Assembly (NCBI GenBank): GCA_015231405.1
Contig: JADGBR010000016.1
Span: forward strand, 4,517-67,669
From: Candidatus Omnitrophota bacterium
Lineage (GTDB): Bacteria; Omnitrophota; Gorgyraeia; Tantalellales; Tantalellaceae
Length of the DNA stretch: 63,153 nt
Direction: 5' to 3'
Shown here in pieces: positions 1 to 63,153 of the stretch (the first letter of the stretch is position 1; each line of letters opens with the position of its first letter). The notes beneath the pieces are model-generated. The model saw only the letters and a list, made by a program, of their open reading frames with translations. It was not told the origin of the DNA and did not search any database. The translations under genes were made by a program, and so were the position numbers.

Positions 1-840
1 GCGAAAGTGAGGTGGGACCTCGCGAATCTGGGGCTGTTAAAGGATGATGTCTCGAAGTTCGACGCCCTTTTAAGGAACACGAGCGGTATCCTCCTCGTAA
101 CGGGGCCTACGGGCTCTGGTAAGACCACAACTCTGTATTCCTGTATCGATAAGATAAACACGAAGGACCGTAAAATCCTTTCCATCGAAGATCCTATCGA
201 ATACGAGATAGGCGGGATAACCCAGATACAGGTTAACCCGGATGTCGGACTGACTTTCGCGAGGGGACTACGCAGCATGCTTCGTCAGGACCCGGATGTT
301 ATGATGGTCGGTGAGATAAGGGACAAAGAGACCGCGGAAATAGCCATAAGAGTTGCCTTGACCGGTCACCTGGTGCTGTCGACGCTGCATACCAATGACG
401 CCGCTTCGGGCGTCACAAGGCTTGTGGATATAGGCATCCCTCCTTATCTTCTTGAATCGACCGTTAAGGCTTTTATCGCACAGCGGCTTGTCAGGGTAAT
501 ATGCGACGGATGCAGGGAAGAGGATCGCGATGACCAGCTTTCGGTCAAAGAAAAGATCGTCCGTTCGATGGGTTCAGGGTCGGCCGGTGCGATCAAGATT
601 TACAAAGGCCGCGGTTGTGAAAAATGCTCATTTACGGGTTTCCATGGGAGGACAGCTATCTTTGAGATACTCGTCCTCACCGACGAGATAAGGAGAATGA
701 TCTCTCTTGGGAGCCCCGCGTCTGAGATAAACAAGGTCGCAGTTGAGAGGAACGGAATGAGGACCCTTATCCAGGATGGGTGGATAAAGGTCACTGGCGG
801 AATAACGACACCGGATGAGATCTTGAACGTCTGCCAATGA
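1..840 (+). CDS. gspE: Type II secretion ATPase GspE (5' partial)
   Basis: This is the C-terminal part of the hexameric cytoplasmic ATPase that powers pseudopilus assembly. The frame is open from base 1, so the N-terminal MshEN/GspE_N domain lies outside the window; the GTG at 7 is not a convincing start. Visible are Walker A ([10 protein letters not shown]), an Asp box, Walker B ([12 protein letters not shown]), the His box ([13 protein letters not shown]) and a C-terminal four-cysteine zinc motif (CDGC...CEKC), which is typical of GspE and PilB. The stop overlaps the ATG of gspF (ATGA), showing tight translational coupling. PilB is the main alternative, but the GspG/I/J/K genes downstream favour the type II system. 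Confidence 0.95.
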
Positions 841-2057
841 AAAGATACATCTATAAAGCCAAAAAAGGCCCTCGTGAGGCGATCGAAGGCGCTCTTTACG
901 CGAACAGCAAGCAGGAGGCCGTTGATAAGATAGTCCGCAAGGGATATTTTGCCACGTCCATCCGGGAGGACTCATCCGACGACGGGAAAAGCGCTGTTTC
1001 TTCCGGTATCCGGGCTGTGTTTGGAGTTAAACTCAGGGAGCTTATCATATTCACCCGCCAGCTTGGTAACCTTATTTCCTCGGGAGTACCCATATTAAAG
1101 GCTCTAACGATACTTGCCGACGGCACCAGCGACGCGTATTTCAGGACAATAATCGAGAATGTCTCCGAAAATGTCAGGAACGGGTACAAGCTCAGCCTTG
1201 GGCTCAGGATGTATCCCCGAGTATTCAACGATTTTTATATAGCGATGGTCGGCGCAGGAGAGGACAGCGGGTCTCTTCATATAGCGCTTAAAAGGACAGC
1301 GGATTACTTCCAGAAGAAATATGAGCTGATATCCAAGGTCAGGGTAGCCGTAGCCTATCCCGCCCTTATACTGCTGGCAGGCGTCGGGACGCTGATATTT
1401 GTGTTCACAAGCGTCATCCCGAAGATATTACCGATCCTTCTAAACCTCCATGTGGAACTGCCCCTCATAACGAAGGTCCTGATAGCTTTTACCATCGTCC
1501 TCGAGAGGACCTGGATGTGGCTCCTCGGCTCGGCCGTCGTTTTCGGGATAATTTTCAAAAGGGCGCTATCGAACAAGGTATTTCAGGGTTATTTCTCCAG
1601 GATAAAGCTGACCCTGCCTCTATACGGTGAAGTCGTGTTGAAATCGGAGATCGCGCAGTTCGCTAGGGCGGTAGCTATGGCCCTTGAGGCCGGGATACCC
1701 GTCATTAAGGCCATCAATATTTCTGTTCCAATCATAAACGAATATGGTATAATCGACGATGTAAGGTCCAGCGTTAGGAAATTAGAGTCCGGAAATTCCC
1801 TGGGTGAATCGCTAAAAGGGACAAGGACGTTCCCTCCTTTCGTCTATAATCTGGTAAAGGTGGGCGAGGAAACAGGGGCGCTTGACGGGGCGCTTTCTAA
1901 CATCGCTGATACCTATGAATCCGACTGCGAGGAGATCATTAAGGTAATGACCAATCTCCTTGAGCCGGTTCTGGTGTTGATCATTGGACTCATAGTGGCT
2001 TTTATAGTTTTCGCGGTGCTCTTGCCGATATTGAATCTTAATATTTTGATAAAATAA
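837..2057 (+). CDS. gspF: Type II secretion inner-membrane platform protein GspF
   Basis: This is the polytopic platform protein that couples GspE to pseudopilus assembly in the inner membrane. At 406 residues it has the usual length. Two T2SSF repeats are visible: one around residues 65-190 ([21 protein letters not shown]) and one around 265-390 ([19 protein letters not shown]). Hydrophobic segments lie near residues 170-200, 215-240 and 375-405. The ATG overlaps the gspE stop by four bases. It is the second visible gene of the operon and precedes the major pseudopilin. Confidence 0.95.
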
Positions 2058-2078
2058 AATCCATAACGGGAGGTCTCA

Positions 2079-2492
2079 ATGCTGTCTTCAAAGAAAGGGT
2101 TCACCCTTATCGAGATATTGATGGTAGTGGTTATCATAAGCGCGCTCGCCGCGATGGTGATCCCGCGCCTTACCGGACGTACGGAACAGGCTAAAGAGGC
2201 CATAGCCGGCGTTGATGTAAAAGTCAATATCCCTACAGCCCTTAAGCTCTACGAGCTCGATAATGGAAGGTACCCTTCTTCGGAGCAGGGTCTTAACGCT
2301 TTAGTGACCAAGCCTCAAGCGGCTCCGGTTCCCGAAACCTGGAACGGACCATACGTTGAAACGCGCAGTATACTTGACCCATGGGGCAAACCTTATGTTT
2401 ACAGGTACCCCGGGAGCCATGGGATCGATTATGACCTTTATTCCCTGGGCCAGTCAGGTAAGGAAGACGAAAAGAACATAAAAAATTGGTAA
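2079..2492 (+). CDS. gspG: Major pseudopilin GspG
   Basis: This 137-residue protein is the main subunit of the type II secretion pseudopilus. It has a prepilin leader and cleavage site (KKG|FTLIEILMVV) with the conserved Glu at +5, followed by a hydrophobic helix. The C-terminal half has the GspG pattern (LDNGRYPSSEQGLNALV, then a WNGPYV segment and a DPWGKPYVYRYPG segment) associated with the calcium-binding fold. The RBS is GGGAGG (about 2069-2074). No prepilin peptidase gene is seen in the window. The stop overlaps the next start. Confidence 0.95.
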   Translation: MLSSKKGFTLIEILMVVVIISALAAMVIPRLTGRTEQAKEAIAGVDVKVNIPTALKLYELDNGRYPSSEQGLNALVTKPQAAPVPETWNGPYVETRSILDPWGKPYVYRYPGSHGIDYDLYSLGQSGKEDEKNIKNW

Positions 2493-2908
2493 AAATAAAC
2501 GCATACACCATCCCGCCTGATATTTTGGAGAAGAGGGGATTCACTTTCTTCGAGGTCCTTGTCGCCGTAGTCATACTTTCCGCAGGGATAGCCGTCATAT
2601 TCCAGTCATTCTTTTTTTCGGTTTCTGCGGTTCGTTACGTGTCTAACCGAATCGAGGCCGGCCTTTTTATGGACCGGGAGATAGACCAGAGGAAAATGTC
2701 CATTTTCGGGAAATCCTATGTCATGAGCGAGATAAAAGAGACAAAGGTGGTCGGAGCTGACACGCAATTCCACTTAACCGTGAAAATGTGTCCGGTGCCG
2801 GGGTCTATCAGCTTATACGAGATGGATGTCAGCGCTGCATGGATCGAGGGAAAAAAGGATATGGTCCTTAATCGGGTTTCATATTTGAGACAGGTCATAG
2901 CCAGTTGA
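2486..2908 (+). CDS. gspI: Minor pseudopilin, GspI-like
   Basis: This is a 140-residue type IV pilin-like protein with a prepilin cleavage site (KRG|FTFFEVLVAVVILSAG) carrying Glu at +5. Its position between gspG and a GspJ-like gene, its length and the short beta-rich C-terminal part fit GspI of the pseudopilus tip. The TTG start at 2486 lies inside the end of gspG; no ATG occurs before the prepilin motif, so this start or a nearby non-ATG codon is required. GspH is possible but is usually longer. Confidence 0.8.
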   Translation: MVKINAYTIPPDILEKRGFTFFEVLVAVVILSAGIAVIFQSFFFSVSAVRYVSNRIEAGLFMDREIDQRKMSIFGKSYVMSEIKETKVVGADTQFHLTVKMCPVPGSISLYEMDVSAAWIEGKKDMVLNRVSYLRQVIAS

Positions 2909-2974
2909 ACGTTGTTTATAATTTAGATAACAAGCGTGGTTCGTGATCCGAGGTTCCTAGGAGTGGTCGAGAGG

Positions 2975-3580
2975 ATGGGGATATCCGATAAAAAAGGTTT
3001 TACTTTGTTGGAGATGGTAGTATCGGTGGCGCTTGCTTTGTCGGTGCTTATGGGCGTTTACGGCGCTTTTTCCGGAGGGATAGATCTCTGGCAATGGATG
3101 AGGGCTAATAAAAATAAGGGTGAGCTGGCGGTCTTTTTCGCCAGATTTGAGCAGGACATGGCTAACAGCATCGACTTGGGGGATAAAGGGTTCAAAGGCG
3201 ATGACGGAACTTTCAGAATGTTTCTAGCTAATCCCGATCTATATTTAATGCGGGCTGATGAAATGTCGTCTATAGGCATAACTAAAGGCGAGGCGATAAG
3301 GACCGTGGAATACGATTTTATCGAGGTGAAAAAGGAAATTAGAAGGAAGATCTACGCATTCGGCTCGGATGAGCCCCAGAGCGATATAGCCGTCCTTGAC
3401 GGGGTTGAGTCCGTAATATTCGCTTACTATGTTCCCGACGGAGGAAAGCCCTCCCTTGTCAGGGAAGATAAATGGGAAGGGAAAGTTCCTTTCGACGTAG
3501 AGATATCGATCGTGGTAGAAAGCAAGGGGAACACTACTGATGCTCACAAGAGGGTATTCGAAAAACCTTTTTCAGCGTGA
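2975..3580 (+). CDS. gspJ: Minor pseudopilin, GspJ-like
   Basis: This protein of about 201 residues has the prepilin signature (DKKG|FTLLEMVVSVALALSVL) at its N-terminus. Length and gene order identify GspJ, which joins GspI and GspK at the pseudopilus tip. I choose the ATG at 2975, with AGGAG at 2959-2963, over the upstream in-frame GTG at 2936, because it leaves a leader of normal length before the cleavage site. The 3' end overlaps gspK by about 40 bases. Confidence 0.8.
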   Translation: MGISDKKGFTLLEMVVSVALALSVLMGVYGAFSGGIDLWQWMRANKNKGELAVFFARFEQDMANSIDLGDKGFKGDDGTFRMFLANPDLYLMRADEMSSIGITKGEAIRTVEYDFIEVKKEIRRKIYAFGSDEPQSDIAVLDGVESVIFAYYVPDGGKPSLVREDKWEGKVPFDVEISIVVESKGNTTDAHKRVFEKPFSA

Positions 3581-4619
3581 TATTAGTACGCCGGCGGCCT
3601 CAAAGGGCAGCGTTCTTATCCTCGCCGTATGGGCTTTGCTTTTTTTGACCGTGATAGCGTTCGCTTGCGGGGCGCTTGTAAGACAGGAAATATTTCTTGT
3701 CAAAAAAGTCGAAACGAAAACGCGCCTTTACCGGGCGGCGTATTCCGGAGCGCTTTGGGCCATAGATAATGTCAGGTCGTACTATAAGGACAGGGACCCG
3801 CATGAAGGCTTTACCCTTAACAATCTTTTGGCCTCCAATCCCGGACTTTTCAAGGACAAACCAATAGGTGACATTAAGGTTTCGGCCAGGTACGAATACG
3901 TATCCGGATATCCCGGGAAGAAGGAGACACGGTACGGCCTAACGGATGAGGAGAGCCTGATCAACGTGAATACAGTTGATAAGAGATTCTTAGGGCCTTT
4001 TTTCAGGCGTGTGTCCGGGTTGGACCCGGAGATAGCACGGGCGCTTGCCACAAATGTCGTCGACTGGCGTGATGTCGACGATATGGCGGGCGACGAGGTC
4101 TCTTCAGGCAGCGAGAGGGCGGGATATAAGAGCTCGGGATACAAATATTCGCCTAAGAATGCCCCGTTCGAGTCCGTGGAGGAGCTGCTCCTCGTGAAAG
4201 GGATGGATATGAAAACCTTTTTGGCGGTAAGGGACCGTGTCACAGTGTTCGGGTACGGGCTATTGAACATAAATACTGTTACGTCCGACGTACTCGAGGC
4301 CATCGGGCTCGATCAGCCGCTGGTCAATAAGATCATCGCTTATAGGGCCGGTCCGGACGGTGTGGAAGGTACGGCCGACGATAATTATTTTAAGACGAGG
4401 AACCTTATAGTCGAATCGCTTTCCAGGACCATAGGCCTGGATCAAACCCAGAAAGAAAAGTTGACAGAAGTGGTTTTTAGCAATATACTTGATATCAAAT
4501 CGTCTTTGTTCAGAACGACGTGCGTAAGCTCTGATAGCGGCAGTAGTTCCACCGGAAGATTGGTGGTCGTCTTCGATAGGAGCGGAATAGTTAAGTATAG
4601 CTCTTATTTGGAATATTAA
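3540..4619 (+). CDS. gspK: Type II secretion minor pseudopilin GspK
   Basis: This 359-residue protein is the large tip pseudopilin. An N-terminal segment (KGSVLILAVWALLFLTVIAF) forms the leader and hydrophobic helix; as is typical for GspK, the Glu at +5 is absent. Downstream are two helix-hairpin-helix-like (SAM-like) regions, one around LTDEESLINVNTV and one around GYGLLNINTVTSDVLEAIG. The last is the comEA/GspK-type motif. The ATG lies inside gspJ, indicating coupling. It is inner-membrane anchored with a periplasmic body. Confidence 0.9.
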   Translation: MLTRGYSKNLFQRDISTPAASKGSVLILAVWALLFLTVIAFACGALVRQEIFLVKKVETKTRLYRAAYSGALWAIDNVRSYYKDRDPHEGFTLNNLLASNPGLFKDKPIGDIKVSARYEYVSGYPGKKETRYGLTDEESLINVNTVDKRFLGPFFRRVSGLDPEIARALATNVVDWRDVDDMAGDEVSSGSERAGYKSSGYKYSPKNAPFESVEELLLVKGMDMKTFLAVRDRVTVFGYGLLNINTVTSDVLEAIGLDQPLVNKIIAYRAGPDGVEGTADDNYFKTRNLIVESLSRTIGLDQTQKEKLTEVVFSNILDIKSSLFRTTCVSSDSGSSSTGRLVVVFDRSGIVKYSSYLEY

Positions 4620-4648
4620 TATTACTAATACCCTCAAAGAGGTAGTCA

Positions 4649-6115
4649 ATGGAAGAATTTATTTCCTCGTTCCTGAACAAAAAAAACGAATTTTTGACCG
4701 TCGAAATTGGTACAAACGACCTAAAAGTAGCCAGAATAGAGCGGCGAGGAGATGAAATAGATGTACTGGACCTGAAAGTGGTAGATATATCCCGTTTTCT
4801 AGAGGACAGGATAATACAGGAGCTTACCGGCATAATTAGCGGGTTCGAAGGTCTCCGGAGCCCGACAGTAGTTAACGTCATCCCGACCAACTTTGTCATC
4901 TTCAAAAATATCGAGATACCTTCGACAGACGAAAAAGAAATAAAGGATATAATCGATCTGCAGGCCGGACGTCATACCCCGTATGCCAGGGAGGAGATAA
5001 TCCTCGATTACGTGAACCTCGGGATAGCCCATAGTTCTTATACGAAGGTGCTCCTTGTAATAGTTAAAAGGGATGTAGTCACGAAGCGATACGATATCAT
5101 AAAGGCGGCCGGATACAAGTCGAATTTTGCCGCGCTTTCCGCTGAAATAATCTCAAAGTTCTATAATAAGTCATCGCTCAAAAAGCAGAGCGGCGGTCCG
5201 CTGGCCCTTGTCAATATGGACAGGGCTAATATGGATTTTATCGTGGAGCACGGCGGAGAGAATCTTTATATAAGGTCGGTAGCGATCATGGACCCGGAAA
5301 AAACCTCCGGGGATACAGACATAAAAAAGAGGATTTTCGAGGGGCTTAAAGGCTCTGTTGAGTCGTATCAGTCCGAGAACATAGAGATACTTCCCGACAG
5401 CATTTACTTTACCGGGGCGACGCGCAGGATGCAGGGGATGGAATCCGAGGTCAGGTCTAAAATGTCCATGAGCAATTGTTCCATCATTCCCCAGAATAAG
5501 CTGATAGAATCGGGGAAGGTGGCGAACGCCGCGGTATTTAAGACGGACGAGAATGTCTCAGTGCTTTCCGTGTTGGCCATTCCGTCAGTGATCGACGACC
5601 TGCAGCTCAATCTGATACCCGAAGACGTTAAAATGAGGAACGAGATCAAGAATAAGGCAAAGCTCATGATCATGATCGGGACGTTTGCCATGGCCAGTCT
5701 GCTTCTCTTTTGCAGCGTATTTTTAACGAACATGATGTTTAAAAAGTTGTATTTTCAAAGGCTGAAAGCGAGGTATGCCGGCGAGATCAAGGAAGCGAAT
5801 ATTCTCAAGCAGGTGATCTCGAAAACCGATGACGTTGACCTGTTCCTCCGGGGGAAGGGGAGATCTTTAAAGGTACTCACGGAGCTTTTTAACGCCATCC
5901 CGAAAGAGGTTTTTATGAATAACGTCTCTTTCGGCGAGGATAGTACGCTTGTTTTCAGCGGCACGGCGGACAGTATGTCAAGGGTCTTTACCCTTGTCAC
6001 CGATCTCGAGAACCACCCTCGTTTTTCTAACGTCAAGGTCGATTCCACCCGCACGAGGCGCGTAGAGGATAAAGAATTGGCTGATTTTAATTTAACCTTA
6101 TCCGTAGGAGACTGA
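4649..6115 (+). CDS. gspL: GspL/PilM-like assembly protein with PilN-like tail
   Basis: This 488-residue protein has a cytoplasmic actin-like (PilM/GspL) N-terminal domain (FLTVEIGTNDLKVARIE, about residues 15-320). A single membrane segment follows (residues ~334-360, rich in Leu, Met and Phe), then a periplasmic PilN-like region with the usual NAIPKEVFMNNVSF pattern. It therefore combines PilM and PilN, as GspL does, and would recruit GspE to the membrane. The RBS is AGAGG near 4638. GspM follows seven bases downstream. Because the family is diverse, GspL and PilMN-like naming are both defensible. Confidence 0.8.
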   Translation: MEEFISSFLNKKNEFLTVEIGTNDLKVARIERRGDEIDVLDLKVVDISRFLEDRIIQELTGIISGFEGLRSPTVVNVIPTNFVIFKNIEIPSTDEKEIKDIIDLQAGRHTPYAREEIILDYVNLGIAHSSYTKVLLVIVKRDVVTKRYDIIKAAGYKSNFAALSAEIISKFYNKSSLKKQSGGPLALVNMDRANMDFIVEHGGENLYIRSVAIMDPEKTSGDTDIKKRIFEGLKGSVESYQSENIEILPDSIYFTGATRRMQGMESEVRSKMSMSNCSIIPQNKLIESGKVANAAVFKTDENVSVLSVLAIPSVIDDLQLNLIPEDVKMRNEIKNKAKLMIMIGTFAMASLLLFCSVFLTNMMFKKLYFQRLKARYAGEIKEANILKQVISKTDDVDLFLRGKGRSLKVLTELFNAIPKEVFMNNVSFGEDSTLVFSGTADSMSRVFTLVTDLENHPRFSNVKVDSTRTRRVEDKELADFNLTLSVGD

Positions 6116-6121
6116 TCGTAA

Positions 6122-6700
6122 ATGAAAGACATTATCACGGCGTTCTTTTCCGGACTTAACTCTAATGAAAAGAGGATGCTTTATATAGCGTGCGTGGTGG
6201 CGTGCCTAGCTCTTTTCGACAGGCTCATCCTCGGGCCCGTTCAGGGGGAAATGGGGAAAGTCGAGGAAAAGATCAGGATCGAGACCGGGGTTATAAAGGA
6301 CAACCTCAGGATACTGGCGTACAGGGACAGTATAGTTGACCGCTATTTAAAGCGCGACAAGTATTTCGAGCCCGAGAATCTGACACAGGAGGAAAGGATA
6401 TCGAAATTCCTTAGCGAAGTCGAGGAAGCCGCGAAAAAGTCGTCGGTGGCGCTCACTAATATAAATCCGGTGAACGCGTCCGAGCAGGGAAAAGATCTTG
6501 TTTATAGCCTGGTAGTTGAATGCACGGGGAAGATGCAGTCGCTGGTAGAGTTCGTTTACGCACTGGAAAGCTCACAGAAAATGTTAAAAGTGGTTTCATA
6601 TACGATATCCCCTAAAAGCAGGGAAGAATATCAGGTCAAAGCCTCCCTCACGATCGTAAAGAAAGTAATTTACCCGTTGAGCAAGGATATATTCTCCTAA
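6122..6700 (+). CDS. gspM: GspM/PilO-like assembly protein
   Basis: This 192-residue protein has a short cytoplasmic N-terminus, one membrane helix (residues ~18-38, LYIACVVACLALFDRLILG), a coiled-coil stretch and a small periplasmic alpha/beta domain ending in KASLTIVKKV. That layout is common to GspM and PilO, partners of GspL/PilN. It begins six bases after the gspL-like gene. Identification rests mainly on topology and operon position, since sequence conservation in this family is low. Confidence 0.72.
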   Translation: MKDIITAFFSGLNSNEKRMLYIACVVACLALFDRLILGPVQGEMGKVEEKIRIETGVIKDNLRILAYRDSIVDRYLKRDKYFEPENLTQEERISKFLSEVEEAAKKSSVALTNINPVNASEQGKDLVYSLVVECTGKMQSLVEFVYALESSQKMLKVVSYTISPKSREEYQVKASLTIVKKVIYPLSKDIFS

Positions 6701-6714
6701 AGTGAACGCGGGCC

Positions 6715-7428
6715 ATGAGACGTATAATAGTTCTCATTATGATCTTTTCGTTCATCAATGCCCTGCCAGGGCGGGCCTTGTCAAAAGATACTTCTTTCAT
6801 CATTTTACTTAAAGAAGCGGAAACCCTGTTCTTTAAAAAGGATTATTACGCCGCCGAAGGTAAGTGCGAGGAGGCCATCAACCTTAACCCGAAACTTTTT
6901 CCAGCTTACAATCTCCTGGGGAATATTTACGGGTCGTCTAACAGGGAAGAACAGGCAGCGAGGGCATTTGAAAAGTCGATCGGTCTTAACCCCTCTCAGC
7001 CCGATGTTTACGACAAGCTGGCTTTCCTCTACGACAAACTCGGCGATACCGATAAAACCATACGCTGTCTTGAGGAAAGCGTCAGTCTGAGGAACGGGGA
7101 TCTGGCATCATATTACGATAAACTTGGATTAATATATTTTTTAAAAAAGAAAGACCACCAGAAGGCCTTTGAGTATTTCAATAAGCTTTCCGGGAAATAC
7201 AAGGATGACCCAAAATATCTTTATTTTAAAGGGGCTTGCTATCTTCTTTCCGGTAAAAATCTTCTCGCCATGGAATGCGTGACCGGTCTTCGGGCGCTTG
7301 GCAACCAGTATCTGTCGGCAGTCCTTGAGGATTACCTGAAACGGAGCTCGACCGGGGTCACGATAACGACCGACGAAATAGCTCTCTTGTACAACGAACA
7401 GGAGTCTAGGGCGACAAAGAGGGAGTGA
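6715..7428 (+). CDS. Exported TPR protein at end of type II secretion operon
   Basis: This 237-residue protein has a signal peptide (MRRIIVLIMIFSFINALPG, likely cleaved near ALS) followed by about four tetratricopeptide repeats, for example AAEGKCEEAINLNPKLFPAY and AARAFEKSIGLNPSQPDVYD. TPRs mediate protein contacts. It is probably periplasmic or a lipid-free outer-membrane assembly factor, analogous in role to pilotins such as PilF, but it has no lipobox, so the role is inference. It starts 14 bases after gspM, so co-transcription is likely. It ends three bases from the convergent STT3-like gene. Confidence 0.7.
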   Translation: MRRIIVLIMIFSFINALPGRALSKDTSFIILLKEAETLFFKKDYYAAEGKCEEAINLNPKLFPAYNLLGNIYGSSNREEQAARAFEKSIGLNPSQPDVYDKLAFLYDKLGDTDKTIRCLEESVSLRNGDLASYYDKLGLIYFLKKKDHQKAFEYFNKLSGKYKDDPKYLYFKGACYLLSGKNLLAMECVTGLRALGNQYLSAVLEDYLKRSSTGVTITTDEIALLYNEQESRATKRE

Positions 7429-7431
7429 CTT

Positions 7432-9924
7432 CTATCTGGGTTTTTCCCCAGGCCATTCGATCTTGAATAATGCCGCTTTTGTGGGAACGAGCGGGCTTTC
7501 TTCCCGGAATACCGGCTTAAAGTGTTTAAGCCCCGCGCCTTCGAAATAGTACATCTTATAGAGTACCGATCTTATTACTCCCGTCGGGCCGACCAGGCAG
7601 CCCTTAGGACCGGATATTTTTCCTGTTATCATCACTGAGAGTTTTAAATTGGAGTTCTGAAAATGTTTTTCGATGAATTTACCGTCCGCGTCAAGGTATA
7701 ACAGGTATTCCGGAGTACCCGAAAGCATGTTCTCCAGATTGTTAATATAGATATCTTTGAGGTCCGTGTTCAGAAGAACTCCGTTCTCGAACCTATACAC
7801 TGCGCCCTTTTTCTCGGAAAGCCCTGATTCGGTCCCGATATAAGGCATTCCGCCGGATATCGACCATATGGTTTCTATGTTGTTCTTTGAGCCTCTAAAG
7901 AAGAGAACGCCTTTCTTAAGCTCTTCCTGGCGCTTCCGATCGATCTTCATGGCTTTCTGGAAATCCCAGTTCATGACATAATACAGGCCCAGGACATTCG
8001 TCGCGAGTTCGTCGTATATGAAAAAATACGAGGGCGGCGGTGACGCGTTGAGCATACCGGTTATCTTCTCGGCTGTATCATTGTCGACATACCCGCTAAG
8101 AAGCTCCTTAGCTTTTGAGGGCGGCGTAAGAATGAGGCGGTTGAGGAGCTCTATAGTCATGTCAAGCGGGACCATATTCGAGAGGAGAAGTTCGGCCGGG
8201 CGGTTGCCCGAAGTGTTGAGCATCTTTAAAACTCCCATCGAGTATTGCTCGTCCGGTGATAAAAAAGCCCTCGCTAGCCAGTATGCCTGGGGAGTATTTA
8301 TCGTAGCACCGTCGAATGTAACGGCTCTATGGGCTATGGCCTTAATGAAATGACCGGGCGGCCACCATGTGTTTATTATTGAGCTGGTAGGGGTGAACTC
8401 CTTGATCTTGTTGAGGGACCTGTCCCAGACGGAATTATAAAGAGGGTTCTGGATAGAAGCGCTTAGGTGGCCCGTTACCACCGGTAATAGGACCGCAGGG
8501 AGGATTAGCGCATTCACGCTTATGGAGGCTAGTCTGACGTTCTTGATCGCCGACCGGGCTAATAAGCCGAGGCCTTTAACTAAAACGTCAAGGAAATAGG
8601 CGAAACAGGCCGAGGCGACGGGCAGTAAAAACAAGATGAATCTCTGTGCGTTAAGGGCCATCAATAGCGTGACAATGTAAACCGACGCGATGCCCCTCGG
8701 GCATGCGGAATACTTGCCGGGCTTAGTGAGTAGCATGAGAAGTGCCCCCGCCAGGGACAAAGGAAAAAAGATAAAGCCACCGAGGACATATAGTATTTTC
8801 AGGAGGGACGGGGACTTGAGTTCCCCGACGGATAAGAGAATGTCTGGCCAGAGGTTAGAGTCCATGAAAAGGAATCCGGAAAAGATATCCTTTATGTCCT
8901 TTAACGAATCCGCCAGTCCGCGCGGTGTAAGGAAAAGGGCTGATAGCGCCGCGAGGGAAACCGCGTAAATCGAAAAGGATACGGTGAATTTAAGTCGCGA
9001 CTCCCGGTCACCCGAGCTGGCCGAGAAGCCGATGAAGAACAGTAGGGAGGTTAAGACAGGCAGGAGTATCCACCCCTGCCATAGCATGGAATAAAAAGCG
9101 GCGGAAAGGGCCAGGAAAAAAGACGTCTTTACGGGGATATGATCTTTTCCCGAGATGGCCGTGAATAATATCAGGGTCAAGAGAACGAACATGATATTGT
9201 AGGGGTCGGTGTCGTACCATCCGAATGAGCTCCTCTGTATGTATATGGGTGACAGGGCAAAAAAAACGCAACCGATGAAAGACGGGACGCGTGCTATGCC
9301 CATGTGAGCCATGGCCATGAAGAAAAGGATCACTGTTAAAGCGAAAAGGATGAGGGGCAGCGCTGAAACGGCCATGAGGAGGCTTATACGTCCAAAAGAG
9401 ACCAGGGAAAGCGCTTTGTAAGTTAAAAAGCCGATATAGGGGTGTATCTCGAACGCGCGCCAGTGTCCCCCGGGGGCCATCATAAAAGGGTCAAAATATT
9501 TCCCGTCCTTAATTATGGAGGATAATCTCCCGGTTCTCGCTATATTCTCCGTAAGGTACAGATAATAGTACGGGTCGGATTCAAGGAGGTGGAAAGTGAA
9601 GGGTTTATTGTTCGCGTTAGCGGCGCGGACCTTTTTCGCGGCTATATCGATCTGGCCGGTATCATTCTTAATGAGCTCCTGGAACTGTTTTGCCGCGGCG
9701 GAGATCTTAGCTTGTTCGGGGAGCCATGGGCTTGATCTTTCGACCGAGCCGATTATCAGTTTCTGGAGATTAATGAGCGCTACTTGCCTGTAGAGAGCGT
9801 TGTTCACCCGGTCCAGGTTCTGTATGGCAGGATACACCCTGAAATAGATCCCCAGGGCAATAACGATACCCGCCAAAAGGATAGAAAAGTAGCGGGTTTT
9901 AATGTAGTTATTTATTGATCTCAT
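7432..9924 (-). CDS. STT3/PglB-like oligosaccharyltransferase (GT-C membrane protein)
   Basis: About 830 residues with some 12 membrane segments in the N-terminal two thirds and a soluble C-terminal domain. Two features match the STT3/PglB/AglB family of N-oligosaccharyltransferases. The first external loop has an acidic motif followed by aromatics (ESDPYYYLYL, residues ~115-124), comparable to the DxD-type metal site. The soluble domain begins with a WW motif (NTWWPPGHFIKAIAHRAVTF, residues ~518-537) comparable to WWDYG plus the following conserved Arg and Asp. The WWD aspartate is replaced by Pro, so acceptor recognition may differ. The ATG at 9924 overlaps the end of the protease gene; the TTG at 9939 is an alternative. 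Confidence 0.68.
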   Translation of the reverse strand: MRSINNYIKTRYFSILLAGIVIALGIYFRVYPAIQNLDRVNNALYRQVALINLQKLIIGSVERSSPWLPEQAKISAAAKQFQELIKNDTGQIDIAAKKVRAANANNKPFTFHLLESDPYYYLYLTENIARTGRLSSIIKDGKYFDPFMMAPGGHWRAFEIHPYIGFLTYKALSLVSFGRISLLMAVSALPLILFALTVILFFMAMAHMGIARVPSFIGCVFFALSPIYIQRSSFGWYDTDPYNIMFVLLTLILFTAISGKDHIPVKTSFFLALSAAFYSMLWQGWILLPVLTSLLFFIGFSASSGDRESRLKFTVSFSIYAVSLAALSALFLTPRGLADSLKDIKDIFSGFLFMDSNLWPDILLSVGELKSPSLLKILYVLGGFIFFPLSLAGALLMLLTKPGKYSACPRGIASVYIVTLLMALNAQRFILFLLPVASACFAYFLDVLVKGLGLLARSAIKNVRLASISVNALILPAVLLPVVTGHLSASIQNPLYNSVWDRSLNKIKEFTPTSSIINTWWPPGHFIKAIAHRAVTFDGATINTPQAYWLARAFLSPDEQYSMGVLKMLNTSGNRPAELLLSNMVPLDMTIELLNRLILTPPSKAKELLSGYVDNDTAEKITGMLNASPPPSYFFIYDELATNVLGLYYVMNWDFQKAMKIDRKRQEELKKGVLFFRGSKNNIETIWSISGGMPYIGTESGLSEKKGAVYRFENGVLLNTDLKDIYINNLENMLSGTPEYLLYLDADGKFIEKHFQNSNLKLSVMITGKISGPKGCLVGPTGVIRSVLYKMYYFEGAGLKHFKPVFREESPLVPTKAALFKIEWPGEKPR

Positions 9925-10732
9925 GAACGAGGAATTCAAGTTCGTCTTTGGCGTCGGCGGGTATCCGGAAATTAGGTTCGACGGTCTTAAAGCCCATCTC
10001 TTTGCCGTTGAAAAGGTAGCTCATGGCCGTTATCATGACCAGCATCGAATCGTCGTCGAATTTGTTAGTGCCCTTAAGGAATGACATGCCCGCGGTATCT
10101 TCCCGGCCGACTACTATGGCCCGTTTATATTCCTTAAGAACGCCCGCCATTAATTCGGATGCGCTGCCGCTTTTTTTATTGATCAAAAGGGCGAGGGGGC
10201 CACCGTAATATACATTCTGTTTCGGCGATGTCAGGCCGAAAACCGGGGCGTTCTTTTTTTTGTAGTAGCAGAGGTTCCGGTCCGGACCGATAAAGTACCC
10301 CATAATTTCGCGGACGGCGAGCGGTGGTCCTCCGGGATTGTCCCTGATATCGATAATGAGCATTTTAGGGATATTCGTCCCGGCATATTGTTTAAGGTAG
10401 TCGGCCAGGTCGGTGTTGGTGTCCTTGTTGAATTTCTCGATCTTAAGGCATTTTATGTTAGCCACTCCGGTCGGGGTTTCCCTGACGGTTTCCTTAAAAT
10501 ACTCTTCGGAGACGACTTCGAAAGTACGTTCAATATTCTCCAGGGGTACTAGAACGATCAATATGATCTTCGCGTTAATTTCGGGCGTGAGGAAATCTAC
10601 GATTTCCTTTTCAGCGAGGCCGGAGACAGGTTTGGCGTTGATCGAGGTTATCACATAACCCGGACGTATTCCTTTTTTAAAAGAATCCGACCTTTTTTCA
10701 ACAAAAGTTATCTCGAAGCCGTCTTTGACCAT
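9908..10732 (-). CDS. S41 C-terminal processing protease, C-terminal fragment (PDZ + catalytic)
   Basis: This is the larger piece of a CtpA/Prc-like S41 serine protease interrupted by a frameshift. It carries a PDZ domain (KKGIRPGYVITSINAKPVSG) and the tail-specific protease core (IDIRDNPGG), with the nucleophile region GSASELMAGVL. In the position where the family has GKG with the general-base Lys, this protein has EDTAGMSF, so the Lys appears to be Met. The reading frame actually continues upstream to the G-run at 10799-10805; restoring one base joins it to the N-terminal piece (10788-11162). The downstream gene is the STT3-like protein, which overlaps it by 17 bases. Confidence 0.8.
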   Translation of the reverse strand: MVKDGFEITFVEKRSDSFKKGIRPGYVITSINAKPVSGLAEKEIVDFLTPEINAKIILIVLVPLENIERTFEVVSEEYFKETVRETPTGVANIKCLKIEKFNKDTNTDLADYLKQYAGTNIPKMLIIDIRDNPGGPPLAVREIMGYFIGPDRNLCYYKKKNAPVFGLTSPKQNVYYGGPLALLINKKSGSASELMAGVLKEYKRAIVVGREDTAGMSFLKGTNKFDDDSMLVMITAMSYLFNGKEMGFKTVEPNFRIPADAKDELEFLVHEINK

Positions 10733-10787
10733 CCGGCCTGTTATGCCGATATCCTGGCGATAACCGTAGATCTCCTTGGAATATTCC

Positions 10788-11162
10788 TTAGCTTCCTTGG
10801 GGGGGAATAAAATTAGTGAACTTATCCTTAGTGTCTCGAAGCGCTATAGTGAGAAGACCCGCTCCGCGCCACGCGACCATTGGCACGACGTGATCGGTAA
10901 CCGTTAATTTACTCAGTACCTGGTCTTTGTATTTTTTAACGAATTCGTCATATCTGTACCTTGAAATCGGCATGTAATAACCATCGTCCATGGTCTTATA
11001 AATCTTCTCGAGGAATTCCATATAAGGCCTGTAAAAATCGGGTTCCCCAGGGGTGAGAAGCCCCGGAGCGAAAGATACGAGGAGTATGGAAGCCGCTAAA
11101 GTAAAAAGGAAGATAATTACGAACTTGTATCGAAAAGCTGTAAGGCCTTCATAAGCTTTCAT
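10788..11162 (-). CDS. S41 protease, N-terminal fragment (frameshifted)
   Basis: This 124-residue piece has an N-terminal membrane anchor or signal (FVIIFLFTLAASILLVSFAPG) and the helical N-domain of S41 proteases up to DKFTNFIPP, where family members continue into PP-E-A-K. It ends prematurely just after seven C on the coding strand (G-run 10799-10805). With six C the frame reads PPKEAKEYSKEIYGYRQDIG and runs straight into the PDZ and catalytic fragment. A good RBS (GAGGTGA) precedes the ATG and a promoter lies at 11206-11234. Either the assembly has a homopolymer error or the gene is truly broken or phase-variable. Confidence 0.72.
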   Translation of the reverse strand: MKAYEGLTAFRYKFVIIFLFTLAASILLVSFAPGLLTPGEPDFYRPYMEFLEKIYKTMDDGYYMPISRYRYDEFVKKYKDQVLSKLTVTDHVVPMVAWRGAGLLTIALRDTKDKFTNFIPPQGS

Positions 11163-11205
11163 TTTGAATTCACCTCACTGGTACGGTTTAGGGCTTTAAA
11201 GTATA

Positions 11206-11234
11206 AATATAACATTCGGGGATTGATGAAGCAA
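11206..11234 (-). promoter_or_regulatory. Predicted sigma70-type promoter of protease/STT3-like operon
   Basis: Reading on the minus strand, TTGCTT (11234-11229), a 17-base spacer and TATATT (11211-11206) lie 44 bases before the ATG of the S41 protease fragment. The spacing is ideal and the -10 is strong. Promoter activity is inferred only from sequence. Confidence 0.55.
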
Positions 11235-11283
11235 TGGAAAACTTGTAGTTCCCGGTCCGTGATCCGTAATTCGAGCCGGATAT

Positions 11284-13578
11284 CTATTTATAGTCGTTAT
11301 TGAGGTGGTCATAAAGGATTTTAATGACGAGGATGGTTGAGGCGAATACGGGGAAAGAAGGGGCAAATATCGCGGCGGCGGCGTTTACGGCTAGGGCGGA
11401 TAAAAATATGTTCCTGGTTCCGAGAAAAGCGGCAATTTTGTTGGGGGCATTCGAGCCCGGGATATCGGGTGAGAAAAAGCTCATGAGTGTGAATAGCGAT
11501 AAAATAGCGGCCAGAAAACACAGGACGGAGGTAATGCTTTCGACGGGGCTCTGGCCAAAACCGGGAACTTTCGACGCAGCGCTCAGTCTTATCAATATGG
11601 AGACAACATAAACGGCGATCGATCCCGATAGGACCAAGTAATGCAACGGAGGAAGATGCAGGGCGGATCTATGCCTGTGTTTAAAAACCAGTAAAAATTG
11701 GATAAAAACCGTAAATATAACATACGAATAAACGGAGAAAAGGATCATAAGAGAGATGAGTTGTTTAGACTTAAGGGCGTTCTCGAATCCGGACAGTTTA
11801 GTTAAGTTTATCCTTTCCCTGATGAGGCGTAAACTTTTTAAGGCCGGTTGGGCTTCGGCCAGCGCGGTATATTCGCCGGATATTTTGTCATATCCCGGCA
11901 GAGTGAAATAACGCAGCCCGGAGGATGTGATCCCTTTTCTTATGCTCATTGTAGAGTTTTTGTATATCAGCACGTCGGCCATGATCGGGTTTTCGTCGGT
12001 TTTTACGGGTCCTTTCTTTGCCGCAACTTTATCGGAGCTGACATCGGTGAAAAGTGTTGGCTCAAATATCATCCATTCATTGTCGGCCTTAACGTAGATA
12101 GTGGCATGGAGCTCATCGCTGGATAGTATGTTCGGGTCAGGTCCGGTTTTCAGAAATCCAAGGATAAGGAAAGGTTTCAGGCCCAGATATTTCAGGTAGA
12201 TAAAAGCGTAGGTGGATAATATGTCGCAGTCACAGTGGAGCTTGCCGGTCGTCCTGAGCTTATTCTCGAGGAACGCGTTCCATGTGAATCTTTCGTCGGG
12301 TGAGATATCGAATAAGCCGGGCTTGTACGCGAAATATCGCGAGAATATCCCGGCCGCTATCCCGAGCTTTTCCATATCGTTTTTATCGTAGGCTTTCTGA
12401 AGTTCCTTAAGGATCGGATAAGGGATATCGGGATATTCCTTATCAAGCCATGACAGCTCATAAAAATAGGATTTCAGAATGGCCTTGTCTTCGGTCCTGT
12501 GTATGACATAGGTAAAACGCTGTTTTTTAATATTCTCGTCGGCGGATACCGTTCCTAAGGCGTCAATGGTCAGATTGTTTTCTCCTGATGATGAGGTGTC
12601 AACGCGGCCGGTCAGGAGGAATGGTACCTGTACAGATCCTGATCTGTCCAGCGGCGGGAGCTCAAGGGCGACCCTGACATACGCGGGTTCGCCTCTATCG
12701 GGCTGGTCAACATTCCGTTTGCCTCTTGGCGGTATCAGCTGGCAGTTGACGGACTTAATGAATATTCCGTTCTCCATCGTGTCATAATAGGAATAAACAA
12801 AAAAGTCGCCGGGCCTCGATCCTGAAACATGCGCGAAAATATAAGGGCGAATGCTTGATCTTGCGCGTTTGACGGGGCCGGTCGACCTTGTTACATCGTG
12901 ATATTCGAACGAGGAAGGGATAAGGGACTTTTCAAGGTCTTTCATTTTGGCCGGAGTTAGAGGTTCGATCTCCGGCTCTTTCGGCCTTTTTAAAATGTCA
13001 GGATTTGACTCTGGGGCGCTGGCTTTTCCGGGAAAAACCCCGTATCCTGAATTCATTGTCATGGCCCCGGCATTATCGTTGCCGGCAGGGGAGTTATGGT
13101 TTGGCTGGCCTCCGTTAGATGGTCCGGACCGTGGAGTTACGTTCTTCCCTCCAGGTCCGGCAGAGGCGCCCGATAGATCGCGTGCTGTGGGTTTGTAGAC
13201 GACGCTTCCTGTTGAGCGCGCGGGAGGGGCGTCCTTTCCGGGGTTTTCAACGGTCGTTTCCAGCGAAGTATCGCCAGTCCCTGCCGGGGAACCGGATGCG
13301 GGGTTATTTCCGGCGGTTTTACCGGAACGCTGGATTATCAGAAAAGATATCAAAGTAAGGGTCAGCATGATAACGAATATCTGTACCAGCGTTTTTTTTA
13401 CGGGTAAACCGGTGGACAGAGCCGGCAGCTGTTTAGGGCTTTTAGATATGATCCTGAGCCGGAAAATGTTCGGTACGGCTAAAACCGTGAAGAGGATAAG
13501 GACCGCGCTCAATAAGACTAGAATAATAAAAAACATTTTCCTGAAGTTCCCTTTGTGACGTCGATCGTATATAATCAT
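11284..13578 (-). CDS. Membrane-anchored transglutaminase-like protein
   Basis: This 764-residue protein has two N-terminal membrane helices (residues ~14-36 and ~48-72), a Gly/Pro/Ser-rich linker (~75-180), a soluble region and about four C-terminal helices. Residues ~445-505 form a transglutaminase-like core: Cys in KLHCDCDILSTYAF, His in SDELHATIYV and an acidic residue in WMIFEPTLF. The last position is usually Asp (DPT); here it is Glu. TgpA-like proteins have a comparable helix-TGase-helix plan. The N-terminal ATG at 13578 has a weak RBS; the Met at 13536 is an alternative. Only 34 bases separate it from the divergent TPR-peptidase gene. Substrate unknown; a role in envelope protein crosslinking or cleavage is inference. 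Confidence 0.7.
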   Translation of the reverse strand: MIIYDRRHKGNFRKMFFIILVLLSAVLILFTVLAVPNIFRLRIISKSPKQLPALSTGLPVKKTLVQIFVIMLTLTLISFLIIQRSGKTAGNNPASGSPAGTGDTSLETTVENPGKDAPPARSTGSVVYKPTARDLSGASAGPGGKNVTPRSGPSNGGQPNHNSPAGNDNAGAMTMNSGYGVFPGKASAPESNPDILKRPKEPEIEPLTPAKMKDLEKSLIPSSFEYHDVTRSTGPVKRARSSIRPYIFAHVSGSRPGDFFVYSYYDTMENGIFIKSVNCQLIPPRGKRNVDQPDRGEPAYVRVALELPPLDRSGSVQVPFLLTGRVDTSSSGENNLTIDALGTVSADENIKKQRFTYVIHRTEDKAILKSYFYELSWLDKEYPDIPYPILKELQKAYDKNDMEKLGIAAGIFSRYFAYKPGLFDISPDERFTWNAFLENKLRTTGKLHCDCDILSTYAFIYLKYLGLKPFLILGFLKTGPDPNILSSDELHATIYVKADNEWMIFEPTLFTDVSSDKVAAKKGPVKTDENPIMADVLIYKNSTMSIRKGITSSGLRYFTLPGYDKISGEYTALAEAQPALKSLRLIRERINLTKLSGFENALKSKQLISLMILFSVYSYVIFTVFIQFLLVFKHRHRSALHLPPLHYLVLSGSIAVYVVSILIRLSAASKVPGFGQSPVESITSVLCFLAAILSLFTLMSFFSPDIPGSNAPNKIAAFLGTRNIFLSALAVNAAAAIFAPSFPVFASTILVIKILYDHLNNDYK

Positions 13579-13612
13579 TATATCTCATCGGAGGGGAATA
13601 ATTAATCCTAAT

Positions 13613-14782
13613 ATGGCCCAGAAACGACACTTTTTTCGGTTGATCCTTGGGATAGCCGTTATTTCGGCGATGGCTTATCCTTCATATGCTTCCGATAAGG
13701 CCGTTTATGAACATAACCAGGAGGGGCGAAAATATCTAGAACAGGGCAAATTCAGGGAAGCCATAAACGAGTTCAAGGAAGCCGATAGTTATTCCCCGGG
13801 GAACAAGGTCGTGAGGAACAACCTGATGGTGGCATATAACAACTATGGCATTAAGCTGAGGGATGAAGGCGACCTTTCGGGGGCCATAGACCAGTTAGAG
13901 AGCGCGGTTGCTTACAAAAGCGATTCAGCGTACCCGTATTATAGTTTGGGCCAGACCTACTATATGATGCAGAATATGCCGAAGGCCGCCGAAAACCTGG
14001 AACAGGCTTATAGAATAAATCCCAATATCAGGGGATTACGTGAACTCAGGGATAAGGCCGGTAAGGAACATGGGGTGGAGAACGATTTCCACAAATTTGA
14101 TACGATGCATTTTATAGTGACGTATTCCGATCTTACATCGATCGAAAAGGTTACCTATATTAGGACCTATCTTGAGGAGGCTTACGGTCAGGTTGGAATG
14201 TATCTTGACCGCTACCCTGAACAGCGGACGAACGTGCTGATATACACACCCGAGGAATACAAAGAACTGGTAGGGGCACGTCCTACATGGAGCATGGCCG
14301 TATTTGACGGTAAGATACGCATCCCCGAAGCGAATTTCGAGTACACGAACGAAAAAGTGGCGAGAGCCCTATACCACGAATACGCCCATGCACTGGTTCT
14401 TTCTATTTCGGGCGGCAGGTGTCCAAACTGGTTCAGCGAGGGGATAGCCTCAAAAGCTGAGGACTTGGTAACGGTACGGGATAAAGAGCTGATCGGGAAG
14501 TATGTCAAAAAATTCGGACTTGTCCCGGTAAGAAATATGCCTGATAAATTAGGCTCTATAAAGGATGTCCATAAAGCCACGCTGATGTACATACAGGCGT
14601 ATCTGGTCGTAAGTTTCATACAGGAGAGGAAAGGGCAAAGCGGGATACGTGAAATACTGAAAGAGTTGGGTGAAGGCAAGGGGCTGATCCGATCGATCGA
14701 AGATCTTTTCAGCGAGGATATTGCCGCTTTTGATCAGAAATTCAAGTTGTATGTTATCGACGAATACCGGATAGATACATGA
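13613..14782 (+). CDS. Exported TPR protein with gluzincin-type (peptidase MA-like) domain
   Basis: This 389-residue protein has a signal peptide (FFRLILGIAVISAMAYPSYA), three TPR repeats (residues ~30-150) and a zinc-metallopeptidase domain with HEYAH at residues 255-259 and a downstream NWFSEGIAS segment that supplies the third Glu ligand of gluzincins. This combination matches the peptidase MA-like family, which is common in deep-branching Gram-negative bacteria. It probably acts in the periplasm. A GGAGGGG at 13590-13596 sits about 16 bases from the ATG, rather far. It is divergent from the transglutaminase-like gene and precedes the hydrogenase operon. Confidence 0.8.
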   Translation: MAQKRHFFRLILGIAVISAMAYPSYASDKAVYEHNQEGRKYLEQGKFREAINEFKEADSYSPGNKVVRNNLMVAYNNYGIKLRDEGDLSGAIDQLESAVAYKSDSAYPYYSLGQTYYMMQNMPKAAENLEQAYRINPNIRGLRELRDKAGKEHGVENDFHKFDTMHFIVTYSDLTSIEKVTYIRTYLEEAYGQVGMYLDRYPEQRTNVLIYTPEEYKELVGARPTWSMAVFDGKIRIPEANFEYTNEKVARALYHEYAHALVLSISGGRCPNWFSEGIASKAEDLVTVRDKELIGKYVKKFGLVPVRNMPDKLGSIKDVHKATLMYIQAYLVVSFIQERKGQSGIREILKELGEGKGLIRSIEDLFSEDIAAFDQKFKLYVIDEYRIDT

Positions 14783-14816
14783 ACAGTCACCGGGAACGCC
14801 TTCTGGAGCAAAAAAC

Positions 14817-14844
14817 TTGACAAAACAGCTATCTGATGTAAATT
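14817..14844 (+). promoter_or_regulatory. Predicted promoter of the hydrogenase operon
   Basis: TTGACA (14817-14822), a 16-base spacer and TAAATT (14839-14844) precede the NuoE-like gene. Transcription would begin near 14851, giving a leader of about 44 bases with one hairpin (14861-14885) but no terminator. Sequence-based prediction only. Confidence 0.5.
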
Positions 14845-14894
14845 AGATACTTAGATCTTGTTTGTTTTGTGAAGGCACAAGCAAAGACGGAACA

Positions 14895-15386
14895 ATGAAA
14901 GAACTTGACGCGATCATAAAGAAGTACGAGGGAAAACCCGGCAGGCTCCTTTGTATCATTGAGGATGCGCAGAAGATTGAACCCCGGAAATATCTTGAAC
15001 GGGATGTTCTTGAATATATCGCCAGAAAGACCCGAACATCGGTTTCGAAAATTTACAATATAATAACTTTTTACGCCTTTTTCAATCTCTTTCCTCAGGG
15101 AGAACATTCCATAGTAGTTTGCCGCGGGACGGCATGTCATACCCGCGGGTCCAAAGATATCCAGGATTTTCTTCTCAGGTATTTTGGTTTCGGCGACGGT
15201 GTCGAGGGACAGCAGGCGTCTTTGACGACAAAAGACAATAAGTTCACTTTAAAGACCGTGGCGTGTTTCGGTCAATGTGCTTTAGCTCCCGTGGTAGAGA
15301 TCGACGGGAAGATATACAGCAGGATGACCCAGGAGAAGCTTAAGGCGATAATCAAGGGCATGGATAACAAAAAAAAGAAAAAATGA
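14895..15386 (+). CDS. hydC: Hydrogenase/NADH dehydrogenase 24 kDa subunit (HydC/NuoE-like)
   Basis: This thioredoxin-like [2Fe-2S] subunit belongs to an NAD-linked, electron-bifurcating hydrogenase. About 163 residues from the ATG at 14895; an upstream in-frame TTG at 14862 is less likely. The four cluster ligands are visible as VVCRGTACHTRG and VACFGQCALAP, the NuoE/HydC spacing. The N-terminal helical bundle (ISKIYNIITFYAFF-type) is present. The stop overlaps the start of the NuoF-like gene (ATGA). It relays electrons between the flavin subunit and the iron-sulfur chain. Confidence 0.9.
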   Translation: MKELDAIIKKYEGKPGRLLCIIEDAQKIEPRKYLERDVLEYIARKTRTSVSKIYNIITFYAFFNLFPQGEHSIVVCRGTACHTRGSKDIQDFLLRYFGFGDGVEGQQASLTTKDNKFTLKTVACFGQCALAPVVEIDGKIYSRMTQEKLKAIIKGMDNKKKKK

Positions 15387-18300
15387 AAATACAAGCGATC
15401 GATGATTTGAAAGTATTACAGGCAAAAGGGCTAAAGAAGATTCTGCCTAAAAATGGCAGGATAGCCGTCGGTATGGGGACTTGCGGTATCGGAAATGACG
15501 CACAGGAGGTCTTCCTGGCATTCAAAAAAGCCCTCGCTAAGAGAAGATCACCGTTACTCCTTACGCAGACCGGTTGTTTCGGGTTCTGTGCGGCGGAACC
15601 TTTGGTAAATATTTGGCTTCCGGGAAAACCCCTTGTCATCCTGAAAAATGTTTTGCCAAGTGATGCCGATAAGATCGTGAAAGGCCTTTCCGACGGGATC
15701 ATCGACTCAAGAATGGCTTTATGCAGGATAGACTCATGGGACCATATAACCGCTCAGATAGAGTATGGAAAAGGGTTTCCCGAAATCCCATTGTGGGACC
15801 AGGTGGAATTCTTTAAAGGGCAGAAAAAGATCGTTTTACGTGATTGCGGGATCATAGATCCGGAAGATATCGAGGAATATATCGCCATAGGCGGATACCA
15901 GGGGCTTATGAAAGCATTGACGGGAATGGTTCCGGAACAAGTGATAGACGAAGTTAAAAGGTCCAAGTTGAGGGGCAGAGGCGGAGCGGGCTTCCCGACC
16001 GGAATAAAATGGGAATTGATGCGTAAGTTTAAAAGCGGTGATCCTAAATTGATCATCTGTAATGCGGATGAGGGCGATCCGGGTGCTTACATGAACCGTA
16101 ATGAGAGCGAGAGCGATCCGCATATGCTTATAGAAGGGATGATCATAGGGGCGTATGCTATGGGAGCTTCATCCGGGATAATATACGTTCGAGCCGAATA
16201 TCCTCTTGCGGTGGCAAGATTAAAGAAGGCGGTCTCCGATGCCGGGAAATACGGGCTTATAGGAAAAGATATCTTCGGCAGCGGTTTTTCTTTCGAACTG
16301 GACATCGTCGAGGGCGCCGGAGCGTTCGTTTGCGGCGAAGAGACGGCCCTGATATCCTCTCTTGAGGGTGCTTCGGGTCGTCCGTCTCCCAGGCCGCCTT
16401 ACCCGGCTGAAAAAGGCTACAAAGGTATGCCTACTAACATAAATAATGTCGAGACATGGTGTAATATCCCTGTGATCATAGCTAAGGGGGCGGAGTGGTT
16501 CACCCGGACAGGGACCGAGAAAAGTTCAGGCACAAAGGTGTTTTCTCTTGTGGGAAAGATAAAGAACACGGGTCTTGTCGAACTTCCGTTAGGATCGACT
16601 TTGAGCACGCTTATCTACAATATCGGCGGAGGGACCGGGACGAAAAAAAAGGTGAAGGCTTTGCAAAGCGGAGGCCCTTCAGGCGGGTGTATACCCAACG
16701 ATCTGGTTAACACGCCGATCGACTACGAGACTTTGGCTTCTCTTGGGGCGATAATGGGTTCGGGCGGTATGGTCGTGATGGATGACGATAACTGCATGGT
16801 GGATGTGGCGCGTTACTTTACGGAATTCACGACATCAGAATCCTGTGGCAAATGTACTCCCTGCCGTGAGGGGTTGACGCAGAGCTTGAATATCCTCGAT
16901 AAGATCACTCGCGGCGAGGCCGGAGAAAAAGAGATGAGAGATCTTTCCACACTGGCTTCAGTCATTAAAGATTCGGCATTATGCGGCCTTGGACAGACCG
17001 GACCCAATCCCGTTTTGACCACGTTAAGATATTTTAAGATCGAGTATGATCAGCATGTGAGAGAGAAACGTTGTGACGGGGGGGTATGCGGCAGCCTATT
17101 CATCTCTCCATGCGAGAATAGTTGCCCGCTACATATGAATATCCCCGGGTTCCTGGAATTGTTAAAGGCCGGCAGGTTAGCTGACGCTTTTGATTGCGTC
17201 ATTAGGGAGAACCCTATGCCGGCAACAAGCGGAAGGATATGTCATTTCCATTGCAAGATGCGTTGCCGCCGGGAGGAGATAGACTATCCTGTCTCTCAGG
17301 GCGAGGTTCACAGATTCATAGCGGACAAGATCTATCAAAATAAAAAAGAAGGAGCGATCATAAGGGAGCTTGTAAAAGAAAAATTGCCGGCGACAGGCAA
17401 GAAAATAGCAGTGATCGGAGCCGGCCCCAGCGGGTTGACCTGCGGTTTTTACTTAAGCAGATCAGGGCACGATGTTACTATTTTTGAAGCGCTTCCCAAA
17501 GCAGGCGGAGTGTTACAGTATGGGATCCCTGAGTACCGCCTTCCTAAAAAAGTGTTGGATAAGGAAATATCTTCTATAAAGAAGTTCGGCGTCAAGATAA
17601 TGACAGGTAAAAGGATAGATGCCGAGGGGCTTAAGGCGATAATAAAGTCTTATGACTCAGTGTTCATAGCCACAGGCGCCTATAAAAGCATATCACTGGG
17701 TATTCCCGGGGAGGGCCTTCTAGGGGTAATACACGGCACAAAGTTCCTCGAAGATGCCTCCGAAAAGAAGAGAACGCCTGTAGGAGGCAAAGTAGCAGTT
17801 ATAGGCGCCGGCAATGTCGCGATAGACGCGGCGCGTACTGCCCTGCGTTTCGGCAGCGTTGTAACGATAGTGTATAGACGGATGGAGGAAGATATGCCTG
17901 CGAATAAAGAGGAGATCCGGCAGGCAAAGGAAGAGGGGATCAATTTCATGTTCTTGTCCGCTCCCAAAGAGATACTGGGCGACCAGAAGGGAAGGGTCCG
18001 GGCTTTGATCGCGGAAAAAATGAAATTGGGCGATTACGACCTTTCAGGCAGGAGGAAACCTGTGGCCACGGGGGAGCTAGTGGAAATAGAATGCGATACT
18101 CTGCTCCTGGCCATAGGAGAAAAGGTGGACGCTTCGTTCATGAAAGCGTGCGGCATTGAACTCAAAGAAGACGGGAAGGTCAATGTTGACAACGTATTAT
18201 TTAAGACGAACCTTAAAAAGGTTTACGCCGGGGGAGATGTTGTAATGGGGCCGTCGACCGCCGTTGAGGCTATGTCTAACGGGAAAAAGGCGGCGCGGGC

Positions 18301-18529
18301 GATCGACCGGGCTTTGATGGGAGAGGACAGGTTCGGAAAGCTCCATAAAGTGTATGATTATAGCCAGAAAGCGCCTCAAAATTCCAAATCTTCAAAGAGA
18401 CAGGTGATAAAAATGATGGGAACGGGCAAACGAATTAATAATTTCAAAGAAATATCGGTCGGACTTTCATCAGGCCAGGCTGTTTTTGAGGCCGATAGAT
18501 GTTTGCGCTGCGATATTAAAGAGAATTGA
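15383..18529 (+). CDS. hydB: HydB/NuoF-like flavin subunit fused to a GltD-like oxidoreductase
   Basis: This 1,048-residue fusion joins two oxidoreductases. Residues ~1-110 form a thioredoxin-like [2Fe-2S] domain (TCGIG, GCFGFC). Residues ~120-560 are the NuoF/HydB core with the NADH/FMN site (GRGGAGFPTGIKWE, CNADEGDPGAY) and the N3-type cluster (ESCGKCTPCREG). The usual C-terminal 2x[4Fe-4S] ferredoxin is replaced by the GltD/NfnB cysteine-rich domain (CENSCPLHMNIPGF, GRICHFHCKMRCRRE). FAD and NAD(P) Rossmann folds follow (VIGAGPSGLTCGFYL, VIGAGNVAIDAARTAL, YAGGDVVMGPSTAVEAM). It likely oxidises or reduces NADH and possibly NADPH in the bifurcating complex. HydA follows at once. Confidence 0.9.
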   Translation: MKIQAIDDLKVLQAKGLKKILPKNGRIAVGMGTCGIGNDAQEVFLAFKKALAKRRSPLLLTQTGCFGFCAAEPLVNIWLPGKPLVILKNVLPSDADKIVKGLSDGIIDSRMALCRIDSWDHITAQIEYGKGFPEIPLWDQVEFFKGQKKIVLRDCGIIDPEDIEEYIAIGGYQGLMKALTGMVPEQVIDEVKRSKLRGRGGAGFPTGIKWELMRKFKSGDPKLIICNADEGDPGAYMNRNESESDPHMLIEGMIIGAYAMGASSGIIYVRAEYPLAVARLKKAVSDAGKYGLIGKDIFGSGFSFELDIVEGAGAFVCGEETALISSLEGASGRPSPRPPYPAEKGYKGMPTNINNVETWCNIPVIIAKGAEWFTRTGTEKSSGTKVFSLVGKIKNTGLVELPLGSTLSTLIYNIGGGTGTKKKVKALQSGGPSGGCIPNDLVNTPIDYETLASLGAIMGSGGMVVMDDDNCMVDVARYFTEFTTSESCGKCTPCREGLTQSLNILDKITRGEAGEKEMRDLSTLASVIKDSALCGLGQTGPNPVLTTLRYFKIEYDQHVREKRCDGGVCGSLFISPCENSCPLHMNIPGFLELLKAGRLADAFDCVIRENPMPATSGRICHFHCKMRCRREEIDYPVSQGEVHRFIADKIYQNKKEGAIIRELVKEKLPATGKKIAVIGAGPSGLTCGFYLSRSGHDVTIFEALPKAGGVLQYGIPEYRLPKKVLDKEISSIKKFGVKIMTGKRIDAEGLKAIIKSYDSVFIATGAYKSISLGIPGEGLLGVIHGTKFLEDASEKKRTPVGGKVAVIGAGNVAIDAARTALRFGSVVTIVYRRMEEDMPANKEEIRQAKEEGINFMFLSAPKEILGDQKGRVRALIAEKMKLGDYDLSGRRKPVATGELVEIECDTLLLAIGEKVDASFMKACGIELKEDGKVNVDNVLFKTNLKKVYAGGDVVMGPSTAVEAMSNGKKAARAIDRALMGEDRFGKLHKVYDYSQKAPQNSKSSKRQVIKMMGTGKRINNFKEISVGLSSGQAVFEADRCLRCDIKEN

Positions 18530-18531
18530 CC

Positions 18532-20322
18532 ATGAGCGATATCAAGATAAGCGTAAAAATAGACGGTAAAGACTATGTCTTCTCAGGTCCTCAGACCATC
18601 CTGGAGGCTTGTAAAAGTGCCTCTATAGAAATCCCCGCGCTGTGCTTTATGGAGGGTTTGAACAAGGAAGCGGCCTGTTCTATTTGTGTTGTTGAGGTGA
18701 AAGGAGCGAGGACATTGATACGTTCCTGTGTGACCAATATAACGGATAAAATGGAGATCTATACCCATACGCAAAGGGTTAGAGAGGCAAGACGGGTCAA
18801 TCTCGAACTGCTCCTCGCCGGGCACCCTAAAGATTGCCTGGCATGCGGCAGGAACGAGACCTGTGAATTGAGGAAAATGGCCGCTGATATGGGCATAAGA
18901 GAGGTCAGGTTCCCAAAAGTGCAAAAGACGGAACATCAAATAGACAGGACCTCTGTATCGATAGTCAGGGACCCGAATAAATGTATTTTGTGCGGGAGAT
19001 GCGTTTCGATGTGCTCTTCCGTGCAGGGTGTGGAAGCTATTGCCTTTACGGGCCGGGGAAAGAACTCCAAAGTCTCGACATTTTTTGAGGAAGGATTGGC
19101 GAATAGCGTTTGCGTGAACTGCGGCCAATGCGCCGCGGTTTGTCCGACAGGGGCGATAGTCGAACAAAACGCCGTTGACGACGTATGGAAAGCGTTATCG
19201 GATCCCGGAAAATTCGTGGTGGTCGAAGTAGCGCCTGCGGTCAGGGCGGCTTTAGGAGAGGAGTTCCAGATGCCGGCGGGCAGCTTGGTAACCGCTAAGC
19301 TGGCGGAAGCCTTGAAGAAGGTGGGGTTCTACAAGGTATTTGACACGCAGTTCACCGCGGACCTTACGATCATGGAGGAAGGACATGAGCTTATCTCCAG
19401 GATCAAAAATAAAGGTACGCTTCCGATGATAACATCATGCTCACCCGGGTGGGTAAAGTTCGCGGAACATTTTTTTCCGGGGATCATCCCTAATATATCA
19501 ACCTGTAAATCACCCCAGCAGATGTTTGGCGCGGTCGCGAAGAGCTATTACGCTAAAAAGTTCAATATCGATCCAAGAAAAATAGTCGTTGTTTCAATAA
19601 TGCCTTGCACCGCGAAAAAGTTCGAGGCAAGACGCCCTGAGATGAGATCGGCATTCGATTATTGGCAAGAAGAGATGAAATTGAGTGAAAAAGAAGCCTT
19701 TTACGACGTGGATCATGTTCTGACGACGCGTGAAGCGGCCAGGATGATCAAGGAAGCTGGTATAGATTTTGTGAGCCTGAAGGGCGGGGATTTCGATGAG
19801 CCTTTAGGTATATCGACCGGTGCGGCGGTAATATTCGGAGCAACCGGGGGTGTTATGGAGGCCGCATTGAGGACTGCATATGAGGTCCTGACGGGTAAAG
19901 AGCTGGAAAAACTGGATTTTATGGATTTGAGGGGTTTGGAAGGGATTAAGGTGTGTGACGTGGAGATATCCGGATCGGTCCTGAAAGTGGCTGTAGCGAA
20001 TAGCCTTAAGAACGCGCGTAAACTTCTTGAAGAAGTTCAGGAAGGGAGATCTCCTTACGCCTTTATTGAGATCATGACTTGTCCTGGAGGATGCATAGGA
20101 GGCGGGGGACAGCCCCATGCATTGGACAATACGGTAAAAAAAATGCGCATGGAAGCGATCTACCGGGAGGATCACGGCAAAAAATTACGGAAATCTCACC
20201 AGAATCCCGCGGTCACAGCTCTGTACAAGGAGTTCTTGGGAGAACCTTTGGGTGAGTTGTCCCATCATCTTTTGCATACAAGTTATTCGGAAAGGCGCGA
20301 AACATCTTATGGCAAAAGATAA
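18532..20322 (+). CDS. hydA: [FeFe]-hydrogenase catalytic subunit HydA (group A, NAD-linked)
   Basis: This ~596-residue subunit catalyses reversible H2 formation. The domains in order are: an N-terminal [2Fe-2S] (CFMEGLNKEAACSICVVEV), a His-ligated cluster (GHPKDCLACGRNETC), two [4Fe-4S] (CILCGRCVSMC, CVNCGQCAAVC) and the H-cluster domain. The three H-cluster signatures are intact: TSCSPGWVKF, MPCTAKKFE and EIMTCPGGCIGGGGQP. A C-terminal small-subunit-like tail is present. With the NuoE and NuoF partners this is the trimeric, probably electron-bifurcating type. The ATG at 18532 comes just after the hydB stop; a TTG at 18526 is the alternative. No maturases (HydE/F/G) occur in the window. Confidence 0.95.
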   Translation: MSDIKISVKIDGKDYVFSGPQTILEACKSASIEIPALCFMEGLNKEAACSICVVEVKGARTLIRSCVTNITDKMEIYTHTQRVREARRVNLELLLAGHPKDCLACGRNETCELRKMAADMGIREVRFPKVQKTEHQIDRTSVSIVRDPNKCILCGRCVSMCSSVQGVEAIAFTGRGKNSKVSTFFEEGLANSVCVNCGQCAAVCPTGAIVEQNAVDDVWKALSDPGKFVVVEVAPAVRAALGEEFQMPAGSLVTAKLAEALKKVGFYKVFDTQFTADLTIMEEGHELISRIKNKGTLPMITSCSPGWVKFAEHFFPGIIPNISTCKSPQQMFGAVAKSYYAKKFNIDPRKIVVVSIMPCTAKKFEARRPEMRSAFDYWQEEMKLSEKEAFYDVDHVLTTREAARMIKEAGIDFVSLKGGDFDEPLGISTGAAVIFGATGGVMEAALRTAYEVLTGKELEKLDFMDLRGLEGIKVCDVEISGSVLKVAVANSLKNARKLLEEVQEGRSPYAFIEIMTCPGGCIGGGGQPHALDNTVKKMRMEAIYREDHGKKLRKSHQNPAVTALYKEFLGEPLGELSHHLLHTSYSERRETSYGKR

Positions 20323-20538
20323 GATAATTCCCGAAATATCAAGTTTGTCGAATAGCGGAAGGTCTTAGAGGGTAACCTCGGCATTGTCCTGGTACAGTGC
20401 GACATGAGGGACGGTGATCGAGCTGATGATCTCTTGCCAACCGAATAATTTCTTTAAATGCGCGAGTAACAACCACTGTGAGTTCGGGAATTTAACCGCG
20501 GATCATATATCGCGGACAGTATCGGGGGTGGAATAGGC
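20323..20538. other. 216-base gap between hydA and nfnA; no supported gene
   Basis: No RBS-linked open frame of useful length is present. Two short stretches in different frames look codon-like: a frame through 20367-20450 reading GNLGIVLVQCDMRDGDRADD, and a second running into 20535 reading SNNHCEFGNLTADHISRTVS. This could be the remains of a small gene with a frameshift. A CCGCG...CGCGG hairpin lies near 20500-20519. I do not recognise the product. Confidence 0.35.
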
Positions 20539-21366
20539 ATGAGGATAGTGAGTAAGGAGTTCCTGGTGGACGGTCACGGGATGCGCATAGCTAAATTGGC
20601 GGTCAAATCCCCGGAAATAGCTTCGAAAGCTAAAGCAGGACAGTTTGTCGTCCTGATGGTGGAAGAAAAAGGCGAGAGGATCCCCCTTACGATCGTCGAA
20701 GCCGATGCCTCCAATGGGTTAATAACGATCATTGTACAAGCAGCCGGGTTCACCTCATCGCTGCTTGCCGGAATGAACGAAGGTGATACGCTCTATTCGA
20801 TAGTTGGTCCCTTAGGGCATCCGACGGATGTGAAAAAATATGGAAAGGTCGCGCTTATCGGCGGAGGGGTCGGGATAGCGGAAATATATCCTGTCGCGAA
20901 GGCGATGAAAGACAGAGGGAACTATGTCGCGATCATCATAGGGGCCAGGTCAAAAGATCTGTTGATCCTTGAGAAAGAATTAACGGGTATCGCCGACGAA
21001 ATGGTTGTAATGACCGATGACGGCTCGTATGGACGAAAAGGATTCGTAACGGACGCGCTCAAACAGCTACTCGGAAGAGAGAAATACGATCTGGCGTATG
21101 CGGTTGGGCCGATCCCTATGATGAGAGCGGTCTCCGATTTGTCGAAGTCTTTCGCTGTAGTGACCCTTGTTTCACTGAACGCTATTATGGTCGACGGGAC
21201 AGGAATGTGCGGTTGTTGCAGGGTGAAAGTGGGCAACGATATGAAATTCAGCTGCGTTGACGGTCCTGAGTTCGAGGCCTGGCAAGTTGACTGGCAGGAA
21301 CTGTCGATCCGCAATGGCATTTACGCCGAGCAGGAAAAACATATTTGCCGCCTGAATAAGGCTTAA
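20539..21366 (+). CDS. nfnA: NADH-dependent ferredoxin:NADP oxidoreductase subunit A (NfnA)
   Basis: This 275-residue FAD/NAD-binding protein of the ferredoxin-NADP reductase/PyrK family has an N-terminal beta-barrel FAD domain (ERIPLTIVEADASNGLITI), a NAD-binding half (VALIGGGVGIAEIYPVAKAM) and a C-terminal [2Fe-2S] site (MCGCCRVKVGNDMKFSCVDG). With the GltD-like partner ten bases downstream it forms NfnAB, the electron-bifurcating transhydrogenase between NADH, ferredoxin and NADPH. GGGGGTGG precedes the ATG. The subunit is also described as sulfide dehydrogenase beta in older annotation. Confidence 0.9.
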   Translation: MRIVSKEFLVDGHGMRIAKLAVKSPEIASKAKAGQFVVLMVEEKGERIPLTIVEADASNGLITIIVQAAGFTSSLLAGMNEGDTLYSIVGPLGHPTDVKKYGKVALIGGGVGIAEIYPVAKAMKDRGNYVAIIIGARSKDLLILEKELTGIADEMVVMTDDGSYGRKGFVTDALKQLLGREKYDLAYAVGPIPMMRAVSDLSKSFAVVTLVSLNAIMVDGTGMCGCCRVKVGNDMKFSCVDGPEFEAWQVDWQELSIRNGIYAEQEKHICRLNKA

Positions 21367-21375
21367 CGGGTTATT

Positions 21376-22809
21376 ATGAAAAATGAACCGGTCACAGCGA
21401 AAGAAGAGGACAGGTCGTCGAGGGTAATGAATTTCGGCGAAGTGGTATTGGGATTTTCTGAGACGGAGGCGCTCGCGGAAGCGTCCAGATGTATCCAGTG
21501 CAAAGACCCCAAATGCGTGAACGGTTGTCCCGTCGGTATAGATATCAAGGAATTCATATCGAGATTGTCAAAAAAGGATTACGACGGAGCGTATTTAACG
21601 ATACGCCATAAGAACAATTTCCCGTCGATTTGCGGCAGGGTGTGCCCCGCCGAATATCAATGCCGTAAACTTTGTGTCTTCACAAAAAAAGGTGAGCCTT
21701 TTGCGTCGGAGAAGGCTATCAATATACATTTCCTCGAACGGTTTATCGGCGATCACGGGGCCGCTAAAGGGATAGAATTGAAAGCGGCTGAGGCTAGTGA
21801 CCTGGCCGGACATAAGGTAGCAGTTGTCGGGTCTGGCCCGGCCGGGCTATGCGCAGCGGGAGAACTGGCCCGGCGGGGAGTTAAAGTCGTTGTTTTTGAA
21901 GGGTTGCATACGACAGGCGGGGTGCTTAGATACGGTATACCTCCTTTCAGGCTTCCCAGGAATATACTTGACGGCGAGATCGACTCGCTCAAAAAGCTCG
22001 GTGTAGAGATACGGACCAATTTTATCGTAGGGAGGGCGCGTACCATAGACGAGCTTTTCGCCGAAGGATATTCGGCAATATTCCTTGGGCTTGGGGCGGG
22101 AATTCCTTCTTTTATGAATATCCCGGGTGAAAATCTTTGCAATGTCTATTCCGCCAACGAGTTTCTTACCAGGGTCAACTTGATGTCGGCTCATAAATTC
22201 CCCGAATATCACACGCCTGTTAACATAGGTAAGCACATCATAGTTATCGGAGGCGGTAATACCGCCATGGACGCGGCCAGGGTCGCTATCAGGCTTCAGA
22301 ATATGAACGGGATCAAACCGGATACGACGATATCTTACAGGCGCACGGAAGTAGAGATGCCGGCGCGCCGGCTTGAGATAGAGCACGCTAAAGAGGAAGG
22401 AGTTAAATTCGAGCTTTTGACCAAGCCCGAGGAATTCATAGGCGGCGAAAGGGGGTTCGTGATGAGGATGCGGGCCTCAAGGTGCGAGCTTGGGGAGCCC
22501 GATGCCTCCGGCAGGCGAAAGCCGGTAGTCATTCCATCGAGCGCGTTCGAGGCGGATTGTGACCTTGCGATAATAGCCATAGGCCTTGGCGCTAATACCA
22601 TTCTGACCGGGGTAACACCCGGGATAAAGATCGATAAATACGGGGACGTGATCGTTGACCCTGAGACAATGGAGACTTCCATTAAAGGTGTTTACGCCGG
22701 AGGCGACATCGTCGGCGGCGAGGGCACCGTCATAGAGGCCATGGGAATGGCCAAAAAAGCTTCTCTTGCCATACTTGACCGCTTGAGGCACCTCTCTACA
22801 GGTTTCTGA
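21376..22809 (+). CDS. nfnB: NfnB/GltD-like NADPH oxidoreductase
   Basis: This 477-residue flavoprotein has an N-terminal cysteine-rich [4Fe-4S] domain (CIQCKDPKCVNGCPVGIDIK, ICGRVCPAEYQC), an FAD fold (VVGSGPAGLCAAGELAR), an NADP fold (VIGGGNTAMDAARVAIRL) and the C-terminal FAD motif (YAGGDIVGGEGTVIEAMGMA). It belongs to the glutamate synthase small subunit family. As the partner of nfnA it is best called NfnB. Because an FMN-type glutamate synthase lies 250 bases downstream, it may also feed electrons to that enzyme; this second role is inference. Confidence 0.9.
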   Translation: MKNEPVTAKEEDRSSRVMNFGEVVLGFSETEALAEASRCIQCKDPKCVNGCPVGIDIKEFISRLSKKDYDGAYLTIRHKNNFPSICGRVCPAEYQCRKLCVFTKKGEPFASEKAINIHFLERFIGDHGAAKGIELKAAEASDLAGHKVAVVGSGPAGLCAAGELARRGVKVVVFEGLHTTGGVLRYGIPPFRLPRNILDGEIDSLKKLGVEIRTNFIVGRARTIDELFAEGYSAIFLGLGAGIPSFMNIPGENLCNVYSANEFLTRVNLMSAHKFPEYHTPVNIGKHIIVIGGGNTAMDAARVAIRLQNMNGIKPDTTISYRRTEVEMPARRLEIEHAKEEGVKFELLTKPEEFIGGERGFVMRMRASRCELGEPDASGRRKPVVIPSSAFEADCDLAIIAIGLGANTILTGVTPGIKIDKYGDVIVDPETMETSIKGVYAGGDIVGGEGTVIEAMGMAKKASLAILDRLRHLSTGF

Positions 22810-22855
22810 CCCCGGTACATATTGCCGGAAATATGTGAACACTCCGGGAAAAATA

Positions 22856-22884
22856 TTGACAATATGGACAATAAATCGCATAAT
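22856..22884 (+). promoter_or_regulatory. Promoter of the glutamate synthase leader
   Basis: TTGACA (22856-22861), a 17-base spacer and CATAAT (22879-22884). The expected start near 22891 coincides with the first hairpin of the leader, so the leader RNA begins with the tandem-hairpin element. The same arrangement is found at 24712 and 25869. Confidence 0.7.
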
Positions 22885-22887
22885 CTG

Positions 22888-22930
22888 TGATTAGATACAA
22901 GGCAGTATCTGATTAGAACAAAGGCGTTCT
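22888..22930 (+). promoter_or_regulatory. ANTAR-type tandem hexaloop RNA element before glutamate synthase
   Basis: Hairpin P1 has AGATAC (22893-22898), loop AAGGCA and GTATCT (22905-22910), extendable to 11 pairs (22888-22898 with 22905-22915). Hairpin P2 has AGAAC (22915-22919), loop AAAGGC and GTTCT (22926-22930). Both six-base loops have A at position 1 and G at position 4, the published signature of ANTAR-protein RNA targets. The linker is four bases. P2 overlaps the 5' arm of the following terminator, so the two structures exclude one another. The cognate regulator is probably the GAF-ANTAR protein at 28178. Confidence 0.8.
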
Positions 22931-23004
22931 TATCGGTTGATCTAAATTTCCGTTAGCGTAATTTACGGTATTTCGATGTCCGGTCGAGCGCTTTTTTTAT
23001 TTTT
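22924..23004 (+). terminator. Intrinsic terminator (attenuator) before glutamate synthase
   Basis: The 5' arm GCGTTC (22924-22929) plus ATCGG (22932-22936) pairs with CCGGT (22980-22984) plus GAGCGC (22986-22991), with a small internal loop. Seven T then ATTTTT follow (22992-23004). The long loop holds a minor CCGT/ACGG hairpin. The 5' arm shares bases with loop and 3' arm of P2, so P2 formation would prevent termination. Confidence 0.65.
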
Positions 23005-23059
23005 ATGGGCGATTTATAGTTATTAATCGTGAAATGAAAAATAACAAGGAGGGGGGAAC

Positions 23060-24703
23060 ATGATCCATTGGCAAAAATCGAATGACGCGTTGGGGACCGT
23101 TAACAGGGGTAATCCCTGCGAGTCGGGGCTCTGCACTTTGTGCGAGTCAAAATGTAAGGGGAAATGCGAAACCTGGATGTCCAGCATGGTCGGGCGAAAA
23201 CTCCTATATCCCAGAGATTTCGGTTCTATCACAGCGGGAAGCTCGAATACGAGTCATATAGGAGTGTCATATAATTCCCTCAGGATCAACGGTTATAACT
23301 ACGGCGCCAACGGCCTTTCGAAAGGGCTCTCGACGGCGGAAGACGATTGCATATTCCCGAACGTCAGCCTTGAAACCGAATTCGGCTCAAAAGTAAAAAC
23401 AAAATGCCGTGTGCCCATGATGACAGGCGCTCTAGGATCGACTTTTATAGCCGCGAAATACTGGGAATCTTTCGCCATAGGGGCCGCTCTCGTGGGGTAT
23501 CCGATCGTCATCGGAGAGAATGTCGTTGGCGTGGACAAAGAATCGGTCATTAATAAGGGAAAGATATCAAAAGCTCCGGAACTCGACAGGAGGATCGATA
23601 CTTTTCTGAAGTATTATGACGGTTACGGCGCGATCATAGTCCAGCTTAACGTTGAGGACACCAGGAACGGCGTTGCGGAATACGTTATCGGGAAATACGG
23701 CGATAAAGTGATCATCGAGCTGAAATGGGGCCAGGGGGCTAAATGTATAGGCGGTGAAATACAGGTAACAAGTCTCGAATACGCGCTTTTTCTGAAGAAT
23801 AGGGGTTATGTTGTCGATCCCGATCCGACGAAGCCTGAAGTGCAGGAAGCGTTCAAACATAAGACCATCAGGTCTTTCGCCCGGCATTCAAGGCTCGGCT
23901 ATACCAGCCTTTCTTCCGAATCCCAGGTCCACGACTCCTTCATGAAGTCGGTGGCGTATCTCAGAAAGATCGGTTATAACCGGATATCTCTAAAGACCGG
24001 CTCATACGGTATGGAAGCCCTGGCTATGTCCATTAAATACGCGACGGAAGCCAAACTTGATCTTCTGACGATAGACGGTTCCGGCGGCGGTACAGGTATG
24101 AGCCCGTGGAACATGATGGAATCATGGGGCGTTCCCTCGCTCCTTCTTCACGCGAAGGCTTATGAATACGCGAAGATACTGTCGAAGAAAAAAGGCGTTA
24201 AGGTCGTCGACATGGCCTTCGCGGGCGGGCTCGCGAAGGAAGACCAGATATTCAAGGCTCTCGCGCTCGGCGCTCCTTTCACGAAGCTGGTCTGCATGGG
24301 CAGGGCCCTAATGATACCCGCGTATTTAGGCGCTAACGTGCAGGGCGTAATGGACCCGTCGCAGAAAGTGAAGCTTAACGGTAACTGGGACGAGCTTCCA
24401 TCCAACGTGAAAGAACTCGGGAGTTCAGCCGATGAAATATTCTCCGGTTATTACGATGTTCAGAAAAAAGTCGGTAAGGGCGAAATGAAGAATATACCTT
24501 TAGGGGCTATAGCTTCATGGACTCTAGCCGATAAGCTCGCCGCCGGGCTTCAGCAGCTCCTTGCCGGCGCGCGTAAGTTCAAGGTCACCGAGATAACAAG
24601 GGGCGAGATCTTCTCGTGCAACAGGGAAACCGAGGCCGAGACGAAGGTCCCGTTCATCACTGACGTCGCCGACGATGTGGCGAAGAATATTTTGAAGGCT
24701 TAA
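23060..24703 (+). CDS. FMN-binding glutamate synthase-family protein
   Basis: This 547-residue protein corresponds to the central/FMN domain of the glutamate synthase large subunit, without the glutaminase domain, as in archaeal-type GltB. It has an N-terminal cysteine cluster (CESGLCTLCESKCKGKCETW) and a TIM-barrel with the glycine-rich FMN/2-oxoglutarate region (LLTIDGSGGGTGMSPWNMME) and AFAGGLAKEDQIFKALALGA. It would make glutamate from 2-oxoglutarate and ammonia or glutamine, with electrons from a GltD/Nfn-type partner such as the gene at 21376. AGGAGG precedes the ATG by about 7 bases. Expression is probably controlled by the ANTAR-type leader upstream. It ends before the next promoter, so it looks monocistronic. 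Confidence 0.88.
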   Translation: MIHWQKSNDALGTVNRGNPCESGLCTLCESKCKGKCETWMSSMVGRKLLYPRDFGSITAGSSNTSHIGVSYNSLRINGYNYGANGLSKGLSTAEDDCIFPNVSLETEFGSKVKTKCRVPMMTGALGSTFIAAKYWESFAIGAALVGYPIVIGENVVGVDKESVINKGKISKAPELDRRIDTFLKYYDGYGAIIVQLNVEDTRNGVAEYVIGKYGDKVIIELKWGQGAKCIGGEIQVTSLEYALFLKNRGYVVDPDPTKPEVQEAFKHKTIRSFARHSRLGYTSLSSESQVHDSFMKSVAYLRKIGYNRISLKTGSYGMEALAMSIKYATEAKLDLLTIDGSGGGTGMSPWNMMESWGVPSLLLHAKAYEYAKILSKKKGVKVVDMAFAGGLAKEDQIFKALALGAPFTKLVCMGRALMIPAYLGANVQGVMDPSQKVKLNGNWDELPSNVKELGSSADEIFSGYYDVQKKVGKGEMKNIPLGAIASWTLADKLAAGLQQLLAGARKFKVTEITRGEIFSCNRETEAETKVPFITDVADDVAKNILKA

Positions 24704-24711
24704 AAAAATAA

Positions 24712-24740
24712 TTGACAATAAGTCTTTGATGGTGTAACAT
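24712..24740 (+). promoter_or_regulatory. Promoter of the porin leader
   Basis: TTGACA (24712-24717), a 17-base spacer and TAACAT (24735-24740). The predicted start near 24747 falls at the first hairpin. The layout copies the glutamate synthase and glutamine synthetase leaders. Confidence 0.68.
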
Positions 24741-24743
24741 AAA

Positions 24744-24780
24744 CGCATACGTTGTTGTATGTGATGCGAAGAGGCGTTCG
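24744..24780 (+). promoter_or_regulatory. ANTAR-type tandem hexaloop element before the porin
   Basis: P1 pairs 24744-24750 with 24757-24763 (core CATAC/GTATG) around the loop GTTGTT. P2 pairs CGAA (24767-24770) with TTCG (24777-24780) around the loop GAGGCG. Both loops have G at position 4 but G rather than A at position 1, so they deviate from the strict consensus. P2 has only four pairs. It lies entirely within or beside the 5' arm of the terminator at 24768, giving the mutually exclusive arrangement expected of ANTAR control. Confidence 0.55.
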
Positions 24781-24804
24781 ATACCGAACGCCTCTTCTGT
24801 TTTA
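24768..24804 (+). terminator. First terminator hairpin in the porin leader
   Basis: A perfect 13-pair stem, GAAGAGGCGTTCG (24768-24780) with CGAACGCCTCTTC (24785-24797), closes the loop ATAC and is followed by TGTTTTA. Its 5' arm is the same sequence that forms hairpin P2. The T-tract is short, so it may act as a pausing or partial terminator. Confidence 0.6.
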
Positions 24805-24826
24805 GAGGTACTTTTAGTGATCGACG

Positions 24827-24873
24827 AGGGCGTCTTGTGATCCCATGTGGGATGGCGAGGCGCCTTTTTTTTT
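24827..24873 (+). terminator. Second terminator in the porin leader
   Basis: The outer stem AGGGCGTCTTG (24827-24837) pairs with CGAGGCGCCTT (24856-24866), including GT pairs. The inner stem ATCCC/GGGAT closes ATGT. A run of nine T follows (24865-24873). It ends eight bases before the RBS of the porin. Two terminators in one 140-base leader suggest very tight repression in the absence of the antiterminator. Confidence 0.75.
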
Positions 24874-24892
24874 ACAAGGAAGGAGGATGGAC

Positions 24893-25729
24893 ATGTTAAG
24901 GAAAAAATTCAAAACAGTGGTTCTGTCGTGTTTTTTTGCGGTCCAGGTCGTGTCGCGTGTAGGCGCCGGGGAAGTTCCTGAGGGGAAACCCGAGTACATG
25001 CCCGATTTCTCGGCTTCGTCCGCGTTCGTGACCAAATATATCTGGAGGGGGCAGAACCTCGGTAATGAACCGGTAATGCAATCCGACATATCGATGGCTC
25101 TTAAAGGTTTTACGGTAGGGTGGTGGTCGAATTATTCCATGAATAACGATAAAACAAGGGATGCCGGACGGTATCAGGAATTCACTGAAAGCGATCTGTA
25201 TCTGGACTATACAGTTTCAGTCGGAACAATGTCGGAAACATTTAATGTCGATAGTCCGGACGTTTTGGATAAGCTGAGCTTTTCCGCTGGCTATACCTAT
25301 TATACGTTCCCGAATTTGAACTGGGACCTTGAAACATTCGACACTCACGAACCGTATCTGGGCGTTTCGTATGATATACTGTTAAAGCCCTTCTTTAAGT
25401 GGTATTGGGATGTCGATAGCGGTAAAGGTATAGCCGGAGATTCCGGAAGAGGATCATATTACCTGGCCGGGATAGGGCATACTTTCGAGTTCGGGGAAAG
25501 CGGTATAAGCGCTGACTTGGGTCTTACGGCGGCCTATAACGACGAACAGTGGACCGACAAGTCGGGTTGGAGCGACCTTAATCTGTCAGGCGGGGTGAAT
25601 ATAACTTGCTTTAAATACTTCACGATCAGACCCTTGGTTTCGTATAGCATGATACTGGACAGAGATACTTACAACGATCTTCAGGATAACGAGATTTACG
25701 GAGGGATAAAGATCGGCGTTAAATATTGA
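24893..25729 (+). CDS. TorF-like (Gcw_chp) putative outer-membrane porin
   Basis: About 278 residues from the ATG at 24893, chosen because AGGAGG (24881-24886) lies six bases upstream; the ATG at 24845 lies inside the terminator. A signal peptide (LRKKFKTVVLSCFFAVQVV) is followed by a beta-barrel-like protein with the family's opening pattern (AFVTKYIWRGQNLGNEPVMQ, GFTVGWWSNYSM) and alternating aromatic strands ending in GGIKIGVKY. This resembles the TorF/Gcw_chp group of predicted porins. Its place between glutamate synthase and glutamine synthetase, with the same type of leader, suggests that it takes up a nitrogen compound; the substrate is unknown. Confidence 0.75.
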   Translation: MLRKKFKTVVLSCFFAVQVVSRVGAGEVPEGKPEYMPDFSASSAFVTKYIWRGQNLGNEPVMQSDISMALKGFTVGWWSNYSMNNDKTRDAGRYQEFTESDLYLDYTVSVGTMSETFNVDSPDVLDKLSFSAGYTYYTFPNLNWDLETFDTHEPYLGVSYDILLKPFFKWYWDVDSGKGIAGDSGRGSYYLAGIGHTFEFGESGISADLGLTAAYNDEQWTDKSGWSDLNLSGGVNITCFKYFTIRPLVSYSMILDRDTYNDLQDNEIYGGIKIGVKY

Positions 25730-25756
25730 TTAATGGTCGGGCTAGCGGAAGAGTAC

Positions 25757-25841
25757 GTCATCCCCGCGAAAGCGGAGATCCCATGAAAATGTTATTTTTA
25801 TGTGATCCCGGCTCGCTCGCTTTGCTCGCGTCCGGGATGAC
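25757..25841. repeat. Palindromic intergenic repeat (GTCATCCCCGCG type)
   Basis: An imperfect inverted repeat starts GTCATCCCCGCGAAAGCGG and ends CCGGGATGAC, with ATGAAAATGTTATTTTTATG in the middle. A close relative lies at 30567-30637, sharing both ends and the central AT-rich segment. It is a non-coding mobile palindrome (REP/MITE-like). Confidence 0.8.
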
Positions 25842-25868
25842 AGAACCTGACACTTGCCCTTTTTGTGT

Positions 25869-25897
25869 TTGACATTTGTTAGATTTTTTTGTAGAAT
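25869..25897 (+). promoter_or_regulatory. Promoter of the glutamine synthetase leader
   Basis: TTGACA (25869-25874), a 17-base spacer and TAGAAT (25892-25897). The expected start near 25904 coincides with hairpin P1. Confidence 0.72.
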
Positions 25898-25900
25898 CTC

Positions 25901-25941
25901 AGCACACAAAGTTGTGTTCTCTTAAGGATGAAGAAGTCCTT
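25901..25941 (+). promoter_or_regulatory. ANTAR-type tandem hexaloop element before glutamine synthetase
   Basis: P1: ACAC (25904-25907), loop AAAGTT, GTGT (25914-25917), with two more outer pairs after a mismatch. P2: AAGGAT (25924-25929), loop GAAGAA, GTCCTT (25936-25941). P1 has A1 and G4 as in known ANTAR sites; P2 keeps G4 with G at position 1. The 3' arm of P2 is the 5' arm of the terminator that follows. Confidence 0.72.
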
Positions 25942-25974
25942 TTCGGCGACGTATGCCGGGAAGGATTTTTTTTT
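25937..25974 (+). terminator. Intrinsic terminator (attenuator) before glutamine synthetase
   Basis: An 11-pair stem, TCCTTTTCGGC (25937-25947) with GCCGGGAAGGA (25955-25965) including two GT pairs, is followed by nine T (25966-25974). It lies about 70 bases before the glnN start. It overlaps P2 of the tandem element, so antitermination by an ANTAR protein is structurally possible. Confidence 0.8.
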
Positions 25975-26045
25975 GTCCATGGAAGGTGATTGTAGTTGAA
26001 ATAGGCTGGAAAAGGGTTAAAATAACACTAAAAAGGAGAAAGAAT

Positions 26046-28160
26046 ATGGAAAGGAATTTAGGGGGGTTGGATGAGCAGACATTCGCCGATATCTACGGGC
26101 AGGATGTTTTCAACTTGAAAACGATGAGGAATTATCTTTCCGAAAAGGCCTATAGGTCATTGAGCGCCACGATAAAGGAAAGGAGCCCTCTTGATCCGGG
26201 GATAGCCGACGAAGTCGCTGACGCCATGAAGAACTGGGCGGTCGCTAGAGGGGCAACCCATTTCTCGCATTGGTTCCAGCCTCTTACGGGCACTACCGCC
26301 GAAAAACACGATTCTTTCATACAGCCGGATTACGAGGGTGGGGTTATACTCAGGTTCTCCGGCAAGGAACTCACCCAGGGAGAACCGGACGCGTCCAGTT
26401 TTCCTTCGGGAGGTTTAAGGGCTACTTTTGAAGCGAGAGGCTATACCGCATGGGATCCGACGTCACCGGCTTTTATCAAAAAGGGTGCGAACGGTGCGAC
26501 CTTATGTATACCCTGCGCTTTTATCGGCTACCACGGCGAAGCGCTGGACAAGAAGGCGCCTCTCTTAAGGTCCATGGATGCTTTGTCCAAACAGGTTTGC
26601 AGACTTGGAGAGATATTCGGCGTAAAATCCAAGGGAAAAAGGGCTTATGCCACATTGGGCCCCGAGCAGGAATATTTCCTCATCGATGAAGCGATGTATT
26701 CGGCGAGGCTTGACCTGATACAGACCGGCAGGACACTTTTCGGGAAGAAGCCTGCGAAACACCAGCAGATGGAAGACCATTATTTCGGAGCGATAAAGCC
26801 GAGGATACTCGCCTTCATGGAGGAGGTCAACAGGGACCTGTGGAAGCTGGGTATACCCGCGAAGACACAGCATAACGAGGTATGTCCCGCGCAGTTCGAG
26901 TTGGCTCCGGTATTCGAGGAGCTTAACCTCGCTGTGGATCATAATATGCTGGTAATGCAGGTCCTGAAAGATGTAGCTGAAAGGCATGGATTTAAATGTC
27001 TTCTTCACGAAAAACCGTATGCCGGAGTGAACGGTTCCGGAAAACACAACAACTGGGCTATAGCCGGACCGGACGGGAAGAATTGGCTCACGCCGGGTGA
27101 GACGCCGCATGAGAACGCGAAATTCCTTACCATAATTTGCGCGCTCATTAAGGCTGTTGATACTAACGCCGCTCTTCTAAGGGCGTCGGTGGCGTCCGCG
27201 GGAAATGATCATAGGCTCGGGGCTAACGAAGCTCCACCGGCCATTATTTCCATATTCCTCGGTGAGCAGCTTACCGAAATAATGGACCAGATAGAGAAGG
27301 GCGGCGCGAAATCGTCCAAAAAAGGAGGCGTTCTGGAACTTGGCGTCTCTTCGCTGCCTAAACTTCCGAAGGATGTGACCGACCGTAATAGGACCAGTCC
27401 CTTTGCATTTACAGGCAACAAATTCGAGTTCAGGGCAGTCGGGTCAAGTCAGAGCTGCGCAGGGTCGAATGTTGTAATAAACACGATCGTAGCTGACGCT
27501 CTTGATGAGATATGCGATGAACTTGAGAGAGTACGAAAATCCGGAAAGGATTTCAATAAGGGATTACAGTCGCTTCTCCAGGGGATAATAAAGAAACATA
27601 AAAGGATCCTTTTTAACGGCGATAACTACACCGATGAATGGAAGAACGAGGCCAAGAAGCGCGGACTTCCGAACCTTCTTAAGACCCCGGAAGCTATCGA
27701 CGCTATCGAACACGACGAGAGGATATTCAAAATGTTCCAGAAGCATGGGGTCCTCTCTAAAGAGGAATACCACTCTCGTAATGAGGTCTACAAGGAGACA
27801 TACGAGAAAACCGTTATAATGGAAGCGAACTGCGCTTTGACCATGGCCAGGACGCTCGTCATACCCGCTGCGGTGCAGTACGAGACGATGTTGGCTGAAA
27901 AGATATCCATGGTGACTGGGGTCAGTAAGAAGATCTCGCAGTCCTCTGCGATCGGCCTTCTTTCGGACGTTTCTTCTCTTACTGAAAAGGCGATCTCGAC
28001 GGCTGATAGCTTAGAAAAAGCGATACTAAACGGTGCTCATGCAAAAGACCTGTTACAGGATATGACCGAACTCAGGAAGGCGGCGGACTCTTTAGAGGGA
28101 CTTCTCCCTGACGAGCTTTGGCCTCTGCCGACATACGCCGAAATGATGTTCATGCTTTAA
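26046..28160 (+). CDS. glnN: Glutamine synthetase type III (GlnN)
   Basis: This 704-residue enzyme makes glutamine from glutamate, ammonia and ATP; the length and the N-terminus (FADIYGQDVFNLKTMRNYL) are those of GSIII rather than GSI. Recognisable segments are GPEQEYFLID, the metal/glutamate region KTQHNEVCPAQFELAPVFEE, CLLHEKPYAGVNGSGKHNNW and the ATP/glutamate loop GNDHRLGANEAPPAII. The start at 26046 has AGGAG seven bases upstream; an open frame continues upstream to 25953 but runs through the terminator T-tract. The GAF-ANTAR gene begins 17 bases downstream, so both are probably under the same attenuator. Confidence 0.95.
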   Translation: MERNLGGLDEQTFADIYGQDVFNLKTMRNYLSEKAYRSLSATIKERSPLDPGIADEVADAMKNWAVARGATHFSHWFQPLTGTTAEKHDSFIQPDYEGGVILRFSGKELTQGEPDASSFPSGGLRATFEARGYTAWDPTSPAFIKKGANGATLCIPCAFIGYHGEALDKKAPLLRSMDALSKQVCRLGEIFGVKSKGKRAYATLGPEQEYFLIDEAMYSARLDLIQTGRTLFGKKPAKHQQMEDHYFGAIKPRILAFMEEVNRDLWKLGIPAKTQHNEVCPAQFELAPVFEELNLAVDHNMLVMQVLKDVAERHGFKCLLHEKPYAGVNGSGKHNNWAIAGPDGKNWLTPGETPHENAKFLTIICALIKAVDTNAALLRASVASAGNDHRLGANEAPPAIISIFLGEQLTEIMDQIEKGGAKSSKKGGVLELGVSSLPKLPKDVTDRNRTSPFAFTGNKFEFRAVGSSQSCAGSNVVINTIVADALDEICDELERVRKSGKDFNKGLQSLLQGIIKKHKRILFNGDNYTDEWKNEAKKRGLPNLLKTPEAIDAIEHDERIFKMFQKHGVLSKEEYHSRNEVYKETYEKTVIMEANCALTMARTLVIPAAVQYETMLAEKISMVTGVSKKISQSSAIGLLSDVSSLTEKAISTADSLEKAILNGAHAKDLLQDMTELRKAADSLEGLLPDELWPLPTYAEMMFML

Positions 28161-28177
28161 AAGGGGTGACGCGTAAA

Positions 28178-28870
28178 ATGAAACAGACTAGCGATTATCT
28201 TGTGGCTCTTAATAAGATCAGCCAAGCCATAACGTCAGATCTCTATATCGAGGATATATTGAAGCTGATAGTAAATCTTACGGCCAGCATGATGAACGCG
28301 AAGATCTGCGCCGTTTGGCTTCTCGAAGAGAAGACGAAAGAGCTCAAGATACGCGCTACCCAGGCGATGAGCCAGGAGTATCTGAAGGAACGATCGCTTA
28401 AGATCGGGGAGGGGATAGTCGGCCTTGTCGCCCAGGAAAGGAAGGCTATCTCCATCCTCGATGTCACTCTGGATAAGAGGTATAAAGAGAAAGAACTCGC
28501 GAAAAAAGAGAGTCTGGTCTCCATGTTGTCGGTGCCTATGCTCGTAAAAGACGAGGTGATAGGTGTTATGAGCTGTTACACAACTAAGGAATATGCCTTT
28601 ACGAAGAAAGATATCGACCTTTTTAGCACAGTGGCGAACCAGGCTGCCGTGGCTATGCACAACACGGAACTTCTCATAAAGACCCGAATAATCCAGGAAG
28701 AGCTTGAGTCGAGGAAAAAGATAGAGAAAGCCAAGGGGATACTCATGAAGACCCAGGGCATCAACGAGGATAAGGCATACAACGTGATGCGAAAAGCCAG
28801 CATGGACAAGCGTGTCAATATGAAAGAGATAGCTGAAGCCATAATACTGGCCTATGAGATCCAGAATTGA
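28178..28870 (+). CDS. GAF-ANTAR RNA-binding antitermination regulator
   Basis: This 230-residue protein has a GAF sensor domain (residues ~10-165, for example LKIGEGIVGLVAQERKAISI and VPMLVKDEVIGVMSCY), a short coiled coil and a C-terminal ANTAR domain (KIEKAKGILMKTQGINEDKA, YNVMRKASM) with the conserved AKGILM helix. ANTAR proteins bind tandem hexaloop hairpins in RNA and prevent termination. No receiver domain is present, so a small ligand or partner bound by GAF is the likely signal; its identity is unknown. RBS GGGGTGA lies eight bases before ATG 28178. Placement after glnN and the three candidate target leaders nearby support a nitrogen role and autoregulation. Confidence 0.93.
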   Translation: MKQTSDYLVALNKISQAITSDLYIEDILKLIVNLTASMMNAKICAVWLLEEKTKELKIRATQAMSQEYLKERSLKIGEGIVGLVAQERKAISILDVTLDKRYKEKELAKKESLVSMLSVPMLVKDEVIGVMSCYTTKEYAFTKKDIDLFSTVANQAAVAMHNTELLIKTRIIQEELESRKKIEKAKGILMKTQGINEDKAYNVMRKASMDKRVNMKEIAEAIILAYEIQN

Positions 28871-28875
28871 GATTT

Positions 28876-30507
28876 ATGCTGAGAATAGCCCTCGCGCAGA
28901 TAGATCCTACCGTAGGCGACCTCACCGGTAACCGGGATAAGATAGAGAAGTATATAGCTAAAGCCCGGGCCAGGGGGGTGGCTCTTATCGTTTTCCCGGA
29001 ACTCGCGCTTACGGGCTATCCCCCGGAAGATCTGCTGCTCAAAGGCCATTTCATAGAGGACAATAAGAAAGCGCTAGATAGCATTGTACAACGGGTTAAG
29101 GGGATCACCGCAGTAATAGGGTTCGTGGACGGTGTGCCTGGAAAGGCTATCTTTAACGCGGCCGCGGTCATCCGTGACGGTAAGACGGTCTATGTCTACC
29201 ATAAAAGGGCTCTCCCTAATTATTCCGTTTTCGACGAGAAACGCTATTTTACTCCCGGTGCCGGGGAAAAGGTCCGCATTTTAAAGTCCGGTGATATCCC
29301 TTTCGCGGTCAATATTTGCGAGGATATATGGGACGAGAATGGGCCTTATAAAGCGCAGGCCAGGGCCGGCGCGAAGCTGATACTGAACCTTTCCGCCTCG
29401 CCTTTTAATGCGGGTAAGGTCGGTGAAAGGTTGAAGCTTTTAAGGGAAAGGGCGGTTTCCACCGGGAGCTGTATAGCCTATGTCAATATCGTGGGAGGGC
29501 AGGATGAACTGGTCTTTGACGGCGCGAGCGTGATCCTGGATCAAAGAGGCAGGATACTGGCTTCAGGGAAACAGTTTGAGGAAGATCTTGTGGTTCATGA
29601 CCTGGATAATGATCCTTTAAAAAGACTCAAGAGGTATGTGCCCGGACACAAAACATATAGCGGTAAAGAAGAGGTATACAGGGCTCTTATCCTCGGTACA
29701 AGGGATTATGTCAGGAAGAACGGATTTAAGAAAGTGGTCTTAGGTCTATCCGGAGGCATAGATTCGGCGCTTACCGCGGCCATAGCGGAAGAAGCGCTGG
29801 GAAAAGAGAACGTTATCGGTGTGTCGATGCCTTCGGGCTATACTTCGAAGGGGACAAAAAACGACGCTTATGAGTTGGCGTGTAACCTCGGGATAAAATT
29901 TTACGAGATCCCGATCGAGAAGCTGTTCCGGGAATATACCGGTATGTTCGCGAAAGTGATCGGCGCTAAAAGGGTTAACATAGTGGACCAGAATATCCAG
30001 GCGCGTATACGCGGTAATATACTGATGGCGCTTTCTAACCAGTACGGCTGGCTTGTTCTCACGACGGGCAATAAGAGTGAGGTCGCCGTAGGTTATTGCA
30101 CTCTCTACGGCGATATGGCGGGCGGTTTCGGGATAATTAAGGATCTTTTTAAGACCATGGTCTACGAGGTATCGGAATTGGTGAACGAACTTGCCGGCAA
30201 AGATATCATCCCCGTTTCCATTATTAAAAGGCCGCCTACGGCAGAGCTTAAACACGGGCAGCGGGACACGGATTCGTTGCCTCCTTACGATATACTTGAC
30301 CCCGTATTGAAGGCGTATATCGAGGACGATAAAAGCATAAGCCGGATAGCGTCGGGAAAAGATTCACGAAATACCGCCAGAAAGATCATCAATATGGTCG
30401 ACAGGAGCGAATATAAACGCCGGCAGGGACCTCCGGGCATACGGATCACTCCGAAAGCCTTCGGGAAGGACAGGCGGCTGCCGATAACGAATTTGTATAG
30501 GAATTAG
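28876..30507 (+). CDS. nadE: Glutamine-dependent NAD+ synthetase
   Basis: About 543 residues. The N-terminal nitrilase-type glutaminase domain shows the Glu-Lys-Cys triad (FPELALTGYPPEDLL, YHKRALPNYSVFDEKR, NICEDIWDE). The C-terminal synthetase domain has the PP-loop LGLSGGIDSALTAAIAEE and KSEVAVGYCTLYGDMAGGF. It amidates deamido-NAD using glutamine nitrogen. The ATG at 28876 follows the ANTAR-gene stop by five bases; the overlapping TTG at 28867 is less likely. The close spacing puts it in the glnN-ANTAR transcript, tying NAD synthesis to nitrogen status. Confidence 0.95.
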   Translation: MLRIALAQIDPTVGDLTGNRDKIEKYIAKARARGVALIVFPELALTGYPPEDLLLKGHFIEDNKKALDSIVQRVKGITAVIGFVDGVPGKAIFNAAAVIRDGKTVYVYHKRALPNYSVFDEKRYFTPGAGEKVRILKSGDIPFAVNICEDIWDENGPYKAQARAGAKLILNLSASPFNAGKVGERLKLLRERAVSTGSCIAYVNIVGGQDELVFDGASVILDQRGRILASGKQFEEDLVVHDLDNDPLKRLKRYVPGHKTYSGKEEVYRALILGTRDYVRKNGFKKVVLGLSGGIDSALTAAIAEEALGKENVIGVSMPSGYTSKGTKNDAYELACNLGIKFYEIPIEKLFREYTGMFAKVIGAKRVNIVDQNIQARIRGNILMALSNQYGWLVLTTGNKSEVAVGYCTLYGDMAGGFGIIKDLFKTMVYEVSELVNELAGKDIIPVSIIKRPPTAELKHGQRDTDSLPPYDILDPVLKAYIEDDKSISRIASGKDSRNTARKIINMVDRSEYKRRQGPPGIRITPKAFGKDRRLPITNLYRN

Positions 30508-30531
30508 CTAGGGCATAGCGCATGGCGCATG

Positions 30532-30551
30532 CCTGCCTGCCGGTAGGCAGG
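30532..30551. repeat. CCTGCC...GGCAGG palindrome
   Basis: A 20-base near-perfect palindrome, CCTGCC-TGCCGGTA-GGCAGG, in the nadE-carA gap. This motif type is often dispersed between genes in uncultivated bacterial genomes. It could also act as a weak terminator hairpin after nadE, although no T-tract follows. Confidence 0.6.
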
Positions 30552-30566
30552 ACGCAGCAAAAGGGC

Positions 30567-30637
30567 GTCATCCCCGCGAAAGCGGGGACCAAATGAAAGT
30601 ATTATTTTTATGTGTTCCCCGCTTTCTCGGGGATGAC
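30567..30637. repeat. Palindromic intergenic repeat (GTCATCCCCGCG type), second copy
   Basis: It starts GTCATCCCCGCGAAAGCGGG and ends CTCGGGGATGAC, with the centre ATGAAAGTATTATTTTTATG matching the copy at 25757-25841. It is non-coding and ends six bases before the carA promoter. Confidence 0.82.
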
Positions 30638-30642
30638 ATAGT

Positions 30643-30671
30643 TTGACTAGTTCCCACATTTGTGGTAATAA
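30643..30671 (+). promoter_or_regulatory. Predicted promoter of carAB
   Basis: TTGACT (30643-30648), a 17-base spacer and TAATAA (30666-30671). The transcript would start about 25 bases before the carA ATG. No hairpin or attenuator is visible in this short leader. Confidence 0.6.
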
Positions 30672-30702
30672 TATACGCACTAAAACCGGGGTTAAAAATC
30701 AG

Positions 30703-31791
30703 ATGAGCGAGGTTCGTAAAAAAGCAAAGATAGCGTTAGAGGACGGAAGGGTCTTCGAGGGGCTTTCTTTCGGCGCCGACGGGGAAAGGTACGGGGAAGT
30801 CGTTTTCAATACCAGCATGAGCGGTTACCAGGAGATACTTACCGACCCGTCGTATAAGGGGCAGATAGTCCTTATGACATATCCGCTTATCGGAAATTAC
30901 GGGGTTAACAAAAATGATGCGGAATCCGCCCGGATGTTCGTTGAGGGATTTATTGTTAAGGAAAATAGCTCCATAGCCTCAAACTGGGCCTCGGAAGGCG
31001 GACTCGGAGATTATTTGCGGTCGAACGGGATAATCGGACTCGAGGATATTGATACGAGGGCTCTCACAAAACATATCCGTGTAAAGGGCGCTATGAAAGC
31101 GGTCATTTCTACGGTCGAGTCCGACAATGCGACTCTTGTGAAGAAAGCCAGTGATTCCGAAGGGCTTGTGGGTCGTGACCTGGTCAGGGAAGTGACATCG
31201 TCCAGGGAATATGACTGGAACACCGAAGGGAAATACAAGGTCGCGGTCATAGATTGCGGGGTTAAATTCAATATTCTAAGGCATCTAGCGGCGCGCGGTT
31301 GCCGCCAGAGGGTATTTCCGGCGGACGTGGACCATAAGACGATCCTGGACTGGGCTCCCGACGGGATATTTTTATCCAACGGCCCGGGCGACCCGGAAGC
31401 CGTCACTTATGTTTATGCCACGGTAGCGAAGCTGCTCGGTAAGAAGCCCATTTTCGGGATATGCCTAGGCCAGCAGATACTCGGCCTCGCGCTCGGCGGA
31501 AGGACCTTTAAGCTCAAATTCGGTCATCACGGCGGGAACCAGCCTGTCAAGGAACTGTCCACCGGCAAGGTGAGCATCACGTCGCAGAACCACGGTTTCT
31601 GTGTGGATCTCGATTCGGTGAAGGGGAAGGGAGTCGAGGTGACCCATGTTAACCTGAACGACCAGACGCTTGAAGGTATGAAAAGCGATAAATTGAACTT
31701 TACGAGCGTTCAGTTCCATCCCGAAGCCGGGCCCGGTCCGAATGACGCGACGTATCTGTTCGACAGGTTCATAGATAAGATGAAAAGGTGA
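30703..31791 (+). CDS. carA: Carbamoyl-phosphate synthase small subunit
   Basis: This 362-residue glutaminase subunit releases ammonia from glutamine for carbamoyl phosphate, used for pyrimidines and arginine. The N-terminal small-subunit domain ([31 protein letters not shown]) and the class I amidotransferase domain with nucleophile Cys ([16 protein letters not shown]) and His/Glu ([12 protein letters not shown]) are intact. I choose ATG 30703 because the predicted promoter lies just upstream. It is followed by carB after a repeat insertion. Confidence 0.95.
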
Positions 31792-31794
31792 CCT

Positions 31795-31864
31795 GTCATT
31801 GCGAGGAGGCCATAGGCCGACGAAGCAATCCCTATAGAGATTGCTTCGTTTCGCTCGCAATGAC
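31795..31864. repeat. Palindromic repeat (GTCATTGCGAGG type) between carA and carB
   Basis: It starts GTCATTGCGAGGAGGCC and ends CGCTCGCAATGAC, with the inner inverted pair CGAAGCAATC/GATTGCTTCG. It sits in the 92-base carA-carB gap and is open in the carB frame, creating a false N-terminal extension. Relatives occur at 35147-35225 and 62631-62670. Confidence 0.88.
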
Positions 31865-31883
31865 GAAGATCCGGGAATTTACA

Positions 31884-34800
31884 ATGCCAAAACGAGATGA
31901 TATAAAAAGCATTCTTATAATCGGCGCGGGCCCGATCATAATCGGTCAGGCCTGTGAATTCGACTATTCCGGGTCACAGGCTTGCAAGGCTTTGAAGCAG
32001 GAAGGGTATAAGGTCATCCTTGTTAATTCAAATCCGGCGACCATAATGACGGACCCTGAAATGGCCGACAGGACATACGTGGAACCCGTGACGCCCGAGA
32101 CCGTAGCCAAGATAATCGAAGCGGAAAGGCCCGACGCGATCCTTCCTACTCTCGGAGGACAAACGGGGCTGAATACCGCGATGAAGCTTAAAGAAATGGG
32201 TATCCTTGATAAGTATAACGTAAAAATGCTGGCGGCGGACCACAACGTTATAAAAAAAGCGGAGAATAGGGATGAGTTTAAAAAGGCCATGCTTAGCATC
32301 GGCCTGGACCTCCCTGTTAGCGGGCTCGCCCATAATATGGAAGAAGCCGAAACAGCCGCGAAAAAAATAGGTTTTCCGCTTATAATCCGTCCGAGTTTCA
32401 CTCTTGGAGGCACAGGCGGCGGGATAGTGAAGACGAGGGAAGAATTCCTTAAGATAGCGGAGCTTGGGCTTAGGAACAGCATGATAAGCGAGATCCTCAT
32501 CGAGGAATCGATCGTCGGGTGGAAGGAATACGAACTTGAGGTGATGAGGGATAAAAAAGATAACGTCGTCATAATATGCTCTATAGAGAATTTCGATCCC
32601 ATGGGTGTACATACAGGAGACAGTATAACGGTAGCCCCCCAGCAGACACTCTCCGACAAACAGTATCAGAAAATGAGGGACGCATCTATCGCCATAATCC
32701 GGGAAATAGGAGTTGAGACCGGGGGGTCGAATATCCAGTTCGCGGTCAACCCCAAAGACGGCCGTATGGTAGTGATCGAGATGAACCCGAGGGTGTCGAG
32801 AAGCTCGGCTCTGGCCAGTAAGGCCACCGGGTTTCCGATAGCCAAATTCGCGGCCAAGCTGGCCGTAGGTTATACCCTTGATGAATTACCTAACGACATA
32901 ACGAAAAAGACCCCGGCGAGCTTCGAGCCTTCTATAGATTACTGCGTCGTCAAGATCCCGAGGTTCACTTTCGAGAAATTCCGGGCCGCGGATCCCACTC
33001 TCGGAATATCGATGAAATCCGTAGGCGAGACCATGGCCATAGGAAGGACCTTTAAAGAGGCTTTACAGAAGGGTTTAAGGGGCCTGGAGACCGGGAAGAA
33101 CGGGCTTGATAACGTTAAAAAGGTCGAGGCCCTTTCCGACGAGGACCTTAAAAAGGCCGTTTCCATTCCGACCGCTGATAGGATCTTCCAGGTAAAAGAG
33201 GCTCTCCGGCGGGGCTTCGCCGTCGAAGAGATATTCAAACTTTCCGGCATCGACCCGTGGTTCCTCGTGAATATGGGAGAAATAGTTGAACTGGAAAAGA
33301 TACTTGAGAATAAGTTGAGGGGGCTCCGTACAGATCCGGCTTCCGTGCCTCCGGATACGAGGGAACTCCTCCTAAAAGCCAAGAAAAACGGTTTCAGCGA
33401 CGCACAGCTCGCCAGGATATCGGGTTTGGATGAACAAAACTTGAGAGGGTTACGGAAAAAGCTGGGTATCATAGCTACTTATAAGTTGGTAGATACCTGC
33501 GCCGCGGAATTTGAGGCGTATACGCCTTATTATTATTCAACTTACGAGGACGAATGCGAATCTGTGCCGTCGAATAAGAAGAAGATAATGATACTCGGCG
33601 GAGGACCTAACCGCATAGGTCAGGGTATCGAGTTCGATTATTGCTGCTGCCACGCTTCTTTCGCGCTTAAAGAGCTGGGATACGAGACGATAATGGTCAA
33701 CTCCAATCCCGAGACAGTGAGCACGGATTATGACACGTCCGACAAACTTTATTTCGAGCCGCTCACTTTCGAGGATGTGATGAACATCGTCGACCGGGAG
33801 AAGCCGGACGGGGTGATAGTGCAGTTCGGCGGCCAGACCCCTCTTAACCTCGCGGAGAGGCTTTTAAAGGCGGGGGTTCCGATCATCGGCACTTCAGTCG
33901 AGTCGATAGCGCTTGCGGAGGACAGGGAAAAATTCAAACAGCTATTGAATTCCATGAAGCTGAAGCAGCCGCTGAATGATACGGCAAATTCCGTGGAGGA
34001 AGCCAACCGTAAAGCCTCGATAATAGGCTATCCGATCGTGGTGAGGCCCTCTTTTGTCCTTGGCGGACGCGCGATGAGGATCATATACAACGACGAGCTT
34101 TTGGACGAGTTCATGGACGAGGCTGTCGAGGTCTCTCCGGGGCATCCGGTATTATTGGATAAGTTCCTGCAGAACGCGATCGAGGTGGACGTGGACGCGC
34201 TCGGTGACGGCGAGACAGTGATTATCGGCGGCATAATGGAACATATCGAGGAGGCCGGGATACACTCAGGGGATTCGGCCTGCGCCCTTCCGCCGCATAC
34301 GTTATCAGAAGACATAATACACGAGATACGAAGACAGACCGTTCTTCTGGCGGAATCCCTTAAAATAAAAGGCCTTATGAACATCCAGTTCGCCGTGCAG
34401 GGCGATGACGTTTACGTGCTGGAAGTCAATCCAAGGGCCTCGAGGACCGTTCCTTTCGTGTCTAAAGCCACGGGAGTGCCGCTCGCCAAGATAGCGGCGA
34501 AGGTAATGGCAGGGGTGACGCTCAAAAAACAGGGGATAACGGAGCCGATGGAAGGACTGACCTACACCAGCGTTAAGGAATCAGTACTTCCTTTTACGAG
34601 ATTCTCCGGAGTGGACATTCTTTTGGGACCGGAGATGATGTCGACCGGTGAGGTCATGGGGATATCGGACAATTTTGGCACGGCTTTTTTTAAGGCGGAG
34701 GAAGGCGCGGGGCAGCAGCTTCCTCTAAAAGGCAGCGTATTCATATCCGTCCAGGATAACGATAAACGGAGCATAGTATTTCCCGCTAAAAAACTTTACG

Positions 34801-35141
34801 ATATGGGGTTCAAGATAGTCGCTACCGAAGGGACCGCAAAAATACTCAGGAACAGCAATATCGACGTTGAAGTAGTAAAAAAAGTCCATGAAGGCAGCCC
34901 GAACATAATGGAACGGGTCGAAGCGAGGAGCATAGCCCTCATAATCAATACCCCTTCTTCCAGGCATAAGCACTCTAAGGACGCCGCCTCGATCAGGAGC
35001 AAAGCTACCATGAAAGGCATTCCCTGTATAACCACTATCGCCGGCGCCCAGGCGTCCGTGAACGGCATTGAGTCACGCCTCAGGAAAGATATTACTGTCA
35101 AGCCTCTTCAGGATTACTATAAACTAAAGAACAAGAAGTGA
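31884..35141 (+). CDS. carB: Carbamoyl-phosphate synthase large subunit
   Basis: This 1,085-residue subunit makes carbamoyl phosphate from bicarbonate, ammonia and two ATP. Two homologous ATP-grasp halves are seen: the first opening [20 protein letters not shown] and the second [19 protein letters not shown]. The N-terminal half has the [10 protein letters not shown] loop and the second half [13 protein letters not shown]. The C-terminal MGS-like allosteric domain starts near [13 protein letters not shown]. The true start is the ATG at 31884; an in-frame open stretch reaching back to 31788 is translated repeat and not part of the protein. Confidence 0.97.
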
Positions 35142-35146
35142 AGTCC

Positions 35147-35225
35147 GTCATTGCGAACCCCCTCGAAAGCGGGGTGAAGAAATCTCTGGAGGGTTTGCTT
35201 CGTAGCTTTCGAACCCCGCAATGAC
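35147..35225. repeat. Palindromic repeat (GTCATTGCGA type) after carB
   Basis: Bounded by GTCATTGCGAACCCC and GGGGTTCG-like CCCCGCAATGAC ends, with inner CTCGAAAGCGGGG-type stems. It is related at its termini to the copies at 31795 and 62631 but has a different centre. It lies six bases after the carB stop. Confidence 0.8.
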
Positions 35226-35245
35226 GAAGCCTTGGCGCAAATCAA

Positions 35246-36058
35246 ATGATCAAATATATGGGACATAATTTCTGGATAGTTATTCTTGTAGCCTTTCTTG
35301 TTTTGTTCTTCTCGGTAAGGAAGTTCGAGCAGAAGAGCATGTTCTTCCCTAAAAAGGGATTCGACCCGGATATGCCGGCTCCGTCCTTTAAGTATGAGGA
35401 TGTTTATTTAACTACCGGGGACGGGGTCAGGCTCAACGGGTGGTACATATCATCGCCCGGCGCGAAAGATACGATACTCTTTTTTCACGGGAACGCCGGT
35501 AATATCAGTAATAGGATCCCGAAACTTACAGCCCTCTCGGCTATGGGAGTTAACGTTTTTATCGTCGATTACAGGGGATACGGCTACAGCGGAGGCGTTC
35601 CGGGGGAGAAAGGGTTCTATCTCGATGCCGAAGCGGCTTATAAGTATCTGATAGACGTGAAAAAGAGCACCGGCATGGAGATCATCCTTTTAGGAGGTTC
35701 GATCGGGGCTGCGGTTGCGGTCGAGCTTGCCTCGAAAAAAGAGGTAAAAGCCCTGATAGCCGACGGGGCCTTCAGCTCGGTAAAGGATATGGCCGCGATG
35801 TACTATCCCGTCATCCCGCCAGTTGTAATATCGGCAAAATTCGATTCGATATCTAAAATTAAGGATATATCCTGTCCGAAACTATTTATGCACAGCGCCG
35901 ATGACGAGGTAGTCCCCATATCGATGGGCGAGAAACTTTACGCCGCGGCCAAACCCCCTAAATTTTTCGCTAAAACACACGGTTACCATAACGATATTTC
36001 GTGGGACGGCGGCAGGGAATTCTCTCGGGTGATAAAAAGTTTCATAGACAGCCTTTGA
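35246..36058 (+). CDS. Membrane-anchored alpha/beta hydrolase (BEM46/YfhR-like)
   Basis: This 270-residue protein has an N-terminal membrane helix (FWIVILVAFLVLFFSV) and an alpha/beta-hydrolase fold. The oxyanion region is FFHGNAGN, the nucleophile elbow is LLGGSIGAAVA (Ser in GxSxG), and the acid and His lie in MHSADDEVVP and THGYHND. This fits the BEM46/YfhR esterase-like group with unknown substrate. It is convergent with the giant gene downstream, 10 bases apart. It is probably transcribed alone, as it follows the repeat element after carB. Confidence 0.85.
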   Translation: MIKYMGHNFWIVILVAFLVLFFSVRKFEQKSMFFPKKGFDPDMPAPSFKYEDVYLTTGDGVRLNGWYISSPGAKDTILFFHGNAGNISNRIPKLTALSAMGVNVFIVDYRGYGYSGGVPGEKGFYLDAEAAYKYLIDVKKSTGMEIILLGGSIGAAVAVELASKKEVKALIADGAFSSVKDMAAMYYPVIPPVVISAKFDSISKIKDISCPKLFMHSADDEVVPISMGEKLYAAAKPPKFFAKTHGYHNDISWDGGREFSRVIKSFIDSL

Positions 36059-36068
36059 GGCTCCGGCG

Positions 36069-39000
36069 CTACGCTGCCTTAAGGAACCTTTTAAGATAGG
36101 CGTATTTACCAAGAAGTTCGTTCCTGTCGAAAGTGACGGCGTCCGGAAGCAGTGTGAATATAAGAGAGTTCCTGTCCCTTTTGATCGATCCGATGTTTAT
36201 CTTATCGAGAAGTACAGAAGACCCTGGGATCCTAAGCTCTTTTGTTGCTCCAGCCCCTAAGATCGAAGGACTCAGGCTTTCGGCGATGGATATGACCACG
36301 ATCTCGGTTAAGGGATAATAAGCTTCCATTGGGAAGTTGTCATCGTCAAGGTACGAGGTGTGGACGTTCCTCCTCTGTTCCAGATCATTTAAACCATCCC
36401 TGGATCCCATGGAACTGAATGTGAAAAGTTCCGTATCCTCACGGGTCGAGTATTCTTTAGCGGCAGAGAATAGCCCTTCGATCGAAGATGTTCTTATCTC
36501 GATATTCCGCGATATGTTCTTGTACTTCTCGTTGCCTTTAAGGAACTCGATGGCCTCGGTAAAATGAGCGAGCGGGCTTTCGGGATGTTCCAGGGCGAGA
36601 CTGTCCTCGAATAGTAGGACGATCTTTTTGCTGAACGAGAATGAAAGCATCTCTTCTAAGAGGCACACCGCCGCTTCGGATGGATCCTCGATCTGCCTCA
36701 GTATGCTATTTCCCGGACTGCCCTCGGGTCTCTCTCCCATTGGACCTGGTGCGAATTTGAGATTGCGGAATAACCATCTGGCCGCTTGTACGTTCGTGAG
36801 GCCTGTTGCTTTGACCATCGATATCTGGGAGCTATACCTGTCCGATTCGTCGACGCTGAAAGCGCCGCGGCCTATGAGCATTGAGTGGTCATTGCCTCCT
36901 TTTTGGCCCTGGTCGCCTATTTTTGCTATTCTGTCCAAGGGGATACCTGTCCGTTTGGAAAAGTCCATGAGCGCCGTAAGTTTGCCTATGTTCCGGGGTA
37001 GAATATCTATGGTGAGTTTTGATGTCGCCGCCTCAAATGGGAGTCCTTCCGAAACGAAGAACGAATTGATGTGTCCGGCAAGTTCCGTAAGGCCGATATC
37101 TGCGGAAGAGACTGGGTAAATGTTCATCATATCGGAACTCCACCTGAAATGGCCTATTGAATCGAACAAATTGAATTTATCCCGCATAAGACGCTCTATT
37201 TGAAGAGCTTCATCTTTCAGCATCCCTTTTTTATAGTAAGGTTCGGATTCTCCGGAGAAAGCGTTGTACCCCTTCGCCCCGTTATGTGGATAGATGTGGA
37301 GGTATTTCAGGGCTTTTTTATCCGACCCCAGCATGCCGGATATTTTATGCAGAAACTTACGGTTAAGAGCCCTTCCTCTTCCCGAGATAACGCCTACATG
37401 TACGCCTTTCCGGAGAAGTCCGATCAAGTCGCCGAGTATCACCGGGTCTATGGAAGCATCAACGGCCACTGTATTATCATAGTCGAAAACTACGGCGTTG
37501 AATTCTATAGATACGGACGCTTTAAGTTTATTTATCGTTACGGGGTCAAGATCGTTGATAGAGTGAGCTTGTTCCGTGAGCGGGACAGGCCACTGATTGA
37601 AATCTGATTCCATTCGTTCATATACGGCTGATATGTAGTCGGAAATTTCCGTATTGTGCCGTATTCCTCTCGGGTCTATTTTGAATTTGAATTTTTGGAT
37701 GAACGGGTTATCGTCGAATATCGCGGGTTTATGGGGTTTGCCGCCGGCTGAGCGTTTAAGCTCTAACGGGATATTGTCGTCGGGGAGTACGCTGTTCGCT
37801 ATGATCATTACCGGGCCGTCCGAAGGCCGGGGTTTATATGACTCGACAGTCCGGAATTCCATGCGTTTCTCTCTTATCGAGAGGGTGAGCCCCGCCGGGT
37901 TCCAGAACTCGAGGGAAAATGACGGACCTCGGGTTAGCTCGGGCGTTTCGCCTGAAGCTTCCAGAAGTGATCTTAAGACCCTCCGGTATTCCGGTTCTAT
38001 CCTTAAAGCGCGAACGAATTCCCCGTCTACGCCGAAAAGCTGGGCAGACTCATCTGCTTTTCCTCCGGTAAGGAAATCTTCGAGAATGATGAGGAAATTA
38101 CGGTAACCTGTGTAGGCATCGGGATATCTGCCGCCCTTGTTCTCTCTATCCCTGGGGTCTATGTGAACGGTGCCGTCCACTACGATCATATCGGGCTTGT
38201 TCCGTATCATGTACTCCATGTCTTCGCGGCTGAAAAGATCGGGGTTGATGTAATAGGGGTTTTCATGGCATTCCGTTGAGCCTATCCGCGCGTATGTCAC
38301 TTTCGCTCCAAGGCCTTCGATCCTTGTTTTTACCGGATCGATGATAAAACCCCCGTAGCTCAGGTTAGGGATGACGACGATGTCTTTTTTTCTTTTATCC
38401 TTGAGGTCCCTGATAAGTTCGACGAGCTGAAAGCTTTCATAGGCGGCATATTGCAGTTCCGCCTTATTATCGTCGTCAGGTCTGAACCTGTCATATGAAT
38501 AAACATCGTCAGTGTCGGCCTCAAGTAGGGTCTTTCTGTAGTCGGCGTACATGTATTCGTTTTTTTTCTTCGTGGCGTGGTCTAGCAGCCTCCGGTAAAG
38601 CGTATAGCCGAGCTCGGCATGAGCGGGGTTATAGGGGTTAAAATCCGTTTCCCCGGAATCGATCGATTTTAAGAGGTTCCCCAGACGCGAGATCTCTCGG
38701 GCCGGATCTTCCAGCCCGTATAGGCTGTTAAGGAGTGCCTGGGAGGGGAATAGCCCATTTCGCAATAGAAGGATGAGAATGTCCCATTGAACGGATAGGA
38801 GCTCGGGATCATATCCGTCCAGTATTTCTCTGGACAAAACCCACCAGCTGAAACGGTTCTTTTTCAGTTCCTCGGCGAGGGCGTTCAATTCAAGGGAGGC
38901 TCCGGACAATGTCCAGTTATTTATGGCGCAAATTTCCAGAAAATTCGAAAGAGCGGACCTGTTCTCGTAAAGTCCCGTAAAATATAATGTTTCAAGGAAA

Positions 39001-42000
39001 GAAATAATATCATCGACCGTATCCCTGGAAGGGGAATAGAAAGCGTTGAATGCCTTCGTGCTTCTTGTCCCCTTAAGCGCGGATAAAGACCTTGATATGG
39101 CCTGTAAACGCGCGGGATCGACGGTATCGCCGGAAACTATCCGGCGGTTGATAGCCGGGGTAATATCGAGGTCTTTGCCCAGGTAAGTGATCAGACCTGA
39201 AACACCGGACTCACGCCCGGGGTATAACAGCGAGAATATCTCTTCGGCCATTGCGGACTGAGCCTTAATTGACCAGTCCACCCTGTCAATAATTCCCAGA
39301 AAAGACCGGAGGTCTTTAGGAGCTGTATCTCCCGCGAGAATTTTTCTTGTTATGGACAGGACCGATAATATCTTTCTGGGACCCAGGCCGTATTGTCTGT
39401 CGTTAGCGTAACCTAGGAAAGTATTCACCCAGTTTGCAGTGAGCGATGCCGTAGGGTCATCAAGCGACTTATCAAGAGTGTCCAGCACATATTCTTTTAG
39501 GGAGTGTGTCAACCATCCTTCTTGTTCCTCGGGCAGGGCGAGAAGCAGCTCGGCCAGGCTGGCGAGCTCTGATTCTTGTAAAAGGTTTGTGGCGGAGGAA
39601 GCGAGGCGAGCTGCTGAACGGGCCACTTCCTTGTCTGTATCCCGAGTTAGTTCGATCACTCGGGTTACGGAAGCGTCGGTTAAGGATATGTTCTGTTCTT
39701 CAAGAAGTATAGATATCATTTCCAGCGATGCTATTTTTTCATGGGTGGTCTCACTGAAAAGAAGTTTTAGAGTAACTTCAATTACGGCGCTTTCCGGCAG
39801 GAGGCCGAACTCTTTTGTAAGCCCGGAGAGGGCGCTGAGCGCGTTCGCGCGGATAAAGCTGTTACGGCTTCCGAGCGCTTTAGTGTAAGATCGGGCGGCA
39901 AGATATTTTTCCGACAGTGGAAGGTGCTCCATGATAATGTTCAGAAAATAGGCACCCGAGCTCATGAAGGCGAAATTATAACGGTCGTTGGATAGAACGC
40001 TTTTTATTGCGCTTTGAATGATCCTCTCGGTGATAGTTGAAGGATGAGCGTCAATCAATGCTTTTAGGAAATCCGCGCCCTGATCATAATGCCGCGTCGA
40101 GATGGCTTCCAATATGATCTTTTGCGGCGCCTTAAAATCGCTGCCTGATGCGGTTTCCGAAAGGCCTCTGTATATGAGGAAACGTTCCCGGGCAAGCGGG
40201 TCATTGCGTCGGGAGTCAGAGACCAGTATCCGGTATAATCTGTCGAACGCTTTAGGGGCCAATATCGCGGGGCATATCTTGGCGAAGTTGAAAAAGCTCA
40301 CGATCCTTTGGTCAATAGGGTCATAAGAACCGCATTTATCATCCAAGGGCTTTTTATAAAGGACGTTCTGTAACTTTTGAAGGCTGAGAGGCCTGATCAG
40401 CTCCGGACGTTTCAGGTAGATCTCCCTGTATGCGTCGACCGCTTCGGAAGTGTTTATGTCCAGCTCCGACTCGAAAAAACCCCGAACCGTTCTCTCAAGG
40501 TCGTTACCTATTAGTTCAGGGAATGACTTTATAATGGTCCTGGCGGCGCGAAGCGCGTACCCCGACAAATGTTTATCGCGGTTATCAAGGATCTGTTCGA
40601 CGACGGGTAGTAATTGCGCAATATCTTCTGAGAGGAGAAACTTCCCGTGGTTCTCTATCAGCATGCTCAGCATCGATAAAACCCTGCCGCGTATGTCGCG
40701 CTCACCGAAATATTGGCCCCGGTCATCGCCTATCGCGGATCTAAGATCATGTTCTCCGGATCCTGCACGGAGTTTATTTATCATCTTTTTAGCCGTTTCG
40801 CTCACGGTTGGGGAGTTCAGCCATTCTTGATCTCTTCGGAGGAACATCCCGAAAACCGAAAGGAATTCCTCGTCAAGATGACTTCCCGAAAGGCCGAGCG
40901 ATACAAGATGTTCGAAGATATTTTTTGAGAGGATCCCGGGATATTGCTTGATCGCGATCTTCAAAAGACTGACGAAGTTCGAAGACCCGTATTGACTATC
41001 CGAAAGAAAGTTCAGCATATCGGCTGTTTTAGCGCCAAGAAAAGAAGCGCTTCCGTGACGTACCATCTCGATGTAGACATCTATCCAGAAAGAAGAGATC
41101 CCGCTCGCGGTCCTTATGAGGGCGGTTATCCTGTCCGTCACGTTATCGGAGAGCGCGGTTTCGTTGTTTTTCGCAAGCATCATGAATAGACGTTGTAAAT
41201 TCCGGGTTTCGCTCTTTTCAACGTTCCGATCCTCCGTCGTTCCAAGCATGCCGAGCACGCTCACCATCAACCTTTCGTCTATGTGCCGGGTGAAAGCTTC
41301 CCCTATATAAAGTAAAACAATTGCCGCGCTCTCTCTCGTTTGGGGATCAAGAAGGCTGGCGGTAAGTGAAAGGAACAGGTCTTTATTGAACACCCTTGGG
41401 TCAAGATGACGGTTTTTTAAAGACATAATGCAGTTGAAAGCGGTACCGGCCTCATCGCCGTATATCCGTCCGGCGATGACCGCTCCGGATCGGTTATCGG
41501 GGGTTTTGTCCTTAAGTATGATTTCTATAAGGTCTTTTGCCGTTTTGTTGTCGACGAATCTTTTGATAGCCGTGTCCGCGTCGGGGACCTTGCTGGATAA
41601 TATCGAGTCAAGTATCCAGATGTTAGTTCCGACAGGGGAGTTACTCTTAAGGTCTATAGCCGTTTTAAGTTGTTTTGATATTTCAGGGTCATACAGGAAT
41701 TCCGGATGTGTTTTAAATACTTCGCGCAAAACCACCCCTAAACGGGTGACTTTATTGGTGCCGATCGCCGGTTTGTTGTCGGTAGCGTACAAAGATATGA
41801 GCTTCAGGATGTCATCGGAAGAGAGAGTGACCTTCCCGCGCGATATGTATATCGCGAATGCTGAATGTATCGCGGATGAAGACGACGGTTTTTCGGCGAG
41901 GACCTTGCCGCTGAGTTCGCGTATGACATATTCTTCGTCGTACCCCGGGGCTTTTAAATATTCGTCGAAAGGGCCAGAGTTGTAGAAAAGATATTCTGAG

Positions 42001-44774
42001 CTTTCAAGTTTAAGCAAAATGCGATCGATGTTGTCCTTCGTGAACTCTATGTATCCTGACGAAAGAAATAAGTTGAATGCCTGGCCGTATTGTATCTCAT
42101 TGTTCCTGTCAGGGAGGTCTTTTCGAGTTTTGCTCGCGGTTATGATCTCTCCCAGTTTTGAGGGGATAGGCTTCCGGGGAGAACATAGCTTCTGGACCGC
42201 CTTCATGACGAGCGCCAGAGCTTTATCGTGGCGAGAGGTCCTTTGGATGATGTCGGGCGCCAGCTCGGAAACGATAGTTTCGGATAGAATGGCCTTTTCA
42301 TCATCGGAATAAGATGAAAAAACATCTATGAGGTCCGAGGACATATCGTAAAGCGGCTTATCTATCCCGTTCTTTGGTTCGATCGGGCAGGCCCTGACGA
42401 GGGAATAACATTTTTTGAAGATCTCCGGGGTAATAGCTTGAGGTTTATTTTTTATAAAGATACCGTATAATTCAGCCAGGACTTTGCTCTCGTCGGATAT
42501 CAGGCGTTTCTCGTCGGCTGAGAGCCGCTCAAGGAGAACCCCGGACGTTTTATCCGTTATTTTAACTTGGCCGCTCTGAACGGCGTTCAAAAGAAGAAGC
42601 AGCAGTCGCGTACGGTCAAGATCGATAAAACGGTCCTCATTATCCGTGAGCGACAGATATGCGCAAAAAACTTCGTTCACCAGGGTATCGTCGTAGATCC
42701 CGGGAACGAGCTTGGCGGCGATCTTGAGATACTCATTGGCCGTTTCGGATAGAACAGGGTATCTGTCGTCTTTGGCGGCTTCTTTGGGCTGTGCGTCATT
42801 CGAGGTTTTACCGAGTATAGTACAGAACAGTTTCCGGGCGATAGTTTTGACGAATTGAGAGGGCTGTTTTGCCAGCATTTTCTCGAAAATGGCCTGGGCT
42901 GTTCCAGAATTCCTTTGATAAAGGCTATCGGCGCGTTCAAAAAAGACGGCGAAGTGTTCTTCTTTAAGAGAGACATTTGAATTATCAAGCACCTCCGTAA
43001 GGATATCGCCAATGATCTTCTTTTCATCGTTGTCATGCGGCGCCTGATAGCACTTAAGCAGCGTTATAATATGTTCCGATGTGTAAACACCCGGCTTTGA
43101 TCTCGCCGCTACCCTAAGAGCGTTTGCGGCACTTCTGTTCACGGCGAAAAATGCCTGTCTGGTATCATAGAACTTTCCTTCCCGGATGAGGTCTTTGAGC
43201 AGTGAGTCGATCGCTTTTGAAGAGAGAAGGGAAGGTCTTTTTAAGCAAAGTGCGGTGAAGGCTGTTAGCGCGCCGTCGCGGGGATCTCCGTTCCCGATGT
43301 TCCTGGCGATGAAAAATATGATATTATCGAGGTCCTTTTTCGTGAACAGGTCCGGCCTCGCGTAAATAGCTGGTTCGATAGCCGTTTTTATCACCGAACC
43401 GGCAAGGTCGAAGTTGTAAATATCCTCGCCTATATCCGGAAGGCACTCTTTAAAGAAATCTTTCAGTAAGATCCCAGCTGGAGGCAGGAAAGTCGTCTCG
43501 CCGCCGCCTTCACGCGTGCTCACGCGGATCTTTCCGGCTTTTCTGAAGAAACGGTCAATAATGTTCCTTTTTATCAGATCCGGACGGTATTTGATAACAT
43601 CGGCATATCTCTCGACGAAGGTAATTATGCCGTCGTCGTCCTCATCGGTCCATGCGCGTCTGATACCGTTCTCCACATATTCGGCGTACCTTTTTGATAC
43701 AAGCCTCCTGCCGAGTTCGAGGTCTTTGAGCCTGTAGAAAAGATCGGAAAGGGTCTTAGGGTCCTGCTTAAGCATCGTGAATATCATCTCGGAGGTAAGT
43801 TTGTCGGGAGAGTATCTAGATATGAGCATTATCCGCCGTACATCAGTTACGGCTTTGCCGGAGGCGATATCTTCGGAAAGGTCGACCATGGCCTGGGCGG
43901 TATCCCAACTCAGGAAATCAGATCCGTCCCCTTTTGATAGTGTTTCCGCTGCCTCCGGAGAGTTCGCCCGTAAAAGTTTTCCTATATCTTTAAACGTTTC
44001 ATACGCTGTATCGGTCCCTTTCAATTGGCCGGAATAGAGATCGAGGATAGTTTCGTAAGTATCGAATATTCCGTATTTGCCCTTAATTTTGGCGGATGCG
44101 GATAAAAACGTATCGAGGTCATTTGCCAGTGCTTTCAATATGGCGACATACCCGGAGGCGGCGGATGTAGGCTGCCCTGAATATTCCTTATTGCCCCAGT
44201 GGAAAAAGGACATTACGCTGAAAGCTTTTAAATACGCTCCTATTATGAGATCAGCTTCTTCGCGTGAGAGGATCGCTTCCGGCCCTTCGGTAAAGGCAAG
44301 GAACGCCGGATCTATGAGAATATAAGCTCTGTCAGGCGAAATCTCTACGGGGTTCGATAAAGGTCTTTCCGCTATCCTGAATTTTAATCCCCGGGAGATG
44401 AAAAGGTTATCGTCTTTTTCGCAGATAATAGCTAATACTTGACCGGAAGAGGCTGAATAGTAAGCGGTATACCCATTTTCGCCTATCCGGCAGAGAAAAC
44501 GATGAACATTATCCGAAATGATCACTGGATCCAGGGTAATATCGACCCGTTTTCCGGATATCACAGGGTAAATGTGAGACGCCTCGCTTGCCATAAAAAG
44601 GGAAGAAGATAATTTGACAGCCGCCTCAATAAGAAATCTATCGGACATTTCCCAGGTCTTTAGGGGAGGCTGAAGGGAATAAGCCGGAATAGCTAGATTG
44701 GCCACATATAAACAAGCGACAACCAAAGCTATACTTCGCAAAAGGAATCTATTTTCGCAAATTCTTTTATACAT
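36069..44774 (-). CDS. Giant exported helical-repeat protein with HAD phosphatase domain
   Basis: At 2,901 residues this is the largest gene here. It has an N-terminal signal or anchor (LLRSIALVVACLYVANLAIP). Residues ~300-1900 are a long series of HEAT/ARM-like amphipathic helix pairs (for example NALSALSGLTKEFGLLPES), including many of the pattern P-x-L/I-x-S/T followed by short hydrophobic helices. A unique block (~2100-2230) has PNLSYGGFIIDPVKTRIEGL. Residues ~2420-2680 form a HAD-type phosphatase: motif I VVFDYDNTVAVD, motif II VISGR, motif III around NIGKLTALMDF and motif IV KIGDQGQKGGNDHS. Function unknown; a cell-surface or periplasmic scaffold is inference. No SD precedes the ATG. 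Confidence 0.82.
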   Translation of the reverse strand: MYKRICENRFLLRSIALVVACLYVANLAIPAYSLQPPLKTWEMSDRFLIEAAVKLSSSLFMASEASHIYPVISGKRVDITLDPVIISDNVHRFLCRIGENGYTAYYSASSGQVLAIICEKDDNLFISRGLKFRIAERPLSNPVEISPDRAYILIDPAFLAFTEGPEAILSREEADLIIGAYLKAFSVMSFFHWGNKEYSGQPTSAASGYVAILKALANDLDTFLSASAKIKGKYGIFDTYETILDLYSGQLKGTDTAYETFKDIGKLLRANSPEAAETLSKGDGSDFLSWDTAQAMVDLSEDIASGKAVTDVRRIMLISRYSPDKLTSEMIFTMLKQDPKTLSDLFYRLKDLELGRRLVSKRYAEYVENGIRRAWTDEDDDGIITFVERYADVIKYRPDLIKRNIIDRFFRKAGKIRVSTREGGGETTFLPPAGILLKDFFKECLPDIGEDIYNFDLAGSVIKTAIEPAIYARPDLFTKKDLDNIIFFIARNIGNGDPRDGALTAFTALCLKRPSLLSSKAIDSLLKDLIREGKFYDTRQAFFAVNRSAANALRVAARSKPGVYTSEHIITLLKCYQAPHDNDEKKIIGDILTEVLDNSNVSLKEEHFAVFFERADSLYQRNSGTAQAIFEKMLAKQPSQFVKTIARKLFCTILGKTSNDAQPKEAAKDDRYPVLSETANEYLKIAAKLVPGIYDDTLVNEVFCAYLSLTDNEDRFIDLDRTRLLLLLLNAVQSGQVKITDKTSGVLLERLSADEKRLISDESKVLAELYGIFIKNKPQAITPEIFKKCYSLVRACPIEPKNGIDKPLYDMSSDLIDVFSSYSDDEKAILSETIVSELAPDIIQRTSRHDKALALVMKAVQKLCSPRKPIPSKLGEIITASKTRKDLPDRNNEIQYGQAFNLFLSSGYIEFTKDNIDRILLKLESSEYLFYNSGPFDEYLKAPGYDEEYVIRELSGKVLAEKPSSSSAIHSAFAIYISRGKVTLSSDDILKLISLYATDNKPAIGTNKVTRLGVVLREVFKTHPEFLYDPEISKQLKTAIDLKSNSPVGTNIWILDSILSSKVPDADTAIKRFVDNKTAKDLIEIILKDKTPDNRSGAVIAGRIYGDEAGTAFNCIMSLKNRHLDPRVFNKDLFLSLTASLLDPQTRESAAIVLLYIGEAFTRHIDERLMVSVLGMLGTTEDRNVEKSETRNLQRLFMMLAKNNETALSDNVTDRITALIRTASGISSFWIDVYIEMVRHGSASFLGAKTADMLNFLSDSQYGSSNFVSLLKIAIKQYPGILSKNIFEHLVSLGLSGSHLDEEFLSVFGMFLRRDQEWLNSPTVSETAKKMINKLRAGSGEHDLRSAIGDDRGQYFGERDIRGRVLSMLSMLIENHGKFLLSEDIAQLLPVVEQILDNRDKHLSGYALRAARTIIKSFPELIGNDLERTVRGFFESELDINTSEAVDAYREIYLKRPELIRPLSLQKLQNVLYKKPLDDKCGSYDPIDQRIVSFFNFAKICPAILAPKAFDRLYRILVSDSRRNDPLARERFLIYRGLSETASGSDFKAPQKIILEAISTRHYDQGADFLKALIDAHPSTITERIIQSAIKSVLSNDRYNFAFMSSGAYFLNIIMEHLPLSEKYLAARSYTKALGSRNSFIRANALSALSGLTKEFGLLPESAVIEVTLKLLFSETTHEKIASLEMISILLEEQNISLTDASVTRVIELTRDTDKEVARSAARLASSATNLLQESELASLAELLLALPEEQEGWLTHSLKEYVLDTLDKSLDDPTASLTANWVNTFLGYANDRQYGLGPRKILSVLSITRKILAGDTAPKDLRSFLGIIDRVDWSIKAQSAMAEEIFSLLYPGRESGVSGLITYLGKDLDITPAINRRIVSGDTVDPARLQAISRSLSALKGTRSTKAFNAFYSPSRDTVDDIISFLETLYFTGLYENRSALSNFLEICAINNWTLSGASLELNALAEELKKNRFSWWVLSREILDGYDPELLSVQWDILILLLRNGLFPSQALLNSLYGLEDPAREISRLGNLLKSIDSGETDFNPYNPAHAELGYTLYRRLLDHATKKKNEYMYADYRKTLLEADTDDVYSYDRFRPDDDNKAELQYAAYESFQLVELIRDLKDKRKKDIVVIPNLSYGGFIIDPVKTRIEGLGAKVTYARIGSTECHENPYYINPDLFSREDMEYMIRNKPDMIVVDGTVHIDPRDRENKGGRYPDAYTGYRNFLIILEDFLTGGKADESAQLFGVDGEFVRALRIEPEYRRVLRSLLEASGETPELTRGPSFSLEFWNPAGLTLSIREKRMEFRTVESYKPRPSDGPVMIIANSVLPDDNIPLELKRSAGGKPHKPAIFDDNPFIQKFKFKIDPRGIRHNTEISDYISAVYERMESDFNQWPVPLTEQAHSINDLDPVTINKLKASVSIEFNAVVFDYDNTVAVDASIDPVILGDLIGLLRKGVHVGVISGRGRALNRKFLHKISGMLGSDKKALKYLHIYPHNGAKGYNAFSGESEPYYKKGMLKDEALQIERLMRDKFNLFDSIGHFRWSSDMMNIYPVSSADIGLTELAGHINSFFVSEGLPFEAATSKLTIDILPRNIGKLTALMDFSKRTGIPLDRIAKIGDQGQKGGNDHSMLIGRGAFSVDESDRYSSQISMVKATGLTNVQAARWLFRNLKFAPGPMGERPEGSPGNSILRQIEDPSEAAVCLLEEMLSFSFSKKIVLLFEDSLALEHPESPLAHFTEAIEFLKGNEKYKNISRNIEIRTSSIEGLFSAAKEYSTREDTELFTFSSMGSRDGLNDLEQRRNVHTSYLDDDNFPMEAYYPLTEIVVISIAESLSPSILGAGATKELRIPGSSVLLDKINIGSIKRDRNSLIFTLLPDAVTFDRNELLGKYAYLKRFLKAA

Positions 44775-44885
44775 ATGTTAACTGTATGTAAGCTTAGAGA
44801 TAAACTATTGTAACAAATTGGAAAAGTTAAAGCTACAAAAGCTATGTTCCTTTTTCATTCTTAATACCGATTATAAAAAAGTCAC

Positions 44886-44914
44886 TTGCCAAAACCGATC
44901 TCTGCAGGTACGAT
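44886..44914 (+). promoter_or_regulatory. Possible promoter of the REC-GGDDF-MshEN gene
   Basis: TTGCCA (44886-44891), a 17-base spacer and TACGAT (44909-44914). The start would fall within a few bases of the ATG at 44924, and no SD is visible, so a leaderless mRNA is possible. The rest of the 149-base divergent gap is AT-rich; a TACAAT on the minus strand (44812-44807) may be the -10 for the giant gene. Confidence 0.35.
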
Positions 44915-44923
44915 TGTATAATA

Positions 44924-46111
44924 ATGGAACGAACTAAAAAAATACTTGTTGTTACAAGCGACAATGAACTGAAAAACCTTTTGGGATTCACTCTGGACGG
45001 CTGGGGATACCAGGTGTTTTTTGAAAGTTCATCCGACCCTGAAATATCCGCGATCGTGGACAGGGCTCCGGATCTAATACTCATCGATATTAACGCCGGA
45101 GAGCGAGCCAGGTTCGAGCTCTGTGACAGGCTGAAAAGGGATTTCGCTACGGCGTATATTCCTGTCATAACGCTTATGGAGAAAGAACATCTTCGCGGGA
45201 AGCTGCTCGCTCTCAAGGAAGGCGTGGACGATTACCTTATTAAACCACCGGACGCGCTTGACCTAAGGGTCAGGATCGAAATGGCGATGAAAAGATCGCA
45301 GCACAGCCTTTTCGCCAATCCCCTTACGGGGCTTCCCGGCGGGCCTGTAATAGAGGATATGATCCGGGAAAGGGTGGATCTGGGCGAATCTTTCGTCACC
45401 GGGCATATCGACATAGACAATTTCAAGGCATACAACGACAAATACGGGTATTTGAACGGAGACCGTATCATAATGCAGACCGCTTACATGCTTTCCACCG
45501 CGCGAAGGGTATGGGGAAATAAGAACGATTTCATAGGCCATATCGGCGGTGATGATTTCGTTCTCATAAGCACGCCCGACAAGTATAAGGAATTCTGCCA
45601 GAATTTCATATGCATGTTCGATACTATAACCCCCTTCCATTACGCGAAAGAAGACCGGAAGCGCGGATATATCATGTCGAAGGGCAGGACCAACCGCACC
45701 AGAAAGATACCGCTCATGAGCGTTACCGTGGCGCTGGTAATAAAAAATAATCCCGCCGAGCTCAATAACGCCATAGAGCTTAACGAAAGGATCGCGGAGG
45801 TCAAACAGTATCTGAAAAAAATCCCCGCCAGCAAATACATGGCCGACAGGCGGATAATCAATAACGAGGACCATCTTACGCTACAGGTTTTCAATAACGA
45901 CGATTCGCTCCTTAAATCCTATATGCCGCTCGGGCAGATACTGATAGAGCGTAAGTGGATAACCATTGAACAGTTGGACAAGGCGCTTAAGATCCATTGG
46001 CGGAAAGGGGCGTATCTTGGGAAAGTGATAAGCGACCTCGGGTACGCGTCCGACGATATCATCACCGAGGCCCTCAATCATCAGGAAAAAAGCCTGATCC
46101 CTAAATATTAG
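44924..46111 (+). CDS. Response regulator with GGDEF-like and MshEN domains
   Basis: This 395-residue protein has three parts. A receiver domain (1-120) has phosphoacceptor Asp55 in LILIDIN and Lys108 in LIKPP. A GGDEF-like domain (~130-320) has NPLTGLPGG, HIDIDNFKAYND and GGDDF at 209-213; the fourth residue is Asp instead of Glu, so cyclase activity is uncertain. A C-terminal MshEN/GspE_N-type domain (~335-387, PLGQILIERKWITIEQLDKA) belongs to a family that can bind c-di-GMP and is normally found at the N-terminus of secretion ATPases. It may link a signal to the type II secretion machine; that is inference. Confidence 0.82.
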   Translation: MERTKKILVVTSDNELKNLLGFTLDGWGYQVFFESSSDPEISAIVDRAPDLILIDINAGERARFELCDRLKRDFATAYIPVITLMEKEHLRGKLLALKEGVDDYLIKPPDALDLRVRIEMAMKRSQHSLFANPLTGLPGGPVIEDMIRERVDLGESFVTGHIDIDNFKAYNDKYGYLNGDRIIMQTAYMLSTARRVWGNKNDFIGHIGGDDFVLISTPDKYKEFCQNFICMFDTITPFHYAKEDRKRGYIMSKGRTNRTRKIPLMSVTVALVIKNNPAELNNAIELNERIAEVKQYLKKIPASKYMADRRIINNEDHLTLQVFNNDDSLLKSYMPLGQILIERKWITIEQLDKALKIHWRKGAYLGKVISDLGYASDDIITEALNHQEKSLIPKY

Positions 46112-46113
46112 AT

Positions 46114-46422
46114 ATGAAAAAATCCCTTACTTCTTTCTCGAGGAAAGAGTTAGATGCGATCCACGCTCTGTCGGAAAAGGCTAACGGCGGCCCGGGAGGG
46201 AAACATCTGGAAAAATTGCTTCTCATGGCCGAAGAACATATCCTCGAGATCAAGGAACTTTTCGCGAAAGGTGATCTTCACGCGGTCATAGAGACCGGAG
46301 ACCTCGCGGTGCTTTGTTTCGAGATCATAAAGGGATCGGGCGCGTCGGGTGATGAGGTGCTGGGAGAGTGTTATGCGCGGTTCAGGCGCAAACTTGGAGC
46401 AAAGCTAAAAAACACAAATTAA
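46114..46422 (+). CDS. Small hypothetical protein (102 aa)
   Basis: This soluble, mainly helical protein of 102 residues has no signal peptide and a C-terminal basic stretch (RFRRKLGAKLKN). It starts three bases after the REC-GGDDF gene stop, so the two are probably co-transcribed. The central part (KLLLMAEEHILEIKELFAKG) looks like an amphipathic helix. I recognise no family. Confidence 0.6.
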   Translation: MKKSLTSFSRKELDAIHALSEKANGGPGGKHLEKLLLMAEEHILEIKELFAKGDLHAVIETGDLAVLCFEIIKGSGASGDEVLGECYARFRRKLGAKLKNTN

Positions 46423-46456
46423 AGGTCCATAGTCCATAGTCCATGGTCTATAGACC
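46423..46456. repeat. Short GGTCCATAGTCCATGG repeat
   Basis: The unit AGTCCAT/GGTCCAT is repeated three times and ends in CATGGTCTATAG, giving partial palindromes. A second array of the same unit is at 48290-48325. It is simple-sequence intergenic filler rather than a gene. Confidence 0.65.
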
Positions 46457-46472
46457 TAATTGGAAAGAATTC

Positions 46473-46811
46473 ATGAAGAATTGCCCGTATTGCAAACAGG
46501 AACTGTATGACGACGCTACGGTATGCAGGTACTGTTTCAAGCCAGTGAAATGGTTTTTGGCGAGGCGAATGACTTTACTTGTTTCCGTCGCGGCTCTTGC
46601 CGCCGCGCTTGTGTATTTTAAGCCCGACATGAACGATGTCAGATACAGGGCGGAGATAATCAAGAAACAGGCCATCGTGATTTTCGACGAAGCCCGTAAA
46701 GGATTCGATGTCCTGAAAGCCGAAGCCGGTAAAATAGGAAAACGACAAGGGGGGAGACCATGGCGAAACAAGATAAACCTCTGGCAAAAGTTCCGGGCTC
46801 GCAACTCATGA
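46473..46811 (+). CDS. Small zinc-ribbon membrane protein
   Basis: 112 residues from the ATG at 46473, which has GGAAAG upstream; an earlier in-frame start at 46443 falls within the repeat. The N-terminus is a zinc ribbon (NCPYCKQELYDDATVCRYC), followed by one membrane helix (MTLLVSVAALAAALVYF) and a basic tail. Such proteins are common but of unknown function. Its end overlaps the 59-residue gene that follows. Confidence 0.65.
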   Translation: MKNCPYCKQELYDDATVCRYCFKPVKWFLARRMTLLVSVAALAAALVYFKPDMNDVRYRAEIIKKQAIVIFDEARKGFDVLKAEAGKIGKRQGGRPWRNKINLWQKFRARNS

Positions 46812-46939
46812 CATTCAAGATCAGGAACCGCAAAGGCTACGCCGCGGTGTGCATGGAAAATCTCACCGAAGGGCCGACGGTGTCGGTGGCTCTCGAACGG
46901 ATGAGCAAGGCGCTGAAGAGAATAGGGTATACTTTGTGA
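46760..46939 (+). CDS. Small hypothetical protein (59 aa)
   Basis: An ATG at 46760 preceded by a strong GGGGGGAG RBS starts a 59-residue frame ending at TGA 46937-46939. The protein is basic, with FKIRNRKGYAAVCMENLTEG followed by a C-terminal helix ALERMSKALKRIGYTL. It overlaps the zinc-ribbon gene by 52 bases in another frame. The good RBS and well-formed protein support it as real, but I recognise no family. Confidence 0.55.
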   Translation: MAKQDKPLAKVPGSQLMTFKIRNRKGYAAVCMENLTEGPTVSVALERMSKALKRIGYTL

Positions 46940-46960
46940 TATTAAGCAGGGCGACAGCTA

Positions 46961-47030
46961 GTGATGGGTGACGGGTGATGGGTGATGGGTGATGGGTTTA
47001 TTGTATTGTTCTTTACCCATCACCCATCAC
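46961..47030. repeat. GGGTGAT tandem array with 16-bp inverted copy
   Basis: Tandem GGGTGAT/GGGTGAC units run to 46997; the last 16 bases (46982-46997) pair perfectly with 47015-47030 across a 17-base AT-rich loop. It lies between the 59-residue gene and the SemiSWEET gene. It may serve as a hairpin terminator or be a mobile repeat. Confidence 0.75.
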
Positions 47031-47053
47031 TATTAAAGCAACGAAAGGATTTA

Positions 47054-47317
47054 ATGGGGAATCTGACTATTATCGATCTTTTAGGTATTGTCGCTGGGAT
47101 ATGCACTACTTTATCGCTGGTGCCTCAGATCGTTAAGATACATACTACCAAACGGACGCGGGATCTGTCTCTTTCGATGTTCCTTATTTTTACGGTAGGA
47201 GTGGCGCTTTGGCTGGTATACGGTTTTATCATCAATAAGGCGCCGATCATTATCGCTAATCTGGTCACTATCAATTTCTGTGGTTATCTTATTTGGGCGA
47301 AGATCCGTTATAATTAG
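47054..47317 (+). CDS. SemiSWEET/PQ-loop sugar transporter
   Basis: This 87-residue protein has three membrane helices and the PQ-loop signature TTLSLVPQIVKIHTTKRTRD, the length and layout of bacterial SemiSWEETs, which dimerise to move sugars across the inner membrane. The start at 47054 has AAGGA six bases upstream; the open frame further upstream runs through the repeat array. A sugar substrate is known for relatives but cannot be read here. Confidence 0.88.
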   Translation: MGNLTIIDLLGIVAGICTTLSLVPQIVKIHTTKRTRDLSLSMFLIFTVGVALWLVYGFIINKAPIIIANLVTINFCGYLIWAKIRYN

Positions 47318-47326
47318 GATTACGGC

Positions 47327-48274
47327 ATGAAGATACTCGTTACGGGGGCGACAGGGTTTATCGGGAAGAGGTTCGTCGAAAAGCTGATCGAAGGCGGGGT
47401 GTCGCCTGTATGCCTTGCCAGGAAAACAAGTAAAACGGAGCATCTTCTTAAAGCGGGTTTAAAGGTCGTTTATTCAGAAATATCCGATCTTAAGGGCCTT
47501 TCAGCCATTTTTTCCTCGGAGAGACCCGAGATAGTCGTGCATTCGGCCGCCAGGGTTAGCGATAGGGACAAGGCGGATATCATTTCATCGAATATCGCGG
47601 GCACAAGGAACATATGCGAGGCATCTTTGAAATACGATGTTAAAAGGCTGGTATATATCAGCAGTATTGCGGTGGTATGCGGACACAACAATGTCGAGCT
47701 CACGGATGAAATGGAGTATAAAGCCCATAACTTATACGGAGAAACGAAGCTTGAGGCGGAGAAGATAGCCGTTGAATACCGCGAAAAAGGCCTTCCGGCC
47801 GCTATCCTCAGGCCATGCATGGTCTACGGCCCGGGAGAGCCGCACGCTTTGGATAAAATATTTGGTTTTATCCGGAAAAGGCTGATCCCTATCCCGGGGC
47901 TTAGGGATGTCACAGATAAATTGCAGCTGGTCCATATAGATAATCTGGTTCATGCCATGTTCCTTGCAATGGAAAAGGAAGAAGCGTTAACAGGAACTTT
48001 TACTATCGCCGATAAAGAGATCATAACGATAAGGGAATTCGTGAAAATAGCCTCCGAAGAGCTCGCCGTCCCGGGCCCGGTCGTGATACCTGGATGGATG
48101 TTCAAGATCGCTTTTATTATACCGGCCGTCAAAATAAAATACGACCGCATATTCAAGAACAGAACTTTCGATACTTCTCGCGCCGTGAATGTGTTAGGCT
48201 ATTCGCCTTCTGTATCGACTGTCGAAGGGTTAAGGAAAACTGCGCGCAGTTGGGCTCTGAAGTTTAATAAGTAA
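47327..48274 (+). CDS. NAD(P)-dependent epimerase/dehydratase (extended SDR)
   Basis: This 315-residue protein has a Rossmann N-terminus (MKILVTGATGFIGKRFVEKL), Ser in YISSIAVV and the catalytic YGETK (YxxxK) motif. The C-terminal substrate domain ends in LGYSPSVSTVEGLRKTARSW. It belongs to extended SDRs acting on nucleotide sugars, sterol-like or other substrates; the exact substrate cannot be told. It starts 9 bases after the SemiSWEET gene, so both may be one transcript. Confidence 0.85.
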   Translation: MKILVTGATGFIGKRFVEKLIEGGVSPVCLARKTSKTEHLLKAGLKVVYSEISDLKGLSAIFSSERPEIVVHSAARVSDRDKADIISSNIAGTRNICEASLKYDVKRLVYISSIAVVCGHNNVELTDEMEYKAHNLYGETKLEAEKIAVEYREKGLPAAILRPCMVYGPGEPHALDKIFGFIRKRLIPIPGLRDVTDKLQLVHIDNLVHAMFLAMEKEEALTGTFTIADKEIITIREFVKIASEELAVPGPVVIPGWMFKIAFIIPAVKIKYDRIFKNRTFDTSRAVNVLGYSPSVSTVEGLRKTARSWALKFNK

Positions 48275-48289
48275 CCAAGCCCCCATTTC

Positions 48290-48325
48290 AAGGTCCATGG
48301 TCTAAGGTCCATAGTCCATGGTCAA
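48290..48325. repeat. Short GGTCCATAGTCCATGG repeat, second array
   Basis: The same units as at 46423-46456 (AGGTCCATGGTC, AGGTCCATAGTCCATGGTC) lie in the gap before queH. The two arrays bracket a set of small genes, but no further boundary signal is seen. Confidence 0.6.
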
Positions 48326-48348
48326 AAGGTGTAGGTTTTCGTCATAAC

Positions 48349-48873
48349 ATGAATATTCTCTTACACATCTGCTGCGGCGTTTGTTCCGCTTCGGTCGTTG
48401 AAAGGCTGAAGTCGGAAGGGCATACTGTTACGGGGTATTTCTATAACCCCAATATTTGGCCTCCCGAAGAATACCTGAAACGGCTCGATATCGCGCGTGC
48501 GGTATCGCGGGAGATGGATTTTACGCTGCACGAAGGTGTTTATGAGCATGATATCTGGCTTGGACGCGTTAAGGGCATGGAGGGCGGCCCGGAAGGCGGT
48601 AAACGCTGCGGGGAATGTTTCAGGATGAGGCTTAATAGAACTTTCGAAATATTCCGGAAAGGCGGATATGATGTTTTTACGACCACTCTTACTGTGAGCC
48701 CGGTCAAGGATAAGGATGTTGTGAACGGTATCGGCGAGGAAATAGCGGGTGATAAGTTTTTAAGGGCGGATTTCAAAAAAAAAGGCGGATATCAGAGGTC
48801 TTTGGCGATAGCCAAGGAGATGGGCCTTTACCGCCAGAACTATTGCGGATGCGAGTTTTCCAAACATGACTGA
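48349..48873 (+). CDS. queH: Epoxyqueuosine reductase QueH
   Basis: This 174-residue protein is the non-cobalamin epoxyqueuosine reductase acting on tRNA queuosine. The family cysteines are present: ICCGVCSASV near the N-terminus, RCGECFRMRL in the middle and YCGCEFS at the end, expected to hold an iron-sulfur cluster. The motif FYNPNIWPPEEYLKRL is also typical. The end overlaps tilS by eight bases, joining two tRNA-modification genes. Confidence 0.92.
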   Translation: MNILLHICCGVCSASVVERLKSEGHTVTGYFYNPNIWPPEEYLKRLDIARAVSREMDFTLHEGVYEHDIWLGRVKGMEGGPEGGKRCGECFRMRLNRTFEIFRKGGYDVFTTTLTVSPVKDKDVVNGIGEEIAGDKFLRADFKKKGGYQRSLAIAKEMGLYRQNYCGCEFSKHD

Positions 48874-49882
48874 AAAAAATCTTAACGAGACGGATCTCAT
48901 CAAAAGGGTCAAGGATACCATCAGGGACAACTGCATGCTTAAAAAAGGCGATAAGGTGCTTGTCGCGGTTTCAGGCGGTGCGGACTCTATGTGTTTGCTT
49001 TACGTCCTTCACTCGATACGTAAGTCTATAGGTATCGATATTTCCGTCGCCACCATAGATCACGGGACCAGGGGAGAGGAATCTCGGGAAGATTCGGACC
49101 ATGTGAAAAGAACGTCAAAAGAGCTGGGGATCAGGTGCGCTTATAAAAAATTGAGGCTAGGCGTTTCGAGCCCGTCGAAAATATCTTTTGAGGAGCGGGC
49201 CCGCGAGGAGCGTTATAAGTTTTTCGTCCGGGCCGCTCGGAAAGAAGGCTCATCGGCCATCGCCACGGCTCACACCCTTGACGACCAGGCCGAGACCGTG
49301 ATGATGAGGGTGCTGACCGGCTCGTCTTTAAAGGGTCTGGGCGGTATACCGCCCCTTAGGCTTGAAAAAGGGATCAAGGTGATAAGGCCTCTTATCGATG
49401 TCGGTAAAAAGGACATACTGAATTATCTTTCGCGTAAAGGGATCAAGTCCAGGCATGACCGGACAAATGACGAAACGAAATATCTGAGGAACAAGGTCAG
49501 GATCGAGATACTGCCGTTCCTGTCCAAGTATAATCCGAAGATAAATAAAGCTTTATCCAATTTGTCGGCGAATGTCAGGGAGGACCTTGAACTCATAGGA
49601 TGGGTCAGGAATAAAGCGTTGGCTCTTCCTGTAAAGAATTCCGACGGTTCGATATCCGCGCCGATAAAGGAACTCGTTCTCCAGCCTGAAGCTGTAAGGA
49701 AAGAAGTCTTCAGGGACATGCTCGGCCGCGCGGGCGGCAATCTTAAAAAACTCACCTATGACCATTGGCTTTTCCTGAACAGGCTCACCCTCAGAGGCAC
49801 CAAAGGCAAATCCCTGGATCTCCCCGGCAATGTCCTGGTTAGAAGGGAAAGAAGTTCAATTATTTTTATTGGGAAAGGTTAA
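48866..49882 (+). CDS. tilS: tRNA(Ile)-lysidine synthetase
   Basis: This 338-residue enzyme makes lysidine at C34 of tRNA-Ile(CAU). It has the N-type ATP PP-loop (VAVSGGADSMCLLYVL), ATAHTLDDQAETVMMR and RNKVRIEILPFL, all characteristic of TilS. It is somewhat shorter than Escherichia TilS, lacking most of the C-terminal domain, as in many short-form TilS. It overlaps queH. Confidence 0.93.
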   Translation: MTEKNLNETDLIKRVKDTIRDNCMLKKGDKVLVAVSGGADSMCLLYVLHSIRKSIGIDISVATIDHGTRGEESREDSDHVKRTSKELGIRCAYKKLRLGVSSPSKISFEERAREERYKFFVRAARKEGSSAIATAHTLDDQAETVMMRVLTGSSLKGLGGIPPLRLEKGIKVIRPLIDVGKKDILNYLSRKGIKSRHDRTNDETKYLRNKVRIEILPFLSKYNPKINKALSNLSANVREDLELIGWVRNKALALPVKNSDGSISAPIKELVLQPEAVRKEVFRDMLGRAGGNLKKLTYDHWLFLNRLTLRGTKGKSLDLPGNVLVRRERSSIIFIGKG

Positions 49883-50429
49883 CGAAATAATCAAGATGAC
49901 TTCCATTCTGCGATCGGCGAGGTGTGGACATCCTCTTCAAGCCTTCCCCTGGGAATTTCTTAACGCATTTAACATGCAGTTTTTAGACCTTGCGCATTCA
50001 CCCTCCTCCGCCCTGAACCACTCGCTTTGCTGCTCGGGTACAGGGCTTCGGAGGGTGAGCCGCAAGAAAGGTGGTTGTCATAAAAAACGGCATATTAAAT
50101 GCTAAAATTCTCAATGGGCCCCCTTTGCTTAAAGAGGATATACACACCTTGACCTGTTCCCGTCATGGATCAGCATTGGAATCTGCATGTTTTTGCGCGA
50201 GGGGTGAGGGCGTGAAGGAGATGGGGTTCTTCGTACGGGACTTTGCACGTCCCAACAACCAAAGTAGCCTTGTCGGTGGACCTTGCAAATATTGCAATGA
50301 AGGCCACAATCCGAACTAGAAGTTTGCAAAGTGCCGGTAGAAGGTTCCCATCTTCTTCACGCCATCGTCGCGACAAACAAGGAACACTTTGAAAGCCATC
50401 ATCCTTTTTGCACAAGAAAAGAACCTTCG
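49883..50429. other. About 650-base gene-poor gap before ftsH
   Basis: I see no convincing gene. A large imperfect palindrome lies at 49989-50066 (CTTGCG...CACCCTCC paired with GGAGGGTG...CGCAAG). The open frames present (for example near 49830-50105, 50071-50319 and an antisense one at 50170-50415) lack RBSs and are low-complexity or odd in composition. The remainder may be decayed sequence or repeat insertions. Confidence 0.5.
49989..50066. repeat. Large imperfect palindrome (CTTGCG...CGCAAG)
   Basis: The outer arms CTTGCG/CGCAAG and inner arms CACCCTCC/GGAGGGTG plus GCCCTG/CAGGGC enclose a CTCGCTTTGCTGCTCGGGT-like centre. It is another REP/MITE-like element of this genome. It may also terminate the tilS transcript. 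Confidence 0.65.
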
Positions 50430-50458
50430 TTGACCTCGATTGACTACTATGTTACAAT
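50430..50458 (+). promoter_or_regulatory. Predicted promoter of ftsH
   Basis: TTGACC (50430-50435), a 17-base spacer and TACAAT (50453-50458). The transcript would start near 50465, about 70 bases before the ftsH ATG. It probably also drives folP through nnrD, whose gaps are all short. Confidence 0.65.
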
Positions 50459-50535
50459 AGCGCACGAGGTGAAATTGTCCTTATATTTATAGTGTATGTA
50501 AAATTAAGCAATAATAAACCCACAAGGCCCGAACC

Positions 50536-52476
50536 ATGACTGATAAAGATAACAAAAACGTTCCTGAAGTGAAAAATGAAGAGAAAAACGATCCTAAACT
50601 GCCTATTAAGAACGGTAAGAACATGCTTGTATGGGTGCTTGTCGCGATGGGGCTTTTTTATGTGTATCACTGGATATTTACATCCTATGAAACCACGCTC
50701 AGCCAGGTGACATATAAGGACTTTTACGATATGGTCGAGACCAACGACCGTACCGGGCAGATCCTTTCGGCGGCCAAGACGCTTGAGCGGGTTTCGGGAA
50801 AATTGAAAGACAATAAATTCTTCGAAGTAACAGTACCCGAAGATGACCAGATACTGCTGGACCTTATGCGTAAACAGATACCGGAATTCGATATCAAGCC
50901 TCCCCAGACGTTCTTCTCGAACCTGTTCTATACGCTTGGGCCCATGGTCCTTTTCATAGGGTTCCTCTGGTTCTTCGTATACAGGGGCTCGGCGGTCGGC
51001 GGCGGTAAGATGCTTTCATTCGGAAAATCCAGGGCGCGCCTCGCCGGCAAAGATAAAATGACCGTCACTTTTGACGATGTGGCCGGGATCGAAGAGGCGA
51101 AAGAGGAGCTGAAAGAGGTTATAGAGTTCCTTAAGGACCCTAAGAAATTTCAGAGATTGGGCGGGAAAATGCCTAAGGGCGTGCTTCTTATGGGGCCTCC
51201 GGGGACGGGTAAAACGCTTCTGGCGAAAGCCGTCGCCGGCGAAGCTGAAGCGTCTTTTTTTAGTATTTCGGGTTCGGATTTTGTGGAGATGTTCGTCGGG
51301 GTAGGCGCTTCCAGGGTCAGGGACCTTTTCGGTCAGGCCACTAAAACGGCTAAAATGACGCAGAAAGGAAGTATCATTTTCATCGACGAGATCGACGCCG
51401 TCGGCAGGCAAAGGTTCGCGGGTATCGGCGGAGGGCATGACGAAAGGGAGCAGACGCTTAACGCGTTACTTTCCGAGATGGACGGTTTTGACACGGGGAC
51501 GGGAGTTATCCTCATAGCCGCCACCAACCGTCCGGATGTGCTGGATCCGGCGCTTCTCAGACCCGGAAGGTTCGACCGGCAGATAGTCGTCGACCGCCCG
51601 GATATCGCCGGCAGATTATCCATTTTGAAAGTGCACGCGAAGGGAGTCAAGCTCGGCAAGGAAGTGGACCTCGAAAAAATTGCGAAACAGACCGCCGGTT
51701 TTTCGGGGGCTGACCTCGCGAACCTGATCAACGAGGCGGCGCTCCTTGGCGCCAGGAGGAACATTAACGCGATAACCATGTCCGAGCTCCAGGAATCGAT
51801 GGAGAGGGTAATGGCCGGTCCGGAACGACGGTCACGGAAGATCGGTGATGACGAGAAAATGATCATCGCTTATCACGAAACGGGGCACGCGCTTATGTCC
51901 TATCTGATCAAAGACACCGACCCTTTGCATAAGGTCACGATCATTTCGAGGGGTATGGCGCTCGGATATACGATGCATCTGCCTAAGGGGGACCAGTATA
52001 TACACAAAAGAAGCCAGTTCCTAAGCCAGATAGCGGTCATGCTCGGCGGAAGGGTGAGTGAGGAGCTGATGTTCGACGACGTTTCGACCGGAGCCCAGAA
52101 CGACATAAAAAGGGCTACGGAGCTGGCGAGGGATATGGTCACCCTGTACGGGATGAGCAAACGCCTCGGACACCTGACTTTCGGCCGAAGGCACGGGCCC
52201 GTGTTCCTGGGGCGTGATCTCACCGAAGAAAGGAATTATTCCGAAGAGACGGCCAAGATCATCGACGACGAGGTTCGTAATATCGTCGACAGGTGTTATG
52301 AACTCACGAAGAAAAAGCTCTCGGAGAACAGAGAAAGGCTTGTGCTGCTCGGCAAGGCCCTTTTCGAGAAGGAAACTATGGATGAAGGCGAGGTCCGGGA
52401 GCTTTTAGGGATAAAAGAGACGGACGCCATGGATATAAAGAACGACGAAATATGGAACGCCCTTAATAAGGAGTGA
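50536..52476 (+). CDS. ftsH: ATP-dependent zinc metalloprotease FtsH
   Basis: This 646-residue membrane AAA+ protease has two membrane helices (residues ~30-50 and ~135-155) flanking a periplasmic domain. Walker A is [13 protein letters not shown], Walker [13 protein letters not shown], the SRH region [20 protein letters not shown], and the zinc site HETGH is at 447-451, with the further Asp ligand expected in [16 protein letters not shown]. All are intact and the length is typical. It degrades misassembled membrane proteins and regulators. FolP follows after 12 bases. Confidence 0.97.
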
Positions 52477-52488
52477 CGATCCGGCTAA

Positions 52489-53346
52489 ATGGACAGTAAA
52501 CCCTTTACTGAAGTTCTGGCTTCACATGACGGTTCCAAAATATACGGAGCCGGTCGAACCCTGATCATGGGGATACTCAACATAACCCCGGATTCATTCT
52601 CCGACGGCGCGATGTTCATAGATCCATTCCTTGCCGAGGAATACGCCGGTAAAATGGTATCCTGGGGCGCTGATATTATCGATGTCGGCGGCGAATCAAC
52701 CAGGCCGGGCTCGATGCCCGTATCCGCCGACGAGGAATTGGGGCGTATCCTCCCGGTCCTAAAAAAACTGAAAGGTAAAATAGCCGTCCCCGTCTCAGTC
52801 GATACTTATAAGTCCGGGGTGGCCCGGAGGGCTCTCGATGAAGGCGCGAGCTGGATAAATGATATCACCGCCCTGAGGCATGATCCCGTGATGGCGGGAG
52901 TGATCGCGTCATACGGCGCCGGGGTCATACTTATGCATATTAAGGGCGAGCCGCGCACAATGCAGGATTCACCGGTTTATTCCGATATTGTCGGGGAGAT
53001 CTCCGATCATCTGAGAGGTTCTATCGAGATAGCGGAGAACGCCGGTATATCTCCTGACAGGATCATAGTAGACCCGGGAATAGGGTTCGGCAAGACGACG
53101 GCTCAGAATATCCACATACTCAGGAACCTCCGGGAGTTTAGGGCTCTGGGGAAGCCGGTTATGGTAGGGCTCTCAAGAAAATCCCTCATAGGCACACTTA
53201 CCGGGAAAGATGTCCACGACCGGGTTTTCGGCACGGCAGCCGGGGTGGCTTTATCCATAATGAACGGCGCGGACATAGTGCGCGTGCATGATGTCAGGGA
53301 AATGAAGGACGTCGCGGCATTTATGGACGGCGTGATCAGAAAATGA
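52489..53346 (+). CDS. folP: Dihydropteroate synthase
   Basis: This 285-residue TIM-barrel enzyme condenses the pterin diphosphate with p-aminobenzoate. It has the family motifs MGILNITPDSFSDG, DVGGESTRPGS, INDITALRHDP and DPGIGFGKT. Location after ftsH is common in bacteria (ftsH-folP). It overlaps cdaA by four bases, indicating translational coupling. Confidence 0.96.
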   Translation: MDSKPFTEVLASHDGSKIYGAGRTLIMGILNITPDSFSDGAMFIDPFLAEEYAGKMVSWGADIIDVGGESTRPGSMPVSADEELGRILPVLKKLKGKIAVPVSVDTYKSGVARRALDEGASWINDITALRHDPVMAGVIASYGAGVILMHIKGEPRTMQDSPVYSDIVGEISDHLRGSIEIAENAGISPDRIIVDPGIGFGKTTAQNIHILRNLREFRALGKPVMVGLSRKSLIGTLTGKDVHDRVFGTAAGVALSIMNGADIVRVHDVREMKDVAAFMDGVIRK

Positions 53347-54149
53347 TGGAAATGAACTTTTTTGTAAATAATTGGGACACCATACTCGAGATACTGATCC
53401 TCTGGTGGGTGTATTACATGGTGTTCATGCTGATCAAGGGCACCGTTGCCGAACAGGTCCTTAAAGGCCTTATAGTGGTCTCGGTAATAGTGGTGCTGAC
53501 CGGGACGTTGGATCTTGTGATAATCAACTGGCTCCTTACCAGGCTCTTAGCAATATCCGTCATCGCGTTCCTGATAATTTTTCAGCCTGAGATAAGGAGG
53601 GGCCTGGCCAAGCTCGGCCGCATCGGGGTGTTTTCCGCGGATAGCGAAACGCTTGAGGAGATATCCAAGGCGGCCGTCGTTATGTCAAAGAAGAAGATAG
53701 GCGCCCTGATAGCCATAGAGCGCGAGACCGGTCTCCGTAAATACGTCGAGAGCGGGGTCGGAGTTGACGCGACCGTGACAAGCGAACTTATTAACACCAT
53801 TTTCACTCTCAATTCTCCGCTCCACGACGGAGGGATAATAGTTTCGGAACAGCTTATAGAAGCCGCCGCGTGTCTTTTTCCTCTGACGCAGAACCCGAAC
53901 GTTCCGAAGACCCTGGGGACAAGGCACAGAGCCGCCATAGGCCTCTCGGAAGAGGCCGACGCTGTGGTGGTAGTGGTCAGCGAAGAGACGGGAACTATCT
54001 CGGTGGCTACGGGCGGCAGGATGACGAGGGATATAGAGCCCAGGGACCTTTCGGCTTTTCTCTCGGGGTTGTTCGCCCCGAGAACCGCGAAAAGGACTTT
54101 CCTTGGATCGTTATTTAAGTTCATCGGTAAAAAACAGGACCAGGGTTAA
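53343..54149 (+). CDS. cdaA: Diadenylate cyclase CdaA
   Basis: This 268-residue enzyme makes c-di-AMP from two ATP. Three N-terminal membrane helices (residues ~15-80) are followed by a DAC domain with the signatures HDGGIIV and TRHRAAIGLSEEADAVVVVV (DGA and RHR motifs), so it should be active. Several Met codons open the frame; the first overlaps folP. The CdaR-like gene overlaps its stop by one base (TAATG). c-di-AMP controls potassium and osmotic balance in many bacteria. Confidence 0.95.
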   Translation: MMEMNFFVNNWDTILEILILWWVYYMVFMLIKGTVAEQVLKGLIVVSVIVVLTGTLDLVIINWLLTRLLAISVIAFLIIFQPEIRRGLAKLGRIGVFSADSETLEEISKAAVVMSKKKIGALIAIERETGLRKYVESGVGVDATVTSELINTIFTLNSPLHDGGIIVSEQLIEAAACLFPLTQNPNVPKTLGTRHRAAIGLSEEADAVVVVVSEETGTISVATGGRMTRDIEPRDLSAFLSGLFAPRTAKRTFLGSLFKFIGKKQDQG

Positions 54150-54616
54150 TGAAAATAGTAGACATCATCGTCAACAATATCTGGATAAAGGTGCTGTCGC
54201 TGGCGCTGGCCATAGCTACATGGTTCTATGTTTATGACCTCGTGAATATCGAACCGATGATCAAAGAATCCGTAGAGAACGTTCTGTCCAGAGAAGATAT
54301 CATCGTGAAAGATGTTCCGGTCAGGCTGGACCTAAGGGGAAAGAGCCCTCTCGGCTATTTTATCGACCCTGAAAAGGTCGAGATAACACCCGCGTCGATC
54401 TCAATAGCCGGGCCCGAGAACATAATAACGGGGATAAAGGATATCAGGACCGACCAGGTCGATATTTCGGAATTCACACGTCCCGTCAGGATGAAGCTGG
54501 GCCTTCATTCCCGTTTCAGGTCGCTTAAAATGGGTTCAGATTACACCGATGTTTATCTTCCTGTGGAAAAGATAGTCGCGGACGAGGTGAAAAAAGCGGT
54601 CCCATTGGAAAAATAG
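54149..54616 (+). CDS. cdaR: YbbR/CdaR-like regulator
   Basis: This 155-residue protein has an N-terminal membrane helix (IWIKVLSLALAIATWFYVY) and one YbbR-type repeat (NVLSREDIIVKDVPVRLDLR...). YbbR/CdaR proteins sit outside the membrane next to CdaA and modulate it. Here only one or two repeats are present, fewer than in Firmicutes CdaR. The usual third gene, glmM, is not in the window; pdxJ follows instead. Confidence 0.82.
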   Translation: MKIVDIIVNNIWIKVLSLALAIATWFYVYDLVNIEPMIKESVENVLSREDIIVKDVPVRLDLRGKSPLGYFIDPEKVEITPASISIAGPENIITGIKDIRTDQVDISEFTRPVRMKLGLHSRFRSLKMGSDYTDVYLPVEKIVADEVKKAVPLEK

Positions 54617-54651
54617 CCGGTCAGCTACGATCGACCACTGGAGAGTTTTAG

Positions 54652-55365
54652 ATGAAGCTGGGAGTAAATATAGACCATGTTGCTACGGTGAGGGAAGCCC
54701 GAAAGACCTTCGAGCCAGACCCGGTAAAAGCCGCCATCGAGGCCGAAAAGGCCGGAGCGGACGGAATAGTCTGTCATTTGAGGAAGGACCGCAGGCACAT
54801 ACAGGACAGGGATCTTTACGCCGTTAAGAAAGCCGTCAGAAAAAAGCTGAATATGGAGATGTCAGTCGATCCTGAGATCGTTGATATAGCGTCATTTGTT
54901 CGTCCTGAGCAGGCGACCATCGTTCCCGAGGCGAGGAAAGAGGTAACTACGGAGGGCGGGCTGGACGTGGCGCGTAATTTTTCACGAGTTAAAGAAGTGG
55001 TGGAACGCCTATCATCGCTCGGTATCGAAGTGAGCCTTTTTATCGACACGGAAAAAGAACAGGTTATCGCTTCTCATGAGGCCGGGGCCAATATCATTGA
55101 GTTCCACACCGGCAGGTATGCCGAGCTTTTTAACTCAGGAGGGAAATATTCGAAAGAGATAGAGGCTCTCGCCGAAATGACGGCGCTTGCCCGCGGCCAG
55201 GGGATCACTGTGTGCGCCGGGCACGGCCTTACGTACCAGAACGTGAAGAACGTCGCCGCGATAAAAGGTATATATGAGCTCAATATCGGCCATTCGATCG
55301 TGTCGAGGTCCGTATTTGTAGGGATGGCTAAAGCGGTCAAAGAAATGAAGGGGCTCATAAAATGA
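54652..55365 (+). CDS. pdxJ: Pyridoxine 5'-phosphate synthase
   Basis: This 237-residue enzyme forms pyridoxine 5'-phosphate from 1-deoxyxylulose 5-phosphate and aminoacetone phosphate. It has KLGVNIDHVATVREARK, DGIVCHLRKDRRHIQDRD, EMSVDPEIV, VCAGHGLTYQNV and ELNIGHSIVSRSVFVGM, all family marks. RBS GGAGAG is upstream. The pdxJ-acpS order is common in Gram-negative bacteria. Confidence 0.96.
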   Translation: MKLGVNIDHVATVREARKTFEPDPVKAAIEAEKAGADGIVCHLRKDRRHIQDRDLYAVKKAVRKKLNMEMSVDPEIVDIASFVRPEQATIVPEARKEVTTEGGLDVARNFSRVKEVVERLSSLGIEVSLFIDTEKEQVIASHEAGANIIEFHTGRYAELFNSGGKYSKEIEALAEMTALARGQGITVCAGHGLTYQNVKNVAAIKGIYELNIGHSIVSRSVFVGMAKAVKEMKGLIK

Positions 55366-55751
55366 ACATCGCCGGGATAGGGATAGACGCGGTCGAGATA
55401 TCGAGGTTCGATAAAGCCGCGAACGAAAGGGGCGAAAAATTCCTGATGAAGATATTCACCATGGAAGAGCTCTCCTTTTCGGAGAAATACAAGGAAAGGA
55501 ACGTTCATCTCGCCGGGAAATTCTCCGCTAAAGAAGCGGTAAAGAAATCCATGCCATGTGGCTCCGAAATAGGGCTGGCATGGCCTGAAATAGAAATATT
55601 GAACCATGATGACGGGAAACCTTATGTAAGGCTTCACGGAAAGGCGAAAGAAGTGGCCCTCTTACACAATGTGGCCGAAATATTCGTCAGTATATCTCAT
55701 TCCGAGACCGTAGCGGTCTCTAACGCAGTGGCGGTGACTCATGTATCGTAA
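55362..55751 (+). CDS. acpS: Holo-[acyl-carrier-protein] synthase
   Basis: This 129-residue phosphopantetheinyl transferase activates ACP for lipid synthesis. The catalytic acidic motif GIGIDAVEISRF and KFSAKEAVKKSM are present, as is the C-terminal VSISHSETVAVSNAVAV. It overlaps pdxJ by four bases and nnrD by eleven, so these three form a tight unit. Confidence 0.94.
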   Translation: MNIAGIGIDAVEISRFDKAANERGEKFLMKIFTMEELSFSEKYKERNVHLAGKFSAKEAVKKSMPCGSEIGLAWPEIEILNHDDGKPYVRLHGKAKEVALLHNVAEIFVSISHSETVAVSNAVAVTHVS

Positions 55752-56610
55752 ACATATGGATAAGATGCGTTCAAGAAGAGAGGATTCCAATAAAGGCGAT
55801 TACGGAAGAGTGTTCGTTGTAGCCGGTTCGACCGGGATGACAGGCGCGGCGTACCTGGCCTCCCAGGCGGCTTTGAGATCGGGTTCGGGCCTGGTCGTTA
55901 ACGGCGTCCCTGATCTTTTGAACCCGATAATGGAGATCAAGCTTACGGAAGTGATAACGCTCCCGCTTCCCGAAGGGAAGAAGAAGTTAGGATGTCTCGG
56001 GATAAGAGCGTTGAAACCCGTTCTTGAATACTCTAACAAATGCGACGTTGTCGCTCTGGGCCCCGGGCTAGGCTCTTTCTCCGAGACCCAAAGGCTCGCC
56101 AGAGAGCTTACGAAGCGTATAGAGAAACCCCTGGTGCTTGACGCGGACGGATTGAACGCGATCGGCGATAAACTTGCGTATCTGAGAAAAAGGAAATATC
56201 CGACTGTCATCACTCCGCATCCCGGGGAAATGTCCCGTCTCATTAAAAAAGACATCGCCTTCATACAGGCTAACAGGGAACAGGCCGCCAAAGACCTCGC
56301 GAAAGATACCGGAGCGGTCGTTTGCCTGAAAGGCTCTAGGACGGTAGTCGCTTCGAATGACGGACAATTTTATGTCAATGAAACCGGCAACTCCGGTATG
56401 GCCACAGGCGGAACAGGCGACGTGCTGACGGGGATGATAGCGTCTTTCATCGGCCAGGGCTTGGATCCGTTCGGGGCGACGGTTACAGCTGTCTATATCC
56501 ACGGCCTGGCAGGCGACATCGCCGCGCAGAAAAAAGGCCCGTTCAGCATGATAGCGTCGGATCTCCTGGAATATTTTCCACAGGCTTTCGAGAAAGCAGG
56601 CCTGTACTAA
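55741..56610 (+). CDS. nnrD: ADP-dependent NAD(P)H-hydrate dehydratase
   Basis: This 289-residue ribokinase-like enzyme repairs hydrated NAD(P)H. Motifs include VFVVAGSTGMTGAAYLASQA, the ADP-binding region ALGPGLG, LDADGLNAIG, VITPHPGEMSRL and the signature GMATGGTGDVLTGMIASF. The NnrE epimerase domain that is often fused at the N-terminus is missing and not seen elsewhere in the window. Confidence 0.93.
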   Translation: MYRKHMDKMRSRREDSNKGDYGRVFVVAGSTGMTGAAYLASQAALRSGSGLVVNGVPDLLNPIMEIKLTEVITLPLPEGKKKLGCLGIRALKPVLEYSNKCDVVALGPGLGSFSETQRLARELTKRIEKPLVLDADGLNAIGDKLAYLRKRKYPTVITPHPGEMSRLIKKDIAFIQANREQAAKDLAKDTGAVVCLKGSRTVVASNDGQFYVNETGNSGMATGGTGDVLTGMIASFIGQGLDPFGATVTAVYIHGLAGDIAAQKKGPFSMIASDLLEYFPQAFEKAGLY

Positions 56611-56678
56611 CTCCCTGTAAATAATAAAAAAGCTATTAATATTTATTTGCGGAAAAATATTCCTCAGTGCAGACTTTA

Positions 56679-56707
56679 TTGTAGACTAACGATACTATTT
56701 TTATAAA
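56679..56707 (+). promoter_or_regulatory. Predicted promoter of the 1,964-residue gene
   Basis: TTGTAG (56679-56684), a 17-base spacer and TATAAA (56702-56707). The start would be about nine bases before the ATG at 56723, and no SD is visible, suggesting leaderless or AT-driven initiation. The surrounding 112-base gap is very AT-rich. Confidence 0.55.
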
Positions 56708-56722
56708 CTTCTTATTTATAAT

Positions 56723-59700
56723 ATGATTAAGAAAATAACCGTCGCAATATCTGTCATCACACTAATAATTTCCCCGATAGCGGCTGATATCGGAATGCCC
56801 CAGACCATCTCAATTGAAGATACATACCGAAGAAAGCTCCCAATAGATAAATACAGGACCCTTAACGTAAGGACTTTTATATTGCCGGAGTCGATGGGAA
56901 CGATCACCGACCGGTTTTCGGGTACATCGGACAGGGTCATATTCCATATCCAGGACGCGCATTGCGCTTACGATGCCGAAAAGAAAATATCCGAGATCAT
57001 CGGTTATCTGAACGGAGAATACGGGATATACGCGGTCGATCTTGAAGGAGGGAAAGGCGGATACGACCTGTCCATGTTCACGGATATAGCCGATCCCCGG
57101 ATACGGCGGAAAATATCGGACTTTTTTTTAAAGGAGGGGCTCATGAACGGCGCGGAGGATTTTGCCGTGAATAACCCCGAGAAAGCCGGGCTTTGGGGAG
57201 TCGAATCGGCGGAGCTGTATCTTTCCAACCTGGAAGCGTACAGGGACCACACCGCGTCAAGACCGGGACTTATGAGGCATCTCAGGGTTATCGATAGGGC
57301 TTTAAGACGGATCAAAAAACACGTTTATTCCCGTGAACTTCAGGCGATGGACGGGCAATGCCGGCTTTACGATAAAGGTCAGATCGGGCTTGAAATGTAT
57401 CTGAGATACCTTGTAATGAAAGCCCTGGACAAAGGGATAGACCTCGAGCGCTTTCCGAATGTGTCGATACTCAAGGACGTGATATCCGACGAGGCCGGCA
57501 TGGATTTCAAGAAAGTCAATGATGAGAAAGAGACGCTCCTTGAAGATATGGGTAAAAGGCTGTCTAGGACTGAATTGGACGAGCTCGTGGCGAAGGCGAC
57601 GGCTTTCAAGCTCGATCCGTTTAATCAGTCAGTGTTTTACGCTTATCTTGGGGAAAAAGCGCTTTCTCTAGGCATAGGGAAAGAAGCGCTTCCGGACCTT
57701 TTTAAATATCTGGAGTATTCGAGAAAATACGAGAGCACCGATAGAACGGCTTTAATGGTCGAGATAAAAGAACTGAAAAATGCGGTATGCGATACCCTTT
57801 TTACCGGAGGGCGTGATCGGGAAATTGCGGGTTTTTCCGAAGCGCTTGCCTTGTTCAAGGCTCTAATAGAAGTTAAGCTGACCAGGGAGGAATTCGGGAA
57901 ATTCGACGGGACGGTGTTCCGGGAAGAAATTGTCCGATACGCACGTCTTATCAGGGAGGAATGTCTTTCTTCCGGGATGAAGGATATGTCGGCAGAGATC
58001 CTCGCCCTCGAGCCGTATCTTGACAGGATGCTGGCCTTTTACGGGATATCGTTCCGGAGGGATGAAGCGTTCCTGGATAATATGAGGTTCAGAGAGCTCC
58101 CGGGAGTCCGCGGGAGAAATGCCGTTAAAGGGGCCATCCTTATGACCGGAGGGTTCCACTCGGAGAACCTCAGTGATCTCATGAGGGAAAGAGGGATCTC
58201 TTACATATCTATAATGCCCTCTTTTAATGAAGAAGGCGAAAGGTCAAATTATTACACACTTCTCTCCGGGGGGAAAAGTCCTTATCTGGGCTCGATAAAA
58301 AGCGCTTTATCGATGATCATGATAGCCAGCCTTTGTAATGAGCTCGGAATGACCGTCCATGGTTATGAATTCCGCCAATTGGCGGGGATAGCGGTAGAGG
58401 CGCTTGAACGTGTTTATCTGTCCGGCAAGGCTGAAGCGTACGAGGTGAAAGGGGAAGGAAGGGACGGATATATCGTTTTTGATGTTACGCCGGAAGGTCC
58501 GCTTTGTTATTTTACGGATACTAAAGACAAGATCCCTTCCGGATGCGTTGTCCGTTACGGCATGGTCTTTAAAGGGGATACCCAAAGCCTGATCAACGCT
58601 TTAAGTTCAGACAGCGTCGAGGATACCGAAGGGAACACGAATATAGCCGAGGATGAGGCAAAAGCGCCTCATAAATCCTGGAATAGACTGCTAAGCCGGA
58701 TCAGGTCGAAACTGGCAGGCGCTATTCTTTCGGTCCTCATCCCGTCCATTCTTCTGGGGTCATTTTATGGCTCAGTCCCTTCATGGGGAGCTGAAGCTCT
58801 TGGTCCGAAACAGGGTGCCGGTCAGGAAATTAACGGTATTCAGGCAATAGAGGTAATGCGCGGCGAACTCAGCTCTCTTACGGACGAGGAAAAAGGACCC
58901 TTGTTGGACCGGCTTATCGGGATAGTTGAGAACGGGAAAAACGAGGAAAAGATGAAAGCGATAGAAGCACTGGGTGAAAAAGGCAAATACCTTGATGCCG
59001 ATAAGCAGCGGAAAATTATAACCGCGCTTCTGGCCGTTTTGAGGAACGGGGAAATTGCCCACGCGAAAATAGCGGGTAAGGGTATCGCCGATGTGTTCGA
59101 GAACCTGGATTTTTTGCTTTTAATGGATACGGCGGCTACGGACCTTATCGTCGATGATCTCGAGAAAGGCCTTGTCGATGGTCCAGAAAACAGGAGGGTC
59201 TTATTCATCGAAGCATACGGTAAATTCGGCGGTAAAATGGCGGTCTATCAGGCGAGAGTCATGCGGACGCTCCTTAAACTGGCTATGGAAGGAACAAGCG
59301 GGCCAAATATCAAAGGAGCGGTCTTCAAGATCCTATACGCCAATATCGATAATGTCGGCGCCGATATTCTGGACAATAAAGTTGTCGGGGAACTAATCAA
59401 ATGCATGGGCGGGGATGATATCAGGGTGCGACTGTCGGCGGTGTATATCCTTGGAAAGATAGGGTCGAATCTCGGCCTTGAGAACAAAGATAATACGACA
59501 TTTGACGCCGCGATCTTAACGGTGAATACCCCAAATGATGCCGCATCCGTTACAAAGGACGATATCGCCAAAGGGCTCTGGGCATATTCTGACGATCCAG
59601 ATCCGAAGATGTCTCTGGGTGTCATAAAAGAGCTCTCGAAGATGTCCAGCGGGATCTCCGTAAATAGTTTACCGGGAGATGTAGCCGGAAAACTATTAAA

Positions 59701-62617
59701 GGTCATTGGTTCGGATAAAGATGAGATGGTCGCGGCGGGATCGACGCTTATCGGGGAATATGGCAGAAGTTCATCCGATAAGGAAGTGGTCACTGATCGT
59801 ATGATCCCGGCGCTGGTGGATATTATCCGTACAAGGCCGAATAACGCTAAGACGGTGCCAGTAGCAGTGAAGTCCCTTGCGCGGATCTATGAAACAATGC
59901 CCGATTCTCTCGAAAGACGGCTTTTTTACGATCATCTGCGGTTAAAGGCATTCGTAGCAGACAACGGTACCGGCTTTAACCCCAGGATGCCCGTCGGGCA
60001 TTTGCTATCCGTATATGAAAGCCCTTCTTTCAGAGCGAAAACCAAAGACATGGATACCGAAGACCAGTTCGCCGTCGCTTTCGCCGCGGTAGGGGAAATA
60101 CTCGATAAAAACGACGCCGGAGGGGTTAATGAAGAAAATATTTCGGCGCGTATCGGCACTGTCATTTCCATGAGGGAAGACACCGAAGTGACCGGCATGG
60201 AGATCATAGGCCCGGACCAGGAGGTATATTTTGTCAGCCACGCTTCGGACGATTTCAAGACGGAATACGGGAAGAAAATATGCGATACGCTTAAGGCCGG
60301 GAAAGCGGAGTATTACAAAGGAGACCAGAGTTCCCCCCGGAAGACGCGCGAAATGAAGGAAAAGTTCTTCAGCGATCTCAGGGTGGCCGGCCCGGAAATG
60401 GTTTTTGTTTTTGACGGGCACGGCGATGAGGACCATCTCTGGTTAAGGGACCTGACGCCCGAGGAGAAAGCTGACAAAGCCAATATCGAAAGCGCGTCGA
60501 TCGGATGGAAAGAGCTGGGAGACCAGCTGATCGCTTGGGGCAGCGCGCAGGATGAATACCGTTCGGACAGGCATATCGCGAAAATGGTATTGTTCTCATG
60601 CGATAGCGGGGGTTTTACGTCAAATCTCAGGGCATACCTGGCGGCAGCCCGCAAAGACGCCGCAACGAACGTCATCCCGCTTGTCGTTACCGCCACTAAT
60701 GAAGGGAATGTAGGAGTAGGAGTTAAGGACGAGCCTATGGCCATGATGAACGCTTTATTCAGGGTGACCGGCGGCAAAGGAAAATTCACCGTAGCCGACG
60801 CGCTCAAGCTGCAGAAAGAGATGGGAAGAACTGAAACAGAAATGGCCGGGAAATTCGACGGTAAGAGCGGGGCTTTCGCGAAGAAAATGAGATGGATAGC
60901 CGAACTCTCAACCGGACAGGAAATAAATATAGTTGTTCCCGACCTTAAAGGCCCGCTGCCCGGAGACATGAGATTGAGCTCCGATTTTCTTCCCGGCATG
61001 GGCCTCGAAGATCCGGCACTCATGTCAGATGACTTGTTGACCACGCCTTTCGGGCAGGGTTACATGGCTTTTAACGCTCTTGGAACCGTTCCTGGAGTTG
61101 TCCTTAATTCATACGGGACTGCCGGAGCGATCGGTAAAATGACCGATATATACGGCAATGTCCTTACAGGAGGTTTTGTTATAATCGAGACGAACGGTAA
61201 AATAACCGTAACCAACAGTAACGCCGAAATGCTTCCGATCGAGGTGCCGCTTTCGAAAGACGGGGCGGTTGAAAAACGTGACTTTATAAAAGGGCTCTAC
61301 AGCTATTATGAGACGAGGAAAAAAAACATCTCTCCAGAAGTGACGGATCTGGTCACCGTGAGTGTCGGTCCGCTTCTAAGTAAGTTGGAAGAAAATATCG
61401 ATGAGATAACCCTTATAGAACACAACCCCGGCATGAAAGGTATGATCTCGGAGTACAGGGACGGCGCGGGTGAGCTGAAGAAAAGACTTTATCTGGACAA
61501 ACAGCTTGCCGTGAACCCTTTAGCCCTTATCCATGAGCTTGGTGAAGGTTTTATAGAGATTCCCGGGGGATGGGGGGATGACATTACAAAGCATACATTT
61601 CTGAGAGGCGCGGGGAGGGATGTGAGGATAGCGTACAATGAGAACGTTATAAAGACTTCGGATATCGAGGAAGATCTCATAACGGAGATTGAAATGGCTC
61701 TCGAAAAACTGGCAAAAGACGGCCGGGTATCTGCGGCAAGGAAAGTCAATAAGGAAAGGAACGGAACATTTATGACCGCTTCGGAGAGGTCTCTTATCAG
61801 GAGTAATTACAAAATTGGTTTAAAAGGTAAAAGGGCCCTTTTCGGCCTTGAGGACCATCTTGACCCGGCCGGCAACGCTCGTTTTACAGAGGAGATAAGC
61901 ATCATGAACCGTGACCTCAGGCAGAACGTCCTGAATATTTTCCTCATGCCGTGTTCGCCGCGGCCCGGGTTCGATACAAAACTGACCAATAACGGCAACC
62001 AGATGGAGAGGGAATACCGCAAAAAATACGGGAACAATACCGAAATATATTATTACGGCCAGGAATACGATGAGAAAGAATTTCTGGACAGGCTTGAAGA
62101 GGCCTTTAAAAAAGCGGTTCCGGAAGATGGTAAATCCAGGGCCCAGACCGAAAAGCTGTTCCCCAAAATATTCGTCTATTGCCCGACCCCCGCTCACGTC
62201 TCTTCGCTCGGAAGGTTCCTCGAAGATAAAAAACGGCAAAGGCCCGATGTCGACCTTGACAACCTTTTTCTGACAGGTAAAGACACCCTGGAACAGGATG
62301 CCCTTGTCGACGAGGTTAAGGTATTATCCGTCGGAACTTTGATAATGAACGATAAAAGGCTGAGGTCCGATTTCAAGCTCGCCCCGGACAATGAGCTTAT
62401 AGTCGGCGAACGTAAGCGCATGCTCCGTTTCTTCGGGAATAACGGCATATGCGGCCTGAGCGAAGAGGATAATATAGAGGCCATGCTGCCGGAAGAGCTC
62501 GAGCAGATAATGGTCGAATTATGTAAAGGCATCCGCGCTCTCGAAATAACGAAGATCGACTGGGAGAATTTCCGCGATTGGAAAGACGCCCAGGACGAGG
62601 TTTTACGGTCATTGTAA
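56723..62617 (+). CDS. Giant exported protein with repeat and caspase-like domains
   Basis: This 1,964-residue protein has a signal or anchor (ITVAISVITLIISPIA). Residues ~75-650 form a domain with VIFHIQDAH, AVDLEGG and ILMTGGFHSENLSDLM, which resembles a TraB/GumN-like fold only loosely. A second hydrophobic segment follows (~672-690, GAILSVLIPSILLGSFYG). Residues ~705-1080 hold HEAT-like repeats. Around 1200-1320 is a possible caspase-fold peptidase: His1233 in FVFDGHGDEDHLWL and Cys1293 in VLFSCDSGGFTSN. A LIHELGE motif (His1604) and a unique C-terminal domain complete it. Function unknown; the peptidase idea is inference. Confidence 0.8.
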   Translation: MIKKITVAISVITLIISPIAADIGMPQTISIEDTYRRKLPIDKYRTLNVRTFILPESMGTITDRFSGTSDRVIFHIQDAHCAYDAEKKISEIIGYLNGEYGIYAVDLEGGKGGYDLSMFTDIADPRIRRKISDFFLKEGLMNGAEDFAVNNPEKAGLWGVESAELYLSNLEAYRDHTASRPGLMRHLRVIDRALRRIKKHVYSRELQAMDGQCRLYDKGQIGLEMYLRYLVMKALDKGIDLERFPNVSILKDVISDEAGMDFKKVNDEKETLLEDMGKRLSRTELDELVAKATAFKLDPFNQSVFYAYLGEKALSLGIGKEALPDLFKYLEYSRKYESTDRTALMVEIKELKNAVCDTLFTGGRDREIAGFSEALALFKALIEVKLTREEFGKFDGTVFREEIVRYARLIREECLSSGMKDMSAEILALEPYLDRMLAFYGISFRRDEAFLDNMRFRELPGVRGRNAVKGAILMTGGFHSENLSDLMRERGISYISIMPSFNEEGERSNYYTLLSGGKSPYLGSIKSALSMIMIASLCNELGMTVHGYEFRQLAGIAVEALERVYLSGKAEAYEVKGEGRDGYIVFDVTPEGPLCYFTDTKDKIPSGCVVRYGMVFKGDTQSLINALSSDSVEDTEGNTNIAEDEAKAPHKSWNRLLSRIRSKLAGAILSVLIPSILLGSFYGSVPSWGAEALGPKQGAGQEINGIQAIEVMRGELSSLTDEEKGPLLDRLIGIVENGKNEEKMKAIEALGEKGKYLDADKQRKIITALLAVLRNGEIAHAKIAGKGIADVFENLDFLLLMDTAATDLIVDDLEKGLVDGPENRRVLFIEAYGKFGGKMAVYQARVMRTLLKLAMEGTSGPNIKGAVFKILYANIDNVGADILDNKVVGELIKCMGGDDIRVRLSAVYILGKIGSNLGLENKDNTTFDAAILTVNTPNDAASVTKDDIAKGLWAYSDDPDPKMSLGVIKELSKMSSGISVNSLPGDVAGKLLKVIGSDKDEMVAAGSTLIGEYGRSSSDKEVVTDRMIPALVDIIRTRPNNAKTVPVAVKSLARIYETMPDSLERRLFYDHLRLKAFVADNGTGFNPRMPVGHLLSVYESPSFRAKTKDMDTEDQFAVAFAAVGEILDKNDAGGVNEENISARIGTVISMREDTEVTGMEIIGPDQEVYFVSHASDDFKTEYGKKICDTLKAGKAEYYKGDQSSPRKTREMKEKFFSDLRVAGPEMVFVFDGHGDEDHLWLRDLTPEEKADKANIESASIGWKELGDQLIAWGSAQDEYRSDRHIAKMVLFSCDSGGFTSNLRAYLAAARKDAATNVIPLVVTATNEGNVGVGVKDEPMAMMNALFRVTGGKGKFTVADALKLQKEMGRTETEMAGKFDGKSGAFAKKMRWIAELSTGQEINIVVPDLKGPLPGDMRLSSDFLPGMGLEDPALMSDDLLTTPFGQGYMAFNALGTVPGVVLNSYGTAGAIGKMTDIYGNVLTGGFVIIETNGKITVTNSNAEMLPIEVPLSKDGAVEKRDFIKGLYSYYETRKKNISPEVTDLVTVSVGPLLSKLEENIDEITLIEHNPGMKGMISEYRDGAGELKKRLYLDKQLAVNPLALIHELGEGFIEIPGGWGDDITKHTFLRGAGRDVRIAYNENVIKTSDIEEDLITEIEMALEKLAKDGRVSAARKVNKERNGTFMTASERSLIRSNYKIGLKGKRALFGLEDHLDPAGNARFTEEISIMNRDLRQNVLNIFLMPCSPRPGFDTKLTNNGNQMEREYRKKYGNNTEIYYYGQEYDEKEFLDRLEEAFKKAVPEDGKSRAQTEKLFPKIFVYCPTPAHVSSLGRFLEDKKRQRPDVDLDNLFLTGKDTLEQDALVDEVKVLSVGTLIMNDKRLRSDFKLAPDNELIVGERKRMLRFFGNNGICGLSEEDNIEAMLPEELEQIMVELCKGIRALEITKIDWENFRDWKDAQDEVLRSL

Positions 62618-62630
62618 AGTTTTAGCGACC

Positions 62631-62670
62631 GTCATTGCGAGGAGGCCGAAAGGCCGACGAAGCAATCCCA
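62631..62670. repeat. Half copy of the GTCATTGCGAGG palindrome
   Basis: It reads GTCATTGCGAGGAGGCC, a short inner hairpin GGCC-GAAA-GGCC, then GACGAAGCAATCCC, matching the left half of the element at 31795-31864. The right half is missing. It sits 14 bases after the giant gene stop. Confidence 0.8.
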
Positions 62671-62771
62671 ACGTTAAACTTGATTTTTACCCCGAAATCT
62701 GATATCTTTGAGCAGTACCGGAACCATAGTATTAGCTGTTCTTTCATTTTGAGGGACCCTAACGACATTGC

Positions 62772-62847
62772 GCCACCGTAGCTCAGTTGGTAGAGCAGTT
62801 GACTTGTAATCATCTGGTCGGGGGTTCGACTCCCTCCGGTGGCTCCA
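62772..62847 (+). tRNA. tRNA-Thr (anticodon UGU)
   Basis: A 76-base cloverleaf with acceptor GCCACCG/CGGTGGC, a D-arm from GCTC to GAGC, anticodon loop CTTGTAA (anticodon TGT), T-arm GGGGG-TTCGACT-CCCTC, discriminator T and encoded CCA. The anticodon stem has one T-T mismatch (second pair); the T-stem has one G-T pair. Confidence 0.95.
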
Positions 62848-62876
62848 GTTTTAAATTTCGACAGAAATTTAAAACT
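62847..62876. repeat. 13-bp perfect inverted repeat after tRNA-Thr
   Basis: AGTTTTAAATTTC (62847-62859) and GAAATTTAAAACT (62864-62876) pair around GACA, starting on the last base of the tRNA. It may act as a processing or termination hairpin or be part of the palindromic filler that follows. Confidence 0.6.
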
Positions 62877-63014
62877 GCCCGACGTAGCCGAATAAGTTCT
62901 TTATATGATTTGGCGAAGGCGGGCAATATTCATTGTTCTTTGGATTTGAGATAATATTTATTTTTATAGTCCGCCTTCGCCAAATTATTTTGATATTATC
63001 TGGCTACGGCGGAC
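62877..63014. repeat. Pair of inverted GTAGCC/GGCGAAGGCGG repeats
   Basis: 62877-62924 (GCCCGACGTAGCCGAAT...TTTGGCGAAGGCGGGC) is an inverted relative of 62969-63014 (GTCCGCCTTCGCCAAAT...CTGGCTACGGCGGAC). The two arms are separated by 44 AT-rich bases. It is a larger palindromic element between the two tRNA genes. Confidence 0.75.
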
Positions 63015-63067
63015 GAGTTCGACTAGCTGTTCCAGCGCGCTTCGCTTCTGAAACAGCAGTCTCACTC

Positions 63068-63153
63068 GGGGAGATGGCGGAGTGGCCAATCGCAACAGAC
63101 TGTAAATCTGTCGGCTTATGCCTACGAAGGTTCAAATCCTTCTCTCCCCACCA
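63068..63153 (+). tRNA. tRNA-Tyr (anticodon GUA)
   Basis: An 86-base class II tRNA with acceptor GGGGAGA/TCTCCCC, anticodon stem ACAGA/TCTGT, loop CTGTAAA (anticodon GTA), a long variable arm, T-arm GAAGG-TTCAAAT-CCTTC, discriminator A and encoded CCA at the last base of the window. Confidence 0.95.

Follow-up and report, generated by a model that had tools for sequence, protein, structure and literature searches.

The window, a stretch of 63,153 nucleotides from a Candidatus Omnitrophota bacterium (GenBank assembly GCA_015231405.1, contig JADGBR010000016.1), carries a gene for an FMN glutamate synthase domain protein, here called gltS, a gene for a type III glutamine synthetase and, directly after the latter, a gene for a GAF-ANTAR protein (Table 1). 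The archaeal-type label that the initial annotation gave to this synthase was examined through domain content: Glu_synthase PF01645 is the single Pfam match in the whole of GltS, and there was no NCBIfam match to the protein. Directly upstream of the gltS promoter (20539-22809) is a gene pair resembling NfnAB or the NADPH-dependent glutamate synthase small subunit, which is a possible electron source for gltS. The cluster at 14862-20322 resembles an electron-bifurcating [FeFe] hydrogenase, with 2Fe-2S thioredoxin-like, Nuo51-like and hydrogenase large-subunit genes; in one relative (L040) a similar NuoE-like gene comes after an attenuator.

Table 1. Features of the gltS and glutamine synthetase III region, in window coordinates
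Feature	Position	Strand	Basis and remarks
Predicted sigma-70-type promoter, TTGACA-17-CATAAT	22856..22884	+	11/12 consensus matches; near-consensus
P1 hairpin, gatac[AAGGCA]gtatc	22894..22909	+	A1/G4 loop; 5-bp core, up to 10 bp; sequence and folding
P2 hairpin, candidate antiterminator, agaac[AAAGGC]gttct	22915..22930	+	A1/G4 loop; 5 bp; sequence and folding
Intrinsic terminator	22920..22998	+	5' arm is P2 loop plus P2 3' arm; ends in U7; minimum-energy fold
gltS, FMN glutamate synthase domain protein, 547 aa, presumed controlled gene	23060..24703	+	PF01645, 6e-16
Possible degenerate tandem attenuators, predicted outer-membrane protein gene	24712..24863	+	Sequence, terminator scan, loop/terminator scan; weak
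Glutamine synthetase III leader attenuator	25869..25974	+	Promoter, P1 acac[AAAGTT]gtgt, P2 aaggat[GAAGAA]gtcctt, terminator
Type III glutamine synthetase, presumed to belong to the regulon	25953..28160	+	GSIII_N 7e-75
GAF-ANTAR protein, likely antiterminator protein	28118..28870	+	GAF 1.1e-20, ANTAR 1.9e-20

The gltS leader, whose transcription is predicted from the promoter to start at about 22890-22892, contains two hairpins, each capped by a hexaloop whose first base is A and whose fourth is G (A1/G4). The initial annotation had assigned both loops, AAGGCA and AAAGGC, to this class, and we confirm the assignment. It had also placed the start of a terminator arm within the second loop, and GCGTTC (22924-22929) does begin there, pairing with GAGCGC (22986-22991), which is followed by U7 (22992-22998); the full terminator reaches further back, its first base being P2 loop position 1 (22920), so that P2 is excluded when the terminator forms. 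Folding with P2 forced or free bears out the claim that the two structures cannot coexist: they use mutually exclusive pairs, with energies of -36.3 kcal/mol for the free leader, which contains the terminator, and -25.4 kcal/mol with P2 forced. In the ensemble, terminator pairs have a probability of ~1 and P2 pairs of ~0. When the RNA is cut at 22975, before the last terminator arm has been made, P1 and P2 both form. The four-base linker reported between the hairpins holds for a 6-bp P1 (agatac/gtatct), and not for a 5-bp P1, which leaves 5 nt, or a 10-bp P1, which leaves 0 nt. The 10-bp form is the minimum-energy form of P1 in the unconstrained fold, and its lack of a linker counts against reading this leader as an attenuator of the ANTAR kind, given that the linkers of the Enterococcus faecalis eut leaders are 5-12 nt long and that a 3-nt linker impaired induction there (PMC3369931). 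Linkers of 2-25 nt have been accepted for the ANTAR-target RNAs of Actinobacteria.

This arrangement is rarely produced by chance. The fold of the gltS leader has a z of -4.4 relative to shuffled sequences. When the leader was dinucleotide-shuffled 20,000 times, a suitably spaced pair of A1/G4 hexaloop hairpins arose 211 times (~1%), and such a pair together with an overlapping terminator only 4 times. A scan of the whole window, on both strands, for dual A1/G4 hairpins returned only one further match (3456-3493), which lies within a coding region and is absent from the sites that overlap a terminator.

A terminator paired with an alternative fold could also belong to a metabolite riboswitch or a leader-peptide attenuator in which the A1/G4 loops are incidental, and nitrogen genes elsewhere are controlled by attenuators of other kinds. 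However, no Rfam family matched the gltS leader at gathering score, and the best sub-threshold matches were at chance level. As for a leader peptide, the only short reading frame seen (GTG at 22888 to a TAG) precedes the predicted transcript start and on inspection shows no obvious ribosome site. We consider an explanation of this type extremely unlikely.

Comparison with related genomes, which the initial annotation had put forward as a check, favours control by an RNA-binding protein. In the 200 bases before gltS in named relatives, a hairpin with an A1/G4 hexaloop overlaps a terminator at 23 of the 35 Omnitrophota loci, the remaining 12 having no site under the criteria applied; the GltS orthologues are 73-79% identical. 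Nine other loop identities gave 0-1 such overlaps in the same 35 leaders, and shuffling of gltS leaders gave none in 800. Outside Omnitrophota, the overlap was found at 2 of 45 gltS loci of other or unassigned lineages, one of the two being from an unassigned bacterium. Around gltS in a locus titled Clostridiales (L074:5882-7906) we observed several A1/G4 attenuator-like sites, rare outside Omnitrophota. In two relatives (L016 and L017) tandem attenuators precede gltS. The P2 and terminator arms covary, the terminator pairing having 72 cells changed on both sides versus a shuffled mean of 20; these counts are partly circular, since pairing was a criterion in choosing the sites, and the species compared are related rather than independent.

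These leaders also bear on whether P2 simply forms the upstream half of an ordinary terminator, with the A-tract of AAAGGC pairing with the U-run and no protein involved. The gltS terminator is indeed strong, and in the fold the U-run pairs with loop bases 1-3 of P2, which could by itself favour A1 in P2. Yet an ordinary terminator would leave unexplained why, in most gltS leaders, the 5' arm can pair with the 3' arm over a gap of exactly six bases. Nor would it account for P1, which lies outside the terminator and has an A1/G4 loop in 12 of 17 dual leaders versus ~0.03 expected per leader (~0.4 in total), or for P2 loops that lack an A-tract yet retain A1/G4 (ATCGAA, ACAGAC and AATGAA among them). 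In other lineages that have gltS the motif is nearly absent, which likewise argues against an ordinary terminator; we judge such a terminator very unlikely to be the whole explanation.

The candidate for the protein is encoded five kilobases downstream of the gltS leader switch. The GAF-ANTAR protein is the sole ANTAR match found in the genome, and its ANTAR domain (PF03861) scores 72.8 bits against a curated cut-off of 27.3. Solved relatives of this domain are EutV (of the response-regulator type), NasR and Rv1626. In an alignment read against the EutV contacts described in PMC8934654, with a two-residue numbering offset worked out by hand, 9 of the 11 residues that contact RNA are conserved. 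These include the tyrosine stacked on G4 and, holding the same base, the arginine, lysine and glutamate; the changes are N173 to D and R177 to N. The GAF domain most resembles those of PtsP-type proteins and of NifA-like regulators, which suggests that it may sense a nitrogen signal. Among relatives, the GAF-ANTAR gene is immediately upstream of gltS in L010, L014 and L017, and a genome that has gltS and lacks an ANTAR protein (G037) also lacks the A1/G4 leader motif.

Similar sites occur elsewhere in the genome. The leader of the glutamine synthetase III gene contains a second attenuator, in which the loop of P2 has G1 in place of A1; because the listed ATG of the gene (25953) falls within the terminator, the true start is probably downstream, near 25986. 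To search the genome, a covariance model covering P1 and P2 was made from 11 sites. Since two of these came from the window, the gltS leader (32.4 bits) and the glutamine synthetase III leader (26.6 bits, E 0.006) matched by construction. The search gave one new convincing match, the leader of amtB (L134:1490-1650 on contig C25; 17.2 bits). Score alone gives it an E of 1.5, but promoter, terminators and gene are all present there. Two attenuators follow one another in this leader, with the hairpin gac[AAAGGC]gtc, which begins ~10 nt past the -10 box, and then gac[GAAGAC]gtc. Two other matches (L133 and L135) were set aside, as they lie within coding sequence with no terminator seen. The possible attenuators at 24712-24863 include a P2-like gac[GAGGGC]gtc that overlaps a terminator. 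G1/G4 loops were not adopted as a general second class, their number in 1.3 Mb (53 versus 14-39 for other loop identities) being suggestive only. By inspection alone, similar sites in relatives precede GAF-ANTAR-, CTP synthase-, glutamine synthetase- and glutamate dehydrogenase-like genes, as well as NAD synthetase-, carbamoyl-phosphate synthase- and porin-like genes. Glutamine synthetase III and amtB, too, are probably under the control of the GAF-ANTAR protein, and together with gltS would make up a nitrogen-assimilation regulon.

The motifs, the mutually exclusive folds and their conservation are shown, as are the sister sites and the presence of a single ANTAR gene, and we interpret the gltS leader as a protein-controlled transcription attenuator that operates by GAF-ANTAR antitermination within this regulon (probability about 0.9). 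ANTAR control of glutamate synthase, as first proposed from the leader alone, is supported by its anatomy, by the single GAF-ANTAR gene in the cluster and by the P2-terminator overlap at orthologous leaders. In the mechanism that we envisage, P1 and P2 would be made first as RNA emerges from the promoter. With no protein on P2, the arm at 22986-22991 would take the P2 loop and 3' arm, and the resulting terminator would halt RNA polymerase before gltS. When the GAF domain registers a nitrogen signal, most likely shortage, the GAF-ANTAR protein would bind the A1/G4 loops and stabilise P2, allowing the polymerase to read through.

The gltS leader resembles the eut leaders of E. faecalis, which are controlled by EutV/EutW (PMC3369931; PMC8934654), in its two A1/G4 hexaloop hairpins, its overlap of P2 and terminator and the presence of an ANTAR-domain protein. 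Unlike EutV, a phosphorylated response regulator, the regulator here is a one-component GAF-ANTAR protein, and the presumed target is nitrogen assimilation. NasR of Klebsiella, acting on the nasF leader, is likewise a one-component sensor-ANTAR protein that relieves a leader terminator for nitrogen genes (PMC7496416); its NIT domain senses nitrate, whereas the sensor here is a GAF domain with PtsP-like and NifA-like matches. Glutamate synthase had been taken to be a non-standard target, a view that does not survive the literature: the study that defined ANTAR-target RNA (Ramesh et al. 2012, PMC3369931) reported it upstream of glutamate synthase, glutamine synthase and ammonium transporter genes and, in Desulfotomaculum reducens, linked it to genes for glutamate synthase. 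Because ANTAR RNAs were reported there at glutamate synthase genes, the gltS-leader site is of a kind already described for nitrogen genes, the kind of RNA and the functional class of gene being the same as in D. reducens and the phylum different. As of that study no GAF-ANTAR protein had been characterised (PMC3369931), and our search of the literature for ANTAR together with Omnitrophota gave no match.

The leaders differ in the number and spacing of their hairpins. That of gltS in the window is a dual hairpin with a short linker, and its P2 belongs to the same hairpin class as at the gltS leaders of relatives. In many of these P1 is 17-29 nt from P2, farther than the spacings with which EutV worked. 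P1 is missing from about ten gltS leaders and from the amtB leader of the genome itself, which have P2 only. In these leaders a near-consensus promoter has a -10 box ending 5-14 nt before P2, which leaves no space for P1, and P2 starts at the transcription start; promoters and start sites in this comparison are predictions. No P1 hairpin with an A1/G4 or G1/G4 loop was found within 60 nt in a set of ten single leaders, and ANTAR proteins are encoded in single-leader genomes G050, G028, G049 and G019. The P2-only leaders conflict with the two-hairpin rule and, if shown to work, would be less ordinary than the rest of the system. We offer only tentatively, at somewhat less than even odds, that the Omnitrophota GAF-ANTAR regulon includes working single-hairpin sites. 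If they are functional, the two-hairpin requirement of EutV would not be universal, and a P2 formed right at the 5' end would do without the recruitment hairpin.

Our interpretation would extend ANTAR antitermination to core ammonium-assimilation genes in a phylum known mainly from metagenomes, and would connect a one-component GAF-ANTAR regulator with the genes that it likely controls. The leaders with a short linker, a long linker or P2 only would provide a natural set in which to test the number of hairpins that an ANTAR protein requires.
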